Source of the DNA: Bacillota bacterium
Lineage (GTDB): Bacteria > Bacillota > DTU030 > DUMP01
NCBI GenBank assembly: GCA_012837285.1
Contig: DURJ01000008.1
Coordinates: 1 to 47,073 of the forward strand
Direction: 5' to 3'
DNA length: 47,073 nucleotides
Shown: positions 1 to 47,073 of the stretch, in pieces
Numbering within the stretch: the stretch's first letter is position 1
Layout of the letters: each line of letters opens with the position of its first letter
Translations under genes and position numbers: made by a program
Notes under the pieces: model-generated
Told to the model about the DNA's origin: nothing
The model's input: the letters and a program-made list of their open reading frames with translations, nothing else
Database searches by the model: none

Positions 1-689
1 ACGGCTCGGCCAGCACTGAGGGCAATATCCAACACCGTCGGAGCCGGCGGCGGCAGTGAAAAATCGCGACGATTGGCAGTCCGGTGAAAATCTCCCGGTG
101 CCCCGACAAAAGGTCGGGCAATCACTCTTCCTACCGCATTCGGACCCGCAAGCAGAGCTCTAGCTTCCGTGCACATACGGTAGAGATCAGCCAGCGGAAT
201 GACTTCTTCGTGAGCAGCCACTTGAAAAACACTGTCCCCAGATGTGTATATAATAGGGTAACCTGTGGCCAGGTGCCGTTCACCCAGCTCGGCAATGATC
301 TCGGTTCCGGAAGCAGGCTTGTTACCCAATGTCCGTCGTCCGATACGTTCTTCGAAAGCAGCAATAATATCGCGGGGAAAACCGGTAGGGTAGACGGGAA
401 ACGGCTGATCTAATATCAAGCCCATAAGTTCCCAATGGCCGGTAGTGGTGTCTTTTCCGGCCGAAGCCTCAACCATACGGCCATAGGCAGCTTCCGGAAG
501 AATTGCAGGCACAACTCCCTCGGCCGGGGCAATATTCCCTATACCCAAACGTGACAGAGAAGGCAGCGTTAGCCCGCCTGCGGCCTGAGCCATATTAAAA
601 AAAGTGTTAGAGCCTTCATCTTGATACGAACCGGCATCCGGTAGCGCTCCAATGCCAAGACTATCCACTACCAGTATTATTACCGCCAA
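1..689 (-). CDS. deoB: Phosphopentomutase DeoB, 3'-truncated by window edge
   Basis: Interconverts (deoxy)ribose 1-phosphate and 5-phosphate in cytoplasmic nucleoside catabolism. The visible 229 residues start with a metal-site Asp in a [12 protein letters not shown]-type motif (D9) and carry the family signature [13 protein letters not shown] at residues 78-90, which holds the catalytic threonine region. The start is a TTG at 689: an in-frame TAG lies two codons upstream, and an AGAGGTG ribosome-binding site sits 8 nt before it, overlapping the xerD stop. It follows xerD by only 7 nt, so the two are probably co-transcribed. The remaining C-terminal part (family about 390 aa) lies outside the window. 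Identification is firm. Confidence 0.93.
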
Positions 690-696
690 GTTCTAC

Positions 697-1650
697 TCAC
701 CTCTTTTCTGCTTGATCCGAGGGCGATCTTGTTGTTGCGTGGGGATGGCATTGTCGGTAGACCGTCAGCAAGTGTTGGGGAGTCACCTGGGTATACACTT
801 GGGTGGTGCTAATATCAGCGTGCCCTAGAAGCTCTTGGACTGTGCGTAGGTTAGCTCCACCTTCCAGCAAGTGAGTAGCAAAAGAATGGCGTAGAGTGTG
901 GGGACTCACATCTTCAGGCAGCTTGGCGGCACGAACATACTGTTTTAAAATAAGCCAGAATCCCTGACGGGTGAGGCGCCTACCCTGGCAGTTTACGAAC
1001 AAAGCCTTCTCACTCGTGCGCTTAGCCAATAACAGCCGCCGCCCTTTGTCCAGCCAGGCTTCTATTGCAGCAGCAGCCTGTTCGCCCAGGGGCACGATGC
1101 GCTCTTTACCTCCTTTCCCCTGGCAAAGCACATATCGTTCTTTAAGATGAATGTCTCCCACATCAAGTCCCACCAGCTCCGATACCCTCAGTCCGCAAGC
1201 ATAAATAAGTTCCAACATGGCTCGGTCACGGAGCTTAGCAGGAGCAGGTCCATTTACTTGTTCCAGTAATACCCCAATCTCAGCTTGTCCCAAATAGCGG
1301 GGTAAATAAAAGTTCGGGCGCGGAGTGTCTATGTTACGGGCTGGGTTCTCTTGTATTATCTCTTCTTCTTTTAGATAGCGATAAAACGTCCGTGCAGCCG
1401 CAGCTGCACGCGCTATGGAAGAAGGTGCCATCTTGTGGCGAGCTAGCAGCTGAAAATAACCTACCAGCAAGGCATGGTTAGCAGTGCGTAAGGTATAACC
1501 TTGGGCCGAAAGATATGCCGATAGTTTTTTTAGGTCCCGACGATAACTGGTAGCAGTGTTAAGCGACAGACCACGTTCAGCCAAAACATACGCACAAAAA
1601 CGATCGATGTCTTGCTGGGATAAATCTGTATTTGAATCTTTACTGTGCAA
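697..1650 (-). CDS. xerD: Tyrosine recombinase XerD
   Basis: Site-specific recombinase that resolves chromosome dimers at dif. It has an N-terminal SAM-like core-binding domain (about residues 10-95) and a C-terminal catalytic domain with the expected R-K-H-R-H-Y set: Arg in ACGLRVSEL (R155), Lys in GKGGKER, the HTLRH motif (H251, R254), LGHADISTT (H277) and the nucleophile Y286 (QVYT). I chose a TTG start at 1650 because AGAGG lies 7 nt upstream. The longer GTG at 1659 sits inside that ribosome-binding site. Length (317 aa) is slightly above the usual 295-300. It lies between spoIIM and deoB, an order common in Clostridia. XerC is the alternative name, but context favours XerD. Confidence 0.93.
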   Translation of the reverse strand: MHSKDSNTDLSQQDIDRFCAYVLAERGLSLNTATSYRRDLKKLSAYLSAQGYTLRTANHALLVGYFQLLARHKMAPSSIARAAAAARTFYRYLKEEEIIQENPARNIDTPRPNFYLPRYLGQAEIGVLLEQVNGPAPAKLRDRAMLELIYACGLRVSELVGLDVGDIHLKERYVLCQGKGGKERIVPLGEQAAAAIEAWLDKGRRLLLAKRTSEKALFVNCQGRRLTRQGFWLILKQYVRAAKLPEDVSPHTLRHSFATHLLEGGANLRTVQELLGHADISTTQVYTQVTPQHLLTVYRQCHPHATTRSPSDQAEKR

Positions 1651-1719
1651 AGCAAACACCTCTTAAGTCTAGAGTACCCGCAGCCAAACTGTACTGGTCA
1701 ACGCGATCGCCAACAGAGG

Positions 1720-2361
1720 CTAGAGCAACCAAGCGGCGGTGATTTTGGCTAACACAGGTGTTATGTAAGCTTCAACCAGAGCAGCCAAGAATATCGCCAG
1801 TCCAGCGTAACAGATGAAAAGCGCATAGCTCCAGAAGGGTGAAGCCTCACGATGGCTCCGGCGATTGAAAAAGCGTTGTCGCAACACGCAATAAGCGAAC
1901 GATATTGCTCCTGCAGACAAAAACAAGAGCGCAGGAATCACAAACAGGCTGTGTGGCAGTATGGCTGTAGTAGCCAGGACAAAACCTCGCCATTTGACTT
2001 CTTCCACCAAAAAGGCTACTGTAAATCCGCTGCTAAAGCCCTTGGTAAAGAGCAGTATTAGAGTTAGAGGAAGTCCAACTACAGTAAGCCCGCCCAGCCA
2101 TAATAAGATAATGGTTTTAGCGTTTGCCCAGAGAGTGGGAAGTAGAAGCTCGTTTCCGCTCGGCAGTACTTCGGAGGTGACATCACCGACGAAAACCTGT
2201 AGATACTCCATAAGCTCAGTTTTTTGGTGGCTGGCCAATGTTCGTACCGCTAAGGCACCGAATACCACCCCGGTAAGAAACAATAAGACCACAAAAAAAT
2301 ATATACCTTGGTTTGAGCGTATTTGCCGCTCCACTTCTTCCTCAAACCGTCGCCAGCGCAT
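1720..2361 (-). CDS. spoIIM: Stage II sporulation protein M
   Basis: Membrane component of the SpoIIDMP peptidoglycan-remodelling machine that drives engulfment in the mother cell. The 213-aa protein has a short charged N-terminus and then about five hydrophobic segments (roughly residues 20-40, 80-105, 110-135, 140-165 and 185-210), which matches the SpoIIM family. The ATG at 2361 has GGGGGAG 6 nt upstream; an in-frame ATG at 2391 would add 10 residues but has a poorer site. It follows the nudix gene and precedes xerD. Its partner SpoIIP is encoded at 16.2-17.3 kb. A possible mother-cell promoter precedes it (2391-2420). Confidence 0.9.
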   Translation of the reverse strand: MRWRRFEEEVERQIRSNQGIYFFVVLLFLTGVVFGALAVRTLASHQKTELMEYLQVFVGDVTSEVLPSGNELLLPTLWANAKTIILLWLGGLTVVGLPLTLILLFTKGFSSGFTVAFLVEEVKWRGFVLATTAILPHSLFVIPALLFLSAGAISFAYCVLRQRFFNRRSHREASPFWSYALFICYAGLAIFLAALVEAYITPVLAKITAAWLL

Positions 2362-2390
2362 AAGCATCTCCCCCTGCCCACTTACCTTCA

Positions 2391-2420
2391 TCCATATGCA
2401 GGGGGCAGGACTGCTATGCC
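2391..2420 (-). promoter_or_regulatory. Candidate sporulation (sigma-E-like) promoter of spoIIM
   Basis: On the minus strand GGCATAGC (2413-2420) and CATATGGA (2391-2398) are separated by 14 bp, resembling the sigma-E -35 (GCATA core) and -10 (CATA core) elements. The site overlaps the nudix stop codon and would start a transcript just upstream of the 2361 ATG. The match is partial, so this is only a candidate. Confidence 0.3.
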
Positions 2421-2950
2421 ATCTGTTGACAAGCAGCCCACTGCAGAGCGATGATAGTCTTGGCGTCTCTGATTTTACCTTGGCTCAACCAGCAAAAGGC
2501 ATCTGCCAACGGGATTGTGGTCAGAGCCAAAAACTCATCAACGTCTGTGTTGCTTAGAACCGGTTTCAAATTTGTGGCACTAAACAAATGCAGTAATTCT
2601 GAACTAAACCCTGGGCTGGTATAAAACGAATAGATGTGTTCCAATTGCTGGGGATAGTATCCTGTTTCTTCAGCCAGCTCCCTGGCAGCACAGTCGGCCG
2701 GATCTTCATTAGATTCCAACTTCCCGGCCGGTATTTCCCACAATTGTCTGTCGGTGGCGTAGCGAAACTGGCGTACCAAAATAATATCACGGGGACTGGG
2801 CCAAGCCAAAACAGCCACCGCTCCGGGATGCTTGACCACGTCTCGGCACGTCTCTTTGCCGTTGGGTAACCTTACCAGAGCTTGTTCGACCCGAAAGATA
2901 CGACCTTCATAGATGCGTCTTATCTGTAGGGTATCCTCGTCCAAGTTCAT
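2414..2950 (-). CDS. Nudix hydrolase, ADP-ribose pyrophosphatase type
   Basis: Hydrolyses nucleoside-diphosphate derivatives, most likely ADP-ribose to AMP and ribose 5-phosphate. The 178-aa protein has a perfect Nudix box GX5EX7REUXEEXGU at residues 76-98 (G76, E82, R90, E91, E94, E95, G97), where the glutamates bind the metal. Length and the N-terminal RRIYEGRIFRVEQ strand region fit the NudF/YqkG subfamily. It is first in the minus-strand group nudix-spoIIM-xerD-deoB. Substrate assignment is inference from subfamily resemblance; membership of the Nudix superfamily is certain. Confidence 0.88.
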   Translation of the reverse strand: MNLDEDTLQIRRIYEGRIFRVEQALVRLPNGKETCRDVVKHPGAVAVLAWPSPRDIILVRQFRYATDRQLWEIPAGKLESNEDPADCAARELAEETGYYPQQLEHIYSFYTSPGFSSELLHLFSATNLKPVLSNTDVDEFLALTTIPLADAFCWLSQGKIRDAKTIIALQWAACQQMA

Positions 2951-3207
2951 GTCTCTTGCTCCTATCTTTTTATTTCACCTGGAAGGCAAACTGAATCTAT
3001 GCTAGGAGATATTTCGCCGATCCTCTCTTCTTCCTGATCCTTGCTTTCTCTCTTCAATACGATAATTCCTGCTGCTCATCGTTCTTTAAACATCAAACAT
3101 CGTTATCAAAAGTAGATGGTAGTACAATTTGTTTCGTATTTGTTTCGGCGGCAGACTACAACCAAAAAAGTTATGTTCTTCCAGCATAACATAGCAGGAA
3201 TCTATCG

Positions 3208-3363
3208 ATGGACCGCGAATATCTTGTGCCAAGGGATTTACTCCTTTACCTTCAAGGCAAGGCTAAAAAGTTACCTAAAAACATGCTTTTTATAGCAGGA
3301 TTTTCTAGAGTTATGTCAAAGTATTTTATACCAGGAGACAGGGGCGAAATAGCAGCACATTAG
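3208..3363 (+). CDS. Possible small protein (51 aa), unrecognised
   Basis: An ATG-to-TAG frame of 51 codons lies in the otherwise empty 2951-3523 interval. AGGA sits 8 nt before the ATG, and an in-frame TAA at 3187-3189 leaves no earlier start. The product is basic, with an amphipathic LLLYLQGK stretch, a KKLPKN segment, and an AGFSRVMSKYF segment followed by an acidic tail. I do not recognise the family. It could be a real small protein or a chance frame; the dispersed GCAGGATTTT motif (see findings) lies inside it, coding A-G-F. A hairpin (GTTATG/CATAAC, 3171-3191) lies just upstream. The rest of 2951-3523 shows no other gene. Confidence 0.35.
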   Translation: MDREYLVPRDLLLYLQGKAKKLPKNMLFIAGFSRVMSKYFIPGDRGEIAAH

Positions 3364-3523
3364 CAGGAAAAATTGTCACAATTATAACAGGAGACAGTAC
3401 ATTCCGAATTGTCTTACCGATGCGGCCTGGTTTACTAAGCAAACGGCCAAGTAAGGGGGTGATGTTTGCGCACTAGTAGAATCATGGTAACCGTAGTAAA
3501 GCATTGACAAGGAGGTTGGACTT

Positions 3524-4873
3524 ATGGGTGAACAAACTCGTGAGACGTTTGGCAGTAGAATGGGCTTTATCTTCGCTGCCGCCGGATCGGCCATTGGTTT
3601 AGGTAATATTTGGCGTTTCCCGTATTTAGTCGGTGTTTATGGCGGTGCAGCTTTCCTCGTTGTTTATTTGGCTATTGTCATCATAATTGGTGTTGTCTGT
3701 TTCATTGCTGAAGTGTCGCTGGGTCGACATACGCGGCAGTCAAACGTCGGTGCCTTTAAAGCCCTGAAACCGTCCTGGGCTCCGGTGGGCCTAATCGGTA
3801 TTACGGCAGGGTTTATGATTCTATCATTTTACAGTGTGGTTGGCGGCTGGACTATTTACTACTTTTTCCGTGCTGTTGCCGGCTTTAAATTTGCTGATCC
3901 CAGCGTCAGTGCCGATTTATTTGTCGGTTTTATCAGCAACCCATTGTCGCCTCTTCTCTTCCACGCCTTGTTCATGGGTGCTACTATCTGGATCGTTTAT
4001 CAGGGCATTCAAGGCGGTATTGAAAAGTACTCTAACATTATGATGCCCGCCTTGTTTGTAATCATAGTAATCTTGGCTATTCGATCCATGACCTTGCCTG
4101 GCGGCGGCGCTGGGTTAGAGTTCTACTTGAAACCGGACTTCTCCAAGATTGACGGCGAAACTCTGCTGGCTGCTTTGGGACAGGTGTTTTTCTCCTTGAG
4201 CTTGGGCATGGGATCTATCTTAACCTACGGTAGCTATCTGAGTAAGGACGAAAACATTCCCTATGTTTGCACTGTTGTACCCCTTATGGATACACTAGTC
4301 GCATTCTTAGCTGGACTGGTTGTTTTCCCGGCTGTATTTGCTTACGGTTTCGAACCTGGTTCCGGTGGTGGTCTGGCCTTTATCACCCTGCCGGCTGTCT
4401 TTAATGAGATGCCCGCCGGGAACCTGTTCGGTGGAGCTTTCTTCTTCCTGCTCTTCTTGGCTGCGCTCACTTCGGCCATTTCCCTGTTGGAGCCGGTGGC
4501 AGCTTATATGATCGAAGAGCACGGTTGGGAGCGCAAGAAGGCTGTGCTTATTATGGGTACCATTATATTTGTTGTTGGTATTGCTTGCTCGCTGTCTAAC
4601 GGGGTATGGAGCGGGTTTCTCATCGCTGGTAAAAATTTCTTTGATTTCATGGACTTCGTTTCTGGGAACATTTTCCTTCCCGTTAGCGGCATGCTTACCG
4701 CCATCTTTGTGGCTTGGGTTTGGGGAAGCAAAAACGCCCTGCAAGAAGCCACTAATGACGGCACTGTTAAGTTCGGTTGGGGCAATCTGTGGGCTAACGT
4801 GCTGATTAAATACGTAGCTCCGATCTTGATTGCCGTTGTGTTCCTAAGCAGTGTTGGCTTGATCAAGCTCTAG
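3524..4873 (+). CDS. Sodium-dependent NSS (SNF) family amino-acid transporter, copy 1
   Basis: Sodium-coupled symporter of the neurotransmitter:sodium symporter family (LeuT fold), located in the cytoplasmic membrane; the substrate is probably an amino acid but cannot be read from sequence. The 449-aa protein has 11-12 hydrophobic segments. The TM1 sodium/substrate motif GSAIGLGNIWRFPY is at residues 21-34 and GVYGGAAF at 37-44. The TM8 sodium-site motif LAALTSAIS is at 312-320. AGGAGG precedes the ATG with ideal spacing. It is followed by its own terminator and then a near-identical paralogue at 5408. The two upstream regions share the bases just before and including the ribosome-binding site, so the duplication included the leader. 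Confidence 0.93.
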   Translation: MGEQTRETFGSRMGFIFAAAGSAIGLGNIWRFPYLVGVYGGAAFLVVYLAIVIIIGVVCFIAEVSLGRHTRQSNVGAFKALKPSWAPVGLIGITAGFMILSFYSVVGGWTIYYFFRAVAGFKFADPSVSADLFVGFISNPLSPLLFHALFMGATIWIVYQGIQGGIEKYSNIMMPALFVIIVILAIRSMTLPGGGAGLEFYLKPDFSKIDGETLLAALGQVFFSLSLGMGSILTYGSYLSKDENIPYVCTVVPLMDTLVAFLAGLVVFPAVFAYGFEPGSGGGLAFITLPAVFNEMPAGNLFGGAFFFLLFLAALTSAISLLEPVAAYMIEEHGWERKKAVLIMGTIIFVVGIACSLSNGVWSGFLIAGKNFFDFMDFVSGNIFLPVSGMLTAIFVAWVWGSKNALQEATNDGTVKFGWGNLWANVLIKYVAPILIAVVFLSSVGLIKL

Positions 4874-4904
4874 GATAATAAAGCATCTAACAGGTAGTCA
4901 AGCA

Positions 4905-4940
4905 AGAAGGTGGCGCTTTTGGAGCACCACCTTCTTTTTG
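4905..4940 (+). terminator. Rho-independent terminator of NSS copy 1
   Basis: AGAAGGTGG (4905-4913) pairs with CCACCTTCT (4927-4935). An additional inner GCT/AGC pairing closes the loop. The stem is followed by TTTTT. It lies 32 nt past the stop codon, so each NSS copy is its own transcription unit. Confidence 0.88.
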
Positions 4941-5385
4941 GGTGTCTTTTCAGGAGTAATCGAAAAATCAAGGAAGCGGGTACAATGGCATCGAACAAGT
5001 CCCCCCTTCACATCATTGCCACAAAAACTCTTCTTCATTGTCATCCTGAGAACTTTGCCCGCAAGATTTTAAGATTCCTCAGTCGCTTTGCTCCCTCGGC
5101 ATAACGGGTAGTCTATTCATTTGCCGTGCTACGGGCATCGCTGGATATTCAATAACGCCATTTACTCTTGAATAGACACCTTCTTGGCTTTATAACGATT
5201 ATGTGTTCGCTCAATCGCCACCATTAACGGTATTGCGAATTTAATAGACGCACAATGAAATTGGATCGCCAAAAACTTGTAAGTTTAGGCAGGATTTTCT
5301 GTCTTAATGTCTAATTAGTAAATTAGGGTTGGCGAGCGAAGGAGGTGTGCCTGGAATTATCATAATTGCAATAACCATGTTAAAT
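4941..5385. other. Gene-free spacer between the NSS copies; degenerate repeat-like sequence
   Basis: No convincing gene is visible. A 39-codon frame at 4985-5104 falls on sequence resembling the widespread TCATCCTGAG...AGATTCCTCAG dispersed repeat (about 5037-5095), so I do not call it coding. A 9-bp inverted repeat, GTCTATTCA (5111-5119) and TGAATAGAC (5169-5177), flanks about 50 bp and may be a small decayed element. GCAGGATTTTCT occurs at about 5289, as it does upstream of copy 1. Confidence 0.4.
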
Positions 5386-5407
5386 GATTGACAAGGAGGT
5401 TCGATGA

Positions 5408-6757
5408 ATGGGTGGAGAAAGTCGTGAAACGTTTGGTAGTAGACTAGGATTTATCTTTGCCGCCGCCGGATCGGCCATTGGTTTGGGCAACATTTGGCGC
5501 TTTCCGTATTTGGTCGGTGTCTATGGCGGTGCAGCTTTCTTGGTGGTCTATTTGGCCATCGTGGTAATAATAGGTGTCGTGTGTTTCATCTCTGAAGTGG
5601 CGTTGGGCCGCCACACCAGACAGTCCAACGTCGGTGCCTTCAAAGCTATCAAGCCCTCCTGGGCCCCAGTAGGCCTAATTGGAATTATCGCCGGGTTTAT
5701 GATTCTCTCATTCTACGGCGTCGTTGGCGGTTGGACTATTTACTATTTTTTCAAAGCAATTGCTGGCTTTGCTTTTCCTGACCCCGGTGCCAGTACCGAT
5801 TTGTTTGTCGGCTTTATCAGTAATGCCATCTTGCCGCTTATTTATACAGCCATATTCATGGCCACGACTATCTATATAGTCTACAAAGGTATACAGGATG
5901 GCATAGAAAAGTACTCTAACATCATGATGCCAGCTCTATTTGTGATTATTATTATCTTGGCTATTCGCTCGCTAACGTTGCCTGGTGCCGGCGCCGGGTT
6001 AGAGTTCTACTTAAAGCCGGACTTGTCAAAGATTGATGGCGAAACCCTGTTAGCTGCTTTAGGACAGGTGTTCTTCTCGCTAAGCTTGGGCATGGGATCT
6101 ATTTTAACCTACGGTAGTTACCTCAGCCAAGACGAAAACATTCCCTTTGTTTGCACTATTGTCCCTATGATGGATACACTGATCGCGTTCTTAGCCGGAC
6201 TGGTTATTTTCCCGGCTGTGTTCGCCTACGGCTTTGAACCCGGTTCCGGTGGCGGCCTGGCTTTTATTACCTTACCGGCTGTTTTCAATGAAATGCCGGC
6301 AGGTAACCTGTTCGGTGGCGCTTTCTTCTTCCTGCTCTTCTTGGCAGCGCTCACTTCGTCCATTTCCCTATTGGAACCTGTGGTAGCTTACATGATGGAA
6401 GAACATGGTTGGGAGCGTAAGAAAGCTACAATCACCATGGGTGGTCTGATATTCGTAGTTGGCATCGCCTGTTCATTATCAAATGGGATCTGGAGCGGAT
6501 TCATTGTTCTCGACAGAAATATCTTTGATCTGTTGGATTTCATTTCCGGCAACGTTTTACTTCCCATCAGCGGAATGCTTACGGCCATTTTTGTAGCTTG
6601 GGTCTGGGGCAGCAAAAATGCCTTACAAGAAGCCACTAACGACGGCACAATCGAATTTGCTTGGGGCAACTTGTGGGCTAACGTCCTGATTAAGTATGTA
6701 GCGCCCATTTTGATTGCCGTTGTATTCATGAGCAGCGTAGGTATAATCAAAATTTAG
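5408..6757 (+). CDS. Sodium-dependent NSS (SNF) family amino-acid transporter, copy 2
   Basis: Paralogue of the transporter at 3524, the same length (449 aa) and alignable without gaps; only five of the first 60 residues differ. It keeps the TM1 motif GSAIGLGNIWRFPY and the TM8 sodium-site motif LAALTSSIS, so it should be a functional sodium symporter. Differences cluster in the central loops (for example FAFPDPGASTD against FKFADPSVSAD, about residues 121-131), which could tune substrate or regulation. The start is the ATG at 5408, 9 nt after AAGGAGG; an out-of-frame ATG at 5404 overlaps it. A strong terminator follows. Substrate is unknown. Confidence 0.93.
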   Translation: MGGESRETFGSRLGFIFAAAGSAIGLGNIWRFPYLVGVYGGAAFLVVYLAIVVIIGVVCFISEVALGRHTRQSNVGAFKAIKPSWAPVGLIGIIAGFMILSFYGVVGGWTIYYFFKAIAGFAFPDPGASTDLFVGFISNAILPLIYTAIFMATTIYIVYKGIQDGIEKYSNIMMPALFVIIIILAIRSLTLPGAGAGLEFYLKPDLSKIDGETLLAALGQVFFSLSLGMGSILTYGSYLSQDENIPFVCTIVPMMDTLIAFLAGLVIFPAVFAYGFEPGSGGGLAFITLPAVFNEMPAGNLFGGAFFFLLFLAALTSSISLLEPVVAYMMEEHGWERKKATITMGGLIFVVGIACSLSNGIWSGFIVLDRNIFDLLDFISGNVLLPISGMLTAIFVAWVWGSKNALQEATNDGTIEFAWGNLWANVLIKYVAPILIAVVFMSSVGIIKI

Positions 6758-6772
6758 ACCTGCGGACACTAC

Positions 6773-6804
6773 AAGAAAGGCGGCGCTCAGGCGCCGCCTT
6801 TCTT
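6773..6804 (+). terminator. Terminator of NSS copy 2
   Basis: A 14-bp perfect stem pairs AAGAAAGGCGGCGC (6773-6786) with GCGCCGCCTTTCTT (6791-6804) around a TCAG loop, 15 nt past the stop codon. The 3' arm supplies an interrupted T-rich end. It separates the transporter from the downstream adenosyltransferase gene. Confidence 0.85.
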
Positions 6805-6909
6805 AGTACTTGCTTCCCGCTCCTGTTCTTTTTAGCAGGATTTGTTCTGCTGGTAGCGAATCATCAAGCAATCCCATCATTGGTTATAATAGAAACAGGG
6901 GGTACAGTC

Positions 6910-7506
6910 ATGACGCCTGACAGCAATAGGGGATACGTACAGGTCTACACCGGCGACGGCAAAGGAAAGACTACAGCAGCCATCGGCCTGGCAATTCGAG
7001 CTTTAGGTGCCGGGAAAAGAGTACTGTTTGTACAATTCATGAAACAACCGACTTACAGTGAGCATGAAATGCTGAGCAATTTTTCACCTAATCTTAAGCT
7101 GGTAACTTTAGGAAAGCCGTATTTTATAGCGCGTTCTGACCAAGTCTCGCCAGAGACTGCCACTGCCATGGGGGACAAGATTGTATTATATGAGCCCGGA
7201 CAGCCACCTGCCGATTATGTAGCCCTCATTCGCACCGGGCTGTCCTTGGCCCAAGCAGCATTTCGGAGCAGAGACTACGACGTGATAGTTTTGGACGAAC
7301 TTTGTGTGGCTTTGCACCTGGGGTTGATCACTTGGCAGGAAGTACGGACAATACTAGAGGAGCGCCCACAGACGGTAGAAGTAGTAATAACCGGCCGCGG
7401 TGCTCCCGAAGAGTTGATTGATTGCGCTGACTTAGTTACCGAAATGAGAGAGGTAAAACATTATTACCACCAAGGTGTTCCTGCTCGAGTAGGTATCGAG
7501 AATTAG
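6910..7506 (+). CDS. cobO: Corrinoid adenosyltransferase (CobO/CobA/BtuR family)
   Basis: Transfers the 5'-deoxyadenosyl group of ATP to cob(I)alamin or cob(I)yrinic acid a,c-diamide, giving adenosylcobalamin. The 198-aa protein carries the family P-loop GDGKGKTT (residues 15-22) right after the YVQVYTG strand, then VLFVQFMK, a Walker-B-like VIVLDEL and the C-terminal VVITGRGAPEEL motif. I place the start at the ATG at 6910 with GGGGG 7 nt upstream. A TTG at 6880 would add 10 residues but overlaps a TATAAT box (6885-6890) that looks like the promoter -10. It has no other cobalamin gene beside it. Its stop abuts the stop of the convergent aminopeptidase with no gap. Confidence 0.92.
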   Translation: MTPDSNRGYVQVYTGDGKGKTTAAIGLAIRALGAGKRVLFVQFMKQPTYSEHEMLSNFSPNLKLVTLGKPYFIARSDQVSPETATAMGDKIVLYEPGQPPADYVALIRTGLSLAQAAFRSRDYDVIVLDELCVALHLGLITWQEVRTILEERPQTVEVVITGRGAPEELIDCADLVTEMREVKHYYHQGVPARVGIEN

Positions 7507-8934
7507 TTACCGCTCCGGTTCCCAAAAGACCTTATAAGCCCTGTAGGCGGAATAAATGTCCACTTTGCTGGCTAACTCAAACGGAGCATGCATACTAAGA
7601 ATCGGAACGCCGGCATCCAGGACATCCATACCCAAGTCTGCTAAGAATTGGGCGATGGTGCCGCCTCCTCCCTCATCTACTTTACCTAGATCTCCTGGCT
7701 GCCAGGGGATACTATGGTCATTCAGGAGCCTACGTACTTTACCTACAAACTCAGCACTGGCTTCGCTGGCACCGCCCTTGCCGCGCCCCCCCGTATACTT
7801 AGTCAGGCTGAGGCCGTATCCTAAGCGGGCTGCATTGCGTTTGTCGCTTACCTCGGCATAGGAAGGATCCAGCGCAGCATTCACATCGGCTGACAAAGCT
7901 TCTGCTCGAGCCAGCGCCCTCCGAACCTCTAGATCTACATTAGCCGCACCTTCCCGGTACACCAATTCAGCCACCACGTTGTCAAAAAAACGCGAGCGCG
8001 CCCCGGTATTACCCATGCTTCCGACCTCTTCGCGGTCAGTGAACAGACAAAAGGCACTATACTCCGGTGACATTACGTCAAAAAACCCAAGTAGCGAAGT
8101 ATAAGCGCAGACACGGTCGTCTTGGCCGTAGGCTCCAACCAAGCTGCGATCAAAACCCACATCCCTGGCCGCTCCCGCCGGCACTGCTACCAGGTCTGCA
8201 CTTACCAGATCCTCTTCACTGATTCCATAAGTATCGTACAGCAGCTTAAGAACGCCTAGCTTTACTCGTTCTTTCACGTCCTTGTCTTCTGGATAAGGCA
8301 GATTGCCCACGATGATGTTAAGGGCTTCACCAGCCACCGCGTTCTTGGCTTTCTTCTCCATCTGTTCATAAGCTAGATGGGGCAGCAGATCGCTCACACA
8401 AAATACCGGGTCCCCAGGATCTTCGCCCAAGCGCAGATCAAGACGGTCTCCGTTAGCCAGAACCACTACCCCGTGCAAAGCCAGAGGCTGAACGGGCCAC
8501 TGGTACTTCTTAATACCGCCATAATACTGGGTCTTGAGCAAAACCAGCCCCTCTTCTTCGTACAGCGGCCGGGCTTTTAAGTCTAGTCGGGGGGCATCGA
8601 TATGTGAGCCCACCAACCGAAAACCGGCAGTAACGGGCTTCTGGCCCAAAACCACCAAAACCGAGCTCCGCCCTCGGTTATTAAAGTATAGCTTAGTCCC
8701 CGGGCGCAACTGACCAGCAACCTTATCGGCAGGAACAAAACCACGCTTCTCAGCTTTGGTGAGGATGTAGTTGTTGGCTTCGCGTTCTGTTTTGGCTTGG
8801 GTTAGAAACATTTTGTAGCCGTCGGCAAAAGCAAAAACTCTTTTTAACTGTTCCTTGCTGAGACGATCCCAAGCTGACTTGGTTTCAAAAGACAGTTTGT
8901 CCATGAGCCTTTTGCCCACGTTATCTTCTTTCAC
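7507..8934 (-). CDS. M18 family zinc aminopeptidase
   Basis: Cytoplasmic metallo-aminopeptidase that removes N-terminal (often acidic) residues from peptides. The 475-aa protein has the M18 features in order: GSHIDAPRLDLK with metal-binding His (about residue 111), FTDREEVGSMGNTGA with the catalytic/metal-binding glutamates (about 295-310), and a C-terminal SMHAPFELASKVD with metal-binding His. I chose the GTG at 8934, which has AGGAGGAG 7 nt upstream; the ATG at 8952 lies before that site and is unlikely to be used. It follows the TtcA-like gene by 14 nt and probably shares its transcript. It ends exactly against cobO on the other strand. Confidence 0.9.
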   Translation of the reverse strand: MKEDNVGKRLMDKLSFETKSAWDRLSKEQLKRVFAFADGYKMFLTQAKTEREANNYILTKAEKRGFVPADKVAGQLRPGTKLYFNNRGRSSVLVVLGQKPVTAGFRLVGSHIDAPRLDLKARPLYEEEGLVLLKTQYYGGIKKYQWPVQPLALHGVVVLANGDRLDLRLGEDPGDPVFCVSDLLPHLAYEQMEKKAKNAVAGEALNIIVGNLPYPEDKDVKERVKLGVLKLLYDTYGISEEDLVSADLVAVPAGAARDVGFDRSLVGAYGQDDRVCAYTSLLGFFDVMSPEYSAFCLFTDREEVGSMGNTGARSRFFDNVVAELVYREGAANVDLEVRRALARAEALSADVNAALDPSYAEVSDKRNAARLGYGLSLTKYTGGRGKGGASEASAEFVGKVRRLLNDHSIPWQPGDLGKVDEGGGGTIAQFLADLGMDVLDAGVPILSMHAPFELASKVDIYSAYRAYKVFWEPER

Positions 8935-8948
8935 GTAATAACTCCTCC

Positions 8949-9722
8949 TCATGAATGATTCTTTCCTAGTTTATCACATTTTTCGGCCATAGGCATAACA
9001 TAACTCCAAGTAGCCAGTGGTATGCTGCTTTCCCATGCGCTGAGGAAGCGTTGGCGCCAATTGGGAAAATGGTCGCTTAACTTGGCTATTAAGTCCTCCA
9101 TTTCTGCCCGTCTGGTGTTTCCTGCTGCCGGGCAGCGGCTCTTGCACACCGGGAGCTGGTCGCGCTTCACAACAGCACTAATTATTTCCTCAGGTATGTA
9201 AACCAACGGTCTTATAGCCACCAGACCACTACGGCTTAACTCGGTTCGAGGTTGGAAGGTGGCCAAACGACCGGTATAAAAGAAATTCATGAACAATGTG
9301 GCCAAAACATCATCTAAATGGTGACCTAAAGCAACCTTGTTGCATCCCAGGTCTAGAGCAGCATTGTTTAGAGCCCCTCGACGCATATGCGAACAAAGAG
9401 AACATGGATTACGTTCTTGCCTGACATCATAGATTATGGTGCCAATTTGAGTCTTAACCTCGGTCAGTTTCAGCCCCTTGGTTCGGCAAAAATCTGCTAA
9501 CGGGACTGTATCCTCTTGCCATCCTAAGTCCACCCGGAGAGGAAACAGTTGTACATCATGAAAGGACCTCTGACAAAGCCAGTCAAGGGTATGTAACAAA
9601 AACAAGCTGTCCTTTCCTCCGGAAACGGCCACAGCCACGCGATCGCCACGATCCAGCAGCCGATAACGGCGGATGGCCCGCTTTATTTTGTCAAGAAACC
9701 ATTTCTTATCACTAGGCTTCAA
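8949..9722 (-). CDS. TtcA-like PP-loop tRNA thiolation ATPase
   Basis: Member of the TtcA/TtuA group of PP-loop ATPases that activate tRNA bases for sulfur transfer (2-thiocytidine at position 32 in TtcA). The PP-loop SGGKDS is at residues 34-39. Cysteines in CSLC (C107, C110) and in CKSRC (C193, C197) match the three-Cys iron-sulfur cluster scheme. The LGHHLDDVLATLFMN motif is typical of TtcA. The start is TTG at 9722, with AAGGAG 8 nt upstream. It sits between ogt and the M18 peptidase. At 257 aa it is shorter than Escherichia coli TtcA (about 310). The exact target nucleotide is inference. Confidence 0.82.
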   Translation of the reverse strand: MKPSDKKWFLDKIKRAIRRYRLLDRGDRVAVAVSGGKDSLFLLHTLDWLCQRSFHDVQLFPLRVDLGWQEDTVPLADFCRTKGLKLTEVKTQIGTIIYDVRQERNPCSLCSHMRRGALNNAALDLGCNKVALGHHLDDVLATLFMNFFYTGRLATFQPRTELSRSGLVAIRPLVYIPEEIISAVVKRDQLPVCKSRCPAAGNTRRAEMEDLIAKLSDHFPNWRQRFLSAWESSIPLATWSYVMPMAEKCDKLGKNHS

Positions 9723-9741
9723 CCTACGGTCTCCTTTTCAG

Positions 9742-10242
9742 TTACTGCTTACCCTCCAATTCCAACAACCAGCGCTTTAGGTCTTTGCCCCCGGCATAAG
9801 TGCCTAGAGAACCGTTTGCCGGTAACACCCGATGGCAGGGCACAAATACAGGTAGCGGATTAGCCCGCATAGCATTGCCCACTGCTCGCGCTGCTTGCGG
9901 GTATCCTACCTTTGTTGCTAAAGCACTATAGGTTATGGTAAGTCCATATGGTACCTTCAATAAGGTCTCCCAGACTCTTGTTTGAAATTGGGTCCCTTTA
10001 AGATCTAAAGAGATGGTAAATACCCGCCGTCTCCCGTCCAGATACTCGTCTAGCTGCCTTAAAGCCTCAGCCAAATAGGGGGACTCCGGTACCATAATCA
10101 TATCTTCTTCAGGGTAATGGCTGGCTAGCCAGTATTTCATATCTCTCAGGCCGCTGTAGACACTAAAGTAACATAAGCCAATATCCGAACTCGCTATTGA
10201 CCCCGATCCCAAAATCGTGTTTACTTGAGCCCATTTCAGCAT
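9742..10242 (-). CDS. ogt: Methylated-DNA--protein-cysteine methyltransferase
   Basis: Suicide DNA repair protein that transfers the methyl group from O6-methylguanine to its own cysteine. The 166-aa product contains the active-site motif PCHRV (Cys about residue 136), preceded by RAVGNAMRANPLP and followed by GTYAGGKDLKRWLL, all standard for Ogt/MGMT. The helix-turn-helix region is TQFQTRVWETLLKVPYG. An open frame continues upstream to 10377, but those 45 residues are not Ogt-like. The ATG at 10242 has GGGGGA nearby and gives the usual length. It lies downstream of tRNA-Leu on the same strand and may be read through from the tRNA promoter. Confidence 0.92.
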   Translation of the reverse strand: MLKWAQVNTILGSGSIASSDIGLCYFSVYSGLRDMKYWLASHYPEEDMIMVPESPYLAEALRQLDEYLDGRRRVFTISLDLKGTQFQTRVWETLLKVPYGLTITYSALATKVGYPQAARAVGNAMRANPLPVFVPCHRVLPANGSLGTYAGGKDLKRWLLELEGKQ

Positions 10243-10425
10243 AGATGTTCCCCCGTTTCTCAAAATCTTATGTACCCTGTCCCCATCCCATTGTATCGTA
10301 CGCTTCCAACCAGGTTCAAGCATGGTCTCTGTCACTGCCGACACATCACAATAACAACAATAAGCGGCAATAATCATGACTGCCGCTTAGGATATCTCGA
10401 GCTTGTGTCGTACACTGGTTTTAGT

Positions 10426-10515
10426 TGGTGCCGGAGACCGGAATCGAACCGGTACGGGTGTTAACCACCCGAGGGATTTTAAGTCCCTTGCGTCTGCCTG
10501 TTCCGCCACTCCGGC
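10426..10515 (-). tRNA. tRNA-Leu (UAA)
   Basis: A 90-nt class II tRNA on the minus strand. Its 7-bp acceptor stem is GCCGGAG/CTCCGGC with discriminator A and an encoded CCA. The anticodon loop is CTTAAAA (anticodon TAA), with a long variable arm and a GGTTCGATTCC T-loop region. A promoter lies just upstream (10528-10556). Confidence 0.97.
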
Positions 10516-10527
10516 ACTGACGATATT

Positions 10528-10556
10528 ATTCTACCATCTATCCGCAAAACTTTCAA
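10528..10556 (-). promoter_or_regulatory. Sigma-A promoter of tRNA-Leu
   Basis: On the minus strand TTGAAA (10551-10556) and TAGAAT (10528-10533) are separated by exactly 17 bp, placing the transcription start a few bases before the tRNA 5' end. Confidence 0.75.
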
Positions 10557-10605
10557 GACAAACTGTGTCTTTGCTCGTATCTTCACCTCCTGCTAGAACT
10601 TGCTC

Positions 10606-10634
10606 TTGCCGCTGGAACCAAGGCATGTTATAAT
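10606..10634 (+). promoter_or_regulatory. Sigma-A promoter of tRNA-Cys
   Basis: TTGCCG (10606-10611), a 17-bp spacer and a perfect TATAAT (10629-10634) with an extended -10 TG (10626-10627) lie directly before tRNA-Cys. Confidence 0.8.
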
Positions 10635-10644
10635 GAAAACGCAA

Positions 10645-10720
10645 GGTGCGGTGGCGAAGAGGCTAACGCCGTGGTCTGCAAAACCACTATGCGCCGGTTC
10701 GAATCCGGCCCGCACCTCCA
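10645..10720 (+). tRNA. tRNA-Cys (GCA)
   Basis: A 76-nt tRNA with acceptor stem GGTGCGG/CCGCACC, anticodon loop CTGCAAA (anticodon GCA), a GGTTCGAATCC T-arm and an encoded CCA end. It is transcribed divergently from tRNA-Leu and followed at once by a terminator. Confidence 0.97.
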
Positions 10721-10726
10721 TTTTTT

Positions 10727-10748
10727 GCCCGAAGAGGGCTTTTTTTTA
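10727..10748 (+). terminator. Terminator of tRNA-Cys
   Basis: A short GCCC/GGGC stem (10727-10730 and 10736-10739) with a GAAGA loop is followed by eight T residues, 6 nt after the tRNA 3' end. Confidence 0.75.
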
Positions 10749-10770
10749 TACTTAAATCCTGTTAGCGAGA

Positions 10771-10794
10771 GAAAAAGCCGGTCTAAAGACCGAC
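10771..10794 (-). terminator. Terminator of spoIVA
   Basis: On the minus strand GTCGGTC and GACCGGC (genomic 10777-10794) form a 7-bp stem with one G-U pair and a TTTA loop, followed by CTTTTTC-type T-rich sequence. It lies 6 nt past the spoIVA stop and faces the tRNA-Cys terminator. Confidence 0.78.
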
Positions 10795-10800
10795 TTAAGT

Positions 10801-12279
10801 CTACAGGATAATGCAGATTAGGCCACCACTCCCCTCATTGACAATTCGTTCTAACGTTTCTTTCAGTTTCTGTTGTGCATCCTCCGGCATGTGATATAGT
10901 TTGCTTTGGATGGTTTCCTTTACCAGATCATGAAGCGACTTGCTGAACAAGTTGGTCTCCCACAGCTTCTGGGGATTATCTTCAAATTCGTCTAACAAAT
11001 ACTGTGCCAGTTCTTCCGATTGTTTTTCAGTACCGATAATCGGCGCTACTTCTGCTCTTATGTCCGTTCGAATCATGTGGATCGAAGGAGCACTGGCACG
11101 CAATCGAATTCCAAAGCGACCTCCGCTTTTTAAAACTTCAGGCTCTTCTAAAACCATTTCTTCCAGCCGCGGCGGAACAATCCCGTAACCAACGCGATCT
11201 ACATCATAAAGAGCATCCGCGACTTTATCGTATTCTACCTTGGCGGCGGTATATTCCTTGAGTACTCGCAGCAGGTCTTGGTCGTCTTTTAACGTCCGGC
11301 CACATGTTTCCTCTAAGATTTGGAAAAGGAGGCGCTGTGGGGCGGTAAGCTGCAGTGTGGTAATACCTTGACCCAAATCCAAATCTACAAGTACAGCCTG
11401 ATCAACAAAATCTTGTTCCTGAAACGTAGTTACAGCTTGATCAATGTCTCTGACTTTATGAATAACGTCCACAGTATTTCGCACGCAGTCCTCGAACTGA
11501 GAACGCAGCCAATGAACCGAATCGAGTTCCAATAGCCAGCCTGGTAGATGAACATTAACCTCTTGCACCGGGAACTCATACAGGATTTCCTGTAACAGAT
11601 CATAGATATCTGACAACGTCATTCTCAGCGCATTAACCGGCAACACTGGAACTTGGTATTTCCCAGTAAGTTCTGCTGCCAGTTCCTGTGTTTCTGTGGC
11701 AGTGGGATGAAGCGAGTTCAAGACAACCACAAACGGTTTCCCTATTTCTTTCAGTTCGGCAATTACTTTTTCCTCGGCCGGTTCATAGCTGCGGCGCGCA
11801 ATATCAACAATGGAGCCGTCGCTGGTTACAACCAAGCCGATAGTGGCGTGCTCGGTGATAACTTTGCGGGTACCAACTTCGGCCGCCTGTTCAAACGCTA
11901 TTTCTTCTTCGAACCAAGGAGTTCGTACCATACGTGCGTCCTCATCCTCAAGATAACCTAAGGCCCCGTCTACAGCATAACCCACACAGTCCACAATTCG
12001 CACCCTGAATTTGATATTCTCTCTGAGAACTACTTCTACCGCTTCTTCCGGAATAAACTTGGGTTCAGTAGTTGTAACTGTCCGTCCGGTCCCACTCACC
12101 GGTAACTCATCCAAGGCGCGGTCGCGCTCCGGACTGTCCTCCATATAGGGCAAAACCAAGAGCTCCATAAAACGCTTAACAAACGTGGATTTCCCGCTGC
12201 GCACAGGGCCCACCGTACCGATGTAAATATCGCCGCCTGTGCGCTCAATTATGTCCTGAAAAAGGTCAAACTTCTCCAC
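10801..12279 (-). CDS. spoIVA: Stage IV sporulation protein A (spore coat ATPase)
   Basis: Mother-cell ATPase that polymerises on the forespore outer membrane and forms the basement layer of the spore coat. The 492-aa protein has the usual full length. Its N-terminus is the diagnostic FDLFQDIIERTGGDIYIG, followed by the Walker A P-loop GPVRSGKST (residues 24-32). It ends in the hydrophobic GLICIIL tail required for membrane targeting. The start is GTG at 12279, with GGGAGGG upstream. It is monocistronic by appearance, with terminators on both sides. Identification is very secure. Confidence 0.97.
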   Translation of the reverse strand: MEKFDLFQDIIERTGGDIYIGTVGPVRSGKSTFVKRFMELLVLPYMEDSPERDRALDELPVSGTGRTVTTTEPKFIPEEAVEVVLRENIKFRVRIVDCVGYAVDGALGYLEDEDARMVRTPWFEEEIAFEQAAEVGTRKVITEHATIGLVVTSDGSIVDIARRSYEPAEEKVIAELKEIGKPFVVVLNSLHPTATETQELAAELTGKYQVPVLPVNALRMTLSDIYDLLQEILYEFPVQEVNVHLPGWLLELDSVHWLRSQFEDCVRNTVDVIHKVRDIDQAVTTFQEQDFVDQAVLVDLDLGQGITTLQLTAPQRLLFQILEETCGRTLKDDQDLLRVLKEYTAAKVEYDKVADALYDVDRVGYGIVPPRLEEMVLEEPEVLKSGGRFGIRLRASAPSIHMIRTDIRAEVAPIIGTEKQSEELAQYLLDEFEDNPQKLWETNLFSKSLHDLVKETIQSKLYHMPEDAQQKLKETLERIVNEGSGGLICIIL

Positions 12280-12385
12280 TTTTTATCCCTCCCTTACCAT
12301 ATCTTACTTTCTTGTCCCCAAACTTAGAACAGATGCCGTTCTTCCAACCCATTACATTTATATGGACTCTGCTAGCATCTGAGAC

Positions 12386-12415
12386 CAAAAAAATAGCGCC
12401 GGCGGGTAGCCGGCG
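12386..12415 (-). terminator. Terminator of der
   Basis: On the minus strand a 7-bp GC-only stem (genomic CGCCGGC 12397-12403 and GCCGGCG 12409-12415, loop of 5 nt) is followed by a run of seven T residues (genomic A-run 12387-12393). It directly follows the der stop codon. Confidence 0.88.
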
Positions 12416-12420
12416 TAAGT

Positions 12421-13731
12421 CTATTTTTCCGCCGCAAAAAGTCTTATTGGGGTACCGGGATAGCGGTACAGCTGCCGGATCCGGTTTTCTACCCGGCGTA
12501 AATATGAGAAATGAATAGCCTTAGGATTACTAACAGTCAACTTAAAACGCGGTGGGCTAATACCCAACTGGGTTAAGTTGAAAATGCGGGTGCTCTGTCC
12601 TTTTAGCTGCGGTAGGGGCGTGACCGCCAGAAGGTCTCGAAGAAGCATGTTCAGTTCAGCTTGGGGTAACGTATGCGTTTGCGATTCCCGAACCTCAATA
12701 ATTGTTTTTAGTAAGCGCTCAACATTGCGGCCGCTTAGCGCCGACAAAAAGACCAGCGGAGCATAATCACAAAAGGACAGCCGACGCCTGATTTCCTCTT
12801 GGTAGTACCGAAACTGTTCCTGATCGAGTTTTACTAGATCCCACTTGTTGACGGCGATAATCAAGCCTTTACCTGCCTCATGGGCATAGCCGGCAATCCG
12901 TTGGTCCATTTCAGTCACGCCTTCCAGGCCCTCCAGCACCAGCACAGTGATATCCGAGTGTTCAATGGCCCGTCGTGCTCTTAAAGAACTGTAATATTCT
13001 ATTTTTTCTTTAATCCGGGTTCTGCGTCGCATGCCAGCTGTATCAACAAAAATAAATCGATAGCCCTGGAAAGAGAACACAACGTCAACTGCATCGCGGG
13101 TAGTTCCAGGTATGGAACTGGTCACCAGCCGCTCGGCACCTAAAATCTTGTTTACCAGTGAGGACTTACCCACGTTAGGTCGACCCACAATGGCTATTCG
13201 TAACTGTTTTAACGGGGACGGTGACTCTTTTTTCGGTGGAAGTAAGGCCACAATCTGGTCCAATAAGTCGCCGGTGTTAATACCGTTCAGGGCCGAAACA
13301 GGGATCGGATCACCTAGCCCTAAGGCGAAAAACTCCACCGCTTTGTTTTCTTGGTGGACGTTGTCCAGCTTGTTCACTGCCAGAACCACTGGTTTGTTAC
13401 TTTTGCGTACAAGATCGGCAATCTCCCAATCTCCAGGTGTGATTCCATCTCTACCGTCTAATAGGAACACCAGTACATCTGCTTCAAACAGAGCTTGTTT
13501 TGCTTGCTCTTCCACATTCTCGTATAACTCTTCCTCAGTAGCCGGTTGCAGCCCACCAGTATCGATGAGAGTAAACTCGCGCCCGTTCCAATCACACAGC
13601 GCCTGCAGACGGTCCCTGGTCACACCGGGTTCGTCCTCTACTATCGCCAATCTCATGCCGATCAGTCGGTTAAAAAGAGTGGATTTACCTACGTTGGGTC
13701 GGCCGATAATGGCAACTGATGGTTTAGTCAT
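12421..13731 (-). CDS. der: GTPase Der (EngA), ribosome assembly
   Basis: Essential double-GTPase needed for 50S ribosomal subunit maturation. The 436-aa protein has two tandem G domains, each with a GRPNVGKS P-loop (near residues 8-15 and 180-187), DTGG/DTAG G3 motifs and NKLD/NKWD G4 motifs. It ends in a KH-like domain with the PPRFKLTVSNP segment. The ATG at 13731 has AAAGGAG 8 nt upstream; a GTG at 13740 overlaps that site. It overlaps the stop of the upstream DUF512 gene by 8 nt, indicating translational coupling. A strong terminator follows. Confidence 0.96.
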   Translation of the reverse strand: MTKPSVAIIGRPNVGKSTLFNRLIGMRLAIVEDEPGVTRDRLQALCDWNGREFTLIDTGGLQPATEEELYENVEEQAKQALFEADVLVFLLDGRDGITPGDWEIADLVRKSNKPVVLAVNKLDNVHQENKAVEFFALGLGDPIPVSALNGINTGDLLDQIVALLPPKKESPSPLKQLRIAIVGRPNVGKSSLVNKILGAERLVTSSIPGTTRDAVDVVFSFQGYRFIFVDTAGMRRRTRIKEKIEYYSSLRARRAIEHSDITVLVLEGLEGVTEMDQRIAGYAHEAGKGLIIAVNKWDLVKLDQEQFRYYQEEIRRRLSFCDYAPLVFLSALSGRNVERLLKTIIEVRESQTHTLPQAELNMLLRDLLAVTPLPQLKGQSTRIFNLTQLGISPPRFKLTVSNPKAIHFSYLRRVENRIRQLYRYPGTPIRLFAAEK

Positions 13732-15103
13732 CCCGTTCACTCCTTTCAGCCAACTGTGGCCATAGTTGGCAGGGCAAATGTGCTATTTTGGGCCTGGCTC
13801 CCAGAGCCTGATCCATTTCTTGCAGACTTAAATTGTCGATGGTTAATCCATCAGCAGAAAACATTGCTTGCGGTAAGAAAATGTGATCTGCCGGCGAGGC
13901 TGATTGAAGGGCGCAGATCACGTCCCTGCCGGTAAGGAGCCCGGCAGCGGTGACGTTCGGGCCCCAGAAGCTATTCTGTACTATGGTGACCTGGGCTTTC
14001 CATCCCATGACGCAGTTACACCAGTCAGCAAGTTGCCGGATGGTGTTGGCAGCCGCCACGCCGGTTACCAGCATAATATCCTGCTTGTTCTCAGACACAA
14101 TCATCGAGGACGGCAAAGCGGCCAAGTCATCTAAGAACTGTCTGGTCAACCCTACCCCGTTCTCTAACTGAGGGAACCCATCGTAATGGCTGGCCGGTGG
14201 TACTTCTTGTTCTGCCAGCCCATAGAACTCATCGCTAAGATAAAAGAACGTGCAACCAAATTTCCGACGGAAGGCAGCTTGCTTGTCGGCTGCCCAATTA
14301 ATTAGTTCCAAGGCGCTTTCTTTATTATAAGATTTCAGGGGTAGAAGATTGTTGCGGAACTTGGTTAGTCCTACCGGGACTGCGGCTACGGACGCTACCG
14401 CAGGGTAAAGTCGGGCCAATCCTTCCACGGTGCGTTCAAGTTCCGCAGCGTCATTTAGTCCGGGGCAAAGTACTATCTGGCAATGCATTTCTACCTTAGC
14501 TCTGGCTAAAGCAGTCAGCTGCCCTTTTATGGCAGCTGCTGTTGGATTTCCCATCATTTGGCTGCGCAACCGTCCATTTAGGGTGTGGACCGAAATATAG
14601 AGTGGGCCGAGATGCTCAGCCACTAAACGCTGCATATCTTTGGGCTTAATGTTAGTGAGAGTGATAAAATTGCCCTGCAAGACTGATAGCCGCCAATCAT
14701 CATCTTTAACATACAAGCTGGGTCTCAAATTTGGTGGCATCTGGTCGACAAAGCAAAAACAACAGTTGTTATTACAGTGCCGGATGCCGTCAGAGGCCGC
14801 CTCTGCAAATACTAAGCCGAGCTCATCATGTTGATCTTTGTCTATTACCAGTAGCTCCTGCCCACCGTCTTTCTTAGTCACGGTCACAGACAGCTTCTCG
14901 TCGGCACAGGCAAAGATAAAAGCAATCAGATCCTCCAGAGGCTTGCCATTTACCTCGGTGATTCTGTCACCCGGCACCAGTCCTAACTCGTTAGCTATGC
15001 TGTCTGCACATACCCTGGCTATCTCTAATCCTGGCAAATCAAATCCCGCCTTTTGTGCAGTTAAATCGGTACCATTATGCTCTATTTTCCTGCTGCACGT
15101 CAA
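13724..15103 (-). CDS. DUF512 / radical SAM-type PDZ protein (TIGR03279 family)
   Basis: A conserved clostridial protein of unknown reaction. A PDZ-like domain (about residues 24-88, GLEIARVCADSIANELGL then GDRITEVNGKPL) is followed by a radical-SAM-like segment with Cys at 110, 114 and 117 (C-x3-C-x2-C, in HCNNNCCFCFVD). The C-terminal half is the DUF512 region. The start is uncertain: TTG at 15103 gives the longest frame but has no good ribosome-binding site, and TTG at 15037 would begin at the conserved PGLEIAR. It overlaps the DUF3189 gene upstream and der downstream, so it sits in a tightly coupled unit. The family is recognised, the function is not. Confidence 0.85.
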   Translation of the reverse strand: MTCSRKIEHNGTDLTAQKAGFDLPGLEIARVCADSIANELGLVPGDRITEVNGKPLEDLIAFIFACADEKLSVTVTKKDGGQELLVIDKDQHDELGLVFAEAASDGIRHCNNNCCFCFVDQMPPNLRPSLYVKDDDWRLSVLQGNFITLTNIKPKDMQRLVAEHLGPLYISVHTLNGRLRSQMMGNPTAAAIKGQLTALARAKVEMHCQIVLCPGLNDAAELERTVEGLARLYPAVASVAAVPVGLTKFRNNLLPLKSYNKESALELINWAADKQAAFRRKFGCTFFYLSDEFYGLAEQEVPPASHYDGFPQLENGVGLTRQFLDDLAALPSSMIVSENKQDIMLVTGVAAANTIRQLADWCNCVMGWKAQVTIVQNSFWGPNVTAAGLLTGRDVICALQSASPADHIFLPQAMFSADGLTIDNLSLQEMDQALGARPKIAHLPCQLWPQLAERSERDD

Positions 15104-15560
15104 GGCTTTGTACTTTTTCCGCCTGCACCTTAGCCTGCTGTACGCACTCTTTGATCCGCTTTAGAGCCCGCCAAATTCCAAGGGCAGCGAGCCGACGACC
15201 CAAATAGACGAATCCTAAGCGGCGCGATAAGAATCCACCGAGACGAGTACAGAAATTCAAGTGGGGTTGTAGATCTACAAACAAGATATCATGAGCGTCT
15301 ATTCCTGCCAGCGAGAAAATGCTCTTGATGGCTTCCTCAACTAGAGCGCCTGCCGCTCCGCCTCCCAGGATGAAGATTTGGTTGCCATCGGGATCGGTGC
15401 CAATTAACTTGGGAACTCCGAGATCTTCCGCAGTTGCTTGGTCGAAATGCTGTAGCTTGACAATATCCCTTGGTGTACCTGGTGAAAGTATCTCTAGATG
15501 TATAGCTGCGGCTACTACCGATGAGTGGGCCCTCCCATAGCAGCAGTAGAATATTAGCAT
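15075..15560 (-). CDS. DUF3189 family protein, copy 2
   Basis: A 161-aa protein of the uncharacterised DUF3189 family of spore-forming Firmicutes. It begins MLIFYCCYGRAHSSVVAAAIHL, the typical opening with a Cys-rich strand and AHSS motif, and has a GNQIFILGGG segment and LFVDLQPHLNF further on. The charged C-terminal tail is probably helical. It starts at the ATG at 15560, overlapping the stop of the preceding paralogue by 7 nt, and its own end overlaps the DUF512 frame. The pair is about 25% alike by eye in layout (YHGHYASS against YCCYGRAHSS, GGGNKILILGRNR against DGNQIFILGGG). Function is unknown. Confidence 0.8.
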   Translation of the reverse strand: MLIFYCCYGRAHSSVVAAAIHLEILSPGTPRDIVKLQHFDQATAEDLGVPKLIGTDPDGNQIFILGGGAAGALVEEAIKSIFSLAGIDAHDILFVDLQPHLNFCTRLGGFLSRRLGFVYLGRRLAALGIWRALKRIKECVQQAKVQAEKVQSLDVQQENRA

Positions 15561-16084
15561 AAGTGCACCTCTAAACTCCGAACCTGGGCCAGGATTTTGG
15601 GAACCGCCTGCCGGGTACCCTGTTCTACCAACAGATCGCTTAGTCCCCTGACCGGTGCAAGTATCATGGTCAAAAAGCTGCTCGGCCCAAGGAGATCCAG
15701 TTGTCGGTTAAGATGTTGCCGTAATTGTAAGCCCAGCCAGATTCTATAGTTCTCACAAGTTGATGTGTTTACAAACAGCACTCCGTCATGGGTATCGCTT
15801 AGAACCAACGCGGCTCGAATCGCTCGCTCCAAAATTGTAAAGAAACGATTTCGGCCCAATATCAAGATCTTATTTCCGCCGCCATCAGTGCCTAAATATG
15901 TGAGAACAGCAGAATTCCTGTGCGAAAGAGCCCGAAAGATGTGTTCCTCAAAACAATTACAATCCAAAAAAGGCAGCGTTTCTGAACCAACACTGCTAAC
16001 TGCAGTTGAGTAACAGTGCTGATGCAGGATAGCCGCCAGCAAAGGCAGTGAGGAAGCATAATGGCCGTGATAGATCACCCACAT
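15554..16084 (-). CDS. DUF3189 family protein, copy 1 (divergent)
   Basis: A 176-aa protein that aligns in layout with its downstream neighbour: an opening WVIYHGHYASSLPLLAAIL strand-helix, a central GTDGGGNKILILGRN segment and a VLFVNTSTCEN strand. This suggests a tandem duplication that has diverged, with the AHSS motif degraded to YASS. AGGAG precedes the ATG at 16084. It lies downstream of spoIIP and upstream of DUF512-der. No catalytic motif is evident to me. Family assignment is by resemblance to the neighbour and to DUF3189; the role is unknown. Confidence 0.65.
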   Translation of the reverse strand: MWVIYHGHYASSLPLLAAILHQHCYSTAVSSVGSETLPFLDCNCFEEHIFRALSHRNSAVLTYLGTDGGGNKILILGRNRFFTILERAIRAALVLSDTHDGVLFVNTSTCENYRIWLGLQLRQHLNRQLDLLGPSSFLTMILAPVRGLSDLLVEQGTRQAVPKILAQVRSLEVHLC

Positions 16085-16204
16085 ATAAATGCTCCTGCCC
16101 TCCCACCGAGTTCAGAGTGGGTTTTCTGGTTCTTAATACTGCAAAAAACAAAGCCGCTCGCCCTGTTTTTTTTGTTTGAGCTGCACCAGAGTGACTAACT
16201 AGGG

Positions 16205-17332
16205 TTAGGGTTTGTCGTCAGAATCTCTATTGCGGCTACGCAATTCCTTCAATTCCCGACCGAGAAAACGTCTGACCTGTCTCTGTAATTCTGCCCAACT
16301 GCCTGTGGCTAGGTAGAGATACGCTGCACCACCAACAATGAGAAGTACCAATATCCACCCCACAGCAGACCAAGAACCTGTACGCTGTGTTACCTTCGCA
16401 GGTTGAGTTTGGGCCGGTCGCCCTTTGGTCCCTACGGCCCGTGGCACTGTAGCTGCAAATAAAGAAATTCCTCGTTCTGCAGCGGGCCGGCTATTTTCAT
16501 GGGTACCGACTTCAATAAGGATAGACCGGTCAAACAAATCCTGATTAAATGTTCCCCGCGCCAGAAAAATGCCCTTAATGAGTCCGGGGTTTTCCTCATC
16601 GTTAAGCTCTTTTAATTGTTTGGCAAAGTTCAAGTTGGCTTTGATCTTAGGATTTTCCCGTCCTACCACCAACGTGAGTTTAGCCACGTCTTGTCCCTTT
16701 ACAGAAGCCACATAAAGTTCTCTTGGCACTGCATCACGGTGTACGTCAAACAAGGCTACCGGGCGACGTCGTAACAGCTGAGTAGCTGTTCGGCGGGATC
16801 GTGTGTAGCTCATGGCATCGTGTGGATCATGGGATGAGGTATCGTGGATAGCGTTTAGACCTAGTTTTTGGAGGGCAGCGCTCAACACACTCCCAACTTT
16901 TAGAATTCCGCCTTTGCCAAAGATGCTAGTCGATCCATCCGTCGGGACATATGATTCATCGCTATGTGTGTGGTAAATACCCACCACCGGAGGTCTCAGA
17001 GCCCCAACTGCCTGTGTTGTCCAGAAGGGGATAGGTAGATACCTAGCCCAGGTAGAACGGGCGGCTTCTGAGGGGGTAGCCAGGCCCAGATATTCACAAT
17101 GAGCGTTATCACCCTCTAGGTTGGCAACGCGATAATGACTGTTGTCTTCGGCGATGAATTCATCCCCTAATGAAACGGCCAGGGCCGTTTGAAACAAGAC
17201 ATCACCTTTGGGATCAATAAGGGAAAAGTGCCCATCGAACCGTTCCTCATGAGCCCAAGCTTTGTTACTGCCAAGTAACAGCGCCATAACAAGTGCCATC
17301 GACACCAACATTGCTCGGCTGCCTTTACCCAT
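16205..17332 (-). CDS. spoIIP: Stage II sporulation protein P
   Basis: Peptidoglycan amidase/endopeptidase of the SpoIIDMP engulfment complex, anchored in the mother-cell membrane. The 375-aa protein has an N-terminal signal/anchor (about residues 8-27), then the catalytic domain with IYHTHSDESY (His121, His123, Glu126), a DVHRD motif and LIEVGTHENSR. Near the C-terminus is a second hydrophobic segment (about 312-335) and a basic tail, which is unusual for the family. The ATG at 17332 has AAAGGTGAGG upstream and overlaps the DUF1614 stop by 8 nt (ATGGGTAA), implying coupling. An open frame reaches 17452 but is not needed. Confidence 0.93.
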   Translation of the reverse strand: MGKGSRAMLVSMALVMALLLGSNKAWAHEERFDGHFSLIDPKGDVLFQTALAVSLGDEFIAEDNSHYRVANLEGDNAHCEYLGLATPSEAARSTWARYLPIPFWTTQAVGALRPPVVGIYHTHSDESYVPTDGSTSIFGKGGILKVGSVLSAALQKLGLNAIHDTSSHDPHDAMSYTRSRRTATQLLRRRPVALFDVHRDAVPRELYVASVKGQDVAKLTLVVGRENPKIKANLNFAKQLKELNDEENPGLIKGIFLARGTFNQDLFDRSILIEVGTHENSRPAAERGISLFAATVPRAVGTKGRPAQTQPAKVTQRTGSWSAVGWILVLLIVGGAAYLYLATGSWAELQRQVRRFLGRELKELRSRNRDSDDKP

Positions 17333-18026
17333 TGCCCTCACCTTTTCTTGTATCGCCTTTGTTCTTGTCGGCTGCATTAATCCGACGCAAACGGTGCTCG
17401 AAGACTTCTTCCCGGGAACCACCGGCGAGTTTTTCTCTTGTTTCTCCCACAATCTCAGCCAGGCTCACCGCCAACATCCCCGATAAGATGACTGTGTCGT
17501 AGGCACCGGCTCCTCCGATGACGGTTCGACCTGGAAGCCTCAGCATAACTAAGCGGACAAAGTGACCCAGATCAGACAAGATTACTCCTAACATCCCGGC
17601 GATAAATGCTCCCCGCCGCGAGCGCCCACTTAAGTAGGCCACTGTACCACCGAGAAGAGCATACAGGTAAGTCGGATCGAGTATCATGGTTCCCGGTTCA
17701 GAAGGTAGTAGGCGCCCGGCCGTATAAATACCAATTGCGGTGATAATAGTGGCTAACACTGCCCGTTGCCACTCCTGCACGGTGCCAACACGGCTCATAA
17801 CATAACCTGCGAGGATTATCGGTACTAAACCTCCACCAACATTAATTGTCAAAGATGGTCGACGCCACAGGGGGATGTTGATATAAGCTCCCAGAATCAT
17901 GAGCGCTAAGAAAAAAAGTGCTTCTTTATCAGTCAGGTGCATTCGATCTAAGACTCGCTGAAGCAGCCCAAAATAAACCAGGACAGTAATAGCGACAAGG
18001 ACAATAAGGCCAGTAGGCACAAGCAT
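17325..18026 (-). CDS. DUF1614 family membrane protein
   Basis: An integral membrane protein of about 233 aa with 6-7 hydrophobic segments, a conserved NVGGGLVPIILAGY segment (about residues 62-75) and a GGAGAYDTVILSGMLAV motif near the end, both typical of DUF1614. No biochemical role is established to my knowledge. It is translationally coupled to spoIIP, which suggests expression during sporulation. The start is uncertain: ATG at 18026 or GTG at 18020, the latter better spaced from GAGGT. The open frame extends to 18110 but crosses the upstream terminator. Confidence 0.8.
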   Translation of the reverse strand: MLVPTGLIVLVAITVLVYFGLLQRVLDRMHLTDKEALFFLALMILGAYINIPLWRRPSLTINVGGGLVPIILAGYVMSRVGTVQEWQRAVLATIITAIGIYTAGRLLPSEPGTMILDPTYLYALLGGTVAYLSGRSRRGAFIAGMLGVILSDLGHFVRLVMLRLPGRTVIGGAGAYDTVILSGMLAVSLAEIVGETREKLAGGSREEVFEHRLRRINAADKNKGDTRKGEGNG

Positions 18027-18056
18027 TACCTCACTTTTGAAGTGGTAGCAGTGGTT

Positions 18057-18085
18057 AGCGTATCCAGCCTCTCTTGTCCTTATAC
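18057..18085 (-). promoter_or_regulatory. Candidate sporulation promoter of DUF1614-spoIIP
   Basis: On the minus strand GTATA (18081-18085), a 15-bp spacer and GGATACGCT (18057-18065) resemble a sigma-F type element (GYATA, then GGNNANANT with one mismatch). The -10 also partly resembles sigma-E. It lies just downstream of the fni terminator, where a new promoter is needed. Weak evidence. Confidence 0.28.
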
Positions 18086-18117
18086 AAAAGAAAGGCCTCC
18101 TTGCTTGCAAGGAAGCC
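18086..18117 (-). terminator. Terminator of fni
   Basis: On the minus strand GGCTTCCTTG and CAAGGAGGCC (genomic 18094-18117) pair over 10 positions with one mismatch around a 4-nt loop, followed by TTTCTTTTG. It lies 15 nt past the fni stop. Confidence 0.82.
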
Positions 18118-18132
18118 CGTAATTTGATTACT

Positions 18133-19191
18133 CTATTTGCGCGTCCATACGTCAGTCAATTCCAACTGCTGTAAATAGGCCCAGGTCTCACAGTCAAATA
18201 CCAGAGGTTTCCTTCGCAAAGCAGGTAAATCCTTAGCTCCAACTAAGATCATAACCGTTCTTAACTCAGCCAGATAACGCTGGACCAAACACACCCCGGC
18301 TTTAACACCACCAACTGTCACCGCCTGCAGCAGCGGTTTGGCAACACCGCAGATCTTAGCACCCAGGGCCAAAGCTTTAGCCATGTCAAGACCGCTTCTA
18401 ATACCCCCTGACGCGCATACTTCAGCCTTGGGATTGGCTCCCAGGACGTCTAGTAAGCTTCGTGCCGTGGACAAGCCCCAGCCGCTTAACGGGGAATTTG
18501 AACGATCTCGACGGGTGTGTTCTATAAGCACAAAATTAGTACCGCCTGAGCCGCTCACATCGATAGCTGCTACACCCAGTTCAAGCAAACGCCTGGCTGT
18601 TACTCCCGTTATCCCACAGCCGACTTCTTTGGCAATAACTGGGACTGGCAGCTGTTGGGACACGGCCATGATACGTTCGCCCCAATAGAAAGAACGGTCT
18701 CCTTCTTTCATAGCCAGCTCCTGAGCCGCATTCAGATGCAGCTGTAACCCCTGAGCTTGGAGCATTTCAACTGCGCCGCGGGCATCGTCTGCACTGCTGT
18801 CGGCACCTAGATTGGCAAAAATCACCCCGTCAGGATAGATACGGCGGACTATAGTAAAACTGGAGGCAACCCGCGGATCATCTAAAGCTATTCGTTGTGA
18901 CCCCACAGCCATGGGCAAACCAGAACATTTAGCAACCTGTGCTAGCTGCGCATTAATGCACGCACCTCGGCGGGTGCCGCCGGTGAGGGCATTGATCAGC
19001 AGAGGGGCACTAAACTTCATACCACAAAACTCTGTCGTAATGTCGATGTCCTGTTGTGATAACTCAGGTAAAGCCTCCGGCTGAAAACTAATGCCGCCAA
19101 ATAAACTGCCTCTGGCACCGTCAGAGAGCTTCAGGGCCAGTTTTAGATGTTGGTCTTTTCTCCTCTGCCGAACTATGCTATTCGTCACCAT
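18133..19191 (-). CDS. fni: Type II isopentenyl-diphosphate delta-isomerase
   Basis: FMN-dependent enzyme that interconverts IPP and DMAPP in isoprenoid synthesis. The 352-aa protein opens with the family motif IVRQRRKDQH and has LLINALTGGT (FMN/substrate site, about residues 66-75), GCGITG, the DVSGSGGTNF phosphate-binding segment and ASGGIRSGLD. The ATG at 19191 gives the usual length; the open frame to 19275 runs back inside the upstream gene. It overlaps the ispH-rpsA stop by 14 nt, so it is co-translated with another isoprenoid enzyme. Because IspH already makes both IPP and DMAPP, Fni balances the pool. Confidence 0.94.
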   Translation of the reverse strand: MVTNSIVRQRRKDQHLKLALKLSDGARGSLFGGISFQPEALPELSQQDIDITTEFCGMKFSAPLLINALTGGTRRGACINAQLAQVAKCSGLPMAVGSQRIALDDPRVASSFTIVRRIYPDGVIFANLGADSSADDARGAVEMLQAQGLQLHLNAAQELAMKEGDRSFYWGERIMAVSQQLPVPVIAKEVGCGITGVTARRLLELGVAAIDVSGSGGTNFVLIEHTRRDRSNSPLSGWGLSTARSLLDVLGANPKAEVCASGGIRSGLDMAKALALGAKICGVAKPLLQAVTVGGVKAGVCLVQRYLAELRTVMILVGAKDLPALRRKPLVFDCETWAYLQQLELTDVWTRK

Positions 19192-21364
19192 CTGTCTCGG
19201 GTTCATTGTCCGGACTAATCTCTTCAGGGGCATCGGCTTCGACAGCGTCTGCAGTCTCAATTTCGTCTTCCCCATCTTCCGTGGGAGTCAATATCTGTAA
19301 TTCGGGAGGTACTTGCTTGATAGACAGACTAATTCTTCTTTCGTCTTCGTTAATATCAAGCACTTTCACTTTCACTTGTTGGCCAATTTCCACTATCTCA
19401 GTGGGATGACCCACGTGACGTGGAGCCAACTGTGAAATATGGACTAGCCCTTCCACTCCATCCATTAGCTTGACAAAAGCGCCGAAGTCAAGAATGTTGG
19501 TAACTAGACCTTCGTGAACAGTAGCCACAGGGAAATTGTGCCTGATTTCCAACCACGGATCTGGTTTGACTTGCTTAAGCCCTAAAGATATGCGATTCCG
19601 TTCCGGATCCAGACGCAACACCTTAACATCTACTTCTTCTCCCTCGGCTACCACTTCGGACGGGTGGCGAACTCGAGACCAGGCCATTTCTGAGATATGA
19701 ACCAAGCCTTCGGCCCCGCCTAAATCTACAAAGGCACCAAAATCAGTAAGCTTGGTTACCTTTCCATGTCGTATTTGGCCTTCTTCCAGTTCTGCCCAGA
19801 GGGCTTCCCGCTTGGCTTCCCTCTCTTCTTCCAGCACAGCTCGATGCGATAGTATTACCCGCCTTCGAGCAGGTTCTAACTCAATAATCTTGGCCTTTAA
19901 AGTCTGCCCTACATAATGTGAAAGATCCGCTTCGTAGCGCAGTCCCACTTGGGAAGCTGGCATAAACGCTCTTAATCCCAAGTAAACAATGAGGCCGCCC
20001 CTTACAACTTCTGTAACTTTACCTTCTATTGGTTCCGCATTCTCGTAATGCTTTTTCAGCAGCTCCCAAGCTTCTTCTTGATCGGCTCGCCGCTTGGACA
20101 AAAGAAGATTGTTTCCTTCTGCATCCACTTTCAGGACAGCGACTTTAATCTCTTCTCCAACCTGAGTAACCTCTTCCGGGCTGGAGAAAAGTGCATCGCT
20201 GAGTTCTGCCAAAGGAATAAGCCCTTCTGATTTATAGCCAACATCCACGAGTACTCCATCGTTGTCCACTCGTACTACTTTTCCAGTGACAACCTGGCCC
20301 TCCTGCAAGGTAAGCAATGAGCTAGCATACAGTTCTTCAACTGTTTCCTTCGCTTCCATAGCTTCCATGGCATCGGTGGCTTCTGTGGTTTCCGCGGCTT
20401 CCGCGGCTTCCGCTTCCGCAGGAGCACTTGGAGACTCCTGGACTGCTGTTTCCTCTTCCTTCGGCGTTTCCGACGCCGCTTCCACTTGTTCCTCTTCTGT
20501 CACCGCTTGTACCTCTTCCTTTAGAATGTCTTCAGTCATTCTGCCGTAAACCTCCTCGATCATTTCCTCAGGCGCCGACGCACCAGCCGTTATTCCAACC
20601 GTCTCCTTGCCAGCAAACCACTTTGGATCAAGCTCTTCTCCGCTGGTGACCAGATAGGTAGGAACACCCTCTGCCCGACAAATTTGGACCAGGCGGCGGG
20701 TATTAGCGCTCTGGTTACTACCTACCACTATCATAACGTCCACACGCCGCGCAAGAGCTTGCGCGGCCATCTGACGCTGCGTGGTCGCATCACATAATGT
20801 GTCATGGATATTCACGCGGGCCCCTCGGTTCCGCAGTGCACAGGCCACGGACTGTACGCTGGTTGGTGCCTGTGTTGTTTGAGCCAAAAGTTCTATGGTC
20901 TGAGGCAGTTCAGACAGGCTCTTCACCTGATCGGCATGCCCCACTACGATTATTCTACCAGGACCTTGGGCGTGGGCGACAATCCCTTTTACTTCGGGAT
21001 GCTCACTCTCTCCCACCAACACAACTGTCTTGCCTGCACCGCTAAGATGCGCAGCCAACTCCTGCACTTTTCGTACCCGGGGACAAGTGGCATCATAAAG
21101 AGTAAAACCACAGGTTCGAGCTTCAGCAACCGTTTCCGGGCTGACGCCATGCGCTCGAATTATCAATGCCGCCGAATCTACGCCCATTAGTCGATCAATA
21201 GGTTCTACTCCTTGATTACGCAATTTGGCCACTACATGTTCATTATGAACTAACGGGCCAAAGCTATACACTTTTGTTCCATTAGCCAAAGCCTGCTTGG
21301 CCAGGGTTAGCGCCCGCTTAACACCGGGACAAAACCCGCATGGGTCCGCACGAATAATCTTCAC
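19178..21364 (-). CDS. ispH: IspH / ribosomal protein S1 fusion (HMBPP reductase - RpsA)
   Basis: A 728-aa two-domain protein. The N-terminal part (about 1-285) is 4-hydroxy-3-methylbut-2-enyl diphosphate reductase, the last MEP-pathway step, with the iron-sulfur cysteines C12 (GFCPGV), C94 (DATCPRV) and C191 (DTLCDATTQRQ). A low-complexity Glu/Ala/Thr linker (about 285-345) joins it to four S1 RNA-binding repeats; the last two keep the KVTKLTDFGAFVDL and LVTNILDFGAFVKL pattern. The fusion is known in Clostridia. I chose GTG at 21364 with AAGGA 8 nt upstream; a GTG at 21388 adds 8 residues. It precedes fni with overlap. A possible sigma-H promoter lies at 21416-21445. Confidence 0.95.
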   Translation of the reverse strand: MKIIRADPCGFCPGVKRALTLAKQALANGTKVYSFGPLVHNEHVVAKLRNQGVEPIDRLMGVDSAALIIRAHGVSPETVAEARTCGFTLYDATCPRVRKVQELAAHLSGAGKTVVLVGESEHPEVKGIVAHAQGPGRIIVVGHADQVKSLSELPQTIELLAQTTQAPTSVQSVACALRNRGARVNIHDTLCDATTQRQMAAQALARRVDVMIVVGSNQSANTRRLVQICRAEGVPTYLVTSGEELDPKWFAGKETVGITAGASAPEEMIEEVYGRMTEDILKEEVQAVTEEEQVEAASETPKEEETAVQESPSAPAEAEAAEAAETTEATDAMEAMEAKETVEELYASSLLTLQEGQVVTGKVVRVDNDGVLVDVGYKSEGLIPLAELSDALFSSPEEVTQVGEEIKVAVLKVDAEGNNLLLSKRRADQEEAWELLKKHYENAEPIEGKVTEVVRGGLIVYLGLRAFMPASQVGLRYEADLSHYVGQTLKAKIIELEPARRRVILSHRAVLEEEREAKREALWAELEEGQIRHGKVTKLTDFGAFVDLGGAEGLVHISEMAWSRVRHPSEVVAEGEEVDVKVLRLDPERNRISLGLKQVKPDPWLEIRHNFPVATVHEGLVTNILDFGAFVKLMDGVEGLVHISQLAPRHVGHPTEIVEIGQQVKVKVLDINEDERRISLSIKQVPPELQILTPTEDGEDEIETADAVEADAPEEISPDNEPETDGDE

Positions 21365-21415
21365 AACTATCTTCCTTCTTCTGGTCACTCGTAATATAAG
21401 GCATAAGTCATAGTC

Positions 21416-21445
21416 ATATTCGTGACCACAGTAGGAAATTCCTGC
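21416..21445 (-). promoter_or_regulatory. Candidate sigma-H promoter of ispH-rpsA
   Basis: On the minus strand GCAGGAATT (21437-21445), a 12-bp spacer and CACGAATAT (21416-21424) match the sigma-H consensus RNAGGAWWW and RNNGAATWW except for the first base of the -10. It sits 50 bp before the gene, just after the preceding terminator. Confidence 0.4.
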
Positions 21446-21464
21446 ACATCATTCATGGTTTTCC

Positions 21465-21496
21465 AAAAAAGCTGCCCCCGGCTTAGCGGGGGCAGC
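21465..21496 (-). terminator. Terminator of the 2-oxoacid oxidoreductase operon
   Basis: On the minus strand a perfect 10-bp stem (genomic GCTGCCCCCG 21471-21480 and CGGGGGCAGC 21487-21496) is followed by TTTTTT. It lies 9 nt past the stop of the gamma subunit gene and ends the buk operon. Confidence 0.92.
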
Positions 21497-21505
21497 TGTT
21501 AAGTC

Positions 21506-22045
21506 CTACTTTCTAGCAGCGTCTCGTCCTTTTTCAATCGCTTCTCTGTTAAGCGGGAGGAGATTCTGTCTGTGTGCTGGTAGGTTTTTTCTTAGTGCTT
21601 CCAACACACTGTCGGGAGTCACCACCCCGGTAGCTTCTACCACCGCGCCTAAGGCCACCATGTTGGCTACCCGAGCGTTCCCCAATTCATTGGCAACTCC
21701 GGTAGCAGGCACCTTAACTACGGTTACATCCTGCCGTTTGGGCTCACGGGTTACCAAGGAAGAATTAATTACCAGCACACCGCCGGGCTTCACTGCCTTC
21801 TCAAACTTATCCAGTGAAGGTAGATTCATAGCGACAACGCAACTTGGACTGCTTACCACCGGTGAGCCGATTTCGCGTTCCGAGACAATCACAGTGCAGT
21901 TAGCGGTACCGCCCCGCATCTCCGGTCCGTACGACGGAATCCAGGATACTTTCTTACCCTCATCCATGGCTGCGTGGGCTAGTAGCTGGCCCATGAGCAA
22001 TACACCCTGACCACCGAAACCAGCAAAGATAAACTCATGTTGCAT
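21506..22045 (-). CDS. 2-oxoacid:ferredoxin oxidoreductase gamma subunit
   Basis: Catalytic-core subunit (pyruvate/ketoisovalerate oxidoreductase gamma domain) of a four-subunit, CoA-dependent 2-oxoacid:ferredoxin oxidoreductase. The 179-aa protein shows the family opening FAGFGGQGVLLMGQLLAHAA and the IPSYGPEMRGGTANC motif (about residues 37-51). It starts directly after the beta-subunit stop, without spacing, and is the last gene of the operon. The subunit layout (separate alpha, beta, gamma and small ferredoxin) fits KorABCD or VorABCD. Substrate is not determined by the sequence; the butyrate kinase context favours branched-chain 2-oxoacids. Confidence 0.9.
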   Translation of the reverse strand: MQHEFIFAGFGGQGVLLMGQLLAHAAMDEGKKVSWIPSYGPEMRGGTANCTVIVSEREIGSPVVSSPSCVVAMNLPSLDKFEKAVKPGGVLVINSSLVTREPKRQDVTVVKVPATGVANELGNARVANMVALGAVVEATGVVTPDSVLEALRKNLPAHRQNLLPLNREAIEKGRDAARK

Positions 22046-22792
22046 CTACTCCACCTCCTTGGGAACCTTGAAGTCACCTAAGGGGTAGTATGGCATCATA
22101 TTGTCTTCAAGCCATCTTAGAGCTTTTTCAGGTGCAAGACCCCAGTTCGTAGGACAAGTGGACAGAACTTCCACTAAGGCGAAACCGTTGTTCTTAACTT
22201 GAATTTCAAAGGCTTTCTTGATAGCTCGTTTTGCTTTTTGGATATTGGCCGGAGAGTTGACTGCTACCCGAGCAATATATTGCGGAGCAACAAGGGTGGA
22301 TAGCATTTCGGCCATACGGATAGGATATCCACAGAAATCTACATCACGGCCGTAGGGCGAAGTGGTCGTCTTTTGGCCGGGTAAGGTAGTGGGCGCCATC
22401 TGCCCACCGGTCATGCCATAAATAGCGTTATTGACATAAATAACAGTGATAGCCTCACCGCGATTAGCTGCATGCACAATCTCAGCTGTACCGATAGAAG
22501 CCAAGTCTCCGTCCCCTTGATACGTAAAGACAATGCGATCTGGAAGCGCCCGCTTGATGCCGGTAGCTACAGCAGGAGCTCGACCATGCGCCGCTTCCTG
22601 GAAATCCAGGTTAAAGTAATTATAGGCCAAGACTGAACAGCCCACGGGCGCCACTCCAACGGTGCGCTCGGCCACATCTAATTCGTCAATGGCTTCGGCC
22701 ACCAAGCGGTGAATTACGCCATGAGTACACCCGGGACAATAGTGGGTCTGTACATCTGCCAAGGAACGGGGGCGATCAAATACTAGTTTCAT
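22046..22792 (-). CDS. 2-oxoacid:ferredoxin oxidoreductase beta subunit (TPP-binding)
   Basis: Thiamine diphosphate-binding subunit. The 248-aa protein has HYCPGCTHG near the N-terminus and a TPP/magnesium motif [21 protein letters not shown] (about residues 92-112), followed by [17 protein letters not shown]. It starts with an ATG that overlaps the alpha-subunit stop by 4 nt (ATGA), so synthesis of the two subunits is coupled. Length is normal for KorB/VorA-type chains. The enzyme decarboxylates a 2-oxoacid to acyl-CoA and reduces ferredoxin. Confidence 0.93.
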
Positions 22793-23859
22793 GCCTCACA
22801 CCTCCCGGCCATAATCTTTTCAATCTTTGCCTGGACTTCTTCCGGCGATGGTACAATACCGCCTACACGCCCCAAGAAGTGCACTGGCCGGCGGCACTTA
22901 AGAGCAAGCTGGACATCTTCTATCATCTGGCCACAGTTCATTTCTACTGATAGAAATACGCGCTCTTTTTCGCCTAAGCGAGCCAAGCTTTCATCAGGAA
23001 ACGGCCATAAGCTTATCGGACGAAATAGTCCGGCCTTAATACCCTTTTCGCGGGCCATATCAATAGCGCTCCGGCAGATGCGAGCCACTGTGCCGAAAGC
23101 AACCAAAACTATGTCGGCATCGTCGGTCAAGTATTCTTCCGACTGCTTTTGAGTGGCCATAATGTCAGCGTATTTCTCTTGTAATTTTCGGTTGTGGGCT
23201 TCAAGACGCTCAGGCATTAACTCCAGAGAATGGATGATGTTTCTCTGACGATCTCCTTTATAACCGGTGGTAGCCCAAGGCTTTTCCGGTAGCTTTACCT
23301 CGCTTCTGTCCGGAAAACTCACCGGCTCCATCATTTGACCTAGCAGTCCGTCCCCCATTATCATTACCGGGTTACGATACTTGTCCGCCAAGTCAAAAGC
23401 CAAGATGGTTAGATCCACAATCTCTTGGGCTGAAGCGGGAGCCAACACAATAAGGTGATAATCTCCATGGCCGCCGCCTTTAGTAGCCTGGAGGTAATCT
23501 GATTGGGCCGGTTGGATACTTCCTAGTCCCGGTCCACCACGAGACATGTTTACAATTACACAAGGTAGCTCGGCCCCGGCAATATACGACAGCCCTTCTT
23601 GTTTAAGGCTGATACCGGGGCTGGAGGAAGATGTCATTACCCGAGCACCGGCACCGGCAGCACCGTATACCATGTTGATAGCAGCAATTTCGGATTCCGC
23701 TTGTAGGAACACTCGACCAATTTCCGGCATGCGCCGTGATAGATACTCCGGTAACTCGCTCTGAGGTGTAATAGGATAAGCAAAATAAAGTCGGCAGCCG
23801 GCTTGCAGCGCTGCTTCCCCCAAGGCCTCGTTACCTTTCATCAAGAGCTTTTCGCTCAT
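22789..23859 (-). CDS. 2-oxoacid:ferredoxin oxidoreductase alpha subunit (VorB/KorA type)
   Basis: Pyrimidine-domain subunit of the oxidoreductase. The 356-aa protein opens with [31 protein letters not shown] (conserved YPITP at about 28-32), then [30 protein letters not shown] and [12 protein letters not shown]. The ATG at 23859 has GGAGGGGAG upstream; a longer frame to 23949 is unlikely. It follows the ferredoxin gene by 23 nt. Automatic pipelines would likely call it 3-methyl-2-oxobutanoate dehydrogenase subunit VorB. That substrate agrees with the neighbouring buk and the BkdR-like regulator but remains inference. Confidence 0.93.
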
Positions 23860-23882
23860 ACTTCTCCCCTCCGTTCGCTTCT

Positions 23883-24095
23883 TTATTCTCGATACACTTG
23901 AATAACACAATCCGGGCATATACGGGCGCAGGTAGCGCAGCCGGTACATTTGTCCGGATCAGATACTGAAGCTGGATGATAGCCCAATTTGTTAATCTTT
24001 TCGCTCATAACTAAGATCTTGGTGGGACATACGGTTGTGCAAAGTTCGCAGCCTTTGCACCGATCTTCATTGAACACCACTTTCCCACGGGCCAT
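23883..24095 (-). CDS. Ferredoxin-type delta subunit (2x[4Fe-4S])
   Basis: A 70-aa polyferredoxin-type subunit with two CxxCxxCxxxCP motifs: [12 protein letters not shown] (about residues 13-24) and [12 protein letters not shown] (about 50-61), each binding a [4Fe-4S] cluster. It passes electrons from the catalytic core to soluble ferredoxin. It begins 12 nt after the P-loop gene and is the first oxidoreductase subunit in the operon, the usual KorD/VorD position. Confidence 0.92.
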
Positions 24096-24107
24096 TTCTT
24101 CCCCTCC

Positions 24108-24854
24108 TTACTGTCTCTGCTGACGGTGAGTTAGGGCCGCTTGGGCGGCCATGACCGATCTCCGATCCCGGGCAAGAACAGGGCTCTTATACCAAGGGGG
24201 CAACAAAGTGATAGTGATTGGAAATATTGGTGCTGCTAAAGTGCCGATACTTAAAATCAGGTCTTCTCGCACCCCTACCCCCACTACTGGAATACCGCTA
24301 TCTGCTCCCGCAGCGGCGATGATTTCTAATCCGGTCTGAATGACCTCGGGTGTAGTTTCCAAAGCAAGGTTGGAATTAGCCACCAGACCGGTCACTTTCA
24401 GGTGCGTAGCATTCTCAATTGCCAATAGCATGTTTTTGATACCGTTAACATCCTTGGTAAAAGGTCGACAAGTATTGATTACCAGTAGCAGCTCATGTGG
24501 CAGCGATTCTAATTGATCACTGAAACGGCCCAGGGCTGTAGCACCAATATCGTCACCGCCCACATCCACCACTACATGCAATTCAGGATCGTCGAATGCT
24601 CCTTTGATACGCGGAACTATAATAGGGAGATCCGCTTGTGCCAATTCCCCCGGCGGCACAATCACCTCGATTCCTTGAGCTGTGAGTTCTTCGGTCACGT
24701 CTCGGGATCGAAAATAGGGGCTGACTATATCCATATCTACAATAGCGACTTTCTCCCGTTGCTTTGCCAGAGCACGGACATAATTGATGGCGATTTCCGT
24801 TTTACCGCTGCCGAATGCCCCAACGAAAATTGTGATCCGACTCTCAAAATGCAT
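24108..24854 (-). CDS. P-loop NTPase of the buk/2-oxoacid oxidoreductase operon
   Basis: A 248-aa protein with a MinD/CobQ-like nucleotide-binding fold: Walker A FVGAFGSGKTE (about residues 9-19), a VAIVDMDIVSPYFRSRD switch and a HVVVDVGGDDIGATALG Walker-B-like region. No substrate domain is evident. I chose the ATG at 24854 with AGAGGG 6 nt upstream; a TTG at 24890 overlaps the buk stop. Its position between buk and the ferredoxin subunit suggests a dedicated maturation or regulatory role, which I cannot specify. I have a general memory of similar genes beside buk in other Clostridia but cannot cite one. Confidence 0.72.
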   Translation of the reverse strand: MHFESRITIFVGAFGSGKTEIAINYVRALAKQREKVAIVDMDIVSPYFRSRDVTEELTAQGIEVIVPPGELAQADLPIIVPRIKGAFDDPELHVVVDVGGDDIGATALGRFSDQLESLPHELLLVINTCRPFTKDVNGIKNMLLAIENATHLKVTGLVANSNLALETTPEVIQTGLEIIAAAGADSGIPVVGVGVREDLILSIGTLAAPIFPITITLLPPWYKSPVLARDRRSVMAAQAALTHRQQRQ

Positions 24855-24886
24855 AATCTGCCCTCTCAGCTTAAAGTATTTCAGCT

Positions 24887-25945
24887 TCAAACATACTTGC
24901 GCGCTGTTTCCTCCTGGTTAAGAACACGAAGGGCTCCTTGCGCCAAAGCTTCCATCTCACTCTCACCAGGATAGACCAATACCGGTGCCAAGAAATCCAC
25001 CCGCTCTTTAATCCAAGTGGTCAACAGTTCGGAATGAGCCATCCCCCCGGTCAGAACAATGGCATCCAGTTTGCCACCAAAGGTTGCTGTCAAAGCACCG
25101 ATGTTTTTTGCTACTTGGTAGGCTAAGGCTCGAAAAATCAACTCTGCTTCCTTATCTCCGGCCATGGCCCGTTCTTGTACTTCCCGGGTATCAATTGTCC
25201 CCAAATGTGCCATGAAACCGCCGGAACCTTTCACCATACGCATAATCTCTTCGTAGGTAAAACGACCGCTATAACACAACCGAACCAAATCGCCTACAGG
25301 AAGGGTGCCGCTTCTTTCAGGCGTCATCGGCCCTTCCCCGTCCAGAGCATTGTTAACGTCCACCACCCGCCCCATCTTATGCGCACCGATAGAGATACCG
25401 CCGCCCATATGAGCAACAATTAGGTTCAGCTCTTGATAAGGACGAGCCAACGCTTTTGCTGCTCGACGAGCAACTGCTTTTTGGTTCAGGGCATGAAACT
25501 TGCTCTGGCGCGGCAATTCCGGCAGACCTGAGATGCGGGCCACATCGTCGAGCTCATCCACCACCACCGGATCCACGGTGAAAGCCGGGATTCCTCCGGC
25601 CTCTTGGGCTAGTTCATAAGCCAAAATCGGCCCTAGATTGGACGCATGTTCACCCCACTTAGCGGATTTCAAATCCTCAACCATCTGTTGGCTGATGCTG
25701 TACGTACCACCAGAGAGGGGCTTGGTGAGTCCTCCTCTGCCAACCACTGCTGACAATGAGGCCAAAGAAGTATTCTTCTTAGTCATAACAGCCAAAATAG
25801 CCTTTTTACGAAGGCCGTATTGCTTTGTTACAGAGGCACAGGCTTCTAATTCTGCCGGCAGGTGAGACAGGCTTTCCGTATAAAGCAACTGATTGTTATC
25901 AAACAAAGCAAGCTTGGTGGATGTAGAACCCGGGTTTAAAACCAA
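24887..25945 (-). CDS. buk: Butyrate kinase
   Basis: Cytoplasmic kinase that makes ATP from butyryl-, isobutyryl- or other acyl-phosphate. It belongs to the acetokinase family: NPGSTSTKLA near the N-terminus, SKFHALNQKAVARR (about residues 148-161), AHMGGGISIGAH (about 178-189) and VLTGGMAHS near the end. At 352 aa it has the usual length. The frame offers only TTG at 25945, or a rare ATT one codon earlier, which would restore the conserved ILVLNPGST opening; AAGGG lies upstream. It is first in the sigma-54 operon. The partner phosphotransbutyrylase is not in the window. Confidence 0.94.
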   Translation of the reverse strand: MVLNPGSTSTKLALFDNNQLLYTESLSHLPAELEACASVTKQYGLRKKAILAVMTKKNTSLASLSAVVGRGGLTKPLSGGTYSISQQMVEDLKSAKWGEHASNLGPILAYELAQEAGGIPAFTVDPVVVDELDDVARISGLPELPRQSKFHALNQKAVARRAAKALARPYQELNLIVAHMGGGISIGAHKMGRVVDVNNALDGEGPMTPERSGTLPVGDLVRLCYSGRFTYEEIMRMVKGSGGFMAHLGTIDTREVQERAMAGDKEAELIFRALAYQVAKNIGALTATFGGKLDAIVLTGGMAHSELLTTWIKERVDFLAPVLVYPGESEMEALAQGALRVLNQEETARKYV

Positions 25946-26017
25946 AATACGCGTTTCCCTTCACCCCCTCCTTAGTAATACCTATTGAGCCGCAAGGGTA
26001 GTACCCGACTTATGTAA

Positions 26018-26034
26018 TGCAAGTAACATGCCAA
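26018..26034 (-). promoter_or_regulatory. Sigma-54 promoter of the buk operon
   Basis: On the minus strand TTGGCAT (-24) and TTGCA (-12) are separated by GTTAC, giving the obligatory GG-N10-GC spacing; 12 of the core consensus positions fit. The predicted start is about 26007, 60 bp before buk. The adjacent sigma-54 activator gene makes this assignment strong. Confidence 0.88.
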
Positions 26035-26160
26035 CGCTCAATGATCCTTTTGATACAATATCTGCCACGATCAGTGCGCAGTTACAAGCCTGTTGTGCTC
26101 TTAGTCAATAAAAAAGCCATTCCTTTCTAGCCAAAGAACGGTCTTAGGTCGCAGAAGGTT

Positions 26161-26202
26161 GCAACTCTGCAATACATTGCCTGCAGTATACTGCAGAGTT
26201 GC
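26161..26202. promoter_or_regulatory. Palindromic upstream activating site for the sigma-54 regulator
   Basis: An 11-bp perfect inverted repeat, GCAACTCTGCA (26161-26171) and TGCAGAGTTGC (26192-26202), encloses a perfect 16-bp palindrome CTGCAGTATACTGCAG (26181-26196). It lies about 130-170 bp upstream of the sigma-54 promoter, the typical enhancer distance. It also follows the activator stop codon, but no T-run follows on the minus strand, so a terminator role is less likely. Binding by the BkdR-like protein is inference. Confidence 0.68.
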
Positions 26203-26203
26203 C

Positions 26204-27907
26204 TTAAGTTGTAATGCCATACTTGTCCAGCTTGTAGTACAGCGTTCGCGGTGAAATGCCAAGTAATTTAGCCGCTACAGTCTTGTTGCCCTTGGCATGG
26301 TCCAACGCCTGCTCCACAGCCCTCTGTTCAGTTATCGCCGTCAATTGGGCCAGGGTTTTTCCCGGAACCCAGCGAGCAGTGGGTAAGCTGCGGGTAGCCC
26401 GAGTATCCATGCCAAAGCCGCCCATAGGAGGCAGGTGGTGTGACTGCATCGCCGTTTCGTTGTACTTCATATTGATCATGGCTCGGCCCAGCAAATTCTC
26501 TAGCTCACGAACATTGCCCGGCCAATCATAAGCTACTAAAGCAGAAAGAACCTGCGGAGCTGCTTTCTCTACGGCCCGGCCAAATTGTTGATTGAACTTA
26601 CGTAAAAGAAAGACAACCAAGGGAGGCACATCATCTTTCCGATAGCGCAGCGGCGGAATGAAGATGGGGACCACATTCAACCGATAATATAGGTCCTCTC
26701 GAAAACGTCCCTCTTCTACAGCTTGCTCCAAATTAGCATTAGTAGCTGCAATAACCCGCGTATTGACAGAAATAGCTCGCGTCCCCCCAACCCGGACAAT
26801 CTCTTTTTCTTGCAGTACTCGGAGCAATTTTGCTTGTAACGCAGGGCTAATCTCTCCTATTTCATCCAAAAAGATGGTCCCTCCGACTGCTTCTTCGAAA
26901 TATCCTTTCTTGCCTTGCCTTCTAGCTCCGGTGAAGGCTCCTTCTTCATAGCCGAAAAGTTCGCTTTCCAGTAGGGATTCGGCAATAGCAGTGCAATTGA
27001 CCCGGACAAACTGTCCCCGCCGCCATCGACTGGCATTATGAATAGCGTGGGCAAACAGCTCTTTCCCAGTGCCGCTTTCGCCCCGTAGCAGAACTGTGGC
27101 CGGTAGGTCTGCTGCTCGTTTAGCTTGGTCTATTGCCGCCTTCAGCTCCGGACTGTCGCCGATAATATCCTCAAAAGTGTATTTGGCTTCCAAGTGTCTG
27201 ATTCTCTGCTTGGCTTGAGCCAACTCTTCTGTAAGCTGCTTGATTTGGGACACATCATGAATGACTCCGACACTACCGCGCAAGTGTCCATGCACGACAA
27301 TAGGGGCTACATTCACAATGACATCTCTTTTCTGGGGACCTACTTTGAGTCTGGCGCCTTGGATCGGCTTGCCAGTATCTAACACTTTCAAATGAATACT
27401 TTCTCCTTCGGCAATATCGACAGTGGCCGGTTTTCCCAGCACATCTTTTTGAGTCAGTCCAGTCAGACGGGTATAGGCCGGATTGACCAAGATGCCGTAG
27501 CCGCGCTCATCAACCACCGAAATAGCATCTTGAGTGGCGTCGATAATAGCTGCCAACATAAGTTTTGCTTGGATGAGGTTATTAATCTCGTGACGAAGTC
27601 GAGCAGTTAAGAACAAAAACACCGGCAAAGCTTCCGGGCCCACTACTAACATTCCCCTTAATCTGAGTGACTGGACCAGCCTTTGGGCTTCGGTGCTACC
27701 ACAAATGACCATGTCTAATCCCGGTAAAAAGGCAAGTTCTTCAATAGCTACTCCTGGTAAAGCCCGTAAGGATGGAGGAAGATCATGGAGATTTTCATCC
27801 CCACAACGTACATAAGCCAGAGGTTGCAGAAATGTGCTCTCCTCAAAGCATTCTGCCACTCCCCTGGCATCGTCGGCTGCAAGATCGCTTATTGCCACCC
27901 CGATCAA
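26204..27907 (-). CDS. Sigma-54-dependent transcriptional activator, BkdR-like
   Basis: Enhancer-binding protein of about 567 aa. Domains in order: an unassigned N-terminal sensory region (about 1-105), a PAS domain (about 115-225, with ISVVDERGYGILVNPAYTRLTGL), and a sigma-54 AAA+ ATPase domain (about 250-475) with Walker A GESGTGKE, the sigma-54 contact loop GAFTGA and the Walker B region GGTIFLDEIGEI. A Fis-type helix-turn-helix follows at the C-terminus (KTVAAKLLGISPRTLYYKL). TTG at 27907 has AGGGGG 9 nt upstream; a GTG at 27925 overlaps that site. It lies immediately upstream of the sigma-54 buk operon, as bkdR does in Bacillus subtilis, and probably controls it. Confidence 0.92.
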   Translation of the reverse strand: MIGVAISDLAADDARGVAECFEESTFLQPLAYVRCGDENLHDLPPSLRALPGVAIEELAFLPGLDMVICGSTEAQRLVQSLRLRGMLVVGPEALPVFLFLTARLRHEINNLIQAKLMLAAIIDATQDAISVVDERGYGILVNPAYTRLTGLTQKDVLGKPATVDIAEGESIHLKVLDTGKPIQGARLKVGPQKRDVIVNVAPIVVHGHLRGSVGVIHDVSQIKQLTEELAQAKQRIRHLEAKYTFEDIIGDSPELKAAIDQAKRAADLPATVLLRGESGTGKELFAHAIHNASRWRRGQFVRVNCTAIAESLLESELFGYEEGAFTGARRQGKKGYFEEAVGGTIFLDEIGEISPALQAKLLRVLQEKEIVRVGGTRAISVNTRVIAATNANLEQAVEEGRFREDLYYRLNVVPIFIPPLRYRKDDVPPLVVFLLRKFNQQFGRAVEKAAPQVLSALVAYDWPGNVRELENLLGRAMINMKYNETAMQSHHLPPMGGFGMDTRATRSLPTARWVPGKTLAQLTAITEQRAVEQALDHAKGNKTVAAKLLGISPRTLYYKLDKYGITT

Positions 27908-28146
27908 GTTAGTTTTCCCCCTCACTTAAGGCATTCATTTTAATAAACCTTCATCGTCCTTTATTCGTCATTGCTAGACAAAACTCCTCTAAATGGCCTC
28001 ACCACTTGGTCTTTTTTTGTTCCCAGTTGCGCCGGCCCCCCACTTGTACCCAGTAACCAACTGCCCAACAGAATGTTAGCCCTTGGCCAATTACCCTATT
28101 ATTCCCATTTAGACTGCATGGTCTATTTATGAGCAACCATCTAAAC

Positions 28147-28174
28147 GCAAAAGGGACAGTTGACCTGTCCCCTT
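28147..28174 (-). terminator. Terminator of spo0A
   Basis: On the minus strand GGGACAG and CTGTCCC (genomic 28153-28159 and 28165-28171) form a 7-bp stem with a GTCAA loop, followed by TTTTG, right after the spo0A stop. The rest of 27908-28146 shows no gene. Confidence 0.78.
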
Positions 28175-28175
28175 C

Positions 28176-28943
28176 TTAACTGGCCTTGTTTTCTACGCGT
28201 AGCTTGTCAGCAATCATGGCAATAAACTCCGAGTTTGTCGGTTTGCCCCGGTTTACGTCTATGGTATAGCCAAAAAGGCTGTTTACTACATCTACATTTC
28301 CTCGGCTCCAAGCAACTTCAATCGCGTGTCGGATCGCGCGCTCTACTCGACTAGGAGTAGTGTTGTACTTGTCTGCAATCAGGGGATACAGCTCTTTGGT
28401 AACTGCCCCCAACAAATCTACGTCGCGAATGACCATTAGGATAGCTTCGCGCAAATAAAGATAGCCTTTAATATGAGCCGGTACCCCAATTTGGTGAATA
28501 ATATTGGTCACCTCCACATCAAGGCTCTTGGCTTTTACCGGCGCTGTTCGTTTCGAGACATAGCTTTCTCCAGCCAGTTGCCTAATACGGTTAATGAGCA
28601 CATCGAGATTAAACGGTTTAAGAATGTAATAGTCAGCTCCCAAGTCTACCACCCGTTGAGTAATGCTTTCCTGCCCAAACGCTGTTAACATAATAACTTT
28701 GGGACGTTTATCTAATGGCCTTTCCACTAATTTCTCTAATACACCCAGTCCGTCCAAATGAGGCATAATAATGTCCAATACTAGGACATCCGGCAAAGCT
28801 GTGTCGAGTTTTTCCAGCACCTCCATACCATTGTACGCTACTTCTACCAATTCCATATCAGCTTGTTCTTCAATGTATTCTTGAACTAAAACACAAAACT
28901 CCTTGTTATCGTCAGCAATCATTACTCGAATACTCCCTGACAC
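28176..28943 (-). CDS. spo0A: Sporulation master regulator Spo0A
   Basis: Response regulator at the end of the phosphorelay that commits the cell to sporulation. The 255-aa protein has a receiver domain (about 1-120) with acidic pocket D11-D12, phosphoacceptor D57 (VLDIIMP) and the conserved Lys in ILKPFN. Its DNA-binding domain (about 145-255) carries the recognition segment [15 protein letters not shown]. It starts at GTG 28943, with AGGGGGA upstream. spoIVB precedes it, as in most spore formers. A sigma-H promoter whose -10 overlaps a TGTCGAA 0A-box core lies upstream (29007-29036). Confidence 0.98.
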
Positions 28944-29006
28944 TCTACTTCCCCCTTCTTTGTTCGATCTAGTTGACCTGGGTTGAATCCAATTAGGTTG
29001 CTGCAG

Positions 29007-29036
29007 ATATTCGACACCACGTTACCATAATCCTCC
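29007..29036 (-). promoter_or_regulatory. Sigma-H promoter of spo0A overlapping a 0A-box core
   Basis: On the minus strand GGAGGATTA (29028-29036), a 12-bp spacer and GTCGAATAT (29007-29015) satisfy the sigma-H consensus RNAGGAWWW and RNNGAATWW at every fixed position. The -10 also contains TGTCGAA, the Spo0A-binding core (29010-29016). It begins at the spoIVB stop codon and about 64 bp before the spo0A start. Confidence 0.75.
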
Positions 29037-30368
29037 TCATTTGGTAGAAAAAGCCGCAAGCACTGAAGGAGCCTTGACGGCTCCTTCAGTAATTGACTTA
29101 CCTTTTTCCACCATCCATTCGGCTAAGATTCCAAAACCCCGGCTGGGATCATTGATAAATACGTGAGTAACAATTCCGGCTAACTTACCGTCTTGTATTA
29201 TCGGACTCCCGCTCATCCCTTGGACAATTCCACCGGCTTTTTCAATTAATCGATCATCCGTAATTTTCAGTACTAGCCCTTTGTCAGTGGGACTGTATTG
29301 GTTAATTACCCGTTCGATCTCCACCTCGAAACTATCAATTCGATCCCGTTCCAGAACTGTATATATCTCAGCCGGTCCCGGATGCACTTCAGTGGCCATG
29401 GCAACCGGAATCCCTTCCTGGAAATAGGGATTCTCCAACGGCTCATTAAGCAAGCCGAATATCCCAAACTCAGTGTTGGCCACTATCTTACCTAGGTTGC
29501 TTTCTCCCGGTTGGAAGACACCTATCTTTTCTCCTGGTTGACCTCGTGTACCGGCATTTACACTGGAAATAAAGGCTTTGACAATGGATCCGTCTCTGAT
29601 AGCTAGTGTTGTACCTGTATCCACGTCAGTTACCACGTGACCCAGGGCACCGAAGCAACCTGTATCGAGATCGTAAAAAGACAGAGTGCCTACTCCATTG
29701 GCTCCATCTCGCACATAGAGGCCAATCCGAAAAGATCCTTTGGGCGTCTTGAGCGGATATAACTCTGCTATCCTAGTCTCTGTTCCCCGCCTTAGCGTCA
29801 ATACTAAGGCCTGGTTTTCAAGTCCTGCTTGCTCTACCGATCGGATTAAGTCTGCTACCGTTAATAAGCTGCTTCCGTTTGCTTTAAGCAACAGGTCTCC
29901 CGGCAAAATGCCGGAGTCCCGGGCCGGAGAGGAATACCCATACGGTCCCGCAACATTATCGTAACCGACAACAATAATTCCTTCACTAGTTAGTAAGACT
30001 CCAACAGCATGGCCCCCTGGCACCACCACATCAGGCTCCCTAGCTTCAACCAGAACACGACGCCAAGGGACACCAAACAACTGAAATTCCATTTCGGATT
30101 GCCCAACTTCAGCTGTTTCTAAAGTCAGCGGATAACCCAAGTGTAATTGTACCGGTGTGTTGGTTAGCCAAGTTTCATTGAGTTTCAGTCCTGGTCCGTT
30201 GACAAGTCGAACCCTCACCGGCAACAGTACATTAAGATGAAAAGACTGGCTTTGCCCCACAGGCAATCCGATGGTTTTGGGAAAAGCAACCAAAGAAAAG
30301 CAATTAGGAACCAGAAAAACAACAATGACCGCAACCATGAGAACTAGTCCGACTGTTCTACGTTCCAC
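29037..30368 (-). CDS. spoIVB: SpoIVB serine peptidase
   Basis: Forespore-secreted serine peptidase (S55) that triggers sigma-K activation by cleaving SpoIVFA. The 443-aa protein has an N-terminal membrane anchor (about 6-30), a PDZ domain (about 138-205, GYSSPARDSGILPGDLLLKANG) and a peptidase domain with His in GHVVTD and the catalytic Ser in GMSGSPIIQDGKLAG near residue 388. GTG at 30368 has AAGGAG upstream. It lies between recN and spo0A in the conserved order, with a terminator in front of it. The first hydrophobic stretch is a signal-anchor rather than a cleavable peptide as far as I can see. Confidence 0.95.
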   Translation of the reverse strand: MERRTVGLVLMVAVIVVFLVPNCFSLVAFPKTIGLPVGQSQSFHLNVLLPVRVRLVNGPGLKLNETWLTNTPVQLHLGYPLTLETAEVGQSEMEFQLFGVPWRRVLVEAREPDVVVPGGHAVGVLLTSEGIIVVGYDNVAGPYGYSSPARDSGILPGDLLLKANGSSLLTVADLIRSVEQAGLENQALVLTLRRGTETRIAELYPLKTPKGSFRIGLYVRDGANGVGTLSFYDLDTGCFGALGHVVTDVDTGTTLAIRDGSIVKAFISSVNAGTRGQPGEKIGVFQPGESNLGKIVANTEFGIFGLLNEPLENPYFQEGIPVAMATEVHPGPAEIYTVLERDRIDSFEVEIERVINQYSPTDKGLVLKITDDRLIEKAGGIVQGMSGSPIIQDGKLAGIVTHVFINDPSRGFGILAEWMVEKGKSITEGAVKAPSVLAAFSTK

Positions 30369-30418
30369 GTCCGGTCACTCCTTGCCCCAACTTGACCAAT
30401 CTCCACCTCCTTTCCATT

Positions 30419-30459
30419 CAAAAAAAGAACCTGAGAACAGGTTTCCCTGTCTCAAGCTC
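30419..30459 (-). terminator. Terminator of recN
   Basis: On the minus strand a GC-rich imperfect hairpin (GAGACAGG with CCTGTTCTC, outer GAGC with GTTC, genomic 30427-30459) is followed by TTTTTT (genomic 30420-30426). It separates recN from spoIVB. Confidence 0.72.
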
Positions 30460-30496
30460 CTTTATGCTGAGAGCGCTTACCTGATTTGGTAATATT

Positions 30497-32221
30497 TTAC
30501 GACGGTATCGATCCATACTGTTGTAGTAACTGTTCGGCATGCTGCAAAACTACTGCGGTGACATTTGATCCCGCTAGCATTCGGGCCAGCTCTTGAATTC
30601 GGGCTGACGGAGACAGTCGGTCGATTCTGGTATAAGTTTTCCCTTCAATAGTCTGTTTATAAATATAAAAGTGAGTGCTGCCGATAGCAGCAATTTGTGG
30701 CAAATGGGTAATGCAGATCACTTGATGGAATTGACTGACCTGACCCAGTTTAGAGGCAACCTTTTGAGCTGCTCGACCACCGATGCCGGCATCGACTTCG
30801 TCAAAAATCAGCGTTGGTACAGCATCTGCTCCTGCCAATACCGTTTTTATTGCTAGCATTGTTCGAGCAGTTTCACCTCCGGAAGCAATCTTGGCCAGCG
30901 GCCGCGGTTCTTCCCCGGGATTTGCTGCCAGCAGGAATTCAGCTTGTTCAAAACCTGTGGCCAAAATTTTGAGCTTTCGCTCACCATAGTCCAGGCCGGA
31001 ATCATCTTCTTGCATGGAGAACGCTACCTGTAATTGTGCTTTGTCCAGGCCCAAATCGGTTAGTTCTTCTTCTAACTGCTGTTCGAAAGCGGTTGCCGTT
31101 TGCCGCCTTTTGTTGGTTAACCGGCCAGCAGCTTCTGTCAACTGGTCCTTTATCCGGGTTAACTCGTCAGTTAGCTTGGTTCGGTCTGCTTCTTCCTGCT
31201 GCAATCGTCCCAACTCGGTGATCGCAGCTTGGACATAATCTAAGATAGCAGGAATGTCTTTTCCGTACTTCCGCTTCAGGGAACGGATTAATTCCAACCG
31301 TTCCTCTACTTCAGTCAAACGGTTAGGGTCTTGAGGAAACTCCTCTTGATACTGCCGCAATTTCGGTACCAATTCTTCCAGATTGTACAGACTAACCGTT
31401 AATTCTTCGGCCACCGCAGCCAACTCCTGGTCGGTTGTAGCTGCTTGATCAAGGAGCGTCTGGGCCTGCCCCACAAGATCGATCGCACCTTGTTCCCGAG
31501 GCCCACCGTATAATAGCACGTAAGAATTACCCACAGCTTCCAGTAAGCTTTCGCGCTGCTTCAGGCGCTCCTTTTCCTGTTCCAGCTCCTCCCACTCACC
31601 AGGTATAAGCCTGGCTGCTTCTATTTCCTCAATTTGATACTGAAGCATATCTATCCTTTGGGCACGTTCTCTTTGCGCTTGTTCATAGTTTTCCCGTGCA
31701 GTTACCAGGCGGTTATGCTGAGAGTACAGCTCACGTACCTTATGAACTAGCGCCATCTGGTCAGAGCCTCCGAAAGCATCAAGGAAACTCAAGTGTGTCG
31801 ACGGATGTAACAAAGATTGATGTTGGTGTTGGCCGTGTATGTCCACTAATTGTTGGGCAATTTCTTTAAGCTGGGTTGTAGTTACCAGGTGACCGTTAAT
31901 CCGGGAATAATTGCGCCCCGACGCATTCAGCTCACGAACTAGTATTATCCGGTAGTCGTCATGAGGAATTCCAGCTTCTGTCAATGTAAGCAATGGCCGA
32001 GAGCCAGATTCCAACGCAAATACTGCCTCAACCCGAGCCGACTCTGCCCCTGTACGTAAGAAGTCGGACGACGCCCTTTCTCCTAAAGCCATGCCCAAAG
32101 CGTCGATAATAATTGACTTGCCGGCTCCTGTTTCGCCGGTTAGAATGTTCAAGCCGGGCTCAAATTCTATTGTAAGCTTATCAATTAAGGCAAAATTGCT
32201 GATGGAAATTGCCTCCAGCAA
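30497..32221 (-). CDS. recN: DNA repair protein RecN
   Basis: SMC-like ATPase that gathers DNA ends at double-strand breaks. The 574-aa protein has the opening ISNFALIDKLTIEF, Walker A GETGAGKS (about residues 29-36), a long coiled-coil middle (about 160-370), then the ABC signature region KIASGGETARTMLAIK and Walker B TLIFDEVDAGIGG. A Walker-adjacent His (CITHLPQIA) follows. The start is TTG at 32221 (AAGGTGG upstream), which clears the argR stop by 13 nt; the longer frame to 32254 is unlikely. It follows argR as in most Firmicutes. Confidence 0.96.
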   Translation of the reverse strand: MLEAISISNFALIDKLTIEFEPGLNILTGETGAGKSIIIDALGMALGERASSDFLRTGAESARVEAVFALESGSRPLLTLTEAGIPHDDYRIILVRELNASGRNYSRINGHLVTTTQLKEIAQQLVDIHGQHQHQSLLHPSTHLSFLDAFGGSDQMALVHKVRELYSQHNRLVTARENYEQAQRERAQRIDMLQYQIEEIEAARLIPGEWEELEQEKERLKQRESLLEAVGNSYVLLYGGPREQGAIDLVGQAQTLLDQAATTDQELAAVAEELTVSLYNLEELVPKLRQYQEEFPQDPNRLTEVEERLELIRSLKRKYGKDIPAILDYVQAAITELGRLQQEEADRTKLTDELTRIKDQLTEAAGRLTNKRRQTATAFEQQLEEELTDLGLDKAQLQVAFSMQEDDSGLDYGERKLKILATGFEQAEFLLAANPGEEPRPLAKIASGGETARTMLAIKTVLAGADAVPTLIFDEVDAGIGGRAAQKVASKLGQVSQFHQVICITHLPQIAAIGSTHFYIYKQTIEGKTYTRIDRLSPSARIQELARMLAGSNVTAVVLQHAEQLLQQYGSIPS

Positions 32222-32234
32222 AATGTACCACCTT

Positions 32235-32687
32235 CTAGCCAAGAAATTTCTCAAAGCGCTCCATAACCTTGGTAACTTGATCCTTGTGCTTTGCTATCAC
32301 CAGGATTGTATCGTCACCGGCTAAACTACCTAGGATCTCTTCCCAATCCATGTTATCAACCGCATAGGCCACCCCTTGTGCCGAACCGGGCAAGGTCTTG
32401 ATTACAATCAAGTTCTCACTGTAGTCCATGCTAATAACCGATTCGCGGAAAATACGTCTTAGTCGAGGATCAATGCTTCCCTTTGGCATGTCTGGAGGCA
32501 AAGCATAACCGTACCTGTTTTCACCCAGAGGCACTTTTACTAACCGTAATTCTTTGACATCCCGTGATACGGTTGCCTGGGTTACTTCAAAACCGCTTTG
32601 GCTAAGTAGTGTGGCTAATTCTTCCTGGGTTTCGATGGGTCGGGAACTGATCAGCTCCATTATTTTCATTTGTCGCCGGACTTTCAC
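32235..32687 (-). CDS. argR: Arginine repressor ArgR/AhrC
   Basis: Arginine-responsive transcriptional regulator of biosynthetic and catabolic genes. The 150-aa protein has a winged-helix DNA-binding domain (about 1-70; RRQMKIMELISSRPIETQEELA then VTQATVSRDVKELRLVK) and a C-terminal hexamerisation/arginine-binding domain with LPGSAQGVAYAVDNMDW and GDDTILVIA. GTG at 32687 fits the usual start, with GGGGG upstream. It sits between nadK and recN. Confidence 0.96.
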   Translation of the reverse strand: MKVRRQMKIMELISSRPIETQEELATLLSQSGFEVTQATVSRDVKELRLVKVPLGENRYGYALPPDMPKGSIDPRLRRIFRESVISMDYSENLIVIKTLPGSAQGVAYAVDNMDWEEILGSLAGDDTILVIAKHKDQVTKVMERFEKFLG

Positions 32688-32703
32688 CGCCTAAGTACCC
32701 CCC

Positions 32704-33594
32704 TTACTCCTCAACTCTCTCGGCTTCCGGCAACCTACAACTGTTATCCAGCAGGCGAGCCTGCAACGCACGGTAGAATTCTTGTCCTGGCAGGCGAATG
32801 AACTTCACTGTCTGATCAGCTAGCATCACCTTCACCTTATCGCCCTGCTCTAACGGCTGTGCCCTTTGACCGTCTACTGTAATCATAATGTCCCCTTTGT
32901 GAGCAGCAACAAAAGCGTGGAATGTCTCCCGTCCGGAAATTACCAAGCTGCGTACGCCCAAGGCATGGGCACAAATAGGGGTAATAATCAAGCAGTCTAG
33001 AGCCGGACTGACAATCGGTCCCCCGGCCGACAGTGAATAAGCTGTAGAACCGGTAGCCGTGGCCACTATTACGCCATCACCGCGATATGTAGCTAAGTAT
33101 TCGTCCCCAACGTAACATGCTACCTGTATTCGAGCAAAAGCATTCTTGGTGATGACTACATCGTTTAACGCCAAGAATTCTCCTAACACTTCTCCCTGTC
33201 GGTATATTGTGGCTTGGGCCAAATTACGTTCCTCCAAGGAACAACGGCCGGCCACCAAATCTAAGAACATCTGTTCCACATGTTCAGGTTCAGCCGCAGT
33301 TAAGAAGCCTAGATGTCCAAGGTTAATTCCCAGAATAGGAACTCCTGCTGGAACAAACAACCGGACTGCACCCAAAAGGGTACCATCACCTCCCAATGAA
33401 ATAACCAAATCAGACCATTGTCTGAGCTCCTCCAGGGATCTGCCCTGCTGCGGATAGCCTAAGAACTCGGCATCTACCGGCAACAATGCTGTTTCAAGAG
33501 CATGTTCTTGACAATATGTAACCAGTTGGCGGCCTAACCTATACGCCCGCCTTTTTTCCTTATTGACTACTATAGCTATTTTCTTGAAAATCAT
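32704..33594 (-). CDS. nadK: NAD kinase
   Basis: Phosphorylates NAD to NADP in the cytoplasm. The 296-aa protein has the GGDGTLL motif (about residues 65-71), NLGHLGFLTA and the ATATGSTAYSLSAGGPIV segment that binds NAD and ATP. The ATG at 33594 overlaps the stop of the upstream nuclease-like gene by 1 nt (TGATG), giving translational coupling. A longer frame to 33687 is inside that gene. The order tlyA - x - nadK - argR - recN is conserved in Clostridia. Confidence 0.95.
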   Translation of the reverse strand: MIFKKIAIVVNKEKRRAYRLGRQLVTYCQEHALETALLPVDAEFLGYPQQGRSLEELRQWSDLVISLGGDGTLLGAVRLFVPAGVPILGINLGHLGFLTAAEPEHVEQMFLDLVAGRCSLEERNLAQATIYRQGEVLGEFLALNDVVITKNAFARIQVACYVGDEYLATYRGDGVIVATATGSTAYSLSAGGPIVSPALDCLIITPICAHALGVRSLVISGRETFHAFVAAHKGDIMITVDGQRAQPLEQGDKVKVMLADQTVKFIRLPGQEFYRALQARLLDNSCRLPEAERVEE

Positions 33595-34115
33595 CACCAC
33601 ATCCCCTTGCCCAGGATATAGACAGTTGTTCCCCCCAACACAAAAGCAATTGCGCAAGCGGTGACAGTCGGCAATAGACTGCGCCAATGAATAGGTCGGC
33701 GAAAGGATATCTCTCTATAATTGTTCTTGCTCATGTCCACCAGCAAAATACTGTCGGGTTGAAATGCCAGTTGGTACTCTAATAACTGACGTCGGGTGCG
33801 AGCATTCAGCCTCGAGGCTGTGCGCCCGCTTTTAACCTCTACCACGTACCTACGCCAACCTTTCCTAGCTATAAAATCGGCTCTTATCGTAGTTGTGTGT
33901 GCCTTGCCGTTAACGTAGGCCAAAGAAGAAGCTGTAGGCTGACGACAGACAATGTAAAATCCCTGTTGCTCCAGTAAATTCGCCGCCTTTTCTTCCGAAC
34001 GCTTAGCTCCGACAAACCGACGCTTACGAAGCCAACGCTGCCACAGTGTACAAATCAAGTATAGACTTGCCCCACCTAGTATTATCCCAAGGATAAACAC
34101 GTCACCCCGGGTCAC
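33594..34115 (-). CDS. Membrane-anchored PD-(D/E)XK nuclease-like protein, unnamed
   Basis: A 173-aa protein that I cannot assign to a named family. It has a transmembrane helix near the N-terminus (about 6-24), a cytoplasmic basic patch, and a core (about 35-130) with the pattern of the PD-(D/E)XK nuclease fold: helix RSEEKAANLLEQQGF, Asp in TTIRADFIARKG (about residue 79) and the E-x-K motif in YVVEVKSG (about 91-97), followed by TRRQLLEYQ. A second transmembrane segment (about 148-168) ends it. Such a fold tethered to the membrane is unusual. It starts at GTG 34115 (GGGGAG upstream) and is coupled to nadK. DNA cleavage is inference. Confidence 0.65.
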   Translation of the reverse strand: MTRGDVFILGIILGGASLYLICTLWQRWLRKRRFVGAKRSEEKAANLLEQQGFYIVCRQPTASSLAYVNGKAHTTTIRADFIARKGWRRYVVEVKSGRTASRLNARTRRQLLEYQLAFQPDSILLVDMSKNNYREISFRRPIHWRSLLPTVTACAIAFVLGGTTVYILGKGMW

Positions 34116-34270
34116 TTATGTTCTCCCCCCCATTTCCTAGTTCGCCAACCAACGCTCAATTCCTGTACTGACTCACAATTAGATCTACTGGAGGGGCCAC
34201 CGGACTTGTTCCAGACTGGTTACCAAGCAGCACTGCAACCTGTTGTCTCCTCAAAAATGCCGCTAGCCTG

Positions 34271-35068
34271 CTATGCCAGTTCAGTATGGGCAGCTTCTAT
34301 CACTTGAGCAACGTCAAGGCTTACCTTGGAGGGGGAATGGCGAGCATAGACCAAGTATTCGATATTACCTTTGGCTCCTTTGATGGGAGAATAATCAAGA
34401 CCTACACAACTCATATACCGGTTAAGCATGCACATGATTCTGGTTAGTACTTCCTGGTGTAACAGCGGATCCTTGACAATTCCTCCCTTGCCCACTTTGC
34501 CCTTGCCCACTTCGAATTGTGGTTTTATCAGTGCCACTATTTCTCTCTCTCCTACCAGGACATTGAGCACTGGCGGGACGACTTTTTCTAAGGAAATGAA
34601 AGACACATCGATACAGGCTATTTCCGGCAAGGGAACCAGTTGTTCTTTAGCTAAATATCTGATATTAGTGCGCTCCAACACTGCCACTTTCGGATTTTGT
34701 CTCAGTCTCCAAGCCAGCTGCCCGTAACCTACATCCACCGCGTACACCTTCGCCGCTCCGTGTTGCAGGGCACAATCAGTGAAACCCCCTGTTGAGGCCC
34801 CACCATCTAACACAATCTTGCCCTCAAAATTTAGCCCAAAACAACGGATCGCTTTTTCCAGTTTTAGGCCCCCACGACTTACATAGGGTAGATCTTCTCC
34901 GAGAAGTACCACTTCTGCATCTGGGCGTACTTTGGTTCCGGATTTGTCGGTGAGCTGTCCATCCACTAAAACCTCCCCGGCCAGAATTCGAGCTTGTGCC
35001 CGCTCCCGGCTGGGAGCCAGTCCTCGTTCCACCAGCAATAGGTCTAGCCTCTTAGTTGTCACGGCCAT
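34271..35068 (-). CDS. tlyA: TlyA family rRNA (cytidine-2'-O)-methyltransferase
   Basis: Methylates 16S/23S rRNA using S-adenosylmethionine. The 265-aa protein has an N-terminal S4 RNA-binding domain (about 4-62; RLDLLLVERGLAPSRERAQARILAG) and an FtsJ/RrmJ-like methyltransferase domain with the SAM motif VLDGGASTGGFTDCALQHGA (about 83-102). KPQFEVGKGKVGKGG is the catalytic K region. The ATG at 35068 has AAAGG 6 nt upstream and overlaps the dxs stop by 17 nt. It follows dxs and leads to the nuclease-like gene across a 155-bp gap with no visible feature. Confidence 0.95.
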   Translation of the reverse strand: MAVTTKRLDLLLVERGLAPSRERAQARILAGEVLVDGQLTDKSGTKVRPDAEVVLLGEDLPYVSRGGLKLEKAIRCFGLNFEGKIVLDGGASTGGFTDCALQHGAAKVYAVDVGYGQLAWRLRQNPKVAVLERTNIRYLAKEQLVPLPEIACIDVSFISLEKVVPPVLNVLVGEREIVALIKPQFEVGKGKVGKGGIVKDPLLHQEVLTRIMCMLNRYMSCVGLDYSPIKGAKGNIEYLVYARHSPSKVSLDVAQVIEAAHTELA

Positions 35069-36959
35069 CACTTGCCTTTAGCTCTTTTCTGTTTTGGCTG
35101 AGGCTAAAATAGTTATGAAAACAGGTCGTGAGGTTTTGCTCATCTAAGCCGCATAACTTGAGCTGTTCCTGTCGGCTGGCCTGTTCGATAAACCGGTCCT
35201 TTATTCCTAAGCGTTTGATCGGAATACCCATGGCGGCTTCACTTACCAGCTCTAAGACAGCACTACCGAAGCCCCCCGCCAAAGCATGATCTTCCACAGT
35301 AATAAGTCGATTATGTCGGCGAACAAGGTCCAAAATCAGATCGGTTGGTAAAGGCTTGACAAATCGTACATCGCATACCCCAATGTCCAGACCTTCTTTA
35401 GACAAGGCCCGGGCCACTCTGAGGCTGGGTAGCACCATACTGCCCACAGCTAACACCATGCCTTGCGAGCCTTCCTTGAGGATTTCCCCTTCACCCCAAC
35501 CGGCTGTGCTGGTTATCCATGGAGCAGATTCGACCGCAGCACGGGGATAACGGATTGCCACCGGCCCCGGGTACTCAACAGCAGAATGTAACATGTACTC
35601 CAGCTCACCGGCATCACGCGGTGCTAACACAGTCATATTAGGAATATGGCGCAAATAGGCTAGGTCAAACAAGCCTTGGTGTGTGGCTCCATCCTCACCC
35701 ACCAAGCCAGCCCGATCCAGGCAAAGAGTTACCGGAAGATTTTGGAGGCAAACGTCATGAATAACTTGATCGTAAGCTCGTTGGAGGAATGTGCTGTAAA
35801 TAGCTACCACCGGGCGCTTGCCGGCGGCTGCCAAGGCAGCTGCCATGGTGACAGCATGTTGTTCAGCAATGCCCACGTCAAAAAAACGCTCCGGATAGCG
35901 CTTCGCAAATTCTGCTAGACCTGTACCGGAAGCCATGGCGGCACAAACAGCGACCAGATCGTGCTTCTTGGCTCCAAGCTCTAACATGGTCTTGGCAAAA
36001 ACGTCCGTATAAGTGATACTACCATCAGTGCGGGGCCGGCCGGTACTCACATCAAAAGGCCCAATCCCATGGTACTTATCCGGACTTTTTTCTGCCGGTG
36101 GATAGCCCTTCCCTTTTTTTGTCAGCACATGAATTAGCACCGGACCGTTAATCTTACGGGCATGATCGAACACACTCCGTAAATGAGCAATATCGTGTCC
36201 GTCCAGCGGGCCGAAATAAGTAAAACCGAGCTCTTCAAATAGTGTACCCGGAATTAGCATAAACCGCACACCATCTTTAACCCTTTCGGCTGTCCGGGCC
36301 ATTTGTGTTCCTATGGCTGGAATCCGTTTCAGTAAGAACTCAATGTCTTCTTTTAATCGAAAATAATTCGGATTAGATCTTAGCCTTGTCAGGTACAATG
36401 AGAGCGCGCCGACATTGTGACTAATGGACATTTTGTTGTCATTGAGAACCACAACGAGTCGTTTGCCCAGCTGTCCAGCATGGTTAAGAGCTTCGAACGC
36501 CATGCCTCCGGTTAAAGAGCCGTCACCAATAACTGCACACGTTACTCCATCCGCGCCGTTAAGGTCGCGAGCGATCGCGTAACCTAAAGCAGCAGAGATT
36601 GATGTGCTGCTGTGACCGACTCCAAAGTAGTCGTAGGTACTCTCAGAACGGTTTGGATATCCGCTTAAACCTCCAGCCAGGCGCAAACTGGAAAAGGTGG
36701 TACGGCGACCGGTAAGTAGCTTGTGGGCATAGGCTTGATGACCAACGTCCCAAATAATCTTGTCTCCTGGCTGATTGTAGACATAATGTAAAGCCACCGT
36801 AAGTTCTACCACACCCAAATTGGGAGCCAAATGTCCTCCGTTTACCGCTACGGTGGTTATTATTCTTTCCCTCAATTCCTCACACAGGGCCTCAAGCTCT
36901 TGCAGCTTGAGACCCTTTAGGTCCGACGGGTTATGTATTCGAGCTAGAATTCCTGTCAT
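35052..36959 (-). CDS. dxs: 1-deoxy-D-xylulose-5-phosphate synthase
   Basis: First MEP-pathway enzyme: condenses pyruvate and glyceraldehyde 3-phosphate (TPP-dependent). The 635-aa protein has the TPP motif VIGDGSLTGGMAFEALNHAG then LNDNKMSIS (about 143-182), the transketolase pyrimidine domain (about 315-480, with DVGIAEQHAVTMAAALAAAGKRPVV) and a C-terminal transketolase domain. It starts at the ATG at 36959, sharing one base with the oapA stop. In the OLE-type gene cluster dxs is the gene that follows oapA, as here. Confidence 0.97.
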   Translation of the reverse strand: MTGILARIHNPSDLKGLKLQELEALCEELRERIITTVAVNGGHLAPNLGVVELTVALHYVYNQPGDKIIWDVGHQAYAHKLLTGRRTTFSSLRLAGGLSGYPNRSESTYDYFGVGHSSTSISAALGYAIARDLNGADGVTCAVIGDGSLTGGMAFEALNHAGQLGKRLVVVLNDNKMSISHNVGALSLYLTRLRSNPNYFRLKEDIEFLLKRIPAIGTQMARTAERVKDGVRFMLIPGTLFEELGFTYFGPLDGHDIAHLRSVFDHARKINGPVLIHVLTKKGKGYPPAEKSPDKYHGIGPFDVSTGRPRTDGSITYTDVFAKTMLELGAKKHDLVAVCAAMASGTGLAEFAKRYPERFFDVGIAEQHAVTMAAALAAAGKRPVVAIYSTFLQRAYDQVIHDVCLQNLPVTLCLDRAGLVGEDGATHQGLFDLAYLRHIPNMTVLAPRDAGELEYMLHSAVEYPGPVAIRYPRAAVESAPWITSTAGWGEGEILKEGSQGMVLAVGSMVLPSLRVARALSKEGLDIGVCDVRFVKPLPTDLILDLVRRHNRLITVEDHALAGGFGSAVLELVSEAAMGIPIKRLGIKDRFIEQASRQEQLKLCGLDEQNLTTCFHNYFSLSQNRKELKASDGRDN

Positions 36960-37549
36960 TATCTCTTACCCCCACTGTTATTTTTCGTCCCCAATAACTC
37001 TCGACCCCGGATGCGTTCTGCCAGGAACAGTACGCGTCCCATCTGTAGTGTTATGGCGTTGGCCCGTTGTAAAGAAAAATGCTTGCTCACAGCCTTTCCC
37101 CCCACTGTTAAGGCGGAAATAAAGGCTACAACTACCAAAGCCACCCATTCTTCCTTCAGTGCAGGGTAGCGCTTAACCAGACTAAATACAATAATAGCGC
37201 CAGTGGCTCCAGATAAGGTGCCGGCCATATCACCGACCATGTCATTGCAGAAATTGCTTACAGCCGGTGCTTGGCGCAACAATCGAATGGCCTGACGTGC
37301 TCCAGGGACTTTTTTCGCTGCCATAGCATGTAGGGGCGGTTCATCAGCCACGGTTACAGCTACCCCCATAACATCAAACAGAATGCCGAGCCCTACAATA
37401 GTCAGCAGCACCAAAAAGGCTAAAAAAAATGGTACCGCGCGTACCACATACCCCGAACAAAAGCTTAATAACAAAGAAAGCCCAAGAGTTAGCGCTCCTA
37501 CTTTGAATCCATGTCGCCAGGCATCTACTTCCGTGTCCTTAGATTTCAC
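36959..37549 (-). CDS. oapA: OLE-associated protein OapA (DUF21-like membrane protein)
   Basis: A 196-aa polytopic membrane protein whose known homologues bind OLE RNA and anchor it to the membrane; in Bacillus halodurans the complex is needed for tolerance to short-chain alcohols, cold and magnesium. Four hydrophobic segments lie at about 16-34, 38-60, 108-126 and 134-154. Conserved-looking features are FDVMGVAVTVADEPP (57-71), an acidic NDMVGD (102-107) and the KKVPGARQA segment. The start is GTG at 37549, with GGAG 9 nt upstream; the frame running to 37651 would enter the RNA gene. It lies directly downstream of the OLE RNA and one base from dxs. I identify it by context plus DUF21-like resemblance. 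Confidence 0.8.
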   Translation of the reverse strand: MKSKDTEVDAWRHGFKVGALTLGLSLLLSFCSGYVVRAVPFFLAFLVLLTIVGLGILFDVMGVAVTVADEPPLHAMAAKKVPGARQAIRLLRQAPAVSNFCNDMVGDMAGTLSGATGAIIVFSLVKRYPALKEEWVALVVVAFISALTVGGKAVSKHFSLQRANAITLQMGRVLFLAERIRGRELLGTKNNSGGKR

Positions 37550-37599
37550 CCCACCACACTCCGACTCTTTTTCTCGGCTCTCCAGACAATGGCAGGTGG

Positions 37600-38214
37600 T
37601 AACAGAATAAGTAAATGTTGCGGCTTCAGGTCTAGTAGGTTTTCCCAACAATCACCTTGTCGTCACCGAAGAGGCGGTTTCCCTTTACGATTGCTCGATG
37701 CCGTTGCCGAACATCGGACTAGATTACCACTTAGCCCGCACTTTAATCCTTATTCTGTCCCAACTTGGTTGGGCAGTCTAGGAGTTTTCCCCGACAACAC
37801 TTCTGCTTTCTAGCCTCTTTTGCATAAAAGGTTTCAACAGCAGCGACCGGCTGTCTTTGGGCCCTTAGACAGCAAGTCGGACCTGTATTCACCCCTTACA
37901 CTCAAGGCAGGCTACGCTGCACACAGCTTGCACCGCATGCAGGTTCATGTCCCAAGCCGTAACTTAGAGCCACGCACTTGGGTCTCCGCGGGAAGAGGGT
38001 CAGCGGCCACATGCCGTTGTGGTTGCCCTGTTCCCTTAACTCCCAGCACCAGCCGCACACTGGGCGTATACGGCCACCACCAGAAACTTCATCGCTGTGC
38101 CCTTGACGGATTTTTAGGCCCGTTTTCGAAAGCAAAAGTGTTGACTAGAATACTGCACCACCTGACCTCGGAAAGCTACTACCTCAAAGATCAAGTGAAT
38201 CATATTGGCAGTTC
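37600..38214 (-). ncRNA. ole: OLE RNA (ornate, large, extremophilic)
   Basis: A 615-nt (ends approximate) gene-free interval on the minus strand between the DUF212/ispA genes and oapA-dxs, which is where OLE RNA is encoded in Firmicutes. It has its own strong sigma-A promoter (38221-38249), no coding frame on this strand that looks real, and several visible hairpins. The clearest is an 11-bp stem with one 2x2 internal loop (CGAC and GCTGTCT, 37844-37879). Others are CCCAAC/GTTGGG (37759-37773), CCACA/TGTGG (about 38004-38022) and CCCAG/CTGGG (about 38041-38063). Length fits the roughly 610-nt family. I did not compare it with the Rfam model; a covariance search would settle it. Confidence 0.85.
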
Positions 38215-38220
38215 GAAACT

Positions 38221-38249
38221 ATTATATCATGGCTCAAAAACTGGTGCAA
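38221..38249 (-). promoter_or_regulatory. Sigma-A promoter of OLE RNA
   Basis: On the minus strand TTGCAC (38244-38249), a 17-bp spacer and perfect TATAAT (38221-38226) with an extended -10 TG (38228-38229). It lies just after the DUF212 stop; the predicted start is about 38214. No protein gene begins near it except oapA 660 bp away. Confidence 0.85.
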
Positions 38250-38255
38250 CGGACT

Positions 38256-38693
38256 TTAGAGACGCATAAGGACTGCCACAACCGCCCCTAAAAACGCACC
38301 GGCAAATACCTCTATCGGAGTGTGCCCTAGAAGCTCACGCAAACGTTCTTCCCGTATGCGGCCCCCTTTGAACACTTCATCAACGATTTGATTTAGAACA
38401 ATGGCCTGAGCTCCTGCTGCCCGACGAACACCGGCCGAATCGTACATAACAATAAAGGCCAGGACTATGGCGATAGCTGCCTCAGCTGAAGCAAAACCCT
38501 TGACTCGGCCTACCGCGATAGACAGAGCTGTAACCAAGGCGGAATGTGAACTGGGCATTCCACCGGGGCTGACCAGACGCATAAAATCCCAGCGACGCTT
38601 GGCAAGCAGTGTGCTAGGCACCTTCAAGCTTTGAGCGGTGACCCAGGCAATAAGAGCCGTGAGGAGAATTCTATTATCCCCTAATCCGGACAT
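38256..38693 (-). CDS. Divergent PAP2 family protein (DUF212, YuiD-like)
   Basis: A 145-aa membrane protein of the DUF212 family, a divergent relative of PAP2 acid phosphatases. Visible motifs are PGGMPSSHSALVTAL (about 43-57), MYDSAGVRRAAGAQA (about 82-96) and LGHTPIEVFAGAFLGA near the end. The motifs occur in membrane segments. GGAGG precedes the ATG at 38693. It sits between ispA and OLE RNA, so it might act on isoprenoid phosphates such as farnesyl or undecaprenyl diphosphate, but this is only inference; the family has no agreed activity that I know of. Confidence 0.88.
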   Translation of the reverse strand: MSGLGDNRILLTALIAWVTAQSLKVPSTLLAKRRWDFMRLVSPGGMPSSHSALVTALSIAVGRVKGFASAEAAIAIVLAFIVMYDSAGVRRAAGAQAIVLNQIVDEVFKGGRIREERLRELLGHTPIEVFAGAFLGAVVAVLMRL

Positions 38694-38742
38694 GATCAGG
38701 TACCTCCACTTATATACTGACTGTTCGGATGGTTAACTGACC

Positions 38743-39642
38743 TTAATACTTCCGCTGTATCGCATAGCAAGCTAAAGCCGTGAGCGGTTCAGCCGCCTCA
38801 TCAAAATTGGCGAGAGCTACTGAGGCCTCAGTAGCTAGCCGTTGGGCCGCATGTTTAGCTTCCTGCAATCCGTACACCGTTACGTAGGTTAGTTTTTGGT
38901 GCTGCGCGTCTGTCTTCACCGGTTTTCCCAACAATTCTGGATCTCCAGTAGCATCGAGAATATCGTCGCAGATTTGAAAAGCTAGTCCTAACTTCTGCCC
39001 GTATGTGGTGAGGGATGCCAGTTGCTCCGAATTAGCTGCTCCAATAATAGCGCCTACCCGAACAGCAGCTGTTAGTAAGGCACCTGTCTTGTGAGCATGG
39101 ATGTACTTAAGCATAGAAGGCGCATCTTGTGCTTGAATTGTGCCCTCTTCCTTAATGTCTGCACTTTGACCCCCTACCATCCCTTTAGGACCGGCCGCGT
39201 CGGCAATTTCCAGCACAACCTGTAGTATTGTTTCGGCTGGAACCGAAGGAAAGTTATTGGGAGTAGCCAAAATAGAAAACGCATGGGTAAGAAGAGCATC
39301 ACCAGCCAATATTGCTTGGGCTTCGCCAAATACCTTATGACTGGTTGGCTGGCCGCGTCGCCAATCATCATCGTCCATGGCCGGTAAATCATCATGAATA
39401 AGAGAGTAAGTATGAATGAATTCAATGGCACAAGCAGCTGGCATGGCAGCTCGAGGATCAGCACCAACCGCCTCAGCACTGGCTAGAGCTAAGATCGGTC
39501 TTAGCCTCTTGCCCCCGGCAAACAGGCTATAACGCATAGCAGCTCCCAGTTGCTCCACTTCCGGGGGCAACTTCGGCATGTAGGACAGCAACGCTTCTTC
39601 TATTTGTTGGGCTCGGTCAACCAAGTACTGTTTTAGATTCAT
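38743..39642 (-). CDS. ispA: Polyprenyl synthetase, farnesyl diphosphate synthase type
   Basis: Elongates DMAPP with IPP to geranyl and farnesyl diphosphate. The 299-aa protein has GGKRLRP (about 44-50), the first aspartate-rich motif DDLPAMDDDD (about 81-90) and the second, FQICDDILDATGD (about 223-235). The ATG at 39642 has GGAGG 7 nt upstream and overlaps the xseB stop by 4 nt (ATGA). It matches the classical xseA-xseB-ispA order; dxs is separated from it by DUF212, OLE RNA and oapA. Confidence 0.96.
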   Translation of the reverse strand: MNLKQYLVDRAQQIEEALLSYMPKLPPEVEQLGAAMRYSLFAGGKRLRPILALASAEAVGADPRAAMPAACAIEFIHTYSLIHDDLPAMDDDDWRRGQPTSHKVFGEAQAILAGDALLTHAFSILATPNNFPSVPAETILQVVLEIADAAGPKGMVGGQSADIKEEGTIQAQDAPSMLKYIHAHKTGALLTAAVRVGAIIGAANSEQLASLTTYGQKLGLAFQICDDILDATGDPELLGKPVKTDAQHQKLTYVTVYGLQEAKHAAQRLATEASVALANFDEAAEPLTALACYAIQRKY

Positions 39643-39890
39643 TCCTCTTCCTCCCAATCAGATTCAGGCCCTGGAGACAGACTATTGAAATCCATCACCT
39701 TTAGAGTCTCTTCAGCCTCTCCCAGCAACCCTTCGCAATACTTGAGCAACTCTTTCCCTTCCTTGAAAGCCGTTAAGGTTGCTTCGAGACTAAGGTTTCC
39801 CTGTTCAAGGGCTGCCGTCAACTCCTCTAATCGTTCCAGCGCTTCTTCAAAACTTAGCTGCTGTTCTTTTACCTGATCCAACTTAGCCAT
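39639..39890 (-). CDS. xseB: Exodeoxyribonuclease VII small subunit
   Basis: Small helical subunit of ExoVII, which degrades single-stranded DNA. The 83-aa protein shows the standard LSFEEALERLEELTAALEQGNLSLEATLTAFKEG pattern and an acidic tail. The ATG at 39890 overlaps the xseA stop by 8 nt (ATGGCTAA); another ATG at 39899 is possible. It is coupled to xseA upstream and ispA downstream. Confidence 0.95.
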   Translation of the reverse strand: MAKLDQVKEQQLSFEEALERLEELTAALEQGNLSLEATLTAFKEGKELLKYCEGLLGEAEETLKVMDFNSLSPGPESDWEEEE

Positions 39891-41124
39891 TATCCTCATC
39901 TCCTCGATTGGGTACCGATACTTGGGTCAACACCTCACCGTCCAAGAATCTTAATCTAAGAACCTGGCCAGGATACGTTTGGCCAACACGAGACACCAGG
40001 CAACCGCTGTCTTGGTCTAAGGCAGCTACAAAACCGCGCTCTAGTACCGCTACCGGATCAAGTGCCAGTAGAGCCCGTCTTATCTCTGCCAGCGCTCTTT
40101 TTTTATCGGCCAAGAACCGGGTCTTAGCGTGCAGCAATTCACTTTTGATATACCCAAGCGCCTGCCTTCGGTCAGCTAGCTGAGCCACCGGTTCACGCCA
40201 CGGTTTCCGTTCTATCATGCCGCTTAGGGCCTGGCGATGACGGGAAAGGCGCCGATTAAGAGCCTCGTCCAACCGCCGTGAAAAATAGAATAACTCCTTC
40301 TCAATATGCTTGATATCAGGAAACACTATTTCAGCGGCCGCTGATGGAGTGGCTGCCCTTACATCGGCAGCCAAATCAGCCAAAGTATAGTCAATCTCGT
40401 GGCCCACCGCACTGATGACGGGTGATCGACAAGCTGCCACTTGGCGAGCCACCTGCTCATGATTGAAAGCCCAGAGATCTTCCCTACTTCCACCTCCCCG
40501 GGCCAAGATAATTACATCTATACCCTCCATTTCATTCAATCTGCTTAAAGCATGGACGATCTGACCGGGGGCGTTCTGGCCTTGAACCAGTACCGGACAA
40601 ACGACTATTTCAATGCCGGCAAAACGTCGCCGAGCCACGGCCAGTATGTCCTGTAAGGCGGCTCCCACTGGTGAGGTCACCACAGCTACCCGCTGTGGAA
40701 ATGGCGGCAGTGGCCGTTTGCGTTCAGGAGCAAAGAGCCCCTCTTTAGCTAAGCGCTCTTTGGTCTGTTCTAAAGCCAGATACTGTGCTCCTAGACCATC
40801 CGGTTGTAGCTCCCGGACATAGAGCTGATATGCGCCGTCACGCTCATATACACCAACCTCGCCCAGCGCCAACACACTCAGGCCGGAAGCGGGTTCAAAG
40901 CGCAAACGCCTGGCAAAGCTGCGGAACATAACACAGCGCAGTAGACTATCGGCATCTCTTAGGGAAAAATAAACATGTCCCGATGAATGACATCTAAACG
41001 TACCGATCTCACCGCGTACCCATACGCTCCCTAAGCGAGGGTCTGCTTCCAAGTTGTCCTTAACCAGACGTGTAAGCTCAGCTACACTGTACACCAGCGC
41101 CGGCAAAGGCCACGTAGGGGTCAT
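39883..41124 (-). CDS. xseA: Exodeoxyribonuclease VII large subunit
   Basis: Catalytic subunit of ExoVII. The 413-aa protein has an N-terminal OB-fold DNA-binding domain (about 8-105), then the catalytic domain with VVTSPVGAALQDI (about 149-161), the ARGGGSREDLWAFN motif (about 208-221) and SAVGHEIDYTLADLAADVRAATPSAAAE, followed by a coiled-coil C-terminal region. The start ATG at 41124 overlaps the end of the Kae1-like gene by 4 nt (ATGA). AGGAGGGG is upstream. Identification is certain. Confidence 0.97.
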   Translation of the reverse strand: MTPTWPLPALVYSVAELTRLVKDNLEADPRLGSVWVRGEIGTFRCHSSGHVYFSLRDADSLLRCVMFRSFARRLRFEPASGLSVLALGEVGVYERDGAYQLYVRELQPDGLGAQYLALEQTKERLAKEGLFAPERKRPLPPFPQRVAVVTSPVGAALQDILAVARRRFAGIEIVVCPVLVQGQNAPGQIVHALSRLNEMEGIDVIILARGGGSREDLWAFNHEQVARQVAACRSPVISAVGHEIDYTLADLAADVRAATPSAAAEIVFPDIKHIEKELFYFSRRLDEALNRRLSRHRQALSGMIERKPWREPVAQLADRRQALGYIKSELLHAKTRFLADKKRALAEIRRALLALDPVAVLERGFVAALDQDSGCLVSRVGQTYPGQVLRLRFLDGEVLTQVSVPNRGDEDNG

Positions 41125-42086
41125 GGCTTTCCCCTCCTTAAGGTCGACAAACCTAACCAGGCTATGCCAACGGCATTGTCTGTACTGAGCTTGGGTGGGG
41201 CAAAAAACAATTTTCCTCCTACTGCCTGATGCTCGAGCCGGTCCCTTAAGCGCTCACGGATAATCTTGTTAGCGGCAACGCCGCCTACTAGTAAGACATC
41301 ACCAATCCCAAGCTCAGTAATTGCCAGGCGCAGTATCTTCTCCATAGAATTGGCAATACAACGAAACACGGCTCGTGCAATGGCCGCCTTATTGGCGTCA
41401 TTAGACACAAGCCGCAAGGCGGCTGTGGTAGGACCTGAAAAGCTGACTTGATATCCCTTTGTATGAGAAGGTACTACCAGCTCGTCCGCAGTTGGGTCTG
41501 TTAGGGCCAATTTTTCCAGGTCCGGTCCGGCTGGGAAACGAAGGCCGAGAGCGACGCCAACGCGATCGACAAATTGTCCGGCATTTAGGTCCATGGTTTT
41601 CCCCAAAACAGATAACTCAAAGCCGTCTGCCTTTTCCTGCACTGCCAGTAATTCTGTGGTCCCGCCCGACATATGAACCGCCAGAAACGCACCTGCAGAT
41701 GGGCCCCCGGCCCCCAGTCGCCCGGCAGCTAAGTGACCTTCTTGATGAGTAAAAGGTAACGACGGTATACCCATTACCCCGGCTATGGACTGAGCTAAAG
41801 ACGAAGCCGCGGTAAAGACTGGCAGATAGGAATCCGGCCGAGCGGTAGGTCTTTCGCTATAAGCTATCGCGACCGGTCTTAAGTGAGGTAACGACCGCAT
41901 TTGTTGCAACAGCTGAGGAAAGTTCTGCCAATGTTGAAACAAGGCCTCTTGCTGTCGAAGACCGGCAGTTCCTGGCTCTACTGCCAGCAGCCGGCGCCAG
42001 TCGGCCACTATTTCCCCCGCTAGGGAAACAGCCGCTACCGAAGTGGTGTAGCAGCTGCTGTCAAACCCCAGTACTATTTCTTCCAC
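41121..42086 (-). CDS. Kae1/TsaD-like ASKHA-fold protein (peptidase M22-like)
   Basis: A 321-aa protein related to TsaD/Kae1, the ATP-dependent enzyme for tRNA t6A37 synthesis. It has the opening LGFDSSCYTTSVAAV (about 5-19), the metal-binding HQEGH (about 112-116), a HMSGGTTELLAV segment (about 138-149) and GGVAANKIIRERL (about 269-281). Homology to TsaD is clear, but it is a shorter, diverged paralogue of the type seen beside xseA in Clostridia, and I do not know its function. It overlaps nusB by 13 nt at its start and xseA by 4 nt at its end. folD, which often sits here, is absent. A true tsaD would be elsewhere. Confidence 0.78.
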   Translation of the reverse strand: MEEIVLGFDSSCYTTSVAAVSLAGEIVADWRRLLAVEPGTAGLRQQEALFQHWQNFPQLLQQMRSLPHLRPVAIAYSERPTARPDSYLPVFTAASSLAQSIAGVMGIPSLPFTHQEGHLAAGRLGAGGPSAGAFLAVHMSGGTTELLAVQEKADGFELSVLGKTMDLNAGQFVDRVGVALGLRFPAGPDLEKLALTDPTADELVVPSHTKGYQVSFSGPTTAALRLVSNDANKAAIARAVFRCIANSMEKILRLAITELGIGDVLLVGGVAANKIIRERLRDRLEHQAVGGKLFFAPPKLSTDNAVGIAWLGLSTLRRGKP

Positions 42087-42505
42087 TTGGTTTTGTCATC
42101 CTCTGCAAATTTGAGTTTAGCTACAGAGCTAAGGATACCGTTAACAAAGCGGCTCGATTGGCCGGTAGAATATAACTTAGCCAACTCCACAGCTTCGTTT
42201 ATAGCCACCGCAGCCGGTACATCAGGACAAAAAAGCAGTTCATATGCCGCTAGCCTCAATACCATTCGGTCTATGTTGGCCATGCGTTCTAAGCTCCAAT
42301 CCGGGCTGAATTGGGCTAAGATTATATCCACTTCCTCCTGTTTGGCCAGTACGCCATTAACCAACTCACAGGCAAAGCTGGCTTCATCTTCGGTTAGCCT
42401 GTCTTCCAATATTAGTTGCTGTAAAGCAAAATCAGGTTGAGCTCCTCCCAACTCAACCTGAAACAGAGTTTTTAGAGCAGCTTCGCGCCCTTGTCGCCGA
42501 CCCAA
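42074..42505 (-). CDS. nusB: Transcription antitermination protein NusB
   Basis: Binds boxA RNA with NusE (S10) in ribosomal RNA antitermination. The 143-aa all-helical protein has GRRQGREAALKTLFQVE at its start and LRLAAYELLFCPDVPAAVAINEAVELAKLYSTGQSSRFVNGILSS in the family pattern. The start is TTG at 42505 with AAGGGG upstream. It sits 18 nt after the DUF2273 gene and leads the Kae1-like/xse/ispA group. Confidence 0.96.
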   Translation of the reverse strand: MGRRQGREAALKTLFQVELGGAQPDFALQQLILEDRLTEDEASFACELVNGVLAKQEEVDIILAQFSPDWSLERMANIDRMVLRLAAYELLFCPDVPAAVAINEAVELAKLYSTGQSSRFVNGILSSVAKLKFAEDDKTKWKK

Positions 42506-42523
42506 CTGTATCGCCCCTTTCCC

Positions 42524-42739
42524 TTAGCGAGGCGGAAATATTTTGTCTAACAAAGAAGATAGCTTCTCTCCTTGATCAACTTGCTTTCCTAACATATAGC
42601 CCGCTATCAAACAAATAAGGAGAAAGAAGGCGGCAAAAAACCCTTTCGCTAGAACTGTCAAGCCAAAGACTAGCCCCAGGATAGAAAATATTACCTTGCC
42701 GCCATGACGGGTGAGGAAATTGAACCAAAAATTTGCCAT
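42524..42739 (-). CDS. DUF2273 small membrane protein
   Basis: A 71-aa protein with two hydrophobic segments (about 13-34 and 33-50) linked to a short charged tail. The family lies with Asp23/AmaP in envelope-stress modules of Firmicutes and its function is not established. It lies 15 nt after amaP. Membership is by size, hydropathy and context. Confidence 0.82.
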   Translation of the reverse strand: MANFWFNFLTRHGGKVIFSILGLVFGLTVLAKGFFAAFFLLICLIAGYMLGKQVDQGEKLSSLLDKIFPPR

Positions 42740-42754
42740 GGTAATACCTCTTTC

Positions 42755-43303
42755 CTAGCGGGGCGCTCGGGTTCTGAAGGTGGGTTCGGTTCCTACGCCC
42801 TGTACCTCTACACTGATGGAAGTGGCCGTAAGCCCGGCAACTTCCTTGAGGTGTGAGCTAAGGATTTCCTGAACCTCCTCTGCCAACTCCGGAACATTGG
42901 CTTCCTTCTCAACCCAGGCCTTAATTCTTACTGCAACTCCCTCCGGTTGAGCCACAACAGCGGGGCGGACTTCCCGTATCCCAGCTACCTGCAATGCTGT
43001 TCGTTGAACCATATTCTCCACTGCTGCCACTGTAATACTTATTTCTCCCAGTTCCGAACGGGCAACTAGGGCCCCTAACACCTTGCGCCTAGCCAGGGAA
43101 AGACGTATCAGCCGTAAGCCTATTGCCAACATTACCCCGCCTACAATCGCAGCTTCCCAGCGGCCATAAACAAACTCACTGGTTAACCGCATCCCCAGAT
43201 TGATAGCAGGACCCCAATTAAAGGCCATAAGGACAACGCTCACCGCTGCAACTACCAGTAAAATAGCAGCTACAATAAGTAAGAATCGATCACCTGTACT
43301 CAC
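42755..43303 (-). CDS. amaP: Alkaline shock response membrane anchor protein AmaP
   Basis: A 182-aa membrane protein with two N-terminal hydrophobic segments (about 5-30 and 45-65) and a cytoplasmic Asp23-like domain (about 80-175; ITVAAVENMVQRTALQVAGI then VAVRIKAWVEKEANVPELAEEVQEIL). It is expected to tether Asp23 to the membrane. GTG at 43303 has GGAAGTGGAG upstream; the frame to 43327 overlaps the asp23 stop. It follows asp23 by 13 nt. Confidence 0.88.
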   Translation of the reverse strand: MSTGDRFLLIVAAILLVVAAVSVVLMAFNWGPAINLGMRLTSEFVYGRWEAAIVGGVMLAIGLRLIRLSLARRKVLGALVARSELGEISITVAAVENMVQRTALQVAGIREVRPAVVAQPEGVAVRIKAWVEKEANVPELAEEVQEILSSHLKEVAGLTATSISVEVQGVGTEPTFRTRAPR

Positions 43304-43316
43304 AGCTCCACTTCCT

Positions 43317-43724
43317 TTACTTAACACGAGCTTCTTCTTCTTTTTCTTCGCCTGCTATCTTTACTCCCTGAACATGAACATTAACCTCAACCACATCCAG
43401 ACCGGTCATGCTTTCGATAGCTTTCTTGACATCAACTTGCACGTGCCAGGCAACCTCCGGAATCTTCACCCCGTATTCCACAATGAGGAACAAGTCCACT
43501 GCCGTTTGCCTTTCACCCACTTCTACCTTAACACCTTTGGTAAAATTCTTGCGGCCCAGCATTTCCGCAATACCTCCGGCCAACCCTCCGCTCATGCCGG
43601 CAACACCTGATACTTCTGTAGCCGCTAAACCGGCAATAATAGCAACAACCTCATCAGCAATTTTCACACTTCCCAAATCGCTCTCAGACTCCACAACTTG
43701 AACTCCATCCGGTAGTCTATCCAA
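43317..43724 (-). CDS. asp23: Asp23/Gls24 family envelope stress response protein
   Basis: A cytoplasmic protein of about 135 aa in the Asp23 family, which coats the inner membrane face via AmaP under cell-wall or alkaline stress. Visible pattern: LGSVKIADEVVAIIAGLAATEVSGVAGM and VKVEVGERQTAVDLFLIVEYG, then EVNVHVQGVKI. I place the start at TTG 43724 with AAGGGAG 8 nt upstream. The open frame continues to 43811, but that part contains a sigma-A promoter (43761-43789), so translation should begin later. In Bacillus this place holds accBC-yqhY; here accB and accC are absent. Confidence 0.88.
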   Translation of the reverse strand: MDRLPDGVQVVESESDLGSVKIADEVVAIIAGLAATEVSGVAGMSGGLAGGIAEMLGRKNFTKGVKVEVGERQTAVDLFLIVEYGVKIPEVAWHVQVDVKKAIESMTGLDVVEVNVHVQGVKIAGEEKEEEARVK

Positions 43725-43760
43725 AACAATCTCTCCCTTGCCTTCGTCTTCTGTTTCTTC

Positions 43761-43789
43761 ATTATAGCAGAATTGGTACAGGCTGACAA
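43761..43789 (-). promoter_or_regulatory. Sigma-A promoter of the asp23-nusB-ispA operon
   Basis: On the minus strand TTGTCA (43784-43789), a 17-bp spacer and perfect TATAAT (43761-43766) with an extended -10 TG. It lies immediately after the spoIIIAH stop and about 30 bp of leader precede the asp23 TTG start. It lets the housekeeping genes be expressed independently of the sporulation operon. Confidence 0.82.
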
Positions 43790-43794
43790 CGAAT

Positions 43795-44337
43795 TCAAAG
43801 CCGCGTATCAATAATGATGTTTTCCAACGGTAGCCCTGAGCTCCTGGCTACCACATCACCTATACGAGCGGCCTCGTCGGCGGTAAGATCAGGAGCTTTC
43901 ACTAGCACATGCACTGAATCAGAATGCAAATAGACCAATGCATCGGCAAAACCTTTGGCTTTGATCAATGCCTCTATTTCTACTTCTTTGGCCAGTTCTT
44001 CACTGAGCAGAATTAACCGGGCCTGGGCTTCTTTACGGTTCTCTTCATCAGTGTTTGGATTGTGTATGATCTCCCGTAAAGTATCGATTTCTTGACTACG
44101 GACACGATCTCGATCCAACCGTTGTTCCACATAAAAATCCTGTCGGCGCGGTTCCGTTTGCTGTTTCTCCGACCCGAGCTCAGCTGACGGGCCAGGCTCA
44201 GAGTTTTCTTTTGGAGGGGGTTCAGCCAACTTGTAGCTTTTAGCCAGTTGCTGATTGCGAAGATAAAACGCTGATGCCAGCAAAACCGCAACACAAATCA
44301 ATAACCATGTAGTTATGTTTCTTTCCTGCCAACGCAT
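43795..44337 (-). CDS. spoIIIAH: Stage III sporulation protein AH
   Basis: Mother-cell membrane protein that bridges the intermembrane space to SpoIIQ, forming the feeding-tube channel. The 180-aa protein has an N-terminal transmembrane helix (about 10-27), a disordered Pro/Glu/Gln linker (about 38-65) and a C-terminal YscJ/FliF-like domain (about 75-180; ALIKAKGFADALVYLHSDSVHVLVKAP). The ATG at 44337 has AAAGGGTGG 7 nt upstream. It is last in the spoIIIA operon and is followed by the asp23 promoter. Confidence 0.95.
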   Translation of the reverse strand: MRWQERNITTWLLICVAVLLASAFYLRNQQLAKSYKLAEPPPKENSEPGPSAELGSEKQQTEPRRQDFYVEQRLDRDRVRSQEIDTLREIIHNPNTDEENRKEAQARLILLSEELAKEVEIEALIKAKGFADALVYLHSDSVHVLVKAPDLTADEAARIGDVVARSSGLPLENIIIDTRL

Positions 44338-44339
44338 CT

Positions 44340-44969
44340 TCAATCCACCCTTTCCAAAACCTTCACCTTGTGAGCCGGTAAACCCAGTACTACTTGTACC
44401 GCCTGGCTAAGTTCCTCTTTTATGAATGGGTTCTTGGCACCCTCTGCGATCACCAGCACGCCGCGAACAGTCGGTAGGAACTCATCTACCACTACCGGGT
44501 ACTCTGCATTTCCTTCCCTAGCCATCACCAACTGCGCTTCTGTACGTTTTTCTTCACTAACACGAACTGTACTACCTGCCGGCGCTTTTTCTTCCGTGCT
44601 CCTCACTTCTTCCTGCCGGTTAGTAGCGTAGGTAACTCGGTTACCGCCCTCCAAGCTAAGATGAACCAGCACTTGTCCAGCTCCTCGTACTTGGGATAGG
44701 GTGTTTGCCAGCTGCAGCTCTAGCGTCTCCTGGTAAGATACCGACCCAATCTGCTTTGAAGCGCTGGCTACAGTGGAACCAGGTGAGGGACTGGACGAGG
44801 GTCTATCCTGAGCCGGACCTTTCACCAACTGTCCGGCTATAAGGAGGATTAGGCCTAAGCCGGCCAACAATCCCAACTTTACCAGTGTGTAGCGGTCGAT
44901 CTTTAACCATTGCCAGCTCATATGTTTTCTGGGTTTCGTCTTCAGTGACCACGTATCTTTGTCTGTCAT
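44340..44969 (-). CDS. spoIIIAG: Stage III sporulation protein AG
   Basis: Ring-forming component of the SpoIIIA-SpoIIQ channel. The 209-aa protein has a transmembrane helix (about 30-48), a Ser/Pro-rich linker (about 55-70), and a ring-building motif domain (about 80-205; LELQLANTLSQVRGAGQVLVHL, VRGVLVIAEGAKNPFIKEELSQAVQVVLGLPAHKVKV). The ATG at 44969 has GGGGG upstream. It ends 2 nt before spoIIIAH begins. Confidence 0.95.
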   Translation of the reverse strand: MTDKDTWSLKTKPRKHMSWQWLKIDRYTLVKLGLLAGLGLILLIAGQLVKGPAQDRPSSSPSPGSTVASASKQIGSVSYQETLELQLANTLSQVRGAGQVLVHLSLEGGNRVTYATNRQEEVRSTEEKAPAGSTVRVSEEKRTEAQLVMAREGNAEYPVVVDEFLPTVRGVLVIAEGAKNPFIKEELSQAVQVVLGLPAHKVKVLERVD

Positions 44970-44993
44970 CCACCCTGTCCCCCTTTTGTTTCG

Positions 44994-45527
44994 TCAGTCG
45001 ATCCAGCTTACTGCCACCTTGTCCTTTGCTAAGCCATAGAAATCGGCGAGGAAGGTGGCAATACTCTCTATGTTGACTTGCTCTCGTTGCTGCTTATCCG
45101 CCTGGAGTACAACTGTCAGTGAACGCAACTGCCCAAAATCGACCCCATTGGCGCGATCTGCAACGTCAACCGTTACCGCCGCTCTCACTGTCTCGTCTTG
45201 AGATCTCAGCAGCCACAACACCTGCTGTTCGATATTGGTCCGATATTGGGTTAGAACTTGTTGTAATTGCTGCTTTTCCAAATCTTTTCCTCGAGCTAAG
45301 ACTTCATCGGTCTCTGCTTCAGCTATTCGTGGTAACCCCGGTTCTGTTTGGTTTTGGATCTGGTCCACCAAGGCCGATACCGGTCCGAGTAACAATATCA
45401 AAACAAAGAGCCCAACCAACACTTGTACCATCGGCTTCATGTTGCCTGACGGTAACAATAATTCCAAAAACCCAGCAAAGAACACCAGAATGATTATGGT
45501 TCGTACCCAATCTTGCAACCACACCAT
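44994..45527 (-). CDS. spoIIIAF: Stage III sporulation protein AF
   Basis: Membrane component of the SpoIIIA complex. The 177-aa protein has two transmembrane segments (about 6-24 and 33-53), the FLELLLPSGNMKPMVQVLVGLFVLILLL pattern of the family, and a C-terminal ring-building domain (about 110-175). I place the start at ATG 45527, with GGGTGG 8 nt upstream. An earlier GTG at 45539 is possible. It is read in tight order with spoIIIAE and AG. Confidence 0.93.
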   Translation of the reverse strand: MVWLQDWVRTIIILVFFAGFLELLLPSGNMKPMVQVLVGLFVLILLLGPVSALVDQIQNQTEPGLPRIAEAETDEVLARGKDLEKQQLQQVLTQYRTNIEQQVLWLLRSQDETVRAAVTVDVADRANGVDFGQLRSLTVVLQADKQQREQVNIESIATFLADFYGLAKDKVAVSWID

Positions 45528-45531
45528 GTCT

Positions 45532-46683
45532 TCATCCACCCCGCCCCAGTGACAAGCTGGTCAGCCCTACTAAAGCTGTCAGTGCTAGAAAAAACAATAA
45601 AGCCACAACTCCCACGGTAGCAAAAATTAGCCCCAGACTGTTACCTAAGCCCCCTAAACACCGGGCGACTCGGGCATTAGCAATAGGCTCTGCCAACGCA
45701 GCTGCCAATCTATAGACGAAAATCAAAGCCAAAATTTTAAGGAGTGGAAAAGCGCAAAGGAGCAGTAACATTAACATTCCCGCAGTACTTACCGCCGTTT
45801 GCACCACTGCCGAATAACCAACCACAGCTTCCACAGCATCTGCAAACAGCTTCCCAACTACAGGAATAAAAGAACCGGCCAAGAACTTAGCGCTCCGAAT
45901 CGACACGCTGTCAACCACCTTACCTGCTGCTCCTTGGACGGCACTCACGCCGACAAACACACATAATACCATTCCCAACAGCGTAACACATACTCCGGAT
46001 ATGAACGAAGCCAGCCGCCCCACGTTTATCTCCGGAACCACGTATGTTACCAGGTTTAGTACTGTACTTAGATAAAGTAAAGGAAAGACTATGTCTTTGG
46101 TAAGGGTACCTAAAATAGTAATAGTGGCTAACAGAAATGGATGCATGAGCGCTGTGCTGGCCACAGCACCGCTAGCCACTAACATGGTAAATAAAACAGG
46201 GAGCAAGGCCTGCATAAAGGAAACCATGTTAGAAATAGCCGTCTTGCCTGTTGATAGAGCCACATGAAAGCTCTGGACAGCTACTCCCATGATAGCTATG
46301 AAAACCAGCGTTTGAGCAACCCGCACAGTTCCTTGAACCTGAAAGCTATGTTCTAACGTGGTCAGTAAAGCAGTAAACACAACCATGACTAGCAACTGGC
46401 CCAAAAGTCTTGATCCTACCACAACTTCACGGAAAAAGTACCTTGTCAGCCCGGTTATCACCGCTCGCCAGTCAAATCCTTTACCGCTCCTGGCCTGAGC
46501 CAGCAGGTCTCTCCACTGAAAACTAGGCACAAATAGGGCCCAGTCGCCTTCCAAAGCTCTAACGATGTCTTCCAACGCCCACAGATCCAGATCATTTGTT
46601 TCTTCGATGCCTTCAGCTCGGACACCAACAGATGGAAACATAATGGCAACCAGCAAAGCTATCAGCAGGCACTGCTTCTTCAT
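45532..46683 (-). CDS. spoIIIAE: Stage III sporulation protein AE
   Basis: Large polytopic membrane protein of the SpoIIIA complex, proposed as part of its permease-like core. The 383-aa protein has a signal-like N-terminus (about 1-22), a soluble stretch (25-75) and about seven transmembrane segments through residue 380, with the conserved STVLNLVTYVVPEINVGRLASF and GKLFADAVEAVVGYSAVVQTAVS regions. The ATG at 46683 has GAGGTG upstream and leaves 10 nt after the spoIIIAD stop. Confidence 0.95.
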   Translation of the reverse strand: MKKQCLLIALLVAIMFPSVGVRAEGIEETNDLDLWALEDIVRALEGDWALFVPSFQWRDLLAQARSGKGFDWRAVITGLTRYFFREVVVGSRLLGQLLVMVVFTALLTTLEHSFQVQGTVRVAQTLVFIAIMGVAVQSFHVALSTGKTAISNMVSFMQALLPVLFTMLVASGAVASTALMHPFLLATITILGTLTKDIVFPLLYLSTVLNLVTYVVPEINVGRLASFISGVCVTLLGMVLCVFVGVSAVQGAAGKVVDSVSIRSAKFLAGSFIPVVGKLFADAVEAVVGYSAVVQTAVSTAGMLMLLLLCAFPLLKILALIFVYRLAAALAEPIANARVARCLGGLGNSLGLIFATVGVVALLFFLALTALVGLTSLSLGRGG

Positions 46684-46693
46684 GTATTTCACC

Positions 46694-47073
46694 TCAAGGA
46701 AGAAGTTTTAGGGCCAAGTCAAATACCGTGAGTAGAATCGGTACAGCCAAAAGGAGAATTACCACTCGGCCGGCCAGTTCTACCGTACCGGCCAAAGCCT
46801 CCTGCCCGGCATCACGACAAATTTGGGAGCCAAATTCAGCTATATAAGCAATGGCAATAATTTTCAAAATTAGGGTAAAGTATTGCGGATTAACACCGGT
46901 ACGTTGGGCCAAAGACTCTAGCACACCAATAACACTGCCTAGGCGAGTAACAGCAAACAAAAAAATCAGTGCTCCTACTGTCAGACTTAAGAGTAGGGCC
47001 AACTCCGGCTGTTCCTGGCGTACAATCAAAATAAGTAAAGTGGAAGCTATGGCTACGCCCAAAATCGGTATTA
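46694..47073 (-). CDS. spoIIIAD: Stage III sporulation protein AD, 5'-truncated by window edge
   Basis: Small membrane protein (family about 129 aa) of the SpoIIIA complex. The visible part shows ILIVRQEQPELALLLSLTVGALIFLFAV and VNPQYFTLILKIIAIAYIAEFGSQICRDAGQEALAGTVELAGRVVILLLA, the family hallmark, with about three or four hydrophobic segments. The frame stays open to the end of the window, with further in-family residues (IPILG), so the true start is outside. spoIIIAA-AC should lie beyond the window. Confidence 0.93.
   Translation of the reverse strand, partial: IPILGVAIASTLLILIVRQEQPELALLLSLTVGALIFLFAVTRLGSVIGVLESLAQRTGVNPQYFTLILKIIAIAYIAEFGSQICRDAGQEALAGTVELAGRVVILLLAVPILLTVFDLALKLLP

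Follow-up and report, generated by a model that had tools for sequence, protein, structure and literature searches.

The window, a 47,073-nucleotide stretch of DNA from a Bacillota bacterium, carries on its minus strand a gene for a predicted sigma-54 activator, followed in order by a row of short dyads, a terminator-like hairpin, a -24/-12 promoter element, and an operon headed by a butyrate kinase gene (buk) that continues into the subunits of a 2-oxoacid:ferredoxin oxidoreductase (vor). The features are as follows:

26204 to 27925, minus strand: BkdR-type enhancer-binding activator, 573 aa (Pfam domains, ortholog clade, AF2 model of the N-terminus)
26161 to 26202, no strand: 11-bp inverted repeat, incidental
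26182 to 26195, minus strand: putative enhancer dyad 1, TGCAGTATACTGCA, core of a 16-bp palindrome
26168 to 26181, minus strand: putative enhancer dyad 2, GGCAATGTATTGCA, abutting dyad 1
26150 to 26163, minus strand: putative enhancer dyad 3, TGCAACCTTCTGCG, centre 18 bp from that of dyad 2
26108 to 26141, minus strand: terminator-like hairpin and T-run
26018 to 26034, minus strand: sigma-54 -24/-12 promoter, TTGGCATGTTACTTGCA
24887 to 25951, minus strand: buk, butyrate/branched-chain acyl kinase (TIGR02707, 507 bits; cut-off 289)
24108 to 24890, minus strand: CbiA/ParA-like P-loop protein, role unassigned (PF01656, E 4.8e-8)
23886 to 24095, minus strand: two-cluster 4Fe-4S ferredoxin-type subunit, 70 aa shown (two CxxCxxCxxxC-type motifs in the translation)
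22789 to 23862, minus strand: vorB, 2-oxoacid:ferredoxin oxidoreductase alpha subunit (NF005507 VorB, 575.9 bits, cut-off 399; the profile match gives an estimated start)
22046 to 22792, minus strand: 2-oxoacid:ferredoxin oxidoreductase beta (TPP) subunit (PF02775, E 8e-23)
21506 to 22045, minus strand: 2-oxoacid:ferredoxin oxidoreductase gamma subunit (PF01558, E 4.2e-45; TIGR02175, 88.6 bits, cut-off 81.1)

The operon contains none of the genes of the branched-chain 2-oxoacid dehydrogenase (BKDH) complex (lpdV, bkdAA, bkdAB, bkdB), which are replaced by the vor subunits, and the buk-vor operon contains no copy of ptb. It should not be called bkd, since the BKDH genes define that operon and the regulator does not. 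The aligned start codon of buk is a non-canonical ACG, with an ATT two codons later and the first TTG at 25945. At the aligned position, one other genome of the family (G001) also has ACG and another (G004) has GCG, while five have TTG, GTG or ATG. The likeliest start is the ATT/ATC two codons on, which translation table 11 permits. The CbiA/ParA-like gene between buk and vor accompanies the operon in 18 of the 85 ortholog stretches described below, 12 of which also have vorB.

Among sigma-54 activators BkdR is a textbook case; BkdR and the bkd operon of Bacillus subtilis were reportedly described by Debarbouille in 1999. The initial annotation had placed a PAS-AAA-Fis activator with a GAFTGA motif next upstream of the operon, and this is what the reading frame at 27925-26204 encodes: the Pfam domains are PAS, Sigma54_activat, AAA lid and Fis-type HTH_8, and GAFTGA is invariant at residues 329-334. 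Two equivalog assignments were rejected, PrdR as the best NCBIfam match (432.7 bits, far under the curated cut-off of 795) and NifA (377.2 bits, far under 528.85). In a tree of 57 AAA+ regions, a branch supported at 100/99 separates 36 orthologs from 21 other activators. B. subtilis BkdR itself is absent from this tree. Two of the orthologs, L050 and L051 (Neobacillus soli and Bacillus sp.), precede ptb-bcd-buk-lpd, the gene order of the B. subtilis bkd operon. Because the window's activator shares a clade (100/99) with Bacillus activators from ptb-bcd-buk-lpd loci, we assign it on phylogenetic grounds as a BkdR ortholog.

The N-terminus of the activator differs from that of its Bacillus-type orthologs, which begin with a Rossmann-like domain bearing GxGxGG (three of three exceed the Pfam DapB_N cut-off). 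The first 116 residues of the window's activator lack GxGxGG, and their AF2 model, made from seven sequences, had a pLDDT of 92.9. The best PDB matches of this model were NAD(P)-binding domains, of which a single one was found at E<0.001 (1nvm, an aldolase-dehydrogenase, E 9.7e-4); Rex repressors matched at E 2.6e-3 and weaker. A Pfam search with the domain gave one sub-threshold match (AlkZ-like, E 0.02), and a profile comparison of the window's N-terminus with the Bacillus-type N-termini (probability score 63, E 6.9e-5 for one comparison) is only suggestive of a link between them. The model predicts a degenerate Rossmann-like domain. Many other orthologs have a PAS domain at the N-terminus and no Rossmann domain. 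Sensing of a nucleotide or acyl-CoA by this N-terminus is guesswork, though the domain gives a testable idea of the activator's signal.

The -24/-12 element reported upstream of buk is real. Read on the minus strand, 26034-26018 is TTGGCATGTTACTTGCA, and the exact word TTGGCAT-N5-TTGCA occurs twice in the 2.17-Mb genome, compared with no occurrence of the backwards control. Its distance from the possible buk start codons is about 66-72 bp, somewhat more than the 60 bp first given. Contig C73 encodes a sigma-54 DNA-binding domain that no stop codon interrupts (E 3.9e-59). A sigma-A start upstream of buk had been named as the observation that would speak against the circuit; in a consensus scan of 25900-26260 we found no sigma-70-type promoter (shuffle mean 0.6), and such a promoter for buk was dropped from consideration. 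The same scan found one terminator-like hairpin (shuffle mean 0.4), at 26141-26117 on the minus strand between the enhancer and the promoter, followed by CTTTTTTATT. Its fold (-10.9 kcal/mol, z -1.06) is weak by itself; the hairpin probably ends the activator transcript and keeps it out of the operon. We consider it extremely improbable that the -24/-12 match arose by chance, with buk transcription coming from a sigma-A promoter or reading through from the activator gene. One consensus match could occur by chance in a genome of 2 Mb, and the weakness of the hairpin would favor read-through, but the position and sequence of the element are conserved in relatives (a sigma-54-like site is present in 71 of the 85 stretches surveyed below), the word is common to the bcd promoter of the same genome, and the scanned region offers no sigma-70-type match.

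Upstream of this promoter, the initial annotation had described an enhancer made of an 11-bp inverted repeat that encloses a perfect 16-bp palindrome. The palindrome, CTGCAGTATACTGCAG, is present at 26181-26196. The repeat exists as well, with arms GCAACTCTGCA (26161-26171) and TGCAGAGTTGC (26192-26202), but its second arm overlaps the palindrome, so there is no strict enclosure, and we rejected it as a functional unit because its outer arm is conserved neither between genomes nor between the buk and bcd enhancers. The conserved unit is instead the row of three 14-bp dyads of the form TGCA-N6-TGCA listed above, of which the palindrome is one. This row (26195-26150) does lie where the enhancer had been placed, between the stop side of the activator gene (26204) and the promoter. 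When the buk and bcd enhancers of four family genomes were aligned, TGCAGTATACTGCA was invariant and was followed by GCA...GC, which belongs to dyad 2, and by TGCAA, both at fixed spacing; the TGCAAC half of dyad 3 was kept in seven of the eight aligned rows and was TGCAAT in the eighth. Conservation of the palindrome in relatives had been proposed as a test, and its core, TGCAGTATACTGC, was found in 8/8 genomes of the window's family and 0/5 of the sister family (control 0). In the window's own genome it occurs at two places (control 0), both ~100-150 bp upstream of the exact promoter words.

We surveyed the dyad in relatives by searching 398 genomes of the phylum with the PAS-AAA-Fis part of the activator (threshold E<=1e-140), which gave 102 matches in 100 genomes. 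We examined 101 of these, the window's included; the one left out, in G005, is cut by a contig end, and one stretch (L187) is only 352 bases long. At 85 of the 101 loci a target-type gene starts within 600 bp downstream (bcd 35, ptb 31, buk 16, cbiA-like 2, and vorB 1). Among these 85 stretches (19,409 bases, the window's included), a perfect TGCA-N6-TGCA was present in 68 (94 copies), a dyad with up to one mismatch in 77, and at least two such dyads in 63. Counted by family, some member of 29/36 families has a perfect dyad. As a control, we ranked all 256 four-letter inverted repeats at N6, and the next best after TGCA reached 15 of the 85 loci; TGCA at other gaps reached at most 15 loci, except at N10 (46 loci), a spacing that neighboring dyads create. 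Distances between dyads peaked at 14 bp (31 cases), 10 bp (18), and 18-19 bp (23), so the spacing of dyads 1 and 2 in the window is the commonest and that of dyads 2 and 3 falls in the last peak. At the remaining 16 of the 101 ortholog loci a perfect dyad was found in only 3. Downstream of other activators (76 fetched, one set aside because its sequence past the stop was too short), a perfect dyad was found in 0/75 and two near-perfect dyads in 1/75.

A perfect dyad is missing from 17 of the 85 stretches, and even a one-mismatch dyad from 8, which include all three f49 genomes, whose activator-bcd pairs have a clear promoter. At two f69 loci (L243 and L253; genomes G240 and G369), we observed dyads between the only sigma-54-like site and bcd, that is, downstream, the reverse of the usual order. 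The dyad-free and the inverted loci may use another site arrangement or promoter. At two further loci (L172 and L184; genomes G126 and G381) a cbiA-like gene lies within ~110 bp of the activator with neither a dyad nor a sigma-54-like site, and there the activator gene may itself belong to the operon, or its target may lie somewhere else.

As a palindrome TGCA-N6-TGCA is generic, and that the activator binds it is predicted from sequence, so the dyads might be bound by a different regulator, such as an operon repressor, while the activator reads something else. We regard this as improbable: the dyads track the activator clade (68/85 ortholog loci compared with 0/75 for other activators), their distance from sigma-54 promoters is that of an enhancer, and of the 15 multi-dyad sites away from the activator gene, described below, 14 co-occur with the activator.

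The palindromic stretch could also be an RNA element of the activator mRNA, a terminator or stabilizing hairpin, rather than an enhancer. It begins directly after the activator stop codon, and as RNA the first 55 nt past the stop form a strong fold (-25.6 kcal/mol, z -4.64). Against this, no T-run follows the stretch and a separate terminator-like site lies further downstream; among the 13 loci that we folded the z-score ranged from -0.2 to -4.6 with differing shapes, even close relatives departing from the window (L159, z -0.73; L163, z -0.21); and the same dyads precede bcd on another contig. We therefore dropped an RNA hairpin as the main role, as the fold is not kept across loci, and consider this reading very improbable. 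By eye, several relatives (L161-L167, L169, and others) have dyads in or beside terminator-like hairpins with T-runs just after the activator stop, and enhancer and activator terminator may overlap in these genomes.

Reading the dyads as an enhancer, we found a second likely target away from the window, so that the circuit is not confined to one 2-kb stretch as had been proposed. The second exact promoter word is on contig C133, with a dyad row upstream of it, before a gene with ELFV dehydrogenase domains of the leucine/valine/phenylalanine type, which we call bcd; its best NCBIfam match, tryptophan dehydrogenase, is under the cut-off and does not fix the exact substrate. No activator gene was present among the open frames of the 11.7-kb C133 stretch. 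The genome contains 18 perfect dyads, three of whose loci were not fetched, and at the 14 loci checked a promoter word lay within 200 bp only at the C133 pair besides the window. In the family, eight sites with TGCAGTATACTGC other than the activator-linked ones were read; they precede bcd in five genomes (G000-G004), a branched-chain amino acid (BCAA) transaminase gene in G006 (TIGR01122, over the cut-off), brnQ in G003 (TIGR00796, over the cut-off), and the buk operon itself in G005. Seven of these eight sites show the strict sigma-54 pattern, and the BrnQ site shows a looser CGGCATTATTCTTGCA by eye.

Across the phylum, a composite pattern of dyad plus promoter occurred in 65/398 genomes (backwards control, 4/398), with 49/100 genomes that have the activator and 16/298 that do not (Fisher 2.7e-21), an association that is partly trivial because many matches are the activator's own downstream (cis) site. 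Forty composite sites that are not at the activator's stop were fetched; 27 of them come from genomes that encode the activator, and 13 come from genomes that lack it. Fifteen of the 40 have at least two dyads, and 13 of these precede the following genes: alanine dehydrogenase (seven, all over the TIGR00518 cut-off), bcd (three), lipoamide dehydrogenase (one), ptb (one), and one transhydrogenase/AlaDH-family gene, whose best match, the transhydrogenase alpha subunit, is under the cut-off. The other two multi-dyad sites (L335 and L353) do not fit. Of the 25 sites left, which carry one dyad each, four stand before buk-ptb-bcd operons and most others before unrelated genes. Because most single-dyad sites precede unrelated genes, a single dyad with a promoter word predicts targets poorly.

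Together, the parts of the system, their conservation, the ortholog clade, and the enhancer shared by buk and bcd are matters of observation. Orthology, synteny, and the conserved promoter and enhancer sequences support the BkdR-type sigma-54 circuit first proposed, and we judge that the window very probably encodes such a circuit for branched-chain amino acid fermentation, with the activator on the dyad row and buk-vor and bcd as targets. Binding, looping, sigma-54 dependence, transcription as an operon, the inducer, and the direction of the pathway are inferred from sequence, and we would picture them as follows. An oligomer of the activator most likely binds the three tandem dyads between its own stop codon and the weak terminator. 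The bound activator would loop to sigma-54 polymerase at the -24/-12 element ~115-150 bp away and, spending ATP, would open the promoter of the genes for buk, the P-loop protein, the ferredoxin, and the vor subunits, while probably acting in trans on bcd as well. The products would convert branched amino acids to oxoacids, oxoacids to acyl-CoA and reduced ferredoxin, and acyl-CoA through acyl phosphate to the acid and ATP.

A broader proposal is possible but doubtful: that Bacillota BkdR-type activators share the TGCA-N6-TGCA code as a phylum-wide amino acid fermentation regulon, and that an ancestral Rossmann domain gauges NAD(H) or acyl-CoA in some of them. Such a regulon would comprise bcd, ptb, buk, vor, lpd, BCAA transaminase, BrnQ, and alanine dehydrogenase in several lineages. 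Amino acid oxidation would then be switched on by redox or acyl-CoA state, and the window's clade, having lost the glycine motif, would sense something else. A defined dyad lets the BkdR regulon be read from genomes and puts unlinked genes, such as those for bcd, brnQ, and alanine dehydrogenase, under a common switch; one regulator would connect the aerobic BKDH pathway of Bacillus with the ferredoxin-based pathway of anaerobes.

Among known systems, the closest is that of Bacillus. The bkd promoter of B. thuringiensis needs sigma-54 and BkdR, as determined with mutant and lacZ assays (PMC4428206), and B. subtilis BkdR acts via an upstream activating sequence (review, PMC6461809); a further source on the Bacillus system is PMC4525379. 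The window resembles these loci in that the activator gene immediately precedes its target operon in the same orientation, in its -24/-12 promoter and upstream activating sequence, in bcd, ptb, and buk as targets, and in the common ortholog clade. It differs in that the oxoacid step is carried by a ferredoxin-dependent oxidoreductase rather than the lipoate-dependent BKDH complex, bcd is unlinked, the activator has one PAS domain instead of two and a Rossmann-like N-terminus without the glycine motif, and the enhancer has three dyads, whereas most Bacillaceae-type loci that we saw have one. The window's activator also has GAFTGA, where S is stated to replace T in B. subtilis BkdR (PMC3162934). 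In the searchable literature, passages name the upstream activating sequence of BkdR without its letters, and no statement was found of a TGCA-N6-TGCA site, which may stand in supplementary tables or the 1999 primary paper, or of a Rossmann-type sigma-54 activator.

Of the 39 activator groups described in Clostridiales, Table 1 of that study lists the window's type of operon for none, and ZypR comes closest (PMC6615313). In both systems an oxoacid:ferredoxin oxidoreductase and a butyrate kinase are encoded close to a sigma-54 activator of the PAS type. By the paper's text alone, however, ZypR serves an indolepyruvate-type (ior) operon, tyrB-iorAB-butK, through an upstream activating sequence TGT-N10-12-ACA, whereas the window has buk-vor and TGCA-N6-TGCA; with both site and target operon unlike, we rejected ZypR membership. 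The type of circuit is known; what appears clearer here than in the searchable papers is the DNA code that it uses and how far it reaches.

Follow-up and report, generated by a model that had tools for sequence, protein, structure and literature searches.

Gene neighbourhood of the OLE RNA

The window, a stretch of 47,073 nucleotides that makes up an entire contig (C8) of a 2.17-Mb assembly (204 contigs, 95% complete), carries on its minus strand a gene for OLE RNA (ole), the gene for its predicted membrane partner (oapA) and their neighbours:

34271–35071, minus strand: gene for a TlyA-type rRNA methyltransferase, downstream of dxs (PF01728/PF01479)
35052–36959, minus strand: dxs, 1-deoxy-D-xylulose-5-phosphate synthase (PF13292, 401 bits)
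36959–37549, minus strand: oapA, predicted membrane partner of OLE RNA (OapA in 100 of 100 OLE loci)
37580–38177, minus strand: ole, full-length OLE RNA gene (RF01071 match; sole copy in the genome)
38256–38693, minus strand: DUF212 (divergent PAP2 family) gene (PF02681, 165 bits)
38743–39657, minus strand: ispA, polyprenyl synthetase (PF00348, 203 bits)

Upstream of ole lie DUF212, ispA, xseB and xseA, and downstream oapA, whose stop codon overlaps the dxs start (TAATG), is followed by dxs; the Pfam matches agree with the initial annotation, which had named ispA, DUF212 and dxs as neighbours. Across 100 OLE loci, comprising this one and 99 from a sample of the phylum, the usual order was xseA-xseB-ispA-(DUF212)-OLE-oapA-dxs-tlyA with few departures, and the genes found near OLE were those for OapA (100), IspA (94), TlyA (94), Dxs (93) and DUF212 (30).

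The nearly universal order OLE-oapA-dxs, together with a distance of only about 30 nt between the 3' end of ole and the start of oapA, could indicate that OLE is not so much a free RNA as a leader that acts in cis in the oapA-dxs mRNA. We regard this as unlikely, given that OLE of H. halodurans accumulates on its own as an abundant RNA of about 630 nt, to which OapA, OapB and OapC bind (PMC9723947), and that the constant partner is OapA and not dxs, with ole-oapA followed by tlyA in the absence of dxs at 7 of the 100 loci.

The implied oddity of a DUF212 gene between ispA and the RNA dissolved on comparison, as 30 of the 100 loci have one, and at these loci no recognised gene lies closer upstream of OLE. 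DUF212 also occurs in 9 of 20 genomes of the phylum that lack OLE; in seven of these nine it precedes dxs by 36–108 nt without an intervening oapA, and in six of the seven ispA is just upstream. Because DUF212 keeps its place beside dxs in these genomes, it is part of the isoprenoid cluster; ole and oapA are either both there or both missing at the site between DUF212 and dxs. A role for DUF212 as an OLE-specific partner was rejected on these grounds, and ole-oapA behaves as a cassette within a stable ispA-DUF212-dxs cluster. A text search, outside which most subscription journals fall, returned no publication naming both OLE RNA and DUF212.

Other genes in the window were recorded in passing. 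A TsaD/Kae1-like protein (PF00814) is encoded between nusB and xseA (41121–42086, minus strand); relatives occur at 17 of the 100 loci and, wherever their position is shown, lie upstream of OLE. By eye, a 736-codon frame (19178–21388, minus strand) resembles a fusion of IspH and ribosomal protein S1, and 18133–19275, which follows it, has the appearance of a type 2 isopentenyl-diphosphate isomerase, so that the two frames would form a second isoprenoid site. A tandem pair of membrane-transporter genes, closely similar and each 449 codons long (3524–4873 and 5408–6757, plus strand), resembles, again by eye, the sodium:neurotransmitter symporter family.

Identity and integrity of ole

The initial annotation had read the interval as OLE RNA and proposed a covariance-model search as a check. 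In a cmscan search against Rfam, positions 38177–37580 of the minus strand matched RF01071 with 491.8 bits (E 2.2e-141, accuracy 0.97), exceeding the gathering threshold of 50 bits by 440 bits and covering all model positions 1–616, which confirms that reading by a wide margin. The genome contains one copy. The 598-nt strand folds with a minimum free energy of −241 kcal/mol, compared with −203 kcal/mol for dinucleotide shuffles (z −6.4), and 0 of 100 shuffles were as stable. The blocks that are nearly invariant among OLE RNAs, GCAGUAUUCUAGUC, CCUAAAAAUCCG, CGAUGAAG, GUAGCCUGCCUUGAG, GCAAAAGAGGCUAG and GGAUUAAAGUG, are all there.

Two open reading frames overlap ole, an antisense frame of 149 aa (37820–38269) and a sense frame of 77 aa, and one could suppose that the interval encodes an unannotated protein to which the RNA match is incidental. 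The probability of this is negligible. Beyond the margin of the OLE match itself, the region of the antisense frame, the longest of those overlapping the interval, shows length differences of as much as 8 nt between relatives and acquires stop codons, a copy from the same genus carries indels of 1 and 4 nt, and the pairing of helix P3 covaries, its native score being reached in 0 of 200 permutations of the partner strands. Conserved coding potential was looked for in relatives and not found, in keeping with the earlier description of an interval without a credible gene, and since the antisense frame is not kept open, the protein-coding reading was rejected.

It is also highly improbable that ole is a degenerate, non-functional copy. 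Compared with the Rfam consensus its P7 is shortened, and its score is lower than the best in the phylum (583 bits); however, the lengths of P7 and P8 differ widely from one OLE RNA to another, every strongly conserved block is present, the partners are encoded, oapA is intact, and OLE is kept in 12 of 13 genomes examined from the class. With OLE also found in 284 of 399 genomes sampled across the phylum, the RNA is ordinary in this part of Bacillota. We conclude that ole and oapA very probably form a genuine, intact locus of an already known RNA class. Few conserved bacterial RNAs without a known biochemical mechanism are as large as OLE; the present copy is intact and comes from an uncultured lineage of Bacillota. 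The class is of interest and the instance unsurprising.

Six genomes of the sample (G119, G216, G154, G185, G236 and G267) show two to four partial OLE matches with a weaker best score, a pattern that could arise from split copies, from breaks between contigs or from a sequence inserted into OLE.

A predicted promoter of ole

38221–38249, minus strand: predicted sigma-A promoter, TTGCAC-N17-TATAAT with an extended −10 (TGATATAAT), from sequence and conservation

The predicted promoter comprises TTGCAC (38249–38244), a 17-nt spacer and TATAAT (38226–38221) preceded by TG (38229–38228), placing the predicted start of ole near 38214 and the −10 element 65 nt upstream of the conserved GUGGUGCAG. 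It had been described as a near-consensus sigma-A promoter, which holds for the −10, perfect and extended, and less so for the −35, with only three of six positions matching TTGACA. The extended −10 is conserved in relatives within the class while its flanks drift. Upstream of OLE, the promoter score exceeded the 95th percentile of mononucleotide shuffles at 96 of 107 loci; 90 of these 96 carry the TG, and nearly all lie 19–67 nt upstream of the GUGGUGCAG block. In H. halodurans, ole reportedly has its own promoter inside an operon (PMC9723947), and the class-wide predicted promoter agrees with and extends this known biology.

Helix P3 has a nearly constant length

38128–38143, minus strand: 5' strand of helix P3, CAACACUUUUGCUUUC, forming 16 contiguous pairs with 37810–37795
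37795–37810, minus strand: 3' strand of helix P3, GAAAGCAGAAGUGUUG, covarying across 108 OLE RNAs

In ole, P3 is an unbroken helix of 16 bp that also appears in the minimum-energy fold; in the OLE structure of Rfam these positions are not paired. When the two strands were aligned locally in 108 different OLE RNAs whose anchors could be recognised, the median was 15 pairs within 15–18 positions, with 16–17 positions in 98 of the 108. The mean pairing score was 12.1 for native strands and 7.0 when strands were swapped between RNAs; 0 of 200 permutations reached the native value, a count that is not a probability because related OLE sequences are not independent. Inner positions of the helix take up to six standard pair types each. 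Among 82 RNAs less than 85% identical, the strand lengths of P3 have standard deviations of 0.52 and 0.69 nt, compared with 11–14 nt for P7, P8 and P9 (rough values, as a few P7 and P14/15 anchors are misplaced) and 0.15 nt for the P5.1 hairpin, which is more constant than P3.

Approximately 14 bp have been estimated to be needed to span a bilayer, and P3 plus P3.1 typically amount to 12 bp with a small bulge (PMC12265935); the present count takes in pairs beside the conserved CUAGUC block, which may belong to another stem in that description. The 2025 structural models suggest that OLE crosses the membrane, and the comparison adds a sequence-level constraint on P3, the stem proposed to do so. 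Its constant length and covariation agree with a membrane-spanning role, which they fit and do not prove: because P5.1 varies still less, for other reasons, and no such claim is made for it, constancy was accepted as a sign of constraint and not as proof of membrane crossing. Since P3 hardly changes in length even as its sequence drifts and P7, P8 and P9 lengthen or shorten freely, we tentatively raise the possibility, which we hold to be the less probable case, that P3 is a molecular ruler of 16–17 base-pair steps (~40–47 Å) set by the thickness of the membrane crossed. If so, the unbroken 16-bp P3 of ole would provide a clean test construct.

Loop elements for dimerisation

37844–37879, minus strand: apical P9 hairpin, with the loop palindrome GGGCCC at 37864–37859

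The 11-bp stem with a 2×2 internal loop that had been noted at 37879–37844 was found and corresponds to the apical part of P9, closed by the GGGCCC loop. In the OLE dimer, the palindrome of the P9 loop is a contact (L9.3/bridge B3; PMC12286853). The dimer elements retained in ole comprise the P4 loop CCUAAAAAU, GCCCA in L5.1, GGC in L6.1 and the palindromic L9, and the paired bases of L5.1 and L6.1 are nearly invariant across OLE RNAs.

With loops placed by single-sequence folds, L9 is centred on GGCC in most OLE RNAs, and the exceptions stay palindromic, with AGCT at loci L043, L003 and L068, GCGC at L071 and L121, and CGCG at L089; owing to this mode of placement, some few among the non-palindromic cases are possibly misplaced. 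Switching of L9 from GGCC to GAUC or AGCU has already been published (PMC12286853), so that we do not present palindrome switching as a new finding; on sequence comparison, GCGC and CGCG are further cases beyond those. In OLE RNAs with a short P9 the palindromic L9 is mostly missing. At loci L107, L108, L111, L112, L113, L126 and L128, P9 is reduced from ~77 to ~40 nt in this way, and such RNAs are candidates for dimerisation by other means or for none through P9.

OapA and other partner proteins

The OapA protein has 196 residues and a DxxxD motif (NDMVGD), is 34–69% identical to 65 other OapA proteins in the alignment, and has its nearest relatives in named records among Bacillota MAGs (73–81% identity). 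A profile grown from it found a relative at each of the 100 OLE loci. Its match to the CNNM family (PF01595, formerly DUF21) reached 16.7 bits, under the gathering cut-off of 28.4; weak CNNM matches were seen in 40 of the 66 OapA proteins scanned (best E 2e-07). The NCBIfam and Pfam scan contained no OapA model reaching threshold, and the OapA profile gave chance matches only against PDB sequences. The AlphaFold2 model is all-helical (pLDDT 91.8, pTM 0.80), and its five best PDB matches in Foldseek are all CNNM/CorB/CorC proteins with probabilities of 0.92–1.00, matches that are weak by E value (0.02–0.8, best 0.022) and TM score (0.42–0.47 by query length). Of the initial assignment as an OapA-like protein of the DUF21 type, the OapA part is borne out by the profile, whereas the CNNM match stays below the cut-off; OapA is therefore called CNNM-like, as its predicted fold suggests, and is not filed as CNNM.

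At one locus of the sample (L078, G387:C25:4947-15558), oapA and dxs are joined in a single 835-codon frame (minus strand, 2438–4942). A functional link through an OapA-Dxs fusion was rejected, as it was seen in this one MAG; in two OLE-bearing relatives of the same family (L215 and L218) the genes are separate and overlapping, which makes a one-genome event or an assembly error likelier.

Candidates for the other partners are encoded in the genome. The OapB candidate is a KOW protein between map and infA that matches PDB 7k9b, 'OLE-associated protein B' (E 5.8e-12). One of two L7Ae proteins is of the YbxF type and lies between rpoC and rpsL; from this location, typical of ybxF, and from the best PDB match we infer that it serves as OapC. 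By its location near infB, the other resembles YlxQ. The gene for bS21 is present and is followed by a YqeY-like frame. Apart from OapA, which is sub-threshold, no CNNM/MpfA protein was found above the cut-off in the genome, whose completeness of 95% makes the absence of MpfA less than certain; 12 of 14 control genomes contain a CNNM domain above the cut-off. MpfA and OLE are known to be anticorrelated (PMC11332333), and the absence here is in line with this tendency, which is common and not universal in OLE-bearing genomes.

Working model

For relatives of ole, OapA-dependent membrane localisation, binding of OapB, OapC and bS21, an RNA dimer, and stress and Mg2+ phenotypes have been reported (PMC12265935, PMC11332333, PMC9723947, PMC12054373, PMC12286853). 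The identity of ole is established, and by analogy with its family the same mechanism would hold in this organism. In this model, ole would be transcribed from its own extended −10 promoter, with transcription running on from the xseA-xseB-ispA-DUF212 cluster as a probable second source. Judging from H. halodurans and the conserved parts, the RNA would fold and pair with a second copy via the conserved loop contacts, the CNNM-like OapA would hold it at the membrane, and OapB, OapC and bS21 would also bind it. The most likely function of the complex would be to stand in for Mg2+ transporters of the MpfA type (CNNM), sustaining ion homeostasis under stress. To this MpfA-like role, which builds on published H. 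halodurans genetics and is inferred here because the genome shows no MpfA, we assign an even chance.

Comparison with known systems

MpfA, CorB and CorC are CNNM Mg2+ transporters whose membrane domain the OapA model resembles, from which OapA differs in lacking CBS and CorC domains and in scoring under the CNNM cut-off. With known OapA it shares the character of a helical membrane protein, the DxxxD motif and the position adjoining ole, and nothing sets it apart. The OLE RNAs of H. halodurans, C. acetobutylicum and C. botulinum are of the full-length type, and ole likewise matches the whole model; it further resembles known OLE in having oapA next door, isoprenoid and DNA-repair neighbours, a palindromic L9 dimer loop, OapB, OapC and bS21 in the genome, and a predicted promoter of its own as in H. 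halodurans (PMC9723947). It differs in the DUF212 gene between ispA and ole, and in a P3 of 16 unbroken base pairs in place of the typical 12 bp with a small bulge for P3 plus P3.1 (PMC12265935).
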